NCBI GenBank assembly: GCA_003225295.1
Contig: QHYZ01000100.1
Location: forward strand, 1-41,175
Origin: Acidobacteriota bacterium
GTDB lineage: Bacteria; Acidobacteriota; Terriglobia; Acidiferrales; UBA7541
DNA: 41,175 bases
Reading direction: 5' to 3'
This document shows, one piece after another, positions 1 to 41,175 of this stretch (its first letter is position 1; every line of letters begins with the position of its first letter). The notes under the pieces are model-generated. The model ran no database searches and had not been told where the DNA came from. It saw only the letters and a list, made by a program, of their open reading frames with translations. The translations under genes and the position numbers were made by a program.

Positions 1-1770
1 GCACCACGGGTTGGGCCTTGACGGGCTCGCACCAAATGGCGCCGGCAGGAAAGGTGGCGGCCTGCACGGACTGCCACGTAGGCAGCAACTACACCTTTAC
101 GGTGGCGAACACGGACTGCTACGGCTGCCATCAGGCGGCTTGGCAGAGCACCACGACGCTCGGTGGAGCGGTACCGAATCACATCACGGCGGGCTTCCCG
201 ACCTCGCAATGCTCGACGTGCCACAACACGAATACGTGGACGTCAACCTTCAACCACGCGACGACGGGTTTCCCGCTGACCAATGCGCACCAAATGGCGC
301 CGGCGGGCAAAGTGGTGGCCTGCACGGACTGCCACATCAACAATAACTACACGCTGGCGACTGCCCCGACCGACTGCGGGAACTCGGGATGCCATTTGAC
401 GACCTGGCAGCAGACCAATAATCCGACGCACTCGGCAGCGGGAGCGCCTTTTGCGGCGGCGAATTGCTCGACATGCCACAACACCATCACCTGGACCACG
501 GCGATCTTCGACCACAGCACCACGGGTTGGGCCTTGACGGGCTCGCACCAAATGGCGCCGGCAGGAAAGGTGGCGGCCTGCACGGACTGCCACGTAGGCA
601 GCAACTACACCTTTACGGTGGCGAACACGGACTGCTACGGCTGCCATCAGCCGGCCTGGTTGAGCACGCAAACACTCGGTGGAGCGGTACCGAATCACGT
701 CACGGCGGCGTTTCCGACCTCGCAATGCTCGACGTGCCACAACACGAATACGTGGACGTCAACCTTCAACCACGCGACGACGGGTTTCCCGCTGACCAAT
801 GCGCACCAAATGGCGCCGGCGGGCAAAGTGGCGGCCTGCACGGACTGCCACATCAACAATAACTACACGCTGGCGACTGCCCCGACCGACTGCGGGAACT
901 CGGGATGCCATTTGACCACCTGGCAGCAGACCAATAATCCGACGCACGCTTCAGCCGGAGCGCCTTTTGCGGCGGCGAACTGCTCGACATGCCATAGCAC
1001 GATCACCTGGACCACGGCGACCTTCGATCACAGCACCACGGGTTGGGCCTTGACGGGCTCGCACCAAATGGCGCCGGCAGGAAAGGTGGCGGCCTGCACG
1101 GACTGCCACGTAGGGAACAACTACACCTTTACGGTGGCGAACACGGACTGCTACGGCTGCCACCAGGCGGCTTGGCAGAGCACGACGACGCTCGGTGGAG
1201 CGGTACCGAATCACGTCACGGGGGGCTTTCCGACCTCGCAATGCTCGACGTGCCACAACACGAATACGTGGACGTCAACCTTCAACCACGCGACGACGGG
1301 CTTCCCGCTGACCAATGCGCACCAAATGGCGCCGGCGGGCAAAGTGGTGGCCTGCACGGATTGCCACATCAACAATAACTACACGCTGGCGACTGCCCCG
1401 ACCGACTGCGGGAACTCGGGATGCCATTTGACCACCTGGCAGCAGACCAATAATCCGACGCACGCTTCAGCCGGAGCGCCTTTTGCAGCGGCGAACTGCT
1501 CGACATGCCATAGCACGATCACGTGGACCACGGCGACCTTCAATCACAGCTCGACAGGCTGGGCCTTGACGGGCTCGCACCAAATGGCGCCGGCAGGAAA
1601 GGTGGTGGCCTGCACGGACTGCCACGTAGGGAACAACTACACCTTCACGGTAGCGAACACGGACTGCTACGGCTGCCACGTGGCGGCTTGGCAGAGCACG
1701 ACGACGCTCGGTGGAGTGGTACCGAACCACATCACGGCCGGTTTCCCAACGGCGATTTGCTCCACATGCC
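1..1770 (+). repeat. 516-bp tandem coding repeats in the cytochrome gene
   Basis: The string beginning GCACCACGGGTTGGGCC at base 1 recurs at 517 and 1033, and in diverged form at 1549, so the period is exactly 516 bp (172 codons). Three full copies (1-516, 517-1032, 1033-1548) and a partial fourth lie in the window, and the array continues upstream. Each copy contains two 258-bp halves; the shared HQMAPAGKV motif starts at 30 and again at 288. The full copies differ at only scattered bases, many of them synonymous. This suggests recent duplication or ongoing homogenisation by recombination. The copy number could be misassembled in short-read data. Confidence 0.95.
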
Positions 1771-2264
1771 ATGACACGCTACTGTGGGCGAACGGCAAGT
1801 TCGATCACAGCACGACGGGCTGGCCGCTGCAGGGAGCACACGTGACCACGCCTTGCACTTCCTGCCACATGGGCGCCAACGCATTCAGCCTTACTTCAGC
1901 GAACACGGATTGCTATGGTTGCCATCAGGCGGCCTGGTTGAGCACGCAAACGCTCGGCGGCGTCGTGCCGAACCACGTTGCCGCGCTGTATCCAACCACC
2001 TGCTTAACCTGCCACACCACGTGGGTGACTACGGGCTGGCTAGGGGCGACCTTTACTCACTCCTATTTCCGCATTCCGCATAATGGCTCGGTCTGTTCGG
2101 ACTGCCACCTGGTCTCGACGGATTATAAGACGTTCTCCTGTGAGAATTGCCATACCTCGCCAAACGCGCACCGAGCCGGAATGTCGCATCCTACCGTTTG
2201 CACGCCATCTCCCGCATGCTGGTTCACTCCGGCGACTCGGTGCTACGACTGTCATAAGAATTAA
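1..2264 (+). CDS. giant multihaem c-type cytochrome, 5' end outside window
   Basis: The reading frame is open from base 3 to a TAA at 2262-2264, giving 753 visible residues. The TTG at 18 is only the Leu of a repeated GWALTGSH motif, so the true start lies upstream. I count 24 CXXCH motifs plus three CX4CH motifs (CGNSGCH), so up to 27 covalently bound haems in the visible part. The protein is built from 172-residue repeats, each formed by two related 86-residue halves carrying three haem motifs. Extra conserved His residues (PNH, F-x-H-x-T-T-G, GSH/NAH-Q) are likely distal haem ligands. The last ~190 residues diverge and end in CYDCHKN. Family knowledge: such proteins are exported by Sec, haem-loaded in the periplasm, and carry electrons across the periplasm or outside the cell. 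No membrane anchor is visible in this part. A role in extracellular electron transfer or nanowire formation is inference. Confidence 0.93.
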   Translation, partial: TTGWALTGSHQMAPAGKVAACTDCHVGSNYTFTVANTDCYGCHQAAWQSTTTLGGAVPNHITAGFPTSQCSTCHNTNTWTSTFNHATTGFPLTNAHQMAPAGKVVACTDCHINNNYTLATAPTDCGNSGCHLTTWQQTNNPTHSAAGAPFAAANCSTCHNTITWTTAIFDHSTTGWALTGSHQMAPAGKVAACTDCHVGSNYTFTVANTDCYGCHQPAWLSTQTLGGAVPNHVTAAFPTSQCSTCHNTNTWTSTFNHATTGFPLTNAHQMAPAGKVAACTDCHINNNYTLATAPTDCGNSGCHLTTWQQTNNPTHASAGAPFAAANCSTCHSTITWTTATFDHSTTGWALTGSHQMAPAGKVAACTDCHVGNNYTFTVANTDCYGCHQAAWQSTTTLGGAVPNHVTGGFPTSQCSTCHNTNTWTSTFNHATTGFPLTNAHQMAPAGKVVACTDCHINNNYTLATAPTDCGNSGCHLTTWQQTNNPTHASAGAPFAAANCSTCHSTITWTTATFNHSSTGWALTGSHQMAPAGKVVACTDCHVGNNYTFTVANTDCYGCHVAAWQSTTTLGGVVPNHITAGFPTAICSTCHDTLLWANGKFDHSTTGWPLQGAHVTTPCTSCHMGANAFSLTSANTDCYGCHQAAWLSTQTLGGVVPNHVAALYPTTCLTCHTTWVTTGWLGATFTHSYFRIPHNGSVCSDCHLVSTDYKTFSCENCHTSPNAHRAGMSHPTVCTPSPACWFTPATRCYDCHKN

Positions 2265-3025
2265 CGCGGGCCCGGGCCCCAATTCACGCGCTTCCGCGAC
2301 ATCGGCGGGCGCAAGAGTGCGAGAGCACGTCCTGTGGGGAACGGTAGTCGGGTTGAAGAACAGGCTAGTGCATCGAGCGATCCCGCCGAGACAACGAGCC
2401 CTCAGATGCCTTTTCAAGCTGTCTTCGGCGGTGGTTGTGGTCCTTTGTTTGGGAGGGGCGTGGCACGTTAGTGTCACTCACGGACCGGAACCGCAACCAG
2501 AGCAGACTTCCAGCAAGCCTTCCTTATTTCGCGTCCGTCGCCTTGCCATCCGCGCCGCGAAATTTGGCTCGAAGGCGACGCCGGGCAGCGGGGAAAAACG
2601 TAACCACTAAATCTCAGCGCCGAGAACTTGAGGGCCTGATAAGGATTACTCGACCTTCCTAATGTTCCTTCTCCATTACCTAGCGCTCACCAGCCTGTTC
2701 TAAAGTCCTTGAAATTCCGGCCGGTATTGTTTTCGATCCCCACCTCCCCTACGGTAGCCTCCCATCGTCTTTGTCTCGGGGTATATCTTAACTGGCACGA
2801 GGTTATCCCCTCTCGGTACATTCTAGATGGCTCGGCGTGTTTGCGACGAGGGCTTGATATCGGTAAAGTTCTGCGCGCGAGCGGCTGGAGCCAGCGTCAG
2901 ATAAAAACGCTGCGACTACGACGGGGATTATTGTGGCAGAGCGTGCAGGGCGAAACAGAAGGACTCTGGACGTCGTTCCTGTTGTTGTCGGCGATTAGAT
3001 CGGAGTTCTCAGCAAAACGATCTCT
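2265..3025. other. 761-bp region without a convincing gene
   Basis: This lies between the cytochrome stop and the next gene. A GC palindrome (GGGCCCGGGCCC, 2268-2279) follows the stop directly, but no T-run follows it, so it is not a standard intrinsic terminator. One plus-strand frame from a GTG at 2317 to 2610 encodes about 97 residues, including a short hydrophobic stretch (SSAVVVVLCLGG) in an Arg-rich context. It has no good ribosome site and no recognisable family, so I do not call it. A frame at 2709-3053 overlaps the next gene and looks spurious. Promoters for the next gene should lie here, but I cannot place one with confidence. Confidence 0.5.
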
Positions 3026-5641
3026 ATGTCTCCTAACAATCACTGGCGCCTGATTACCGCGCTTCTCATTGCCTGGGCAGTCCTCGTACTTGGCACGCGT
3101 TCCTCGCGCGCCTGGCAGGCTTCGGAGACCGCCGTGGTCCCTTTGCAAGTCATCGTCGTTAGTTCCGCCGCCGAAGCCCGGTTGGTCCGTGACAGGCTGA
3201 AAAACGGCGAGGATTTTGCAGCGCTTGCGAGAGAGAAATCCATCGATCCGTACGCCGACCAAGGCGGATACGTTGGAGAAGTGGACCCGGCGACGCTGCG
3301 CATTGAATTGCGGGAGGCGCTTAAGGGGCTGGCGCCAGGACAAGTGAGCGGGATCGTCGAACTCCAGAACCCGCCCAACACCGTGATCGGCTACGCCATC
3401 CTTAGGATTTTGTCGAAAAACGAGTCCCCCTCTGCTGGCCGCCAGAGCATGGGTGTAAACCGTGACCTTCCCCTTTCGGCCAAGGGCGCGCTGCGCTTTC
3501 CGGTTGACATTGCGGGGCAGGTCATCGCCAATCTCCTCTTTCAAAAATTTCCCAAACCTGTCGGATGGAGCCAAGACTTGAGCGAGATCTGTAGGATCCG
3601 CAAACAATCACTCTCCAACATGGTGGACCGCCTCGAAAAACGCCTCGACCCACTGCACCCGGAGCAATTGTCCGGAGAGAAACCTTTTGACGTGATCCAG
3701 GAACATTACGCGCTGGCGCAGCTCCATGCCTACCAGGGAAACATGGACCAGGCCATTAAGCAGTGGGAGGCGGCGTATCGCATTGCGGCCGAAATCCCCG
3801 GCGGCAGGCCTCAACTGGAGGAAGTCCTAGGGACAGCTCATCTGCATAAAGCGGAGATAGAAAACGGAGTCTATCGCACTCCCGGTGACCGATGCCTGTT
3901 TCCCCCGCGTCCCGGCAATCCATTTCCCAAATACGAAATTAGCAGCGACTCTATAAAAGCGATCCAGTATTTCACGAAATATCTTGAAACTAAGCCCGAA
4001 GATCTCGAGGTCAAATGGCTCCTGAATCTGGCCTACATGACTCTCGGTAAGTACCCAGCGGCTGTTCCGCAAAAATACCTGATTCCTCCCAGCGCATTTG
4101 AATCCAAGGAGGACATCGGCCGATTCTCCGACGTGGCCGTGGCAGCGGGATTGAAACTGTTTTCGATGGCCGGGGGTGTCATCGTGGACGACTTAGAGAA
4201 CAACGGACTTCTCGATGTGGTGACATCCAGCTACGACGTTTGCGAATCGATGCATTACTTCCACAACAACGGAGATGGCACGTTCACCGATCGCACAGCC
4301 GAGGCTGGCCTGGCCGGTCAGCTAAGCGGTCTGAACATGATTCAGGCGGATTACAACAACGACGGGTGCACGGATATCCTGGTATTGAGAGGTGCCTGGG
4401 AATTCCCCATGCGCAAATCGCTACTTCGAAACAATTGCGATGGTACATTCACCGATGTTACGCGCGAGGCTGGCCTGGCCGAACCAGCGACAAGCACGCA
4501 GACTGCCGTTTGGGCGGACATCGACAACGACGGTTATCTGGACCTGCTGGTCGGCAACGAGAATGGTACCAGCCAGCTCTTCCACAACAAGGGTGACGGT
4601 ACCTTTGAGGACATTTCCCGCGCTGCCGGTGTGGATCGAAAAGCATTCACCAAGGGCGTTAACGCCGCGGATTATGACAATGACGGCTATGTGGATTTCT
4701 ATGTCTCCAATCTCTATGGCGGCAACTTTCTCTACCACAACAATCATGACCGAACCTTTTCGGAAGTCTCTGAGCGGGCAGGCGTGCACCAGCCACAATC
4801 GCAAAGCTTTGCAACATGGTTCTTCGATTACGACAATGATGGCTGGCCCGACCTGTTCGTCACGAGCTACTACTTTTCCTTGGACGAATCCTTGCGGAGC
4901 TATCTTGGCCGTCCCCACAATGCTGAAACTCTGAAACTCTACAGGAACCTGGGAAACGGGACTTTCAGAGACGTCACCAAAGACGTGGGGCTCGACAAGA
5001 TCTTCTTACCCATGGGTGCCAACTTTGGCGACGTCGATAACGACGGATTCCTGGACATTTACCTAGGGACTGGCGGTCCCGAATATGGCGCAATGGCTCC
5101 CAACGCGTTGCTTCGCAACCACGCAGGAAAATACTTTGCGGATATTACTGCGTCTTCCGGTACCGGGGAACTTCACAAAGGCCACGGTATCGCCTTCGCC
5201 GACCTCGGAAATAATGGCCATGAGGATATCCTTCTCAATTCTGGCGGTGCCACGCCCGGTGATGCCCACGCTTTCCGCGTTTTCAGAAATCCCGGCAACA
5301 ATAATGACTGGATTACCGTGAGGCTTGCCGGCGTGAAAACGAATCGTTGCGCCATCGGCGCGCGCATCAAAATCACCGTGGAAAACGAAAGCCATGCCAT
5401 CCGTTCCATCTATCGCATCGTCGGAAGTGGTGGCTCTTTCGGCGCCTCGCCCTTGCAGCAGCACATTGGCCTTGGCAAAGCCGTCCGGATTGTGAATCTC
5501 GAGGTCGATTGGCCGGCGAGCAAGACTCGCCAGAGTTTCTCGAATGTGCCCAAGAACCAGATCATCGAAATCAAAGAGTTCGCCACAGCCTATAGAGAGC
5601 TGCCACACCGGATCTTTGGGCTCGGACCGGCGAAGCGATAA
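3026..5641 (+). CDS. secreted PpiC-like/TPR/FG-GAP (VCBS) protein with ASPIC/UnbV domain (CRTAC1-like)
   Basis: This encodes 871 residues. Residues 1-30 form a Sec signal peptide (hydrophobic LITALLIAWAVLVLG, then SRAWQAS). Residues ~40-130 resemble a parvulin-type PpiC rotamase (GEDFAALAREKS, QGGYVGEV, LAPGQVSGIV), but the usual first His (HILV) is replaced by VIVV and the C-terminal His is absent, so catalysis is doubtful. TPR-like helices follow at ~215-350. From ~363 come FG-GAP/VCBS blades with Ca2+-binding DxDxDGxxD-type loops: ADYNNDGCTD, ADIDNDGYLD, ADYDNDGYVD, FDYDNDGWPD, GDVDNDGFLD and a degenerate ADLGNNGHED. Residues ~760-850 form an ASPIC/UnbV domain. It is probably a periplasmic or surface propeller protein; its substrate is unknown. 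A SCO gene follows 26 bp downstream, probably in the same operon. No strong ribosome site precedes the ATG. Confidence 0.88.
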   Translation: MSPNNHWRLITALLIAWAVLVLGTRSSRAWQASETAVVPLQVIVVSSAAEARLVRDRLKNGEDFAALAREKSIDPYADQGGYVGEVDPATLRIELREALKGLAPGQVSGIVELQNPPNTVIGYAILRILSKNESPSAGRQSMGVNRDLPLSAKGALRFPVDIAGQVIANLLFQKFPKPVGWSQDLSEICRIRKQSLSNMVDRLEKRLDPLHPEQLSGEKPFDVIQEHYALAQLHAYQGNMDQAIKQWEAAYRIAAEIPGGRPQLEEVLGTAHLHKAEIENGVYRTPGDRCLFPPRPGNPFPKYEISSDSIKAIQYFTKYLETKPEDLEVKWLLNLAYMTLGKYPAAVPQKYLIPPSAFESKEDIGRFSDVAVAAGLKLFSMAGGVIVDDLENNGLLDVVTSSYDVCESMHYFHNNGDGTFTDRTAEAGLAGQLSGLNMIQADYNNDGCTDILVLRGAWEFPMRKSLLRNNCDGTFTDVTREAGLAEPATSTQTAVWADIDNDGYLDLLVGNENGTSQLFHNKGDGTFEDISRAAGVDRKAFTKGVNAADYDNDGYVDFYVSNLYGGNFLYHNNHDRTFSEVSERAGVHQPQSQSFATWFFDYDNDGWPDLFVTSYYFSLDESLRSYLGRPHNAETLKLYRNLGNGTFRDVTKDVGLDKIFLPMGANFGDVDNDGFLDIYLGTGGPEYGAMAPNALLRNHAGKYFADITASSGTGELHKGHGIAFADLGNNGHEDILLNSGGATPGDAHAFRVFRNPGNNNDWITVRLAGVKTNRCAIGARIKITVENESHAIRSIYRIVGSGGSFGASPLQQHIGLGKAVRIVNLEVDWPASKTRQSFSNVPKNQIIEIKEFATAYRELPHRIFGLGPAKR

Positions 5642-5667
5642 GATACTGTCCCCAGGAGCGAATTCCC

Positions 5668-6543
5668 ATGAGGCGATGGTCATTCCTGCTGGCCGCATTG
5701 GCGGTTGCCGGAGTTAGCACCGCCGCCGCGCGGTATTATTCGGCGACGGGGCTAGTGCTGAAAATCGACCGGCCTCATCGGGGGATGGTTGTCTCCTGCG
5801 AAGCCATTCGCGGGTACATGGACGCCATGGTGATGTCTTTCGCTGTGAGTCGGCCCGAGGATCTGAGAGGCTTGGAGCCCGGCGTGACAATCGATTTCAC
5901 GCTAGTTGTGGATAAGGACTCCGCTCATGCTGAAAACGTCCGCATCCGCAAGTTCGAGAGTCTGGAGCAAGAGCCTCAGGCTGCTCGACGCCTGAAACTG
6001 TTGGAGAATCTTGACGCCGTCGGACCTAGCATAAGGCCACTGGCCGTTGGCGAACCTGTGCCAAATTTCACGCTAACGGATCAAAACCGCCAGCAAGTTT
6101 CTCTTTCACAGTTTGCAGGCAAGGTCGTGGCCATCAACTTTATCTATACACGTTGTCCCTTGCCGAATTACTGTTTCCGTCTCTCCAACAATTTTGGGCT
6201 CCTGCAGAAGCGTTTCCGAAGCCGGCTGGGCCGGAACGTTGTCTTGCTCACCATCACGTTCGATCCCGAACACGACCAGCCGGAAGTCCTGGCGAATTAC
6301 GCGCACACATGGAATTACGACCCGCTGTCGTGGCACTTCCTGACGGGGAACGCTGCCGACGTCCGGCAACTGTGCAGGAGGTTTGGCGTGATGTATTGGC
6401 CGGACGAATCCGTGCTCACTCATTCCTTGCAGACCGTCATTATTGATCGCCAGGGTAAATTGGCGGCCAGCCTCGAGGGCAATCAGTTCACAGCCAAGCA
6501 ATTGGGTGACCTGGTCGAAACCTTGATGGATCACCCCAATTGA
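5668..6543 (+). CDS. CusF-like domain fused to SCO1/SenC copper chaperone
   Basis: This encodes 291 residues, with AGGAG about 10 bp before the ATG at 5668. Residues 1-22 form a signal peptide or membrane anchor. Residues ~25-95 match the CusF-like copper-binding fold (GYMDAMVMSFAV, then GLEPGVTIDFTLVV); Met54 and Met56 fit CusF ligands, while the usual His is Cys44. Residues ~125-290 form a thioredoxin-like SCO1/SenC domain with the metal/redox site C163-PLPNY-C169 (CX5C rather than the classical CX3C) and the conserved His252. SCO proteins deliver Cu+ to the CuA site of cytochrome c oxidase or act as thiol reductases. It lies 26 bp after the VCBS/ASPIC gene, so the two are probably co-transcribed. 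A role in copper loading is likely; the partner oxidase is not in the window. Confidence 0.9.
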   Translation: MRRWSFLLAALAVAGVSTAAARYYSATGLVLKIDRPHRGMVVSCEAIRGYMDAMVMSFAVSRPEDLRGLEPGVTIDFTLVVDKDSAHAENVRIRKFESLEQEPQAARRLKLLENLDAVGPSIRPLAVGEPVPNFTLTDQNRQQVSLSQFAGKVVAINFIYTRCPLPNYCFRLSNNFGLLQKRFRSRLGRNVVLLTITFDPEHDQPEVLANYAHTWNYDPLSWHFLTGNAADVRQLCRRFGVMYWPDESVLTHSLQTVIIDRQGKLAASLEGNQFTAKQLGDLVETLMDHPN

Positions 6544-7162
6544 TATACGCCTACTCCGTTCATCCGCCGCGCCACTCGCTGATAGCTGCCGCGCTCCACC
6601 GAGACGCTGAGAGCCGTCGCTTGTCGCTTGCGTTGACGCCTTCGTTCCCGCGCGAAAAACTGAGATCGTCGCCTTTTTTCCAAAGAATTGAGCGCGGTTG
6701 TGTCGAGCCCTTCGAGGAGGTCAAGATCGAGGGGTCGGTAAAGGAAAGACCTCTCGCCATGGACACCTGCGCCGTCGTCTGAGAACGACTGGCCGAGAAT
6801 ACTTACGAGAACTCTTCGCAATCGCGCTTCTTTTGCGGACCCAGTCACCACGGAGAATTTCACGCCATCCTTCTGGACCGAGATCACGCTACCCGCCGCC
6901 TCACCTGGAGAGTAACTCCTTTATTCCGCAACTTTTCTAGCCACCCCTGCGGTCTCGAGGAAGGCCTGCGCCCTGATGAGAAATTCCGTAGGCTGCCAGT
7001 CTGCAGGCAAAGCTCATGGCAACGAGTGCAGGCAGGTGGGGGCTACGAAACCGGTGTTCGACGCATCGAATCTTCAAGTACAGTAGAGACTGCATGAGAG
7101 TCAGGAGCACACGTAGAATGAGAGGAATCCCTTCCGGAATGACAAAGAAGGAACGACGGACG
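6544..7162. other. intergenic region, possible decayed coding remnant
   Basis: No gene is convincing here. A minus-strand frame ending near 6531 (about 118 residues from 6887) begins with protein-like sequence (SVISVQKDGVKFSVVTGS) and then becomes Arg/Ser-rich and low-quality, as expected for a frameshifted relic. It also overlaps the 3' end of the SCO gene by a few bases. I could not assign the fragment to a family. The 3' part should hold the promoter of the gene starting at 7163. AAGGAA at 7148-7153 is that gene's probable ribosome site. Confidence 0.4.
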
Positions 7163-8041
7163 ATGGAGGTCAAAGCGCTTTTGACGGTTGCCTGCGCCGC
7201 GCTGGCGCTGCCTCTGGCTGCGCAGCGACAAGGACCGCTGCCACCGCCGCCCCCTGGCGCGGTTGCGCCTTCCGGTGCGTCTGGGGACCCGGCGAACACA
7301 AATGCTGTCCGGCAAGAGACGTCTTCTCATATCACCAATGAGCCGCCGGCCCTGCCTGCGGAGCAGATCATCCAGAAATTCACAAAACACGAGGAGGAGT
7401 TCCGCAAGGAGCGCGACAACTATACGTATACACAAATTTTCGCGTTCCAGGAGCTCGATGAGGACGGACGCCCGGACGGAGAGTACCGCCTAACCAGCGA
7501 CATTCTCTTTACGCCGGCTGGGAAGCGTTACGAAAAGGTCATCGATGCTCCTGCGCCGACTCTCAGCCGCATTACCATGTCCCAGCAAGATTTCGATGAC
7601 ATCGAAAAGGTGTGGCCGCTCGTGCTGACTCCCGACGAACTGCCCAAGTACGACGTCAAGTATGTGGGCCGAGAACAGGTCGACGAAGTTGGCACTTATG
7701 TCTTCGACATCGCGCCAAAGAAGCTGGAAAAGAGCCTGCGTTACTTTCAAGGTCGCATTTGGGTAGAGGACAAAGATCTCCAGATTGTCAAAACCAGGGG
7801 AAAGGCCACGGGCTTGCTGAAGAAAAAGGAAGACCAGGCATTTCCAGCGTTCGAGACTTTTCGGGAAAATATCGAAGGCCACTACTGGTTCCCAACCTAT
7901 ACGCGTGCTGATGACATCCTGCACTTCAAGTCGGGTCAGGACGTGCACATCCGCTTGTCGGTTCGATACCAGAACTATAAGCGGTTCGGTTCAACTATCA
8001 AGATCGGAACGCCTACCCAGGTGGATCCCGAGAAGCCGTAA
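7163..8041 (+). CDS. secreted outer-membrane-lipoprotein-sorting-like protein
   Basis: From ATG 7163 this encodes 292 residues; AAGGAA lies nine bases upstream, and an in-frame ATG at 7139 is the alternative. MEVKALLTVACAALALPLAAQ is a clear signal peptide, followed by a Pro-rich linker (GPLPPPPPG). The rest (~residues 70-285) is a mixed, strand-rich domain with IWVEDKDLQIVKTRGKA and a C-terminal RLSVRYQNYKRFG strand. The alternation of strands reporting residual or covariate-type values resembles LolA/LolB-like or outer membrane lipoprotein-sorting proteins, which bind lipid or lipoprotein acyl chains in the periplasm. No lipobox is seen. The gene is convergent with the DMT transporter pair, with 23 bp between stops. 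The fold assignment is tentative and the function is not established. Confidence 0.72.
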   Translation: MEVKALLTVACAALALPLAAQRQGPLPPPPPGAVAPSGASGDPANTNAVRQETSSHITNEPPALPAEQIIQKFTKHEEEFRKERDNYTYTQIFAFQELDEDGRPDGEYRLTSDILFTPAGKRYEKVIDAPAPTLSRITMSQQDFDDIEKVWPLVLTPDELPKYDVKYVGREQVDEVGTYVFDIAPKKLEKSLRYFQGRIWVEDKDLQIVKTRGKATGLLKKKEDQAFPAFETFRENIEGHYWFPTYTRADDILHFKSGQDVHIRLSVRYQNYKRFGSTIKIGTPTQVDPEKP

Positions 8042-8064
8042 AGCAGGGAAGATGAATCGGTGGT

Positions 8065-8439
8065 TTAGCGTCTGCTGAGCCAGACGAGAGTAACGCCCAG
8101 ACAAACAATCAGAACGCCGAGCCAGCGCTGCGTGCTGATGCGTTCGTGCAGTAACAACATGGCGCCCAAGGCTCCTGCCGCGTAGCTCAAGGCGGTCACG
8201 GGAACGACGAAACTCACGTTTTCGATGGAGAGCATCGCCAAGAGAGAAAAGAAGGCCAGCGTCATCAGCGCGATACCAAGCCACATCCACCCCACGCGCA
8301 TCGCCAGGAAAACAAAACGAACGAGCGCAGCCGGCCGAAAGTCGTGAACTTCGCCGACCACCTTCATTGCTCGGGAAACACAGAGCTCACCGCCGGTACC
8401 TGCGCCGACAATGATGAGAAGGAACAAGAACTCGAGCAC
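8065..8439 (-). CDS. small four-helix DMT/EamA-type half-transporter (second of pair)
   Basis: From GTG 8439 this encodes 124 residues. GGGGAAGG stands seven bases before the GTG, and the upstream gene stops only two bases away, which fixes this start rather than longer in-frame extensions. About four hydrophobic helices are visible (LEFLFLLIIVGAG, MWLGIALMTLAFFSLLAM, VSFVVPVTALSYAAGALG, WLGVLIVCLGVTLVWL). The last two match the EamA/SMR signature: a Tyr/Ser-Ala-Gly helix, then E-R-I-S-T-Q-R-W-x-G-x-x-x-I-x-x-G-V. Single-domain DMT proteins of this size work as antiparallel dimers; ArnE and ArnF form such a pair to flip undecaprenyl-phosphate-aminoarabinose. The tandem arrangement suggests a heterodimer with the product of 8442-8858. 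Substrate unknown. Confidence 0.85.
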   Translation of the reverse strand: MLEFLFLLIIVGAGTGGELCVSRAMKVVGEVHDFRPAALVRFVFLAMRVGWMWLGIALMTLAFFSLLAMLSIENVSFVVPVTALSYAAGALGAMLLLHERISTQRWLGVLIVCLGVTLVWLSRR

Positions 8440-8441
8440 GT

Positions 8442-8858
8442 TTAGGCCTTCCCCGTTGTTCGCGGATGCGTGTTCCCGACAATAAAGACGCCGAGGCAGA
8501 TAACCAATATGCCCATCCAGCGCATGGGAGGTACAGGTTCTCCCAGAAGGAAATAACCCAGCAGGGCGACCGCGGCGTACGAAAACGAGGAGGCCGGCTG
8601 AACGTAGCTGTAGTCCGCCCAAGTGAGAACGAGCATGTAGGCGACAAAGAAGATGAGCAAGCAGGCGATCCCCAGCCAGATGTAGCCTGAAGTGACGATT
8701 TTGAGAAGAATATGAAAAATATCGCCCGGCACCCAGTTTTTGGCGGAACCAATCCGCTTCATGCCCTTACTGAGCAGGACGTTACCGAGAGGAGCAAATA
8801 AAACGATGAACAAAATAAGAATGTTCGTTTTCAAGTGCAGGCCTGGAGAATCTTTCAT
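8442..8858 (-). CDS. small four-helix DMT/EamA-type half-transporter (first of pair)
   Basis: This encodes 138 residues with four predicted membrane helices: NILILFIVLFAPLGNVLL, YIWLGIACLLIFFVAYML, VQPASSFSYAAVALLGYF and MGILVICLGVFIVG. The motif GEPVPPMRWMGILVICLGV is typical of the EamA/SMR superfamily. It sits directly upstream of the second half-transporter (two bases between stop and start), so translation is probably coupled. The proteins share the layout but differ clearly in sequence, as in ArnE/ArnF-type heterodimers rather than a recent duplication. It is divergent from the glycosyltransferase at 9143. A role in flipping a lipid-linked sugar is inferred from that neighbourhood; a multidrug-type SMR role is the main alternative. 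Confidence 0.86.
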   Translation of the reverse strand: MKDSPGLHLKTNILILFIVLFAPLGNVLLSKGMKRIGSAKNWVPGDIFHILLKIVTSGYIWLGIACLLIFFVAYMLVLTWADYSYVQPASSFSYAAVALLGYFLLGEPVPPMRWMGILVICLGVFIVGNTHPRTTGKA

Positions 8859-9142
8859 ACGCTTTCTGCTGCGCCCCTTGCGTTACGTGTCGAACGTGCC
8901 CCTGCAGTTGAGTCCATTTACGCGGGGCTCTCGAATGGATGTTCCTGCATCGGGAATGTCAAAACGCGCCTCATGACCCACAAATGACTCAAAAATTATC
9001 TTACAGGATGTCTCACCGGGACCAAAGCCCTGGCCAGCGAAGTGGTTCGTTTTTTGCTATGCTTTTTCAATAGAACCAGTCGCTGAGGGCAAGCCTTACT
9101 ATCGACGGAGCGGCGTGGCACAATTCTAGCGCGCGAGGTGCA
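8859..9142. promoter_or_regulatory. divergent promoter region between half-transporters and glycosyltransferase
   Basis: This 284-bp gap separates two divergently transcribed units, so it should carry both promoters. On the plus strand an AT-rich stretch at about 9049-9070 (TTTTTTGCTATGCTTTTTC) contains a -10-like TATGCT but no good -35. GAGGTG at 9135-9140 is a fair ribosome site for the ATG at 9143. I see no clear operator or palindrome. Confidence 0.4.
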
Positions 9143-10321
9143 ATGATTTCGAAAGCCGCCGATTACCTATTTCTTGCCTTAGCTGCCGCACCTTTCATTT
9201 ATTACCTGCTGGTTCTCTATTGCTCATGGCGTTTTTTCCGGAGCTCGAAGGACGGCGTGCCCGGTAATTCGGACTTTGTCCCGCCGATCAGCAGTTTGAA
9301 GCCCATCCGGGGATTGGACCCCGAAGCATACGAAAACTACGCGAGTTTCTGCCAGCAGGACTATCCGAACTATGAGCTGATTTTTTGCGTCGGGGACCGC
9401 AATGATCCTGCGGTGCCGGTTTTAGAAAAATTGATAGGTGATTTCCCCGAACGCCGAATCCGCTTGCTTTTTGGCTCCGGACGCGGCGCCATCAACGACA
9501 AGGTGGCCAAGCTGGTGAGGATGGTGCAGGAGGCGGATAACGAGTTTTTGGTCATCAGCGACAGTGACGTTCGGGTTCAGCCGAACTACTTGCGCACGGT
9601 CGTCGCGCCGCTGTGTGACCCGAAAGTGGGTTGCGTGACCTGCTTCTACGTGTCCATCCACGATGAAACGTTCGCGCAGCATCTGCAATCCATCGGCATG
9701 TATTCTGACTTCTATCCTGGGATTCTGGTCGCTCGGCAGTTGGATGGAATTAAGTTCACTCTGGGACCAACCATTGTTACAACCCGTTCGCACCTTGCTG
9801 GATTTGGCGGATACGAAGCGATTGAAAATAAGCCCGCCGATGATCTTCTGGTTGGCCGTTTGATTGCGCAACAAGGTCTAAGAGTCCAACTCCTGCCATA
9901 TGCCGTGCAGACCGTGCCAGATTATGATTCACCGCGCGCGCTCTTCAGCAAGCGACTCCGTTGGATGACGGTGATGCGGCACATGCGTCCTTGGGGACAT
10001 GTGGGGCTTGCCTTTACACAGGGATTGCCGTGGTGTTTGGCTGTTGCACTATCTCATTCGGCAGCATTTGGCCTTGTGTATTTCGGTGCCTACCTGGGGT
10101 TTCGCGTGGCGATGACCTGGCTGGTCGCCGTCTGGGGATTGCGGCAGAGAGGGCCCTGGAAGATGATGCCGCTCATCGTCGTATGGGATGCCACCGCTTT
10201 CGTGATCTGGCTGCTGACGTTTGGACGCAACAGCATACGCTGGCGCGACGTGGACTACCGGATTCGAGAGGGAACGCTCGTGCCCGCGGCCTCGAGTTCT
10301 GCAGAGAATTCCTCGCAATGA
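9143..10321 (+). CDS. membrane glycosyltransferase, GT21 (ceramide glucosyltransferase/HpnI-like)
   Basis: This encodes 392 residues. A membrane helix at ~8-30 is followed by a cytosolic GT-A domain with FCVGDRNDPA (~81-90), the metal-binding D140-S-D142, the catalytic-type acidic pair D233-D234, and KRLRW (270-274), the family version of (Q/R)xxRW. Two or three more helices lie at ~290-355. This order is that of GT21 enzymes: ceramide glucosyltransferase, and HpnI, which adds GlcNAc to bacteriohopanetetrol. It therefore most likely transfers a sugar from a nucleotide donor to a membrane lipid on the cytosolic face. It is divergent from the DMT pair and convergent, with 21 bp between stops, with the sulfoquinovose synthase gene. 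Acceptor and sugar are not known; hopanoid, ceramide and polyprenyl phosphate are all possible. Confidence 0.88.
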   Translation: MISKAADYLFLALAAAPFIYYLLVLYCSWRFFRSSKDGVPGNSDFVPPISSLKPIRGLDPEAYENYASFCQQDYPNYELIFCVGDRNDPAVPVLEKLIGDFPERRIRLLFGSGRGAINDKVAKLVRMVQEADNEFLVISDSDVRVQPNYLRTVVAPLCDPKVGCVTCFYVSIHDETFAQHLQSIGMYSDFYPGILVARQLDGIKFTLGPTIVTTRSHLAGFGGYEAIENKPADDLLVGRLIAQQGLRVQLLPYAVQTVPDYDSPRALFSKRLRWMTVMRHMRPWGHVGLAFTQGLPWCLAVALSHSAAFGLVYFGAYLGFRVAMTWLVAVWGLRQRGPWKMMPLIVVWDATAFVIWLLTFGRNSIRWRDVDYRIREGTLVPAASSSAENSSQ

Positions 10322-10342
10322 GATCTCGGCCGGGGAGGAGTC

Positions 10343-11608
<1,266 letters not shown>

Positions 11609-11664
11609 TCAGGGCAAATCTCTGCACAAATTTCTGCGGCAATCCGAACCGCGAACGACTCTCC

Positions 11665-13623
11665 TTAGATGCGCAGCCGGCAAGCAGGGGTGCCGAGCAA
11701 AAGACCGCTGTGGTCTGGACTTTCTTTTTTTACCTGTATACCCAGGTCTTTGCAAGCGGGTTCTTGAAAGCTGCTTGCAAATCGTGTATCCCCTCTCGGG
11801 AGACGGGCGTGTTCGAACGGATGGTTCGTGAGAATGAGTTTGCCGCCCCCAGCAGCCACGATTTCGAGATGATCCTGGCCAAGCAGATCTTTGAATTGCT
11901 GGAGTTTTGGCTGGTAGGTCACCAGATAGTAGCGGGGCGAGTCGAGCCAAAGGCTCTTGAATCGGGTGTCGTCAATGAAGATGTCCGGAGCGCCCGGTGC
12001 ATAAGAACCGTACTCCAAATTGAAGTAACGCCCATTCAAAATCAGGACGTCGCGCGGTACATAAAACGTTATGGAAGACAGAGCCCAGTAATTATGGTCC
12101 ACGATCACCTTTCCATCAGGAGATCCTTGGAGCACTTCCGCCAATGGCCGCGACGACAGAAATGGATCGAACACCACTAGTGCGAGGCGAGCGGCGTGGT
12201 AGAACAGGACCATCATCAGCGCGGCCGCCAGGAAAGACCGCAAATCAACCCACCAGAAGGTTGCCAGGGCACCGGCCAGCAAAGCGATTGCTGCGACAGC
12301 CAGGGGAAGGCGCAGATAGGCGAATGAATCGAAAGTAAGGTCCAGCATATGGCCCAGGGAAAGGGTATAGGCGCTGGGATGATGACCAAGCGCGGAAGAG
12401 ATATCGCCCGGTGCGGGAACGTTTCGCACCAGAAAAAAAATCGTGATGCAGGCGAGACCGGCGCAGCCGACGACGAAGGAGAGAAGGCGAGTTCCGCGGC
12501 GAATCCAATCACCGCTCGCAGCCATCGCCGAGCCGAGCAGCAAGGCCAGCGCGGGATAGCAAGGCATCGAGTAGTATTCCTGAGTAGTGGAAAACGTGAA
12601 GAACACCAGGATAAATCCGATCCAGCATATCGCCAGCAGACGGGCGCGGCCTGCGCGGTCAACGGGTTTGAAGGAAAGCCGGACGATGGCGGGGAAGTAT
12701 ACGCTCCAGGGGAATAGCCAGAGAAAATGGAGGAGCCAGAACCACAGGCGAGGGACGGTATTGTAATCGCGAGGATACCGCAGATTGAGAAAGCGAAGGA
12801 CCTGTTCGTTGATGAAATAGAACCACAGAAACCCGTGGTACTCACCAGGGCCGCTGTGAAGCGCGAGAGAGAAATAGGGCGGATTGCGTAGCGCGGCCAA
12901 AACGTGCCAGGGCGCTGCGACCAGGACGACAATGAAGAAACCGCTGATGGGACGTAGCCGCTTCCAGGTTCGAGCGACAAACAATTGCTTGGTCAGGAAT
13001 AGATAGAGCACCCCTGTAACGATTGGGAAAACCGCGCCGATTAAACTCTTCAGCAAGACCCCGGTCCCCAGGCTAACGGCGAGGAGGAATGCCCAGAGCC
13101 GCGGCTCCTCATCGTCGAGGGCGCGCAGAAAGGCCCACATGGCCAAAGCAATAGTGAACGTCAGTGTCACATCGGGGATAACAATGCGCGTGAATAGGAA
13201 CAGGCCGACGCATGTGGCCATACACAAACCCGCACACAAACCTGCTCTTCTCCCGAACGCCCATGCGCCGAAGGCGCACGTCAGGCAGGCCAGTCCGATT
13301 GCCGAAAGTGCGAATGGGATGCGTGCCGCCCAGTCATGAACCCCAAAAATCTTGAAGGAGACAGCCATCGGCCAGTAAAACATCGCCGGTTTCTCGAGAA
13401 AGACGATGCCATCAACCCGCGGGGTCACCCAATCCCCTGAGGTAACCATGTTTCTTGAAATTTGTGCCACGGCCGCATCGACGTCGTCCATCAGCGACGG
13501 CGGCGACACGCTACAACCTAGATATACCGCTCCGGCAATCAGGGCAACGATCAGGTATACGAGCCAGCTTTGACTTGTAAGAACGTCTGTGCCGTCAAGC
13601 TTGGCGTCGCTTGTATTCGCCAT
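11665..13623 (-). CDS. ArnT-like PMT-family glycosyltransferase (GT83)
   Basis: From ATG 13623 this encodes 652 residues; ATG 13635 is an alternative. It is an integral membrane protein with about 12 helices and a C-terminal periplasmic part (~500-650). The first periplasmic loop carries the GT-C signature: an acidic DDVD motif, then a Gly-Asp-Trp and VFLEKPAMFYW, as in ArnT and related enzymes that use polyprenyl-phosphate sugars. ArnT transfers aminoarabinose to lipid A; the acceptor here is unknown. The start overlaps the 3' end of asnB by 73 bp, and since the first helix begins about residue 19 of this model an overlap is hard to avoid. sqdB follows after 65 bp. The order asnB, this gene, sqdB suggests one transcription unit for envelope sugar modification. 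Confidence 0.88.
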   Translation of the reverse strand: MANTSDAKLDGTDVLTSQSWLVYLIVALIAGAVYLGCSVSPPSLMDDVDAAVAQISRNMVTSGDWVTPRVDGIVFLEKPAMFYWPMAVSFKIFGVHDWAARIPFALSAIGLACLTCAFGAWAFGRRAGLCAGLCMATCVGLFLFTRIVIPDVTLTFTIALAMWAFLRALDDEEPRLWAFLLAVSLGTGVLLKSLIGAVFPIVTGVLYLFLTKQLFVARTWKRLRPISGFFIVVLVAAPWHVLAALRNPPYFSLALHSGPGEYHGFLWFYFINEQVLRFLNLRYPRDYNTVPRLWFWLLHFLWLFPWSVYFPAIVRLSFKPVDRAGRARLLAICWIGFILVFFTFSTTQEYYSMPCYPALALLLGSAMAASGDWIRRGTRLLSFVVGCAGLACITIFFLVRNVPAPGDISSALGHHPSAYTLSLGHMLDLTFDSFAYLRLPLAVAAIALLAGALATFWWVDLRSFLAAALMMVLFYHAARLALVVFDPFLSSRPLAEVLQGSPDGKVIVDHNYWALSSITFYVPRDVLILNGRYFNLEYGSYAPGAPDIFIDDTRFKSLWLDSPRYYLVTYQPKLQQFKDLLGQDHLEIVAAGGGKLILTNHPFEHARLPRGDTRFASSFQEPACKDLGIQVKKESPDHSGLLLGTPACRLRI

Positions 13624-15476
13624 CTTTTCATCCATTGAAAAAGGATCATCAAGCCCCAGAGGTGGTATCCGACGTTGGCCTTTCTTTCCAGATGCCGGTT
13701 CAAAAAGTTTTCAACGGCATCTCCTCGAAAAAGTTGCCCGTATTCCGCGATCCCCTCCCTCAAGGAATCGACCAGCATCGAACGCAGAGGACCGCGGAGC
13801 CATGCATGTGCCGGAATGTCAAAACCCGTCTTCTTGCCGGCCAGGATGGAGGCTGGGAGCTTGTCTTTACGCAGTTCACTCAAAACAAGTTTCTGCTGCG
13901 ATCCGCGAATCTTCAGGTGCGCGGGCAGCTTTGCGGCGAACTCCACGATGCGATGATCGAGAAACGGTGGACGCACTTCCACGGAATGAGCCATGCTCAT
14001 GCGGTCGCTCTTGACCAGAATGTCGTCGGCCAGATAATAATTCTGATCGAACCACAGAAAGTGTGCCAGAGCATCGCGGGTTTTCGGCAGCTCGTCTACT
14101 TCAGCCAACAAACGATGAAAAGCCGGGGGCAGGGGTTGCCGAAGCAGCGATTGCTTTTCCACGTCCGAGAAAGTTCCGTTCCAGTATACGTGGGCGTGAC
14201 TCGGCTCAAGCAGACTGCCCTCCAAAAATCGCTTCAACTTGTATTCGAAGCTGATTTTCTCATCCGAGACGGGCCAATAGCGGACTCCTGCCAGCGCTGC
14301 TTCGAGGAGCGGGCGCGGCACGCGCCGGGCCCATTTGGCAAGCAGGTCCGCACGGCAGGTGATGTATCCCCCGAATAGCTCGTCAGCGCCTTCGCCGCTC
14401 AACGCCACGGTGGTTTTGGACTTGCACAATTTCGAGAGAAACCAGACGGGCAGTGAGCCCGCATCCGCGCTCGGTTCGTCTGAATAGTAGGCAAACTCCT
14501 CGATCGCACCGCACAGGTCCTGCGCTGGCGTTAAATCCAGTTCCTGATGATCCGTTCCGTACTGTCGCACGGCCCGGTCGATGAATTTCGTCTCATCAAA
14601 ACTTCGTCCACGAAATGAAATCGAAAATGTCTTCAATTGCGAAGCTGTGGCTCTCGACGCGTAGTGCAGGATGGTCGTCGAGTCCATTCCGCCGCTCAGC
14701 CAGATCCCCAGCGGAACATCCGAAATCATGTGCTCGCGCACCGATTGCGCCAGCAGGCCGTCGAGTTCCTCTTTTGCTGTCTCTAATGTGTAATCGGACG
14801 CTTGGGTGAAAGGCAGTTTCCAATAAGCATCCGAAGATATGTTTCCGTCGCTCCACTCCAGCCAGCAGCCCGGCGGAAGTTTTTCGATTCCCTCCACGAG
14901 AGTCCAGGGACACGGGACATAGTTCAGCGAGAGATAGCAATCGAGACCAGCGAGGCTCAGCCGCCGTTCGATTTCCGGATGGACAAAAATGGCTTTCAGC
15001 TCAGAGCCAAAAAAAAGATCTTCACCTTGACGCGTGATGTAAAGCGGCTTGATTCCCATGCGGTCGCGCGCCAGAACAAGTCGTCTTGCCGACTTTTTCC
15101 AAAATGCCACCGCAAACATTCCCCGCAACTTGGCCAGGCATTTCTTATCCCATTGCATGAACGCGCGAAGCACGGTTTCCGTGTCGGAATGCGATTCAAA
15201 GCGATGCCCTAGCTTTTCCAGTTCTTCCCGGATTTCGACGTAATTGTAGATCTCGCCGTTGAAAGCGATTCCGAAATCGCCGTCTTCGGAGAGGATCGGC
15301 TGGTTCCCGGAGTCCAGGTCGATGATTTTCAGGCGCGCCGCGCCCACCGAGAAAAGGCCGGATTGAAATACGCCTTGCTGGTCGGGCCCCCGGTGGATCA
15401 ATGTTGCCGTCGCATCCTGAATTCGGCGGGGAGGAGGGGTCCAGGTTTTATGCGTATATCCTACGATTCCGCACAA
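13551..15476 (-). CDS. asnB: asparagine synthase (glutamine-hydrolysing)-type amidotransferase
   Basis: From TTG 15476 this encodes 641 residues. The TTG is chosen because it puts the glutaminase nucleophile at Cys2 (CGIVGY), which must become N-terminal, and because GAGGT lies eight bases upstream. Residues 2-~210 form the class II glutamine amidotransferase domain (HRGPDQQG, FNGEIYNY, DTETVL). The synthetase domain carries the pyrophosphate loop SGGMDS and LSGEGADELFGGY. The activity is ATP- and glutamine-dependent amidation: aspartate to asparagine in the classical enzyme, while paralogues in polysaccharide clusters are thought to amidate sugar acids or glycan substituents. The overlap with the ArnT-like gene favours an envelope role, but plain asparagine synthesis is possible. 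Confidence 0.92.
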   Translation of the reverse strand: MCGIVGYTHKTWTPPPRRIQDATATLIHRGPDQQGVFQSGLFSVGAARLKIIDLDSGNQPILSEDGDFGIAFNGEIYNYVEIREELEKLGHRFESHSDTETVLRAFMQWDKKCLAKLRGMFAVAFWKKSARRLVLARDRMGIKPLYITRQGEDLFFGSELKAIFVHPEIERRLSLAGLDCYLSLNYVPCPWTLVEGIEKLPPGCWLEWSDGNISSDAYWKLPFTQASDYTLETAKEELDGLLAQSVREHMISDVPLGIWLSGGMDSTTILHYASRATASQLKTFSISFRGRSFDETKFIDRAVRQYGTDHQELDLTPAQDLCGAIEEFAYYSDEPSADAGSLPVWFLSKLCKSKTTVALSGEGADELFGGYITCRADLLAKWARRVPRPLLEAALAGVRYWPVSDEKISFEYKLKRFLEGSLLEPSHAHVYWNGTFSDVEKQSLLRQPLPPAFHRLLAEVDELPKTRDALAHFLWFDQNYYLADDILVKSDRMSMAHSVEVRPPFLDHRIVEFAAKLPAHLKIRGSQQKLVLSELRKDKLPASILAGKKTGFDIPAHAWLRGPLRSMLVDSLREGIAEYGQLFRGDAVENFLNRHLERKANVGYHLWGLMILFQWMKRWRIQATPSLTAQTFLQVKAGSYT

Positions 15477-15484
15477 CTCTTTGT

Positions 15485-15489
15485 ACCTC
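15485..15489 (-). promoter_or_regulatory. ribosome binding site fixing the TTG start of asnB
   Basis: GAGGT on the minus strand, eight bases before TTG 15476. Together with Cys as second residue it supports the TTG over an in-frame upstream ATG that would add 37 unrelated residues and bury the nucleophile. Confidence 0.75.
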
Positions 15490-15747
15490 GCAGAGCGCCG
15501 TTCGAGAGTTAAGACGCTCTTCCTGTCATCGAAATGGGCTTCGGGGAACTCGCGTTTCGCCGTACCCTGCCACGTCCAGCAATGCACGGCCGGAAAGCGT
15601 TACGCCATTCGAACTGGCGAAACCTGGCCGGCCGCCCGCGATCCAGCCAAGCCAAACGGAAGGATGCAAGTACTTTCACTTCGATTGTAGCTGCAGCCCT
15701 CACGGCGGCGCAACGCTGACAGCACGGCGAATCTAAATTCTTGCACG

Positions 15748-16761
15748 CTATTCCGCAACGGCAGCTTTCGTTCGACAAACAGTCGCCAGCCCCGTCCAAC
15801 TGTATCCGCGATGGGAGCGGAGCGCGGCATCCTGGAAGCCCGATGCCAGCCAGGGCCGGACTTCATCCTCGCGCAAGTAATAAGCGACCGGAGTCACCAG
15901 TTGATCGAAAACGTTAGCGTGAATTTCGTCGAATGGGTAGTGATACAGTGCGGCAAAATAATCGCTGTAAGGAAGTCTCGCCGGGCCTTTCCCATCAGCT
16001 CGCGGACGGTAGAAGATTTTTATGACGGCCCAAAGGGCGGCGGCGGGCAGAATCGACGCGATCCGCAGAAGTGGCGCAGGCAACCTCGAAGTGATTGCTT
16101 TGCGCAAGGGATCCACATACCGGGTAATCCATTCGTTTCCTTCGTGGCCGTAAACCCAAAAGGCCACCCGTCCGCCTTCCCTCACGCGCGAAGCCAGACT
16201 CGCAAAACCGGCGGCCGGGTCCGGCAAATGGTGTAGAACACCGACGGAAAATGCCAGGTCAAAGACCGCGCGGACGGGCGGGTTCAACAAGTCGCCCATG
16301 ACCACGTGGGCGTTTGGGAATTGCCGGGTGTGCGCGAAGGCCACAAACGCACTCTCGCCCAAATCCAGAGAGACAATCGCGCTTGCACCGTGCGAAGCCA
16401 CAATTGCAGTATGGCGCCCCTTGCCGCATCCTCCCTCGAATACAACGCGGTGCGTAAAGTCCCGGGCGGCCAGCGGGGCTACCCAGTCGAAAAACTCCTG
16501 CTCATAATAGTCGCGAAGATCGCTCCAGCGTGTCCATTCCTCCGCAAATCGCGAGGCCGTCTGGAGTTGGAAGCTGGCTAGGTTTGCAGGGAGGAGAATC
16601 GGCACCCCGCTGCGAATCGCGAATTGTGCAGCGCAGCCGCGGCACACGAGGCTGCCGGTCATCATGTGACCATCCTCTGCCGCGGCCGAGGCATCGCTGC
16701 TGAGAGACAATTCGCCCGCGCAATTGGGGCACACAATGAAATTCAAGGCTTCGCGTCTCAT
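15748..16761 (-). CDS. Trm112-like zinc ribbon fused to SAM-dependent methyltransferase
   Basis: From ATG 16761 this encodes 337 residues; GTG 16797 would add 12. Residues ~10-60 form a Trm112-like zinc ribbon (CPNCAGEL, later CRGC, then SGVPILLP). Residues ~105-220 form a Rossmann-type class I methyltransferase with motif I FEGGCGKGRH, the acidic SLDLGES and the motif IV/V region FSVGVLHHLPDP. A hydrophobic segment (LRIASILPAAALWAVIKIF) lies in the C-terminal third, which suggests membrane association or a lipid-linked substrate. This architecture is common in polysaccharide and lipid gene clusters. It starts 45 bp after marC and ends 271 bp before asnB. The substrate is not predictable; a glycan or lipid in the same pathway is a reasonable guess. 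Confidence 0.85.
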   Translation of the reverse strand: MRREALNFIVCPNCAGELSLSSDASAAAEDGHMMTGSLVCRGCAAQFAIRSGVPILLPANLASFQLQTASRFAEEWTRWSDLRDYYEQEFFDWVAPLAARDFTHRVVFEGGCGKGRHTAIVASHGASAIVSLDLGESAFVAFAHTRQFPNAHVVMGDLLNPPVRAVFDLAFSVGVLHHLPDPAAGFASLASRVREGGRVAFWVYGHEGNEWITRYVDPLRKAITSRLPAPLLRIASILPAAALWAVIKIFYRPRADGKGPARLPYSDYFAALYHYPFDEIHANVFDQLVTPVAYYLREDEVRPWLASGFQDAALRSHRGYSWTGLATVCRTKAAVAE

Positions 16762-16806
16762 CTCGATGGTGAAATTCCATGATACATCAAGCCCCACCGG
16801 GCCGTC

Positions 16807-17472
16807 TCAGGCTTCGACTCCGAGCACAGAACGAAGCAAGGCGCTTGCGCCGTTCCAAAGAATCTGGACGCCGATACAAACGAGCAGGAAGGAGGAGAGC
16901 CTGAGGATGATGCCCATCCCGCTTTCGCCGATGACCGCAGCGAGCCGATCGGCAAAACCGTAACAAAGAAAAATGCTCATCGCCGTAAGCGCCGACCCGA
17001 TCACCGCGGCGAGAATGGCGAGGAGGTTCGGCCCCAGGTGGTGAGGCTCGTTCGCCCCGAGGGTGATGGCCATGGAGATCGACCCAGGGCCGACAGTGAG
17101 CGGCAATGTAAGCGGATAGAACGCGCTGCGAGAGATGTCCTCCAAGTTCACTTTCTTCTGAACCTCCCGGCCCCGGTCCATCCCCTCTTTGCTTTTCAGC
17201 ATGGCCCAGCCGTTGGAAATGACGATGAGACCACCGCCTACCTGTACAACCGGAATGGAGATTCCAAAGAAATGCAAAATGTGCGTTCCGATGAGGAACG
17301 AGGCAATCAGCAGGATAAAACTGTTCAGAGCGACCTGGTACGCCAAGACGCGGCGCGCCGGACGAGGATGCTCACGTGTCAAGGCGAGAAAGACGGGGCT
17401 GCCGCCGAGGGGATTCACGATGGGAAACAGGGCGCTGAGGATCAGCAGGGTACTCTTAGCGACTTCGAGCAA
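16807..17472 (-). CDS. MarC family integral membrane protein
   Basis: From TTG 17472 this encodes 221 residues, the usual size of the family. GGAGGAG stands four bases before the TTG; longer in-frame starts lack such a site. Six hydrophobic helices are visible, beginning with LLILSALFPIVNPLGGSPVF, the conserved N-terminal MarC motif with Asn-Pro-x-Gly, and including a second LPLTVGPGSISMAI. These two motifs form the internal repeat of the family. MarC proteins were once linked to multiple antibiotic resistance, and some are annotated as neutral amino acid transporters, but function is mostly unknown. It appears to be the first gene of the minus-strand cluster running to sqdB. Confidence 0.9.
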   Translation of the reverse strand: MLEVAKSTLLILSALFPIVNPLGGSPVFLALTREHPRPARRVLAYQVALNSFILLIASFLIGTHILHFFGISIPVVQVGGGLIVISNGWAMLKSKEGMDRGREVQKKVNLEDISRSAFYPLTLPLTVGPGSISMAITLGANEPHHLGPNLLAILAAVIGSALTAMSIFLCYGFADRLAAVIGESGMGIILRLSSFLLVCIGVQILWNGASALLRSVLGVEA

Positions 17473-17894
17473 GGGACTCCTCCGGAGGGGAGAGTATAGC
17501 CCAGGGGCAGTTTTTCCGGGCAAATGAGGTGGTTTTTGCGGCGAGCGGGGCGGTCATCAAATTTGAGGTTGGACGGCTTGCTAGGTAGCCAGTTGGAAAA
17601 AAGAGTTGAATTTTGCATGAGCGTAAGAGAGTGCAGAAGTGGTTGAAACCAAGGCACTTGAATGTGTTGGCGGGTGATGAGGCCGGAGTGCTTCAGGAAT
17701 GGGGAGAATGGGAGTATACCCGGGCTGCCACTGGTAGCGCACTTGCCGCCCCGATCAAGCGCGCAAGCTGGTTTTATCCAGCTGCACGATCCAAGCAATG
17801 GCGAAACGTTCTGGAGGACACCCGTGGAGGGAGGCTTTGGCAGCTGGGGAAGCGTCACCCTTGTCCGATGTGCAAGAACGGATGAAATGGGCGC
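17473..17894. other. intergenic region, possible coding relic
   Basis: This is 422 bp between marC and the next minus-strand gene. Several short overlapping frames occur on both strands and none has a good start or family. One plus-strand frame ending at 17898 contains protein-like sequence (GFIQLHDPSNGETFW) but is preceded by low-quality residues, so it may be the end of a decayed gene. I do not call it. Confidence 0.35.
17477..17483 (-). promoter_or_regulatory. strong ribosome binding site fixing the TTG start of marC
   Basis: GGAGGAG on the minus strand, four bases before TTG 17472. A TATACT (17498-17493) lies just upstream and could be a -10 element, but its only -35 candidate (TTGCCC, 17523-17518) is 19 bp away and poor. 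Confidence 0.6.
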
Positions 17895-18659
17895 TTAGGG
17901 CGCGGACCAGAGCACCTTTCTGTCTTTGCCAAGCAGTAGGAGGGCGGCAGCGGGTTTTCGTTCCTTTCGGCCGGTACCGACCACCTCACGTCTGCCGAGG
18001 ACGGTCGAGAATCCTTCGTTATCGGTTATCTCCAAGCCTGGCCCGCCGGCTTCTTCGCCAAGATTCACACTGAGGCTTCCTGCCGAGCCACTCATGTTGA
18101 AGCTGGAACCGCCAGCCGAGGAATCCACCCACAACGTTGAGACTTCTTTGCCCGCCGGGTTTCTCAGACGTAAGAACGACCCTGTTGGACGGGCTACCAA
18201 GGTGGCCTGGGCCGTTCCGCTTTCGTCGAAAAGATCTATTGCAGATGCGCCGTTTTGGATGGAAAGGCCTGCCCTGATCTCCTTGTCGTAGAGCCCCAGG
18301 CCAAAATGTGTCTTGTTTGTTCCGAGCTGAACTTGTTCGGTGGTTCCTGGCTTGTTCAAGACAAGGACGGGCTTGTCACCGCCCGCGAGCGACACGACCG
18401 GAGAACCTCTAGCGTCCAAGAGAGAGAGTATTGGCCCCGACATTTCCATTGAAAGCTGCGCACGGATTTTCCCGGATGCATCCATTAAATGAAACGCGTT
18501 AGCCTCGACTACTCGGTTCGTTTGCTCCTGACCCATGAACAATACGGCCGAGATCAAGACTGCGACGGCGATTCCTGTCTTCTTGAGGCGACAATTTTGG
18601 GCTTCGAGTTTCCCTATGCGTTCGACAAGGGTTTGCAGATCAAGGTCGTGAGGTTGCAT
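17895..18659 (-). CDS. membrane-anchored protein with beta-strand repeats, unknown function
   Basis: From ATG 18659 this encodes 254 residues. AGGAGGT lies three bases before the ATG and decides it over upstream starts. Residues ~5-28 form a short helical, coiled-coil-like segment (LVERIGKLEAQN), followed by one membrane helix (TGIAVAVLISAVLFMG). The remainder repeats a strand pattern of the type hydrophobic-x-D-x-x-G-x-hydrophobic (FHLMDASGKIRAQL, LSLLDARGSPVVSL, IDLFDESGTAQATL, FLRLRNPAGKEVSTL, LEITDNEGFSTVL), about six to eight units, suggesting a beta-helix or stacked beta-hairpin outside the membrane. I do not recognise a named family. Topology suggests a periplasmic domain anchored in the inner membrane. 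It is separated from its neighbours by long gaps, so it is probably monocistronic. Confidence 0.8.
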   Translation of the reverse strand: MQPHDLDLQTLVERIGKLEAQNCRLKKTGIAVAVLISAVLFMGQEQTNRVVEANAFHLMDASGKIRAQLSMEMSGPILSLLDARGSPVVSLAGGDKPVLVLNKPGTTEQVQLGTNKTHFGLGLYDKEIRAGLSIQNGASAIDLFDESGTAQATLVARPTGSFLRLRNPAGKEVSTLWVDSSAGGSSFNMSGSAGSLSVNLGEEAGGPGLEITDNEGFSTVLGRREVVGTGRKERKPAAALLLLGKDRKVLWSAP

Positions 18660-19147
18660 CGTACCTCCTGTTGTCTGCATTCTCTCACATTGCGCGAAAG
18701 GAGAAGGAAGCGCAACGTGGGGCGCGTGATTGCAACGCGAAGGAAGGGAGCAGCAGGCAAGGCGAAAACACAGCGTCCAAATGTTGAACCGATTGGCCTG
18801 AAACTCTCCCAGCAACTCTTGGGGCCGGAGATGAAGGAGGAGGTATAAACGCCGTCCCTTCTCGGATGCGCTGAAAAGTCGGCGGCACGGGCTGCCCCCG
18901 CGGACAAGCAAGCAATATCGGGAGACATGACCTTTCAGTAGCGGCTCGTCCGAACCCCAGGGACTCGGAGAAGTTCAGCGAACCCTCGCCGTGCTTCGCC
19001 CGAATCGCGACGTTTCGCCTCGTCCTGTTTCTCCGTGCTCGATCGATTTCATCTTTGTATTTCATCCTCGCATCTGCTACCGCTGCCAAGACTCTCTTGA
19101 GTGGCGCGGGGGGCAGATGAACGAATCTTGTCATCCTCGAAATCGAC
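18660..19147. other. 488-bp region without a convincing gene
   Basis: This lies between the beta-repeat protein gene and the cryptic frame that follows the TonB receptor. A minus-strand frame starting near 19125 (MTRFVHLPPAPLKRVLAA) reads reasonably for about 30 residues and then becomes Arg/Ser/Pro-rich, so I regard it as chance. The promoter of the gene starting at 18659 should lie here but I cannot identify it. I see no terminator hairpin with a T-run. Confidence 0.4.
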
Positions 19148-19411
19148 TCAGTTTGACTTGATATATTTCTCCCCGTTGAGGTGGGCCATGCGTTCCGCCA
19201 GCGGATCTTGCTCAAACCTACCAGCGATGGCACGGGTCATAATCTCCCGGCCGACAGTAGTCATCGGTGAGCCAAGGTTTTCACAGCACAAATGGCAGAA
19301 GCGCTGCTGTTTCTCCAGAATGAGTACGGTTGCGGCAGAGGCCGGCGAAGATGGAAGTGCGCCCGGAGCAGCGAGTTCGGCTGCGCTCGTACTGGTCGCT
19401 TCTGACGCGCC
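19148..19411 (-). other. cryptic 87-codon frame directly after the TonB receptor stop, no ATG start
   Basis: Immediately after the TGA of the receptor (19412-19414), in the same phase, 87 sense codons follow before the next TGA. The composition is protein-like, especially the second half (CHLCCENLGSP, IAGRFEQDPLAERMAHLNGE). There is no ATG/GTG/TTG near the beginning; the first ATG falls at residue 50 and would leave 38 residues. The receptor itself ends correctly with Phe (MRLDF), so a truncated receptor tail is unlikely. Possibilities are a small gene with an unusual start, a relic joined by deletion, a readthrough extension, or chance. I recognise no family. Confidence 0.3.
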
Positions 19412-22400
19412 TCAGAAATCTAACCGCATGCCAATCTGGATCTGACGCTGAGCGATGATCGAGTTGCTCGACTGTGTGGGCACTCCAAAGTGTGAGTTGA
19501 ACGTGAGTGTAGGTGTAAACGAAGTTGGATTTGGGCACGCTGATCCGGCCGGGAGGCAGGCCGTGCCGGTGGTGTAGATTTGCGTGTCCACGCCAGTAAA
19601 GTTAGTGTGATTCAAAAGATTAAAGGCGTCCCCGGTGAGCGTAAATTTAACCTTCTCCCATATGTTGAACCCTTTTTCAAGCCGCAAGTCGAAGTTGGTC
19701 GTGCGCGGCATGGTAAAAGCGTTCGCACCGATGAAGGGCGGGCGGTTTGTACCGCCGGCCCCAAGGACTCCCGTTGACACTCCTTTGACACCGTTAATTG
19801 TCGGAGCGTTGCCTTGAATTAATGGGGTATAGGGCGCACCAGCAGAGGCCGCGACGAGTGGCGAAATCGTGAAGCCGTTCAAAAGCTCCTTGAACAACCT
19901 GCTCTCGCCTTGATAGAAGTGGGGCGTCCATACGGTCCCAATGACAAACCGATGGCGAATGTCAAAGTTCGAGCTGCTTTTTTCCAGTGCGAGGTCAAAG
20001 GGATTGAGTACGTTGTTCGATGACGTAAAGGTCTGGGAACTTTGTCCATCGTCAATCGAATGCGAGAAAGTATAAGAGCTTTGAATCTGGAAGGTGTGAT
20101 AGAAGCGCCGATTCACCGCCACCACCAGCGCGTTGTAGTTCGAGTGCACGCCGCCGAAAACTGTCGTAATTCGGCCTAACGTGGTGTTCGGTCTGGCAGT
20201 GAACAAGGGTTCCTGGAACGTCTGCCCGTCCAGGCTCCCACCCACAACTTTGTAAGTAATCGTGGCTGTTGGTGAAGACAAGTTCTCGTCGACGAATCGC
20301 GGCAGGTTCCGTCCCAGACTGCCCAAATAGGAAACGGAAAACACCGTGTTTGTGGAGATCTCGCGTTCGATGTCGAAGTCCCACTCATGCACCAGAGGAT
20401 TTCGAGTATCCGCCGCAAAGACCACAACGTCCGGAGGATTTGCGCTGGAAGGCGCCAGCGCGATGTCAGGATACGTAGGGGCTCCGATCGTCGTAGGCAG
20501 GTATGTAAAAGCGAGTTGCGCTTTGCCCACGATTCCCGTATTTGCAATGGCATTCACGATCGTCGAGTTGATGATCCGGCCATAAAACATTCCGTAACCG
20601 GCACGGACGATGGTCTTGCCGTTGCCGAAGACGTCATAAGCGATCCCGATGCGAGGCCCAAGGTCCTTACGGTCCGACGGAAAAGTATTGGAAGCAGGAA
20701 GCGCGGAATTCGGTATTTGTGGCGACGGCATCAACTCCGTTTCGTAGCGGAGCCCCAGGTTCATTGTCAAGCGGGGCCGAATGTGCCAATCGTCCTCGAC
20801 GAAGAAGGCGAGGTCATTGGTTGAAAACTCAAAGCGCGGAATTCCAAAGTCCTGGCCGAAGCTACTGAAACAAGGCACCGCCCCAGTAACTGGGGGCGTC
20901 CCGCTTGTGCCTGTGCAGCGAGGAGTCAAGCCATTTGTAAAAGCTGCAAAGTCGCTGATGTAATCTACACGATTGTTGTAGTTATATGCCCCGGATTCCT
21001 GGAAGAGATTGTCGTCAATATCAGACACATGATTGACGTCGAAACCAAACTTCAACAGATGCGCCCCATGACTCCACGATATGGTATCGGCGAGTTGGTT
21101 CCTGGTTTCCTTCGGCAAGGCACGACGGTCCAGGAAATTCGGCTTTCCAAAGGAGAAACCTCCCAGCCCGCCAATGGTGATCTGAGGCGAGATGCCTTGG
21201 GTGGAAACCGGCTCACCGGAGATAGGCACTTGTGAGTTCTCGAACTCAAAGTCGCGTCCAATTTGATAGCGCAACTCGCTGGTGATCGCCGGAGCGAAGG
21301 TGGAGAGAAGTCGGAAGATGCCCCAATCTTCCTTGACGAAATCGTTTCCGAAGCTTTCCACGCCACGCGATACAACACCGGCCGACTGGATCCCGGCAGG
21401 GGAAGCCCAGCGCAGCCGGTTGTAAGTGAATGAGGCGCGGTGTTTCGAATTAATGTTCCAGTCTATCTTGGGAAGCAGAATAAGCTGATCACCTGTCCGG
21501 GGAACCTGTCCTGTGAGGGTTTGCAAGAATGCCAGGCCGACGTTGGCTTGCGAAGCGGTTATTCCCCGGGCAGTCAAGGTGGACAATTCGGTGGTGGTCA
21601 AAGGCGCAAAAAGGGCACCTGGAGTACCCGTTGTCGCAACGGCGGGGAAACTCCGCAATTGCTGGTCACCGCTGAAAAAGAAGAAGAGCTTATCCTTCAC
21701 AATTGGGCCGCCAACTCCGCCTCCGAACTGATGCCGCTTGTCTTCCGGGAGAAAAGGAACCGCAGTCGTCACACCATTCACTACTACCTTTTTGATTGAA
21801 AAGGGATTAATGGCACCCCAATCGCTGTTACGAAAATACCAGAACGCTTGCCCGCGAATCTGATTGGTGCCGCTCTTGGTTACGGCATTGACGACGCCGC
21901 CAGCTGAACGGCCGTATTCTGCAGAATAGTTCGAAGTGTTGATCTGGAACTCCTGTATGGCTGCTTCACTGGTGGAGTAGCTAATACGAGTGCGCCCGCG
22001 CTCTTCACTGAAAAACGCCTGGTTGTTGTCAGCGCCATCCACCGTGTTGTTATTCAACAGGCCTGATATGCCGCGGAAGCTTACAAGTCCGAATCCGCCA
22101 TCTGGCACGGCACCTGGGCTGCTGAGCGCAAAGGAGGACCACCTCCGGCCGTTGATTGGGAGATTGTCAATGGAAGTGGAATTAATATTCGTGGAGAAAT
22201 CCGCACGATCCGTGACGATCACCGGGGCTTCGGCGGTAGCAACGATGATTTCCGTTTGTGACTTAACGTCAAGCGTGGCGTCGATGGGTGTCAAACGTCC
22301 GACCTCGACGGTGATATTTGTCGCTTTGTAACCTGCAAATCCCTTGGCAATGATCTCCAATGAGTAGAGGCCGGGCTGGAGGTGAGTCAAAGTATAACGT

Positions 22401-22618
22401 CCAATGCCGTCGGTCGTGGCAGTTGAAGTGCCCCCTGTGCCAAGATTACGCGAAGAGACGCTTGCGCCAGGGACTACTGCTCCCGACTGATCGGTTACCA
22501 GCCCGCCGATGGCGCCGTCGGTAGTAGATTGCGCGAAAGTGGCACAGGAGAAGAAGACGATAGATAGAAGAGCAAGGCAAAATCTTACGATGGAGGGGCT
22601 CATGCCACTCTTACTCAT
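19412..22618 (-). CDS. Oar-like TonB-dependent outer membrane receptor with carboxypeptidase-regulatory-like domain
   Basis: This encodes 1068 residues; an in-frame ATG five codons in is an alternative start. Residues 1-29 form a signal peptide (FCLALLSIVFFSCATFAQ). Residues ~35-115 form a carboxypeptidase-regulatory-like beta-sandwich (GAIGGLVTDQSGAVVPGASV, YTLTHLQPGLYSLEI). A TonB plug follows (~120-255: SIDNLPINGRRWSSF, NNTVDGADNNQ, SAEYGRSAGGVVNAVTKSG), then a long beta-barrel with alternating aromatic strands ending in the terminal Phe needed for BAM recognition. Such receptors import polymers or other large ligands and are greatly expanded in Acidobacteriota and Myxococcota. No TonB/ExbBD or degradative genes are adjacent, so the ligand cannot be guessed. 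Confidence 0.95.
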   Translation of the reverse strand: MSKSGMSPSIVRFCLALLSIVFFSCATFAQSTTDGAIGGLVTDQSGAVVPGASVSSRNLGTGGTSTATTDGIGRYTLTHLQPGLYSLEIIAKGFAGYKATNITVEVGRLTPIDATLDVKSQTEIIVATAEAPVIVTDRADFSTNINSTSIDNLPINGRRWSSFALSSPGAVPDGGFGLVSFRGISGLLNNNTVDGADNNQAFFSEERGRTRISYSTSEAAIQEFQINTSNYSAEYGRSAGGVVNAVTKSGTNQIRGQAFWYFRNSDWGAINPFSIKKVVVNGVTTAVPFLPEDKRHQFGGGVGGPIVKDKLFFFFSGDQQLRSFPAVATTGTPGALFAPLTTTELSTLTARGITASQANVGLAFLQTLTGQVPRTGDQLILLPKIDWNINSKHRASFTYNRLRWASPAGIQSAGVVSRGVESFGNDFVKEDWGIFRLLSTFAPAITSELRYQIGRDFEFENSQVPISGEPVSTQGISPQITIGGLGGFSFGKPNFLDRRALPKETRNQLADTISWSHGAHLLKFGFDVNHVSDIDDNLFQESGAYNYNNRVDYISDFAAFTNGLTPRCTGTSGTPPVTGAVPCFSSFGQDFGIPRFEFSTNDLAFFVEDDWHIRPRLTMNLGLRYETELMPSPQIPNSALPASNTFPSDRKDLGPRIGIAYDVFGNGKTIVRAGYGMFYGRIINSTIVNAIANTGIVGKAQLAFTYLPTTIGAPTYPDIALAPSSANPPDVVVFAADTRNPLVHEWDFDIEREISTNTVFSVSYLGSLGRNLPRFVDENLSSPTATITYKVVGGSLDGQTFQEPLFTARPNTTLGRITTVFGGVHSNYNALVVAVNRRFYHTFQIQSSYTFSHSIDDGQSSQTFTSSNNVLNPFDLALEKSSSNFDIRHRFVIGTVWTPHFYQGESRLFKELLNGFTISPLVAASAGAPYTPLIQGNAPTINGVKGVSTGVLGAGGTNRPPFIGANAFTMPRTTNFDLRLEKGFNIWEKVKFTLTGDAFNLLNHTNFTGVDTQIYTTGTACLPAGSACPNPTSFTPTLTFNSHFGVPTQSSNSIIAQRQIQIGMRLDF

Positions 22619-22908
22619 GGAAGTTTCTCCCTTTCTCTCATGGCCGACGCTTCACACACTAGCGCGGACCTAAAACCCTCCGGGGGTGGAGTGGAGGGCC
22701 CCCACAGTTTGAAGGCGGATCACAGGGCTGCAAACGCCGACTAAGACAGCACCAGCTTCCAGATTTGTTAGCTATCTTCTACCACAGGAATCACGCGTAT
22801 TGAAGCAACACCCTGTGGAAAACTTCGGCGCGCCGGACACAATAATCTCGAGGCACCAAAACCAGTGTCTAATTCTAAGTCAATCGGGTTGCGCGAGACT
22901 AAGCAACG

Positions 22909-22928
22909 CAGATTGCGACAGATTGCGA
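22909..22928 (+). repeat. tandem decamer CAGATTGCGA x2
   Basis: Two perfect adjacent copies of CAGATTGCGA (22909-22918 and 22919-22928), directly upstream of a TATAAA hexamer. A ten-base period places both copies on the same face of the helix, which fits an activator or repressor site. Confidence 0.6.
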
Positions 22929-22956
22929 CGGTATAAACGCCCTAAGCTAGATTGGC

Positions 22957-23018
22957 GCGTTACAGTGTGACACGCGTTACAGTGTGTCTTGCCGCGGCGC
23001 ACGCGCGTGCGTTACAGT
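22957..23018 (+). repeat. direct repeats GCGTTACAGT x3 upstream of hpt
   Basis: GCGTTACAGT occurs at 22957, 22974 and 23009. The first two copies extend to GCGTTACAGTGTG. Start-to-start distances are 17 and 35 bp, near one and two units of the same period, so a degenerate copy may have been lost from the middle. The array ends about 25 bp before the hpt start. A regulator-binding array is possible. Confidence 0.6.
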
Positions 23019-23043
23019 CTCGGTGCCATGTTCGAGGAAGGTG

Positions 23044-23640
23044 ATGCCACTACACAAAAAAGCCAGGCCGCAAGCTACCAGGACGCCGCGGGAGCGGGTC
23101 AGAGTTTTAATTACAGGAGCCCGGATTCAAAAGCGCATTCAGGCTCTGGCTCGAGAAATCCGGAAAGATTTTCCCGGCGAGCCATTGCATCTGATCAGCG
23201 TTTTAAAAGGCGGGGTTTTCTTTCTGACCGACCTGGCAAGAAGCATTCCGGGGGAGGTTTCTTTTGACTTCATCGCCGTGTCGAGCTACGGGCAAAAAAC
23301 GCACTCGTCGGGCCAAGTCCGGCTGACCCGGGACCTGGACTCCAGCATCGAAGGGAAAACGGTCATCGTTGTCGAGGACATTCTGGATACAGGAATGACG
23401 TTGCAGTACCTGCTGCGGTTGTTCCAGCAGCGCAAGCCTAAGCATCTGCGCGTAGCGGTCCTACTGGACAAGCCGGAACGGCGGATCGCCGCGGTACGCG
23501 CCGACTACGTCGGATTTTCCATTCCCAACGAATTTGTGGTCGGTTACGGGCTTGATTACGCCGAGCGTTACAGAAACCTACCCTACGTTGGGATCCTATT
23601 GCTTGGCCCCGGTTTGAAGAAGAAACCTGCGGAAGATTAA
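23044..23640 (+). CDS. hpt: hypoxanthine phosphoribosyltransferase
   Basis: From ATG 23044 this encodes 198 residues; GAGGAAGG lies just upstream and an adjacent GTG (23041) is possible. The type I phosphoribosyltransferase fold shows the PRPP-binding motif VIVVEDILDTGMTL (residues ~98-111), the flexible-loop SYGQKTHSSGQV and LKGGVFFLTDLAR, all as in Hpt. It converts hypoxanthine (and usually guanine) plus PRPP to IMP or GMP in purine salvage. The C-terminal GYGLDYAERYRNLPYVG is also diagnostic. A basic N-terminal tail of about 15 residues (MPLHKKARPQATRTPRER) is longer than usual. It often neighbours tilS/ftsH in other bacteria, but not here. Confidence 0.95.
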   Translation: MPLHKKARPQATRTPRERVRVLITGARIQKRIQALAREIRKDFPGEPLHLISVLKGGVFFLTDLARSIPGEVSFDFIAVSSYGQKTHSSGQVRLTRDLDSSIEGKTVIVVEDILDTGMTLQYLLRLFQQRKPKHLRVAVLLDKPERRIAAVRADYVGFSIPNEFVVGYGLDYAERYRNLPYVGILLLGPGLKKKPAED

Positions 23641-23792
23641 AGTTCATCGAGCAACCCATTCCCAACAGCTGACTTGAGTGCTGGCTTGGAGTTGCCGGTG
23701 AAAAGAATGCAATCATGCAATAAAGGAAACACTCTAAATTGAGGCTCGTTCCGGCAGGAGTCGGGATCTTCCATCGGGCGTCCTCGCAGCAT

Positions 23793-23877
23793 GGCCTCAG
23801 GATGGCAGCACCTATTTTCGGGCGCCTGCTAAGGCCGCATGCGATTCGCCACGGCGCACGAATCGGCCTCAGGATGG
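23793..23877 (+). repeat. 13-bp direct repeat GGCCTCAGGATGG
   Basis: Perfect copies at 23793-23805 and 23865-23877, 72 bp start to start, between hpt and the phosphatase gene. They could be regulatory sites or remains of a duplication. Confidence 0.5.
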
Positions 23878-23940
23878 GAAAAAACAATCAGAAATCACCT
23901 CCATGCGTGACCTGCAAAGGGCTTACGCTTCGCCGCCTGC

Positions 23941-23946
23941 TATAAT
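23941..23946 (+). promoter_or_regulatory. consensus -10 element TATAAT, possible leaderless start
   Basis: TATAAT at 23941-23946 ends nine bases before the ATG at 23956. Transcription would begin at about 23953-23956, so the mRNA could be leaderless or nearly so. No Shine-Dalgarno sequence precedes this ATG, in agreement. No -35 of good match lies 16-18 bp upstream, so an extended or activator-dependent promoter would be needed. Confidence 0.5.
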
Positions 23947-23955
23947 ATCTACTTC

Positions 23956-25728
23956 ATGAATCCAACGGATGAACCTACGACAACAGTCGCATGGAACGGC
24001 GGAACGGAAGTCTCCGCCGAGGTCCTGGCGACACTCGCGGAAATCGGCGAGGAAGTGAACGCCTCGCTGGACCTGGACGAAGTGCTGGCCCGATCGGCGG
24101 CTTTGATCAAGCGCCATATCGACTATGAAATCTTTGGCGTGCTGATGATCGAAGGGGATGGAAGTTATCTGCGGCACCGTTTCGCGATCGGCTATCCGCG
24201 CGAACTGGCGGACAATTTGCGGATTCCGCTGGGGCAGGGAATTACAGGAACGGCGGCTGCCACGGGTCACTCGGTGCGAGTCAGTGATACTTCCAAGGAC
24301 GCGCGGTACATCAACGCTATCGATAACGTGCGTTCGGAACTGGCCGTGCCGCTGATGCTTCGGGGAAAGTGCGTCGGCGTGCTGGATATTCAGAGCCGCC
24401 ACCTCGATTACTTTACTCGCGACCAACAGAATATTTTGACCCTGCTGGCCAGTCGGCTTGCGGTAGCGATTGAAAACGCGCGGCTGTTTCAGAAGGTACG
24501 GACGCAGGCGGACACGCTCTTACTGTTAAGCGAAGTCAGCCGCGAAACCGGCGCAATCTTGGAGGTCGAAGAGCTTTTGCGGCGGGCAGCAGAACAGACC
24601 AAGCGGGTCATTGATTACCAGATACTGAGCATCATGCTTTATGACGAGGGGCAAAAGATTTTCCGCCACCGGGTGGACGTAAAGCACGGCCATCGCGTGC
24701 AGGGAAAACTGCGAGCGACCTCGAGTGATGGCATCGTTGGGGCAGCAGCCACTCTGAAGGAGCCGGTTCTCGTTCCGGATGTGACCGTCGATCCTCGCTA
24801 CCTGATGGTGAACCCTGAGACGCGCTCGGAACTGGCGATTCCCATGATGCACAAAGGGAAAGTGATTGGCGTGCTGGATTTGGAAAGCCCGCAACTGAAT
24901 TATTTCACTGAGGATCACGTGCAGGCGCTTTCGATCCTGACGGCGAACCTCGCTGTCTCGCTGGAAAATGCGCGCCTTTACGAGCAGTTGGCTCGCGACG
25001 AGGCGCGACTGGAACGGGATTTGCAGGCGGCCAAAAGAATTCAGGGCGCGTTGCTGCGGCCGGTGCCGGTGGAAGACTACGGCTTAGAGATGGCCGCCCG
25101 ATACCTTTCCGCGCGGGAAGTGTGCGGCGACCTCTATGAGTTTCTGCGCTATGGGCCGCAGCAACTGGGAATTGCGCTGGGAGATGTGAGCGGCAAGGGA
25201 ACGGCGGCGGCACTCTATGGAGCAGTAGCTATCGGAATCATGCGGAGTCTGGCCCCGCAAAAGCTGCAGCCCGCAGAAATGCTGAAGCAAATGAACCAAC
25301 TGGTGGGCGAACGGCGCATCGAGGGGCGATTCATGACGGCGTGCTTTGCCACCTGGCAAAAGGGCCGTCAGAAACTTCGAGTGGCGAACGCGGGGCAATC
25401 GCAGCCGCTGCTGTATAAGGAGGGACGCTCAGGCAAAATCGAATTGACGGGCTTTCCGCTGGGCATTTTCGAAGAAGTGACCTATGAGGAATGGTCGGTT
25501 ACGCTCGAGTCCGGAAATATTCTTGTATTTCACTCGGACGGAATCGCGGAGACCATGAACAGCGAGGGCCAGTTCTTCGGGATCACGCGGCTCATGAAGC
25601 TGATTGAACAGCACCATGAAGCGTCTGCGACGGAAATTGCCGACGTGATTCTGCGCGAGGTGGATTGGTTCACCCAGAGCGCTCCGCTTTCCGATGACCG
25701 GACACTGGTGGTCGCAAAAGTCCGATGA
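23956..25728 (+). CDS. GAF-GAF-PP2C (RsbU/SpoIIE-type) serine phosphatase
   Basis: This encodes 590 residues, soluble. Two tandem GAF domains (~30-175 and ~200-345) share the pattern GQGITGTAAATG / SSDGIVGAAATL and VRSELAVPLMLRGKCVGVLD / TRSELAIPMMHKGKVIGVLD. A coiled-coil linker (LARDEARLERDLQAAKRIQ) leads to a PPM phosphatase domain (~370-590) with metal-binding acidic motifs VCGDLYEF, GDVSGKG, FHSDGIAE and SDDRTLVV. RsbU-type phosphatases dephosphorylate an anti-anti-sigma (STAS) protein in partner-switching stress pathways; the GAF pair would sense a small ligand or redox state. The partner STAS and kinase genes are not in the window. The last four bases overlap lysA (ATGA). Confidence 0.93.
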   Translation: MNPTDEPTTTVAWNGGTEVSAEVLATLAEIGEEVNASLDLDEVLARSAALIKRHIDYEIFGVLMIEGDGSYLRHRFAIGYPRELADNLRIPLGQGITGTAAATGHSVRVSDTSKDARYINAIDNVRSELAVPLMLRGKCVGVLDIQSRHLDYFTRDQQNILTLLASRLAVAIENARLFQKVRTQADTLLLLSEVSRETGAILEVEELLRRAAEQTKRVIDYQILSIMLYDEGQKIFRHRVDVKHGHRVQGKLRATSSDGIVGAAATLKEPVLVPDVTVDPRYLMVNPETRSELAIPMMHKGKVIGVLDLESPQLNYFTEDHVQALSILTANLAVSLENARLYEQLARDEARLERDLQAAKRIQGALLRPVPVEDYGLEMAARYLSAREVCGDLYEFLRYGPQQLGIALGDVSGKGTAAALYGAVAIGIMRSLAPQKLQPAEMLKQMNQLVGERRIEGRFMTACFATWQKGRQKLRVANAGQSQPLLYKEGRSGKIELTGFPLGIFEEVTYEEWSVTLESGNILVFHSDGIAETMNSEGQFFGITRLMKLIEQHHEASATEIADVILREVDWFTQSAPLSDDRTLVVAKVR

Positions 25729-27104
25729 GCCATTCGATTGACTCATCTTCACGCAGACTCAAATATGTCGATCCGGTTTCTTTCACGCCGCACTTCGATT
25801 GGAAGAAAAACGATGCGCGCAGGGTCACCGGCGAAGAAGTGGTGTGCGAAAGCGTGCCGCTGGACTCGGTGGCACAGAAGTTTGGTACGCCAACCTATGT
25901 ATATAGCCGCGCGGCGATTGATGACGCCTATAAGGAGCTTCACAGCGGGCTTGGGGACCTTTCCCATACTTTGTGTTTTGCCGTAAAGTCCAACGGAAAT
26001 CTGTCCATTCTGAATCATCTTGCGAAGTTGGGAAGCGGTTTTGACATTGTTTCCGGCGGAGAACTCCACCACTTGGAGCGCATCGGCGTGCGCGGTGATC
26101 GGATTGTTTTTTCCGGCGTCGGCAAGGACCGGCACGAAATTCGCGAAGCGCTGAACTATCCGGTGCACGGGCGAGGCAGACGCGCTGGCATTCTGCTTTT
26201 CAACGCCGAATCCGAGGCCGAGCTCGACATTTTGGTCGAGGAGGCAGCGCGGCTGGCCGGACGGGGAGGCAGGTCACCTGCGGCGGCGATTCGAGTGAAT
26301 CCCGATGTGCAAGCCGGCGGACACCCGCACATTGCCACCGGTCGTCACGAACACAAGTTTGGATTGGATTGGTCTGAGGCCAAACGGCTTTACCTTGCGC
26401 ATCGCGATTCGAAATGGATCTCCTGGCAGGGGATCAGCGCGCATATCGGCTCGCAGATCACCACGCTTATTCCCTTTCGCCGCGCACTGCGGCGGCTGGC
26501 CGGTTTTATCGGAGAGTTGCGGCGCGCGCGAATCGAGCTGCGGTACCTGGATGTAGGGGGCGGGCTTGGAGTGCGTTATTCTGACCAGAAGCCGCCGACG
26601 CGAACGGAGTACGCGCGGCTGGTTTCGCAGATGGTGCGGAGACTTGGCGTGCACCTCTTACTGGAGCCGGGGCGCTCGATTATCGCTCCGGCCAGTGTTC
26701 TGTTGACGCGCGTGGTCTATACGAAAATGAATCGGGGCAAGACGTTTGTAGTCGTGGATTCGGCGATGAACGATCTGATGCGGCCGGCTCTCTACGGGGC
26801 GATCCACCCCATTACAAGAATTGTGCGCGAACGGAACGAAAATGATGCCAGTCGCCAACCAGTGGACATTGTTGGGCCGGTCTGCGAGACGGGCGATTGC
26901 TTTTTGCGGGATTGGCCGCTTGGAGAAGTAAAGGCGGGTGACCTACTCGCCATTTGGGTTGCCGGAGCTTACGGAATGTCGCAAGCGTCGAATTATAATG
27001 CGCGATGCCGTCCCGCTGAAGTTTTGGTCGAGGGCAAGCGCTTTCGGCTGATTCGCCGGCGCGAGACTCGCAACGATTTGCTGCGCACCGATGTTCTCGG
27101 CTAG
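25725..27104 (+). CDS. lysA: diaminopimelate decarboxylase
   Basis: This encodes 459 residues; the ATG overlaps the stop of the phosphatase gene as ATGA, implying translational coupling. It has the fold III PLP-dependent decarboxylase layout: PLP lysine K88 in FAVKSNGN, GSGFDIVSGGEL, HIGSQ, the Gly-rich phosphate loop DVGGGLGVRY, LEPGRSI and the cross-subunit CETGD motif near the C terminus. It catalyses decarboxylation of meso-diaminopimelate to L-lysine, the last step of lysine synthesis. Length and motifs fit LysA rather than ornithine/arginine decarboxylases. The N-terminal ~35 residues (DPVSFTPHFDWKKNDARR) are a common extension in this family. lysA is convergent with nadK, 18 bp between stops. 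Confidence 0.95.
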   Translation: MSHSIDSSSRRLKYVDPVSFTPHFDWKKNDARRVTGEEVVCESVPLDSVAQKFGTPTYVYSRAAIDDAYKELHSGLGDLSHTLCFAVKSNGNLSILNHLAKLGSGFDIVSGGELHHLERIGVRGDRIVFSGVGKDRHEIREALNYPVHGRGRRAGILLFNAESEAELDILVEEAARLAGRGGRSPAAAIRVNPDVQAGGHPHIATGRHEHKFGLDWSEAKRLYLAHRDSKWISWQGISAHIGSQITTLIPFRRALRRLAGFIGELRRARIELRYLDVGGGLGVRYSDQKPPTRTEYARLVSQMVRRLGVHLLLEPGRSIIAPASVLLTRVVYTKMNRGKTFVVVDSAMNDLMRPALYGAIHPITRIVRERNENDASRQPVDIVGPVCETGDCFLRDWPLGEVKAGDLLAIWVAGAYGMSQASNYNARCRPAEVLVEGKRFRLIRRRETRNDLLRTDVLG

Positions 27105-27122
27105 TTGATCCCGGCTTTGCAG

Positions 27123-27998
27123 CTACGCTTCGCCCCATTTCAGCTTGCTGCGCAAAATCTCGAAATACGATTTCTTTGGCGGCTGGATGAGCTTGAGCGG
27201 CTCTTTCGCGCGGGAGATGCGGACAAGATCCGTAGGTTGCAATGGAATACCTCGCTGTCCGTCGAGGGTCATAAAAACGGACTCCGTGTTCCCTGAGAGT
27301 TTCAACTCGACGGAAGATGAGTCACGGATTACAAGCGGTCGGTCACTCAGCGTGTGCGGACAGATGGGAGTGATCACGAAGGATTCCACGGTGGGATGCA
27401 CGATGGGTCCGCCGGCGGAAAGGGAATAGGCAGTGGAGCCGGTAGGGCTGGCTACGATCAGGCCGTCGGCCCGGTAACGGCAGACAAAATCGCCGTCAAT
27501 GGTGAGCTCAGGCTCGATCATGCGGGCGAGCGCGCCCTTATTGATCACCACTTCGTTCAACACGCGCTGATTATCGATCACCTTGCCCGCGCGTTCGAGC
27601 TCGACGCTGATCATGACGCGTTCGCTGAGCGAAAAGCGGCCCTCCAAAGTGTCATCCAGGGCCGGGTGGAGCTCTTCCAGGGTGAAGCTGGTAAGGAAGC
27701 CCAGGCTGCCCATATTGATGGGCAAGATCGGAATTCCTCGCGGAGCGGCCAGACGGGCGGCGGCAAGCATGGTGCCGTCACCCCCAAGCACAAGCAGAAG
27801 TTGCGACGCGTCTGCCACGCGCTCTCGAGTCTGACCTTGCGAGCCGTCCGGCAAAGAACTGGCCGTCTCTTCGTCGATGATCGATTGTATGCCGTGCGCT
27901 TCGAGCCACTTCAGCAGGGGAGGCACAACGACGACAAGATTCGAGCGGCGAGGGCGTGAAATGATGCCGATGGTTTGAACGGTTTGTCGGGGTTGCAT
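27123..27998 (-). CDS. nadK: NAD kinase
   Basis: From ATG 27998 this encodes 291 residues; longer in-frame starts would run into tlyA and add unrelated sequence. Conserved features are LLVLGGDGTMLAAAR (the GGDG ATP/NAD site), NMGSLGFLT, LNEVVINKG and DGLIVASPTGSTAYSLSAGGP. It phosphorylates NAD+ to NADP+ in the cytosol. It lies 14 bp after tlyA at the end of the minus-strand unit; the order polyprenyl synthase - tlyA - nadK is widespread in bacteria. Confidence 0.96.
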   Translation of the reverse strand: MQPRQTVQTIGIISRPRRSNLVVVVPPLLKWLEAHGIQSIIDEETASSLPDGSQGQTRERVADASQLLLVLGGDGTMLAAARLAAPRGIPILPINMGSLGFLTSFTLEELHPALDDTLEGRFSLSERVMISVELERAGKVIDNQRVLNEVVINKGALARMIEPELTIDGDFVCRYRADGLIVASPTGSTAYSLSAGGPIVHPTVESFVITPICPHTLSDRPLVIRDSSSVELKLSGNTESVFMTLDGQRGIPLQPTDLVRISRAKEPLKLIQPPKKSYFEILRSKLKWGEA

Positions 27999-28012
27999 GT
28001 CCGCCTGCGATT

Positions 28013-28765
28013 CTACTCTAGGGACTTTTTGCGTGCGTAGAGAAAATACTCCTGATTGCCTTCGGCCCCCAGGAGATGACTCGGGCGGATTCCGAGGTAA
28101 TCCAGTCCAACGGATTCGACGCATTCGTGGACAGTCAGGATCGCCTTATCGTGCAACTTCTTATCTTTCACGATTCCACCAGGCTCAATCTCCTCGCGTC
28201 GCAACTCGAATTGCGGCTTGATAAGGATGAGAAAGCTGGCGCGGGGTTTTGCCACCGCTATTGCGGGCTTGACTACTTTCTTGACGGAGATGAAGGAAAC
28301 ATCAATCACCACGATGTCGACGCTTTCGGGAAGATCTTGAACGCGCAGTTCGCGCGCGTTCCGCTCAATTGGAATGACGTAAGGGTTCTGGCGCAGCTTC
28401 CAGTCAAGCTGTTCGACATTCACGTCGACGGCGTAGACGCGCACTGCGCCGCGCTGTAGCAAGCAATCCGTGAAGCCGCCGTTCGAGGAGCCGACATCCA
28501 AGCAAACGCACCCGGCTGGCGCAATCGCAAAGTCTTCTAGCGCGCCTTCGAGTTTCATTCCACCGCGACTGACGAACTTCTGCCGCCGGCTGACGATTTC
28601 GATGCGCGCGTCTTGCGAGACGGGCATACCTGCCTTTTCGGTTCGTTGGCCGTCCACCTGAACTTCACCGGCGAGGATCATCGCCATGGCTTTCTGGGGA
28701 GATTCGGCGCAGCCTCGCTCGACAAGAAGAAGATCGAGCCGTTTGCGGTCTGCCCGAGGTTTCAT
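28013..28765 (-). CDS. tlyA: TlyA family rRNA 2'-O-methyltransferase (S4 + FtsJ domains)
   Basis: This encodes 250 residues. An N-terminal S4 RNA-binding domain (~6-65: RLDLLLVERGCAESPQKA, VQVDG) is followed by KFVSRGGMKLEGAL, typical of TlyA, and an FtsJ/RrmJ Rossmann methyltransferase domain with the SAM loop CLDVGSSNGGFTDCLLQ (usually DVGASTGGFTDCLL), VDIVVIDVSFISV and LIKPQFE. TlyA 2'-O-methylates cytidines of 16S and, in some species, 23S rRNA, and has been reported as a haemolysin in mycobacteria. It starts 15 bp after the polyprenyl synthase stop and is followed by nadK after 14 bp. Confidence 0.95.
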   Translation of the reverse strand: MKPRADRKRLDLLLVERGCAESPQKAMAMILAGEVQVDGQRTEKAGMPVSQDARIEIVSRRQKFVSRGGMKLEGALEDFAIAPAGCVCLDVGSSNGGFTDCLLQRGAVRVYAVDVNVEQLDWKLRQNPYVIPIERNARELRVQDLPESVDIVVIDVSFISVKKVVKPAIAVAKPRASFLILIKPQFELRREEIEPGGIVKDKKLHDKAILTVHECVESVGLDYLGIRPSHLLGAEGNQEYFLYARKKSLE

Positions 28766-28780
28766 GAGACGTTCGATCGA

Positions 28781-29662
28781 TCAAGCGCGGCGAAGCACAA
28801 GGAATTCCGCGATTTCGCGGAGGCGCGCGGCGCGATCCGCGTATGGTGCGAGTTCAGCAATGGCTTCGGTGGCGAGACGATTGGCAATCTGGTGAGAGCG
28901 CTCCAGACCGTAAACTGCCGGGTAGGTTGCCTTTTGCTGCGCCAGGTCCTTTCCCGCGGTCTTGCCAAGTGCGGTGGAGGACTCCTCGACGTCAAGGATG
29001 TCGTCAATGACCTGGAAAGCCCAGCCGATGGTCCCGCCGAATCGCCGCAGGCGCGCGACATCTTCGGAGCTGGCCCCTGCGCACAAGGCCCCGGCCGTTA
29101 TAGAAGCACTGATGAGCGCAGCGGTTTTCGAGCGGTGAATGTACTCCAGCATCTGCTCATCGACGTGCTTACCTTGGGCTTCGAGGTCAGCGACCTGGCC
29201 ACCTACCATTCCGTTGATAGTTCCGGCCGCAGCGGCCACTTCCGAGAGAATGGCGGCGCGGCGCTCCGCGGCGGCGGGTGTCGCTCCGATGGTTTCGAAC
29301 GCCAGCGTAAGGAGAGCGTCGCCCGCGAGGATGGCGATGGCTTCGCCGAATTTCTTATGGCAAGTTGGCTTGCCGCGGCGGAGATCGTCGTTGTCCAGCG
29401 CCGGCAAATCATCGTGGATCAAGGAATAGGTGTGGATCAATTCGATGGCGCAGGCAGGGTGAAGCGTGGGTAAGACAACGCTGGCAAAGATGCGCGACGT
29501 CTCGAGACACAGGATGGGGCGAATTCGCTTTCCGCCAGCGAAGACGCTGTAACGCATTGCCGTATGAATGGAAGAAGGTGGCGCGGTTTCAGCAGGGAGG
29601 AGACGTTCAAGAGCGGCATCGACGGCCAGGCGGTCTTCTTCGAAAAATGGGGGAAGTTTCAT
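28781..29662 (-). CDS. ispA: short-chain polyprenyl diphosphate synthase (farnesyl/geranylgeranyl)
   Basis: From ATG 29662 this encodes 293 residues, the usual size. It has all family motifs: GGKRIRP, the first Asp-rich motif DDLPALDNDD, GDALLTLAF, KTAALI, and the second Asp-rich motif FQVIDDILDVE, followed by GKTAGKDLAQQKATYP. It condenses isopentenyl diphosphate with allylic primers to give C15 or C20 products that feed undecaprenyl phosphate, quinones or hopanoids. It sits between xseB and tlyA as in many genomes, here without dxs. An upstream in-frame ATG (29755) would overlap the Fpg-XseB gene and add 31 unlikely residues. Confidence 0.94.
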   Translation of the reverse strand: MKLPPFFEEDRLAVDAALERLLPAETAPPSSIHTAMRYSVFAGGKRIRPILCLETSRIFASVVLPTLHPACAIELIHTYSLIHDDLPALDNDDLRRGKPTCHKKFGEAIAILAGDALLTLAFETIGATPAAAERRAAILSEVAAAAGTINGMVGGQVADLEAQGKHVDEQMLEYIHRSKTAALISASITAGALCAGASSEDVARLRRFGGTIGWAFQVIDDILDVEESSTALGKTAGKDLAQQKATYPAVYGLERSHQIANRLATEAIAELAPYADRAARLREIAEFLVLRRA

Positions 29663-29702
29663 CGCAGCAGGGAATGGGAGCCCAGCGGGCTGCCGGGGCG
29701 CA

Positions 29703-30842
29703 TCACGATTCGGTCTCCCGCTCAGGGTCGAACGGCTCTGCCGCAAGCTTGCCATCGGCTCTCTTCAGGAGGATTTCCACTCGGCCCTCGGCCTCTTCCA
29801 GTTGCTTCTGGCATTCGCGTGAGAGCGCGACGCCCTCCTCGAACAGCTTCATCGCGTCGTCCAGAGAGAGTTGCGGGCTTTCCAAGCGGCGAACGACTTC
29901 CTCCAGGCGGGCAAGCGAGCGCTCAAAATCGGGTTTTTTCTGCAGTTCAGGTTTCTTAGTAGCAGGTGTATTCACGCGATCGGTCCGTATCCTTTGGTGC
30001 GCCCATTCCTGACAGCGCCTACACCAGTAAGTTGACCGGCCGCCCTGTGCCATACGCCGGATCGGCTCACCGCAGCGGCGGCAGGATCTTCCCTCGCGGC
30101 CGTAGGCGCGAAGAAAACGTTCCAACCCTTCGAACCACCACTCCGGATCGCGAAAGTTGGGCGCCGGATGCAGACAGCATTCTAAAGCACGCGCGAGAAC
30201 AGACACAATTGCTTTGTGCAAGCGGCGCGCCTCCCGCGGTTTCAACGTGTTGGCGCGGCGGCGAGGGTCGAGGCGAGCCTGCCACAGCGATTCGCAAGAG
30301 TAGATGTTGCCGATACCAGCGACCCGCGATTGATCCAGCAAGAAGTCCTTCAACGGACGCTTGGACGCGGAGAGCAATGCGGCAAAGCAGTGGGGGGTGA
30401 AATCGCGCGAGAGGGCGTCGATGCCCAAGGCGTTGAGGCCAGGGCAATCATCAACGGATTTCCAGAGGTGAAGGTGGCCAAAATGGCGGCGATCGGCGAA
30501 GCCGAGGACGCCTTTGTCCAGTTCGAGGGCAACATCGACGTGCACGCCGTTTTCACCCTGGTTGGCGCGCTCCCGCAGTTCTTGGCCGTTCGAAAACCAT
30601 AGGAGTTGGCCATCGAGCCGAAAGTGCATCGTCAGCAGCCCGCGGTCCAATACGAGAAGCACATATTTCCCTTGGCGATCGACAATGCGAATGCGGCGGC
30701 CCTGGGCTTGGCGAGCGACCTGCGCAGGGTCTTGGGGCTTCGTGGCGATGGGGTGAAGGACGTGAACGCAACGAATTTTCCGGCCCTGGACGAGGGGACG
30801 TAGCGTGCGAACGACAGCTTCCACTTCCGGGAGTTCGGGCAT
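29703..30842 (-). CDS. fusion of formamidopyrimidine-DNA glycosylase (Fpg/MutM) and exonuclease VII small subunit (XseB)
   Basis: One uninterrupted 379-residue frame. Residues 1-~282 are Fpg: catalytic N-terminal PELPEVE (Pro2, Glu3 after Met removal), the Lys of RQGKYV, the H2TH region QSRVAGIGNIYSCESLW, and a C-terminal zinc finger (CRRCGEPIRRM ... YWCRRCQEW). Residues ~297-365 are XseB (FERSLARLEEVVRRLESPQL, SLDDAMKLFEEGVALSRECQ), a helical subunit of exonuclease VII. No stop separates the two parts. A GTG at 29975 (residue 290) could give a separate 90-residue XseB by internal initiation. Fpg excises oxidised purines and nicks DNA; XseB supports XseA in single-strand degradation. xseA is not in the window. 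Cotranscribed with ispA downstream and the acylase gene upstream (15 bp). Confidence 0.9.
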   Translation of the reverse strand: MPELPEVEAVVRTLRPLVQGRKIRCVHVLHPIATKPQDPAQVARQAQGRRIRIVDRQGKYVLLVLDRGLLTMHFRLDGQLLWFSNGQELRERANQGENGVHVDVALELDKGVLGFADRRHFGHLHLWKSVDDCPGLNALGIDALSRDFTPHCFAALLSASKRPLKDFLLDQSRVAGIGNIYSCESLWQARLDPRRRANTLKPREARRLHKAIVSVLARALECCLHPAPNFRDPEWWFEGLERFLRAYGREGRSCRRCGEPIRRMAQGGRSTYWCRRCQEWAHQRIRTDRVNTPATKKPELQKKPDFERSLARLEEVVRRLESPQLSLDDAMKLFEEGVALSRECQKQLEEAEGRVEILLKRADGKLAAEPFDPERETES

Positions 30843-30857
30843 GAGCGCTGTAGGGGA

Positions 30858-33302
30858 TCAAGAACCAGGCTTGAGAGTGAGTGCGTGCCTGCGCGCGTTC
30901 GCCTCGGCCGCATCGCTGAACGCCGCGAAAACGGGTTGGCCTTCGTACCAGTAGGAAAATTGATCGGAGTAATGGCTACTACCCGGCTGCCCGGATTGTC
31001 CTGCGGGGAGGAGCAAAATAGATTCATCCCAATTTCCGGGGTTGCCAACAAAACGCATCGCGGGGCCATGATACTTCGTCGCCGCGCGTACGCTGTAAAC
31101 GGTTCCCGCTTGGGGCTTGTCCGTGATGCTGAGGAATCGCTTCAACAGACCATCGTGTCCAAGGGGATGGAACATATCCAAGGAGTTGAAGTACTTCCAC
31201 GCCCAATCTTCAACACGACCGCTCTTGGTCTGTTCGGCCAAATTGGTCACGGCAAGGTCAGCGGCGGCCGCCAGCAATTCGTCATAGTTTTTATAAGCCG
31301 CGGGCAACCACTTCGCGGGCCGGTCGGTGAGGACCTTTTGCAGAAATGCGGTGCTCCGCCAGTGATAAAGATTGGTATCTTTTCCAAGGAACGGCTCGAG
31401 GAGGAGGTCGATAGCCGCCCGGCGCGCTGCGTGAAGAAAAGAAACTTCCGGAGAGCCGGCATCGGCGATTCCATTCCAATCCTTCAGGCCTTCGATGAGC
31501 GTTCGAGCGCGTGGGTCTTTGGGTTGCGCTATTTTCGCCGCTGCCATCAATTGATCTGCGAGGAAGAGGTGGGGATAACTATACGTGTCGGTCTGGACTT
31601 TAAGCATGTCCTCGGGGCGTAAATCGTGACGGTCATGCAGTAGATCGTAGATCCGCGCGGTGCGGTAAGGCTCGTCCCAGCGATCCGTGAGATATGGTTT
31701 GTAATTCGGCCCCACGACACGCGCATTGGCAGTGACAATCAATCCACTTTCGGGGTTGAGCGCCTGCGGGAGCTGGTCAAACGGGATGTAGCCGGTCCAC
31801 TCGTAGTCGTCCGTGTCTCCGGGAACAGGCACTTCGCCGTGCCCCTTTTTTCGAATCGGCACTCGCGCGGCCATCAGGTATCCGATATTGCCGTCCACAT
31901 CCGCGTAGACAGCGTTCTGCCCGGGGCCCCAGACGTGCCTCATAATTTCGCGGAATTCTTTCCAATTGTGCGCCTTGCCCAGCCAGTTGTAGCTGTTAAC
32001 GAGTCCACCCGGTTCCGTCGCCGTCCAGCGCAGTGCGTAAGCCTTGTCTCCCTCGCGATGAACGATCGGGCCGTGGCGAGTCACGACAATCTTCAAGTGT
32101 TCGTCCGGCTGGCCTTTGATGCGGATGGTCTCGTCGATGACTTGCGCCTTCGTCCACGCGCCCTTCACCCGATACTCATCCGGGGAGGCCGGATTGAACG
32201 TCTCGATGTAAAGATCCTGAACGTCGGCGCCGTTATTGGTAAAGCCCCAGGCGATGTGGTCGTTGTGCCCGATGATAATCATCGGTGCACCGGGGAAGGT
32301 GACGCCTTTGACGTCCCATCCGGGTGCCGTGAGGTGAACCTCATACCAGATTGATGGAATGGAGAGCTCGAGATGGGTGTCATTGGCCAGCAGGGGCTTC
32401 CCGGTGGCGCTATGGGCGCCGCTCACGACCCAGTTGTTGCTGCCAAGACCTTGGCGAATCTCGCTTTTTGATTCCTGTAAAAACTCTTGGATGGACTGCG
32501 TGAGAGCCGCAGTCAAGTCTGGCCCACTTTCCGAATTCAGGACGTCGGTCGAAGCCCCACGGTCGGCTTTTAGCACGGTATCCGGTTGCATGTCGTCGTC
32601 ATCATCTTCATCGTCGGGGTCCGCTGCGGAACGTTGCGAGCCATCATCGATAACCTTGGGATCGCCGACGACGAAATGATCCATGGAGGCCTCTTGCGAG
32701 AAGAGATCCTTGGCACGGTCTGCCCCGGCGCGTTCCATGACTTTGGCACGATTTAATTCTCTTTCCCAGGTGTCCGTCAGAGTTCGGTACATGTAGCCTG
32801 AAATAGCTACAGTATCGGACGACTGCCAAGCCCTGGGCTCGTAACGAAGGAGCGAAAATTCCAGAGGGAGATTGTTTCTGTGCTGCTCGATAAATTGGTT
32901 CACGCCACGCGCATAGGCTTCCACCATCTTGCGAGATTCGGGGTCGAGAAGTGTGGCGTCACGCTCTGCGGCGCGGGCGAAGCCGTTCGTTCGAAACTCT
33001 TTGTCGATGAGAACCGTCTTGGGGCCCAGAATTTCAGAAAGCTGCCCGCGGGCGACGCGGCGCAGCAGATCCATCTGCCAGAGGCGGTCCTGTGCCATGA
33101 CGTAGCCCTGAGCCTCTGCGAGATCTTCGCTTGACGCGGCACGGATGTGCGGCACGCCCCAGCGGTCACGTTCGACAGTGACCTCTCGCCGGAGACCAGG
33201 TAAGGAAGCGTTTCCGTCGAGTTGCGGCAGCGGGCGGTAGACAAACCACCACGCCAAGGCACCGGTTGCAATCACCAGAATGGCGAAGATCCAGGAGAAC
33301 AT
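30858..33302 (-). CDS. penicillin acylase family Ntn-hydrolase
   Basis: From ATG 33302 this encodes 814 residues; a TTG at 33320 preceded by GGGAG is an alternative start. An N-terminal hydrophobic segment (IFAILVIATGALAWWFVY) acts as signal or anchor. The proenzyme layout is alpha chain (~40-220, with RDRWGVPHI and AQDRLWQMDLLRRVARG), a spacer, then the beta chain starting at Ser288 in GSNNWVVSG, the autocatalytic nucleophile, followed by ANDTHLELSIPSIWYE. Family members hydrolyse amide bonds of beta-lactams, acyl-homoserine lactones or other N-acyl compounds in the periplasm. The spacer carries a very acidic run (DPDDEDDDDD, ~229-238). It appears to open the minus-strand unit with fpg-xseB, ispA, tlyA and nadK. 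Natural substrate unknown. Confidence 0.92.
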   Translation of the reverse strand: MFSWIFAILVIATGALAWWFVYRPLPQLDGNASLPGLRREVTVERDRWGVPHIRAASSEDLAEAQGYVMAQDRLWQMDLLRRVARGQLSEILGPKTVLIDKEFRTNGFARAAERDATLLDPESRKMVEAYARGVNQFIEQHRNNLPLEFSLLRYEPRAWQSSDTVAISGYMYRTLTDTWERELNRAKVMERAGADRAKDLFSQEASMDHFVVGDPKVIDDGSQRSAADPDDEDDDDDMQPDTVLKADRGASTDVLNSESGPDLTAALTQSIQEFLQESKSEIRQGLGSNNWVVSGAHSATGKPLLANDTHLELSIPSIWYEVHLTAPGWDVKGVTFPGAPMIIIGHNDHIAWGFTNNGADVQDLYIETFNPASPDEYRVKGAWTKAQVIDETIRIKGQPDEHLKIVVTRHGPIVHREGDKAYALRWTATEPGGLVNSYNWLGKAHNWKEFREIMRHVWGPGQNAVYADVDGNIGYLMAARVPIRKKGHGEVPVPGDTDDYEWTGYIPFDQLPQALNPESGLIVTANARVVGPNYKPYLTDRWDEPYRTARIYDLLHDRHDLRPEDMLKVQTDTYSYPHLFLADQLMAAAKIAQPKDPRARTLIEGLKDWNGIADAGSPEVSFLHAARRAAIDLLLEPFLGKDTNLYHWRSTAFLQKVLTDRPAKWLPAAYKNYDELLAAAADLAVTNLAEQTKSGRVEDWAWKYFNSLDMFHPLGHDGLLKRFLSITDKPQAGTVYSVRAATKYHGPAMRFVGNPGNWDESILLLPAGQSGQPGSSHYSDQFSYWYEGQPVFAAFSDAAEANARRHALTLKPGS

Positions 33303-33505
33303 CCGGAGAATGGTTCGCAAGCTCACTCCCACGCGAATTAGGCAAAAAGTGAGTGTAGAGGAGGTGCTTCGTGCGCGCAACCAAGTCGAGCAGGACTGTG
33401 AGACAAAGCGCTACGTTCCTTGCCCTCCCCCAGTATTTGGGCGCTCTCGCGGAGTATTCATGCGACTACCAGTTTCGATGCGGCTGTCGCGGTCCCTGGC
33501 GAAAT

Positions 33506-34711
33506 TTATTCGATGGCGATGAACTCTCTTCCGCACAGAAACTGACGTAGTGTTGAGGCCTTCTCGGCAAGAGCGACTCGGCATTCCGAACTCGGGAGCA
33601 CCGCAGACAATTTCTCCAGGTCGCGGATTTTCTCAACGAACGCGGACACCGTGACCGGGTCCATCTTTGCGCCATTGGACCACGAATCGCTGCCGCTGCG
33701 CGTCAGGAGATAGCTCTTGGAGCCATCGTGAAGCTCGATTTTGTCGGGTTCGGCGAAGCCGAAGTCGAAGAGCTTTTTGTTTCGGAGATCGTCGAGGCTC
33801 TTATTCAGTCCCGGTCCGGTAGCGCTCGAAATCTTATAGACACCCGGGACCGCGCTGGACTTTGCGTAATAGTCGTCTTTGTTTTTCCGAACCTGCAGTT
33901 CCTGAGTGCCGGTGATATCCGTCACCCTTGCCGCTGCAAAAGGAGTGCCCGAGCCGAATGCCGCAGACGCCTTCTTGTCATCTTCACTGCCGCTCAAATC
34001 CATTCTTGCATCGTGCAAGGTCCGCAGCAGCTCTTCCGCCTGGGAGCGGTCCGCGCGGAACGGTTTCGGCCTTACGATCTGCCACTCATCTTTGCTGCGC
34101 GCAAGCGCAATGGTTTGTTTCTTGGCCGTCAATTCAATGCCAGAAACTTTGTCCGAATCAAAGGTCAGCAGGCGTTTGTCTCGCAGATCATTCGAACTCT
34201 TGACCAAGACGTTCTTGTTGTAGCTCGCCATGGTAAACACGCGAGAATCTCCGGCCAGTGTCGCGTACGCGCCATTGCCTGTCGGAGTGTCATCCCCGAC
34301 TAGGAGCTTTTGGGTTTTCCCGTCCTTTTTCGTGATTTCCACTTCGACGGACGGCTGGGTGAGGCCGTACTGGTCGAAGTTGCTGGCCTTGTCTTCGACA
34401 AGCCGGTCGGAATTCAGCGACGTCAGAGTCGACAACATGCTCGATACTGCGTCCTGATCCGCGGCGAGCGCCTGAGGCGCAGTGATTTGCCATTGCCCCG
34501 CTTCATTTCTCGCCAGAGCGACGCTATCACCACTTTTTTTCCGAATCGAGAGTGCGGCAATATCCGCCGCTTGGAGGGTCAGGATTTTCGGCGACGACTC
34601 GGGGTTGGAGTCCGCGGAGCTTTTCGCAGATTGGTGATGATTGGACCAATAGAGCGCGCCAATCAGCACCGACAGCACCATGGCAGCGACCAGCAGATCG
34701 CGGATTTTCAT
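33506..34711 (-). CDS. DUF4340 domain protein of a Gld-like ABC system
   Basis: This encodes 401 residues. One N-terminal membrane helix (LLVAAMVLSVLIGALYW) precedes a periplasmic region of repeated units: ALARNEAGQWQITAPQALAADQ (~65-86) and ALARSKDEWQIVRPKPFRADR recur about 140 residues apart, and each precedes a segment of the type LLRTLHDARM or MLSTLTSLNSDRLV. This internal repeat is characteristic of DUF4340. Such proteins follow GldG-type genes in ABC operons of many phyla; the role is unknown, perhaps in export or in contact with the cell wall. It begins 37 bp after the GldG-like gene. Confidence 0.88.
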   Translation of the reverse strand: MKIRDLLVAAMVLSVLIGALYWSNHHQSAKSSADSNPESSPKILTLQAADIAALSIRKKSGDSVALARNEAGQWQITAPQALAADQDAVSSMLSTLTSLNSDRLVEDKASNFDQYGLTQPSVEVEITKKDGKTQKLLVGDDTPTGNGAYATLAGDSRVFTMASYNKNVLVKSSNDLRDKRLLTFDSDKVSGIELTAKKQTIALARSKDEWQIVRPKPFRADRSQAEELLRTLHDARMDLSGSEDDKKASAAFGSGTPFAAARVTDITGTQELQVRKNKDDYYAKSSAVPGVYKISSATGPGLNKSLDDLRNKKLFDFGFAEPDKIELHDGSKSYLLTRSGSDSWSNGAKMDPVTVSAFVEKIRDLEKLSAVLPSSECRVALAEKASTLRQFLCGREFIAIE

Positions 34712-34748
34712 AGCGCCGCACCTGATAAGGTCTTCGAGCGCAGAACGG

Positions 34749-36125
34749 TTACCTTCGTCGCCACCACACCGAGACTCCTGTAATCACAATTCCCAAGGGC
34801 AGTAGTCCAAGGCTGGTGATGCCCACCCAATTCAACTGGCCACGGGTCATAGTGATCCGGCGGTCATCACGGTCTTTCGGGCGAATGGAGATCAGATCCT
34901 CATCGGAGGCGAGCCAGTTCATGACGTTCATCGCCAGATCACGGTTGCCATTAAAACTGATAAACGAATTCGCGGCCCACGCCGAACTTCCCACCACGAC
35001 AAACCGGCCTTCGGAGTTCTCCTTTCCTGTTCTGTAGGAGCCGGATGCTGCGATGGTCAGCGGTCCCTTCTTGTTTTTCGGATCGTTGGGATCGACTTGG
35101 GGAGAATTCAACTTGCTGGTGGCCAGGCTGCTTTCGGATGAACCAAACAGCTTCTCTACGGTCGTCTTGTCTGTGCTCTTCACCTCCATGGAGCGCACCA
35201 GCGGAAATCCTGTGGCGGAACCTTTGAGCTCGTTCACGATGGCGTGCCGCTCGTAATGAGTCACAAGCGCCACCTGCGGACCAAGACCGGCAAGTTGCCC
35301 AATGGGATTAAGGTCGAGGATCAAATCTTTGTCCAACGTGATGCCCCAGCTTTGGAGCAGGCCTGCCAGCGCGTCGTTGTCGGCAATTTCCGAGCGGCCC
35401 ATCTTCAGCGGAGGATCAAGAAGGAGCAGTGCTCGTCCGCCTTCTTCAACGTATTTTTTTATGGCATCGACGGCGGGCTGCTGGTAGTCCCCGGTCGGTC
35501 CGGCAACCACGAGGACCATGCAATCGTGGGGAACCTCCGCTTTTTGCAAGAGGCTGATCGACTTTGAGTTGTATTCTTCCTTGACGAGGAGATCGCGGAG
35601 GCGCGAATAACCGCTTCTATCCGTGTCGTCGATCTGATGCTCTCCGCTTCCGGAGACAAAACAAACGGTTCGCGCATTGTTCTTCAGGGCGCGAATCAAT
35701 GCTCCCGTGATATCTTCCTCGCTCGTACCTTTCGCTTCTTCTCGTTTCGTCCCAATTTGCACCATGGTTGTGCCGTAGCTCTTGATTCCGGCTTCGCGGG
35801 CCAATTGTGGTTTCTTATCCACATCAACGAAATCGACATGAACTCTGCGAGAGAGCTTGGCATACAGGTCCAACTGATCCTTGGCCCGCTCGAAGCGAGT
35901 GCCCTGGTCAAAATAAGTGATCTTGGCGTCCTCTTTTAGGCCTTTGACGATCTTCGCGGTCTGTTCGGAAAGGCTGTAACGCTTGTTGGAGGTTGCGTCG
36001 TACGTCTTGTCATAGCGATTGGCCAAGACATTTACCGTGCTGACGATAGAAACCACGACTAAAATATATAACGTTGCGTAACCAACATATTTTGTTTGCC
36101 GCGCCTTGAGAAGCTGTAGATTCAC
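34749..36125 (-). CDS. GldG-like ABC transporter auxiliary protein
   Basis: This encodes 458 residues. One N-terminal helix (YATLYILVVVSIVSTVNVLA) and one C-terminal helix (GITSLGLLPLGIVITGVSVWW) flank a large periplasmic domain. It begins with RYDKTYDATSNKRYSLSEQT, typical of the GldG/ABC-type uncharacterised transport family, and contains CFVSGSGEHQIDD, VLVVAGPTGDYQ and GGRALLLLDPPL, a Rossmann-like fold related to the IFT52/GldG domain. It starts on the base next to the permease stop. In Bacteroidota, GldA, GldF and GldG act in gliding; in other phyla the related complexes have unknown export functions. Confidence 0.9.
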   Translation of the reverse strand: MNLQLLKARQTKYVGYATLYILVVVSIVSTVNVLANRYDKTYDATSNKRYSLSEQTAKIVKGLKEDAKITYFDQGTRFERAKDQLDLYAKLSRRVHVDFVDVDKKPQLAREAGIKSYGTTMVQIGTKREEAKGTSEEDITGALIRALKNNARTVCFVSGSGEHQIDDTDRSGYSRLRDLLVKEEYNSKSISLLQKAEVPHDCMVLVVAGPTGDYQQPAVDAIKKYVEEGGRALLLLDPPLKMGRSEIADNDALAGLLQSWGITLDKDLILDLNPIGQLAGLGPQVALVTHYERHAIVNELKGSATGFPLVRSMEVKSTDKTTVEKLFGSSESSLATSKLNSPQVDPNDPKNKKGPLTIAASGSYRTGKENSEGRFVVVGSSAWAANSFISFNGNRDLAMNVMNWLASDEDLISIRPKDRDDRRITMTRGQLNWVGITSLGLLPLGIVITGVSVWWRRR

Positions 36126-36893
36126 TTATGACCTCCACCGGAGTGACTCGAGTGAGCGCGCCGTCAGGAAGAGCCCCAAGAAAATAACGGTCACGTAGTA
36201 GACGGCGTCCTTGGAATCCAAGACGCCTTTTGTGAAGGATTCCATATGCGAGGTAACCGACATGTAGGAGAGCACTTGTGCCCAAGTTGAGGTTTCGTAA
36301 CCACTCGCCCATCCGAGAACGAAAACCAGGAGGCAGACACCAAACGATGCCGCCCCAGCAATGATCTGGTTCTTGGTCAGGCTGGAAATAAATGTGCCGA
36401 TGGCCAGCAAAGCCGACGCCTGCAAGAGGAGCCCGAGATAACCCACGGCCATCGGTTTCCAATCGGGATTGCCATACTTGAAGACGAACGCAAGATTTAG
36501 TCCTGTCAGCAGGAGCATGCCTGCGTAAAGCGCCACGGCAGCGAGCCATTTTCCGAGGATTACCTCGAAATCCTGGATCGGAGAAGTGGCCAGCAGCTCG
36601 ATGGTGCCGTTTCGCTTTTCCTCGGCAAATAGGCGCATGGTTATGACCGGTATGAAGAAAAGCCCGACGACGTTCATGTTGCCGAGTAGTTGGCGAAGGA
36701 TCTGTTCGTTGACGTTCATGGGCGTCATCTCGCCGCGCATCTGGGAGGCCATGCTGTAAAAGACAAAGGCGCCCAGCATGTTCCAGAAAAACCACCCGAA
36801 GATCAGGGCAAACATGACAAAGAGAACATACGCAACAGGAGAGACGAAATAGCTGCGCAGCTCCTTGCGGCAAATAACCCAGATATTTCTCAT
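36126..36893 (-). CDS. ABC-2 type permease (GldF-like)
   Basis: This encodes 255 residues with six membrane helices (for example YVLFVMFALIFGWFFWNML, VVGLFFIPVITMRLFAEE, ILGKWLAAVALYAGMLLLTG). The cytosolic motif MRLFAEEKRNGTIELLATSP is the ABC-2 permease signature and contacts the ATPase. Start and stop of neighbouring genes touch: the ATPase gene overlaps its ATG as ATGA, and the GldG-like gene begins on the base next to its stop. The three genes are therefore one translationally coupled unit. Confidence 0.93.
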   Translation of the reverse strand: MRNIWVICRKELRSYFVSPVAYVLFVMFALIFGWFFWNMLGAFVFYSMASQMRGEMTPMNVNEQILRQLLGNMNVVGLFFIPVITMRLFAEEKRNGTIELLATSPIQDFEVILGKWLAAVALYAGMLLLTGLNLAFVFKYGNPDWKPMAVGYLGLLLQASALLAIGTFISSLTKNQIIAGAASFGVCLLVFVLGWASGYETSTWAQVLSYMSVTSHMESFTKGVLDSKDAVYYVTVIFLGLFLTARSLESLRWRS

Positions 36894-37882
36894 TGTGCTG
36901 CTTCCTTTGTCCGTGCTTCTTCGGACGGAGCGGGAGCTTGCTCGCGCGTGAGCTGAAGGAAGATTTCTTCAAGACTCACTGCCGCGGTTCGCAATTCATT
37001 GAGGTCCCAGCCTGCTTCAACGACGGCGCGGGCCAGGTCTCCGCGCACGAATTTGTCCTTGGCGCTCTCCACCTCGAATGTGGCGCCGCTCTGCTTTTTT
37101 TCCTTGAACGCCACTCGGCCGATGCCCGCGACCTGCTCGAGCCGGTGTTGAACACTGGCGAAATCCAGCGCACCGTTTCGCCCGCCCACTTCGACCAGCA
37201 CCAACTCGGCCCCGCGCGCGCGGCTCTGCAAATTGTTCACCGAATCCGTAGCCACCAACTTGCCCTTGTTGATGATGATGACCTTTTCACAGGTCTGTTC
37301 GACTTCCGGCAGGATGTGCGTACTCAGAATAATCGTGTGGTCGCCTGCCAGGCCTTTGATCAGATCACGGGTCTCATTGATTTGCTTGGGATCGAGTCCG
37401 GCGGTCGGCTCGTCCAGGATAAGCACGTCGGGATTGTGAATAATAGCCTGAGCCAGGCCGACCCGCTGACGGTAGCCCTTGGATAGTTTTCCGAGCAGCT
37501 TGTTCTTCACGTCCCCGACAGCGCAGCGGTCGCAAACCGTGTCGACGCGTTGCCGCAGTTCGGCGCCGGAGAGTCCTTTCAGTTTCCCAACAAACGTCAG
37601 GTATTCTGCGGTTTGCATTTCGAGATAAAGCGGCGGCGCTTCGGGGAGATAGCCAATACGTTTTTTGACTTCGAGCGGCGCTTCGATGACATCAAAACCG
37701 GCCACGGTTGCAGTGCCCGAACTGGGCGGCAGGAAGCACGTCAGCATCCTCATCGTGGTTGTTTTGCCGGCGCCATTCGGCCCCAGAAAGCCGACGATCT
37801 GGCCCCGCTCGACCTCAAACGAGATGTGATCCACAGCGGTGTTACGGGCGTACCGCTTGGAAAGATCTTTTACAGTAATCAT
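36890..37882 (-). CDS. ABC transporter ATPase (GldA/CcmA-like)
   Basis: From ATG 37882 this encodes 330 residues. Walker A GPNGAGKTTTMR (~34-45), the Q-loop region IGYLPEAPPLY, signature LSKGYRQRVGLAQA (LSKGY in place of LSGGQ, normal for this subfamily), Walker B VLILDEPTAGLD and the His-loop ILSTHIL are complete. Residues ~225-320 form an accessory C-terminal domain ending in Ala/Glu-rich sequence. It energises the permease encoded next. In-frame upstream starts exist but the MITVKDLSKRY start is the standard one; no clear ribosome site precedes it. Confidence 0.94.
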   Translation of the reverse strand: MITVKDLSKRYARNTAVDHISFEVERGQIVGFLGPNGAGKTTTMRMLTCFLPPSSGTATVAGFDVIEAPLEVKKRIGYLPEAPPLYLEMQTAEYLTFVGKLKGLSGAELRQRVDTVCDRCAVGDVKNKLLGKLSKGYRQRVGLAQAIIHNPDVLILDEPTAGLDPKQINETRDLIKGLAGDHTIILSTHILPEVEQTCEKVIIINKGKLVATDSVNNLQSRARGAELVLVEVGGRNGALDFASVQHRLEQVAGIGRVAFKEKKQSGATFEVESAKDKFVRGDLARAVVEAGWDLNELRTAAVSLEEIFLQLTREQAPAPSEEARTKEAAQ

Positions 37883-38028
37883 AGATTTTTTTGTTCTTGG
37901 AAGTAAGTCATCCTGTTTTGGCGCTGCACTAGTTAGCTGAACACTTCTTCGAACCGTGCTACTCGGAAACAATATCCTAAAAACGTCCAAAGCGTTATGT
38001 CAATACCTCGCTTGAATCTTTCCTGGTC

Positions 38029-38047
38029 GCCGAAACCGAGTTTCGGC
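38029..38047. promoter_or_regulatory. perfect inverted repeat GCCGAAAC-CGA-GTTTCGGC
   Basis: Two perfect 8-bp arms around a 3-base loop, in the 264-bp gap between the divergent ABC operon and the CorC-like gene. No T-run follows on either strand, so an operator or RNA hairpin is more likely than a terminator. About 70 bp downstream, TACAAT (38117-38122) is a -10 candidate and GGAGGA (38129-38134) a ribosome site for the gene starting at 38147. Confidence 0.5.
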
Positions 38048-38146
38048 ATTCGTCAATCCAAAGAAGTTGGACGTACGCGGCATAGAACGGTTACCGGCGC
38101 CCCGCGGTAGTGCTGCTACAATGCGGTTGGAGGACAGAATCCAACT

Positions 38147-39556
38147 ATGCTTGCGGTTCGCCTGATTGGCGTCCTGGCGTTGGTCGCGCTGAATGGTTTT
38201 TTTGCAGCGACGGAGTTCTCGCTGGTTGCGGTGCGATTGTCACGCGTGCGGCAGTTGGTCGCAAAGGGAAGTGCCCGCGCCCGGGTCGTCGAAGTGCTGC
38301 TTGGTGATTTGCACCGCGTCGTTTCGGGCGTACAGCTGGGTATCACGCTTACCAGCCTGGCGATTGGCGCGCTTGGCGAAGCCACATTTGCGAAAATGTT
38401 TCAGGCGATTTGGCCCCGTAGCTTGGGAGCGCACACCACGCTTTTCACCCATGCCATCGCACTTGCCTGCGCTTTCGCCTTATTGAGTGCCTTGCACGTT
38501 GTCATCGGGGAATTGGTTCCCAAAACGCTCAGTTTGGCCCGTGCCGAGCGCGTGGCACTGCTGGTGGCCATGCCGTTCCGTTGGTTCCTGCACACTTTTC
38601 ACTGGGCAATCCATTTGCTCGACCGGATATCGGGTGCCATCGTAAAGGCTTTGGGTGTTGCCTCTGGGCAAGTGCACGGCGTTGCGCATTCGACGGAAGA
38701 GTTGCAAATACAAATTCAACAGGCTCGCGAGCGTGGACTGATCGCTCGCGGTGAAGAAAAGTTCATCCTTAGCGCAATGGAACTTGCTCAAATCCAGGTT
38801 CGGGAGATTATGGTGCCGCGACCAGACATACATGCGCTTCCTGTAGAGTCTAGCCTGGACGAGGTGATGCGCGTTTTCGCGACGACGCAACGTTCGCGGA
38901 TACCCGTCTATCGCGGCACGGCGGACCACATCCTCGGCTTTGTTCATATTAAAGATATGATATGGATTCTCCTTGATCGCGAACGTCGCCTCGAAGAAAA
39001 TCTATCGCGGCCGCCTTTCGATTTGCGCCGCATTTTGCGCGAAGTGCTCATCGTGCCCGAGACAAAGCCTGCCAGCGAACTGCTTCTCGAGTTGCGCACC
39101 CGCCACGTCGGCATGGCCCTGGTGGTGGACGAATTTGGCAGCATCCTCGGGTTGGTGACCATGGAAGACATTCTCGAACAGATGGTGGGAGAGATCCACG
39201 ACGAGTTTGATGTTGTCGAGCGACCCCTTACACTGGCGGATGGAGCGCTTATTTTTGACGCGGCTTTGAATGTGCGCGACCTGGACACGCAATACAACAT
39301 CACTTTGCCGGAGGACCCGGCTTACGCGACTGTGGGTGGTTTCGTCCTTGACCAATTGGGTTTCATTCCCAAAGGAGGTGAAAGTTTTGAGTATGGCAAC
39401 TTTCGCTTCTCGGTCGTGGAAATGGACGGAAAGCGCGTTGCACGGGTGAAGATCCAGCGCATTCGTCCGACTGAAAATGAAAGCAAGACGCGAGGACCTC
39501 AGGAGGCAGTGTTGCAACCGGCCCGAGAGTCGAAGGTTTCCAGGGAGAACTTCTAA
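38147..39556 (+). CDS. CNNM/CorC-type membrane protein (hemolysin family, DUF21-CBS-CBS-CorC_HlyC)
   Basis: This encodes 469 residues. Residues 1-~190 form the DUF21/CNNM membrane domain with LNGFFAATEFSLVAVR, GVQLGITLTSLAIGALGE and HVVIGELVPKTLSL, which line the cation site in CNNM structures. A CBS pair follows (~215-340: REIMVPRPDIHALP, RSRIPVYRG, VVDEFGSILGLVTMEDILE), then a CorC_HlyC domain (~355-440: LPEDPAYATVGGFVLDQLG). These proteins are Mg2+ (and perhaps Co2+) exporters or regulators controlled by ATP/Mg2+ binding to CBS domains; the haemolysin name is historical. GGAGGA lies 12 bp before the ATG. The truncated permease starts 14 bp downstream. Confidence 0.93.
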   Translation: MLAVRLIGVLALVALNGFFAATEFSLVAVRLSRVRQLVAKGSARARVVEVLLGDLHRVVSGVQLGITLTSLAIGALGEATFAKMFQAIWPRSLGAHTTLFTHAIALACAFALLSALHVVIGELVPKTLSLARAERVALLVAMPFRWFLHTFHWAIHLLDRISGAIVKALGVASGQVHGVAHSTEELQIQIQQARERGLIARGEEKFILSAMELAQIQVREIMVPRPDIHALPVESSLDEVMRVFATTQRSRIPVYRGTADHILGFVHIKDMIWILLDRERRLEENLSRPPFDLRRILREVLIVPETKPASELLLELRTRHVGMALVVDEFGSILGLVTMEDILEQMVGEIHDEFDVVERPLTLADGALIFDAALNVRDLDTQYNITLPEDPAYATVGGFVLDQLGFIPKGGESFEYGNFRFSVVEMDGKRVARVKIQRIRPTENESKTRGPQEAVLQPARESKVSRENF

Positions 39557-39570
39557 GTCATTCACCGCAA

Positions 39571-39996
39571 ATGGTGCGCTACCTATTCAAACGATTTCTT
39601 CTCACGCTCCCGGCACTGTGGCTCGTCCTCACGCTCGTCTTTCTCATGATCCACATCGTGCCGGGCGATCCTGTCGAGCAGATGCTGGGTGAAGGTGCGG
39701 CACCGGGACAACTGACTCAATTGCGTCATGTATTGGGGTTGGATTTGCCGCTCCACATCCAGTATGGACACTACTTGTGGCAACTCGGACGCGGCGATCT
39801 TGGGCAATCCTTCAAGTTTCAGGCGCCGGTGCGCCAGATTATCTTGGAGCGCTATCCCGCAACGCTTCAGCTCGCCTTTGCCGCACTGGTTGTCTGCGCC
39901 GCAATTGCCATTCCTGAGGGAATGCTTGCCGCTTACCGGCGGGGCCGGACGCCCGACCGCGCTGTCGGAGGGTTGAGTTTCGTGAGCCTCCGGTAG
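39571..39996 (+). pseudogene. truncated OppB/DppB-type ABC permease
   Basis: The frame gives 141 residues, less than half of the usual 300-340. The N-terminal helix and signature are intact (YLFKRFLLTLPALWLVLTLVFLM, then IPGDP-like HIVPGDPVEQMLG, LGLDLPLHIQYGHYLWQL, GDLGQSF), and the second helix (ATLQLAFAALVVCAAIAIPEG) is present. The frame ends in GLSFVSLR-stop where the family continues with the next helix, so the other membrane helices and the EAA motif that binds the ATPase are missing. It cannot form a normal dipeptide/oligopeptide channel. The stop lies 11 bases before the ampG-like start, so a deletion junction in this spot is likely. A sequencing or assembly join is the alternative. 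Confidence 0.85.
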
Positions 39997-40007
39997 AGAA
40001 TGAAGGC

Positions 40008-41175
40008 GTGAGTCCGCCCAAGCACCGGATCGCCGATTACCTGCGGCCCAAAACGCTGGCGATGTTGTTGCTCGGGTTTTCTTCAGGCCTTCCCTTTTTT
40101 CTGGTCGGCAATACGTTCGGCTACTGGCTGCGCGATGAGCACACCTCCCTGACGGCGATCGGGTTTCTTTCCTGGGTGGGCATTGCATATTCGCTGAAGT
40201 TTCTGTGGGCGCCCTTGATGGATCGCGTCGACTTGCCGTTGTTTAAACGGCTTGGACATCGGCGCGGATGGATGATGTTCTCGCAGATCGTCGTCGGGCT
40301 GGCGCTGGCCGCCATGGGCGGAATTGGCACGAAAGCCGGTCTCAGCCGGCTTGGCGCTTTTGCGCTTGTCGTCGCGTTTGCCTCATCGACACAGGACATT
40401 GTGGTTGATGCCTGGCGAATTGAATCGGCAGACGACGGAGAAGAACAAGGCCTCCTCGCGTCTGCCTATCAGTTCAGCTACCGCCTGGCGCTCCTGGCTA
40501 CGGATTCCCTTATCCTCATCGTGGCAGGGACCGTGGGCTGGCGCATGTCCTACGGTATCTACGGGGCATGTATGGCCGTCGGAATAATCGCGACTTGGTT
40601 TGCGAAGGAACCGGAGCGCGCGGATGCGGTAATGCATGAAAAAGAGCGCGAAGCGCCACTTTGGACCCCGGGCGGTTTCTTCGACGCTGTTGTGGGACCG
40701 TTCATCGCTTTCTTCCGTGAACATGGCTGGCTCGCGCTTGTGATGTTAGCGGCAATCAGCCTCTATCGGTTGCCGGAGTTCATCATGGGTCCGATGTCGA
40801 ATCCCTACTACCATGACATCGGTCTTTCGAAGGGAACGGTCGGAGCGGTGCGCGGCTCAATCGGACTCATCGCTACGTTTGCAGGCATCGCAGCGGGCGG
40901 ATTCTGCTCGCTGAAGCTTGGCTACATGCGCGCGCTCGTCATCGGGGGCATTATGCAGGCAGCCGCAACTGCCGCGTTTGCGACTCTCGCGTTCGCGGGC
41001 ACGAGCATTCCTCTCTTCGCGCTCGTCATGGTAGGTGACAACTTCGCCCTCAGCTTTGCAGGCGTTACGCTTGTCGCGTACATGTCGAGTCTCACCAATC
41101 TGGGATACACGGCCACGCAGTATGCGCTCTTGAGCTCAACCTATGCCTGGCTGGGAAAGATCTTGAAGGGATTTT
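40008..41175 (+). CDS. ampG: AmpG-like muropeptide permease (MFS), 3' end outside window
   Basis: From GTG 40008 the frame is open to the window end, 389 codons. A polypurine stretch (GAGAATGAAGG) precedes the GTG. The family pattern is clear: LLLGFSSGLPFFLVGNTFGYWLRD, LTAIGFLSWVGIAYSLKFLWAPLMDR, GHRRGWM, SSTQDIVVDAWRIE, QFSYRLALLATDS and LPEFIMGPMSNPYY match AmpG-type MFS transporters, which carry GlcNAc-anhydroMurNAc-peptides into the cytosol for cell wall recycling. At least nine helices are visible. Some AmpG relatives in this subfamily are annotated only as MFS transporters, so the substrate is not certain. The truncated oligopeptide permease lies directly upstream. Confidence 0.9.
   Translation, partial: MSPPKHRIADYLRPKTLAMLLLGFSSGLPFFLVGNTFGYWLRDEHTSLTAIGFLSWVGIAYSLKFLWAPLMDRVDLPLFKRLGHRRGWMMFSQIVVGLALAAMGGIGTKAGLSRLGAFALVVAFASSTQDIVVDAWRIESADDGEEQGLLASAYQFSYRLALLATDSLILIVAGTVGWRMSYGIYGACMAVGIIATWFAKEPERADAVMHEKEREAPLWTPGGFFDAVVGPFIAFFREHGWLALVMLAAISLYRLPEFIMGPMSNPYYHDIGLSKGTVGAVRGSIGLIATFAGIAAGGFCSLKLGYMRALVIGGIMQAAATAAFATLAFAGTSIPLFALVMVGDNFALSFAGVTLVAYMSSLTNLGYTATQYALLSSTYAWLGKILKGF

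Follow-up and report, generated by a model that had tools for sequence, protein, structure and literature searches.

Three-haem modules in steps and recent array turnover in a probable PCC3-like repeat cytochrome of Acidobacteriota

The contig studied here begins inside a tandem array of 516-bp units, which encodes the 3′ part of a large multihaem cytochrome. Our main reading, to which we assign a probability of roughly 0.7, is that this gene is an orphan copy of a PCC3-like repeat cytochrome, with chained modules and an array length that is set by recombination-type turnover. The window, meaning the whole stretch of DNA that was analysed, is the complete 41,175-nucleotide contig (G000:C233:1-41175, C233 below) of an Acidobacteriota MAG of 8.13 Mb in 385 contigs. 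All features described below are on the + strand.

The repeat search places copies at positions 1, 517, 1033 and 1549, with an exact spacing of 516. Bases 1-1548 are three 516-bp units (1..516, 517..1032 and 1033..1548), which differ pairwise at 20-25 sites, corresponding to nucleotide identities of 95.2, 95.5 and 96.1%. Each unit contains six CXnCH haem motifs, namely five CX2CH and one CX4CH. A preliminary description of this DNA had proposed at least three 172-residue, six-haem units at an exact period in an array running past the window, and both proposals are borne out, as the left edge of the window is the end of the contig and lies within the array. The start of a fourth, diverged unit (1549..1848) has 76% identity over 300 nt. 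It is unlikely that a single copy was multiplied by the assembly, as the copies carry these pairwise differences and related arrays are found on other contigs and in other genomes. The same description divided the unit into two 86-residue halves and called the repeats near-identical. The halves do exist as a protein period (TRF period 258, 66% matches, 8% indels), but near-identity holds for the 516-bp unit only, since the in-register halves share ~47-50% nucleotide identity with a dS above 1. As two module types alternate and the halves are this diverged, the unit halves are old and the 516-bp pair recent.

The open reading frame (cytB, 3..2264) is truncated at its 5′ side by the contig end and encodes 753 residues with 27 haem motifs (24 CX2CH and 3 CX4CH) and exactly 27 histidine residues outside the motifs. 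It parses into eight modules of three haems each, plus a three-haem block at the end. The six interior modules m1-m6 (63..1610, with coordinates derived from the start of the reading frame at base 3) span 258 nt each and alternate between the types CX2CH/CX2CH/CX2CH and CX2CH/CX4CH/CX2CH. Past the three-unit array there is one diverged module pair, followed by the terminal block with the stop codon (2094..2264). Two edge modules, m7 with 81 aa and m8 with 80 aa, occupy 1611..2093 and group by position with the edge modules of relatives.

Profile matches indicate that the window protein is a c7-type multihaem cytochrome. It scores 122.9 bits against Pfam Cytochrome_C7 (cut-off 24.8) and 41.2 bits against NCBIfam TIGR04257 (nanowire_3heme), narrowly above the cut-off of 40. 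Two relatives (L073 and L115) pass TIGR04257 with 63.2 and 57.1 bits; of the paralogues on contigs C42 and C93 of the same genome, the former has no NCBIfam match and the latter scores 19.3 bits, below the cut-off. The window protein alone has no match among PDB sequences at E 0.01. A four-module profile of 95 rows (93 of 187 alignment windows plus two rows from the window) matches the sixteen-haem cytochrome 1Z1N with an E of 4.6e-10 and the dodecahaem Geobacter protein GSU1996 (3OV0) with an E of 3.5e-6 over one 248-residue stretch. Haem motifs set the limits of the alignment windows, and each two-module window also had to end with an [FYW]xH. Six motif positions and six free histidine positions are invariant in 119/119 two-module windows (116 of 141 plus three from the window); since intact motifs and the [FYW]xH ending were selection criteria, only five of the free histidine residues count as an independent result. 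The invariant free histidine residues, three per module, support bis-His ligation throughout. The TSAG content of the window protein is 45%; across 17 chosen loci, the mean is 38.7 for cytB vs 30.6 for cytA. AlphaFold models, computed haem-free, are weak, with a pLDDT of 62 (pTM 0.29) for four modules and 75 (pTM 0.59) for two modules. On these weak models, Foldseek gave 3OUE at an E of 5.6 as the sole match for four modules and none for two modules, and VIA gave no significant match.

A DNA search of the genome with positions 1-560 of the window matches C233, C42 and C93 only. The C42 copy (966 residues, 36 haems) is open at its 5′ end. The C93 copy is a complete open frame of 698 residues with 25 haems, the same number as in a 94%-identical relative from genome G015. 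Weaker protein matches are found on C245 and C184, whose ends carry the 5′ ends of repeat-cytochrome genes. The gene order on C245 is histidine kinase, response regulator, 23-haem cytochrome and the start of the repeat cytochrome. In C42, cytB is followed by a ~596-aa protein, which is probably an outer-membrane barrel. The inner-membrane protein of this genome was found by a profile match at C368:1122-2057, with a weak match on C160. C368 begins inside a second barrel-like gene, and the ends of C42 and C368 have no exact overlap. The ends of C245, C184 and C42 share 135-182 bp exactly, and the first 134 bp of C233 recur exactly at 517. We treated these contigs as separate pieces despite the exact end overlaps.

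When the barrel-like protein of C42 was used as a tblastn query, a decayed remnant of the start of this gene was found behind cytB in the window (2368..2547; 38% over 60 aa, E 1.6e-5), and the next match in the window has an E of 0.20. The DNA of the barrel region is similar at 2211-2380 (72.5% over 171 bp). Next to cytB, the window locus has no intact gene for a porin, a partner cytochrome or an inner-membrane protein, and all of the Cytochrome_C7 matches listed on C233 are within the repeat gene. There is likewise no barrel-gene match near C93. Apart from the repeat cytochrome, 60 decayed codons from the start of the barrel gene are all that the window locus retains, so that the copy is an orphan. 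This copy may lack a conduit or may be decaying; yet its reading frame is open, with an omega of ~0.2.

Matches to the C93 protein were found in 17 of 61 genomes, including its own, and 20 stretches from the matched genomes were examined for their gene neighbourhood. The fullest clusters contain a 23-haem cytochrome, the repeat cytochrome, a barrel-like protein, a ~300-aa protein and an inner-membrane protein; at L069/L104 and L070/L082 the 23-haem gene does not adjoin the other cluster genes. In C42 and several relatives, the gene after cytB encodes a protein of ~550-600 aa; of these barrel-like proteins, the two that were scanned have no Pfam or NCBIfam match. The inner-membrane protein is present in 10/20 stretches, with SGXXG in 10/10 and two WX3HX13H motifs in 9/10, the remaining one (L075) having G for the first W. 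The same motifs, two WX3HX13H and SGXXG, are given for the PCC3 inner-membrane protein in the accessible parts of the original description (He et al. 2017, PMC5566968). For a scan of named genomes with the inner-membrane alignment, the best 80 of 376 loci were used, and 74 of these 80 have both WX3HX13H motifs and SGXXG, although the loci were partly found by such patterns. The closest among the best 80 is QHZB01000063 (Acidobacteria gp2 AA102). Most of the best 80 are from Acidobacteria, Terriglobia, Bryobacterales or Solibacter, and the rest include some Gemmatimonadota, KSB1, Calditrichota, Neomarinimicrobiota, Ignavibacteriae, Zixibacteria and Bacteroidota. A plasmid search returned only distant relatives of the inner-membrane protein, in Emticicia (E 2e-23) and Methylophaga (E 5e-5). 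Judged by its motifs and gene content, the cluster of the relatives works like, and probably is, a PCC3-like conduit.

The number of haems in the repeat cytochrome changes in steps of three. Haems were counted from stop to stop at 55 named loci (L080-L134), and the 34 with a complete repeat cytochrome were tallied. The loci left out comprise 8 without a cytochrome in the stretch, 10 with genes open at a contig end and three dropped by hand as split or atypical (L083, 18/8/9; L114, 4/19/5/23; L127, 23). The 34 complete Acidobacteriota genes range from 22 to 79 haems: 22 (seven loci), 23 (one), 25 (three), 28 (three), 31 (four), 32 (one), 34 (four), 40 (two), 43 (one), 46 (two), and one each with 49, 52, 55, 58, 61 and 79. 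In 32/34 cases the count is 1 modulo 3 and fits 4+3n+3, as expected of a four-haem N-terminal block, n three-haem modules and a three-haem end. Among distinct values, 14/16 fit, with a binomial probability at 1/3 of 1.2e-5 when relatedness is ignored. Of the two exceptions, L108 (32, same contig as L077) has an extra motif before the likely start and 31 from the start, and L129 (23, same contig as L078) has broken haem sites. The smallest complete gene in the parsed set has 19 haems (G030b). The partner cytochrome is nearly fixed: it has 23 haems in 27/28 complete cases and 21 in the other (L107), while of the other six loci, four have a partner cut off by the contig end and two (L082 and L104) lack one within the stretch. 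The partner on C245 of the window genome also has 23 haems. We note that copy numbers may be collapsed, since almost every genome is a MAG and many of the genes extend past a contig end; the strain Occallatibacter savannae AB23 (L106) has 34 haems, as does L095 on a 1.06-Mb contig.

These counts do not agree with the earlier proposal that about six haems are the general step, as the elementary step is one three-haem module. Steps of six are seen in arrays of two alternating module types, for example in the window and between L086 and L087; as a universal rule, six is rejected, since elsewhere species step by three. The closest pair, L086/L087 (95.3% identical inner-membrane proteins), has 49 vs 43 haems; the edges agree, and the genes are roughly collinear if the L086 pair m4-m5 is taken as extra, but 3/6 further interior modules of L086 match another L087 module as well or better. 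L095/L099 (87.3%) have 34 vs 31 haems and L082/L104 (85.0%) have 25 vs 22, and both pairs are collinear module by module save one extra module. L120/L122 (78.3%) both have 22. The comparison of species thus gives good support to the anticipated picture of a modular haem chain in which modules are added and removed. On a tree of the 34 loci built from inner-membrane proteins, with L108 and L129 entered as 31 and 25, haem number needs 25 changes vs a mean of 24.9 in 1000 shuffles (662 at or below 25), and module number has no detectable phylogenetic signal.

The lack of signal and the differences of one or two modules between sister loci speak for neutral repeat turnover. Under this explanation, tandem repeats recombine, and length beyond a minimum is unselected, with no tuning of reach. 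We give it a chance somewhat below even, as the modules themselves look constrained: haem sites and free histidine residues are kept in all the windows chosen for intact motifs, dN/dS among the window units is ~0.2, and the neighbouring 23-haem cytochrome hardly varies in Acidobacteriota.

Within the lineage of the window, the interior of the array has turned over recently. In a module tree of 10 of the 20 parsed genes, edge modules group by position across genomes, whereas each of the six interior modules of the window has its nearest neighbour in its own genome. Each of m6-m9 of G011, a genome of the same genus as the window genome, is nearest to a G011 module; for G019 this holds for 4/9 modules, and likewise for G017 m3/m4. 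In two more distant relatives, the corresponding numbers are 0/6 (G018) and 0/7 (G024b), so that homogenisation holds for one lineage and not in general. Interiors that group by genome and edges that group by position make recent array turnover clear in the window's lineage. Synonymous divergence among the copies, the comparison suggested in the preliminary description, points in the same direction: the window units have a dS of 0.097-0.136 (dN 0.021-0.028, dN/dS ~0.2), whereas the 23-haem cytochromes of the window genome and G011 differ by a dS of 0.56. Between the same two genomes, the barrel-like gene has a dS of 0.27, and the repeat cytochrome of C42 taken as a whole one of 0.55, in an uncertain register. 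The mean dS of interior modules is 0.12-0.16 within the window, 0.18-0.19 between the window and C42, 0.26-0.32 within G011 and 0.51-0.74 from one of these genomes to the other. Individual modules paired by position vary greatly, from a dS of 1.55 for m1 of C42 and G011 to 0.23 for m4 of both. Module phylogeny and synonymous divergence together give good support to the expected gain and loss of modules in this lineage.

The 3′ ends of the window and C42 genes (dS 0.39, omega ~0.22) are more diverged than their interiors, which suggests exchange between the loci or a chimeric assembly. An assembly artefact, with units falsely multiplied or loci of C233, C42 and C93 fused, would fit with C233 and C42 both starting inside the gene, and with the exact 134-bp recurrence and the 135-182 bp shared by contig ends described above. 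We consider it very unlikely, as the window units differ pairwise and similar arrays are present in many separately assembled genomes, including L106 and L095. The greater similarity of the interiors also bears on whether the orphan copies in the window and on C93 are pseudogenes in early decay or mere recombination donors for the cluster copy, an explanation to which the decayed barrel-gene start behind the window copy lends some weight. It seems rather improbable to us, given that the window frame is open with 27/27 haem sites and a low omega against C42 at its 3′ end, and that C93 has a complete open frame.

In our preferred reading, the window gene would encode the C-terminal portion of a cytochrome that is probably exported and consists of c7-like modules in tandem, with three predicted bis-His haems per module, and would represent an extra, orphan copy of the cluster's cytochrome with the large haem number. 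The modules may form a continuous haem chain, as in GSU1996, if, as we infer, the haems in neighbouring modules lie near enough to one another for conduction. The electron path would run between the quinone pool, an inner-membrane b-type protein, the 23-haem cytochrome, the outer-membrane barrel, the repeat cytochrome and the outside. The repeat-cytochrome chain would stand outside the barrel, and electrons may pass from or to the quinone pool, in either iron oxidation or iron reduction. The mechanism behind changes in array length would be unequal recombination, slippage or gene conversion: modules in the interior would be gained and lost, and in the lineage of the window also homogenised, while the N- and C-terminal edge modules stay in place.

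The length of the haem chain may have a function, and the tuning of reach proposed in the preliminary description, neutral turnover and charge storage are all compatible with these data. As a charge capacitor, the haems would store electrons, and module number would set capacity and not reach. The available parts of two studies propose such a role for GSU1996 (PMC10138318) and PCC3 (PMC10734462), and the number of residues per haem in cytB is low (25-29 aa at 17 loci). The presence of a probable outer-membrane barrel and an inner-membrane protein in the same cluster speaks instead for a conduit, and we find storage as the main role doubtful; storage and conduction are not mutually exclusive. 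A bolder extension, which we offer tentatively and hold to be improbable as a whole, is that Acidobacteriota have a natural length ladder. Here, a PCC3-like outer cytochrome array of 22 to 79 haems in steps of three would be homogenised within a genome and exchanged between cluster and orphan copies, so that the length of the wire is reset fast, perhaps within species, while the rest of the conduit stays constant.

OmcS, OmcE and OmcZ nanowires are long haem chains for extracellular electron transfer that lengthen by polymerising subunits. Unlike in these polymers, the chain length here is encoded in one gene. GSU1996 and its structures (3OV0, 3OUE; TIGR04257) resemble the window protein in having tandem three-haem c7-type domains in one chain. 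As far as the source is accessible, GSU1996 is periplasmic, with four domains, one His-Met haem per domain and haems 3-5 Å apart edge to edge (PMC10138318). In contrast, the proteins described here have more modules, a porin-type cluster and three free histidine residues per module, suggesting bis-His ligation.

PCC3, its repeats and its large and variable haem numbers are already published, as the available portions of the papers make clear. It has two very haem-rich cytochromes, with published medians of 34 and 21 haems (He et al. 2017, PMC5566968; PMC10734462), and the haem number of its extracellular cytochrome varies, with 10-35 in Gallionellaceae and 63 in Amphritea (PMC5566968, PMC10734462). 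The extracellular counts given for Gallionellaceae (10 to 18, 26, 28, 29, 33 and 35) are not quantised in threes, and the partner there has 21, 24 or 27 haems, itself in threes (PMC10734462, available portions). The clusters described here are like PCC3 in having two haem-rich cytochromes, T/S/A/G-rich low-complexity repeats, a porin (probable here) and a ~300-aa inner-membrane protein with two WX3HX13H and SGXXG. They differ from Gallionellaceae PCC3 in that the partner is nearly fixed at 23 and the repeat cytochrome is quantised in threes, and from published PCC3 in that the 516-bp units are nearly identical in DNA. In the literature covered, which includes few subscription papers or preprints, we found no report of three-haem quantisation against a near-fixed partner or of array turnover and homogenisation, and no PCC3 in Acidobacteriota or paper with both terms. 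The three-haem module, the quantised counts against a near-fixed partner and the array turnover thus appear to be new.

Whether the haems of very haem-rich cytochromes serve reach, storage or nothing in particular is an open question in the field. Related clusters that differ strongly in module number, by three haems per step, and have a near-constant partner are a ready-made series for testing chain length, in which current, charge storage or mineral access could be compared with the length of the chain. Our results also suggest that haem numbers counted on short-read assemblies can reflect a trait that evolves fast and is sensitive to assembly.

Unlike published PCC3, the clusters described here are found in Acidobacteriota and, in another gene order, in several other phyla. 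At 12 loci from these other phyla, the partner has 17 to 23 haems. The large second cytochrome fits the 4+3n+3 rule in 8/10 cases there, and two (32 and 29 haems) do not.

In L115, a stretch whose record is titled Candidatus Solibacter sp., positions 1489-7533 form one frame of 2015 residues with 79 haem motifs. The DNA of this stretch is free of N. The cluster in L119, a stretch from a record titled 'Bordetella parapertussis' (CALQCC020000017.1), matches that on contig C17 of genome G046, a relative of the window from the same class, and the record is probably a mislabelled MAG. In the window's own genome, contig C368 (positions 1-2057) carries the 3′ end of a second barrel-like gene followed by the inner-membrane gene, which suggests that this genome may contain a second copy of the cluster.

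In the window, domain matches describe a single protein (3026-5641, + strand) containing a PPIC-type PPIase domain, FG-GAP repeats, and ASPIC/UnbV, with TPR matches under the cut-off, and a SCO1/SenC domain fused to a CusF-like copper domain (5668-6543, + strand). According to Pfam, one frame at 29703-30842 (- strand) combines the domains of MutM (formamidopyrimidine-DNA glycosylase) with exonuclease VII small subunit, the matches lying within 1-278 and 306-357 of this frame.
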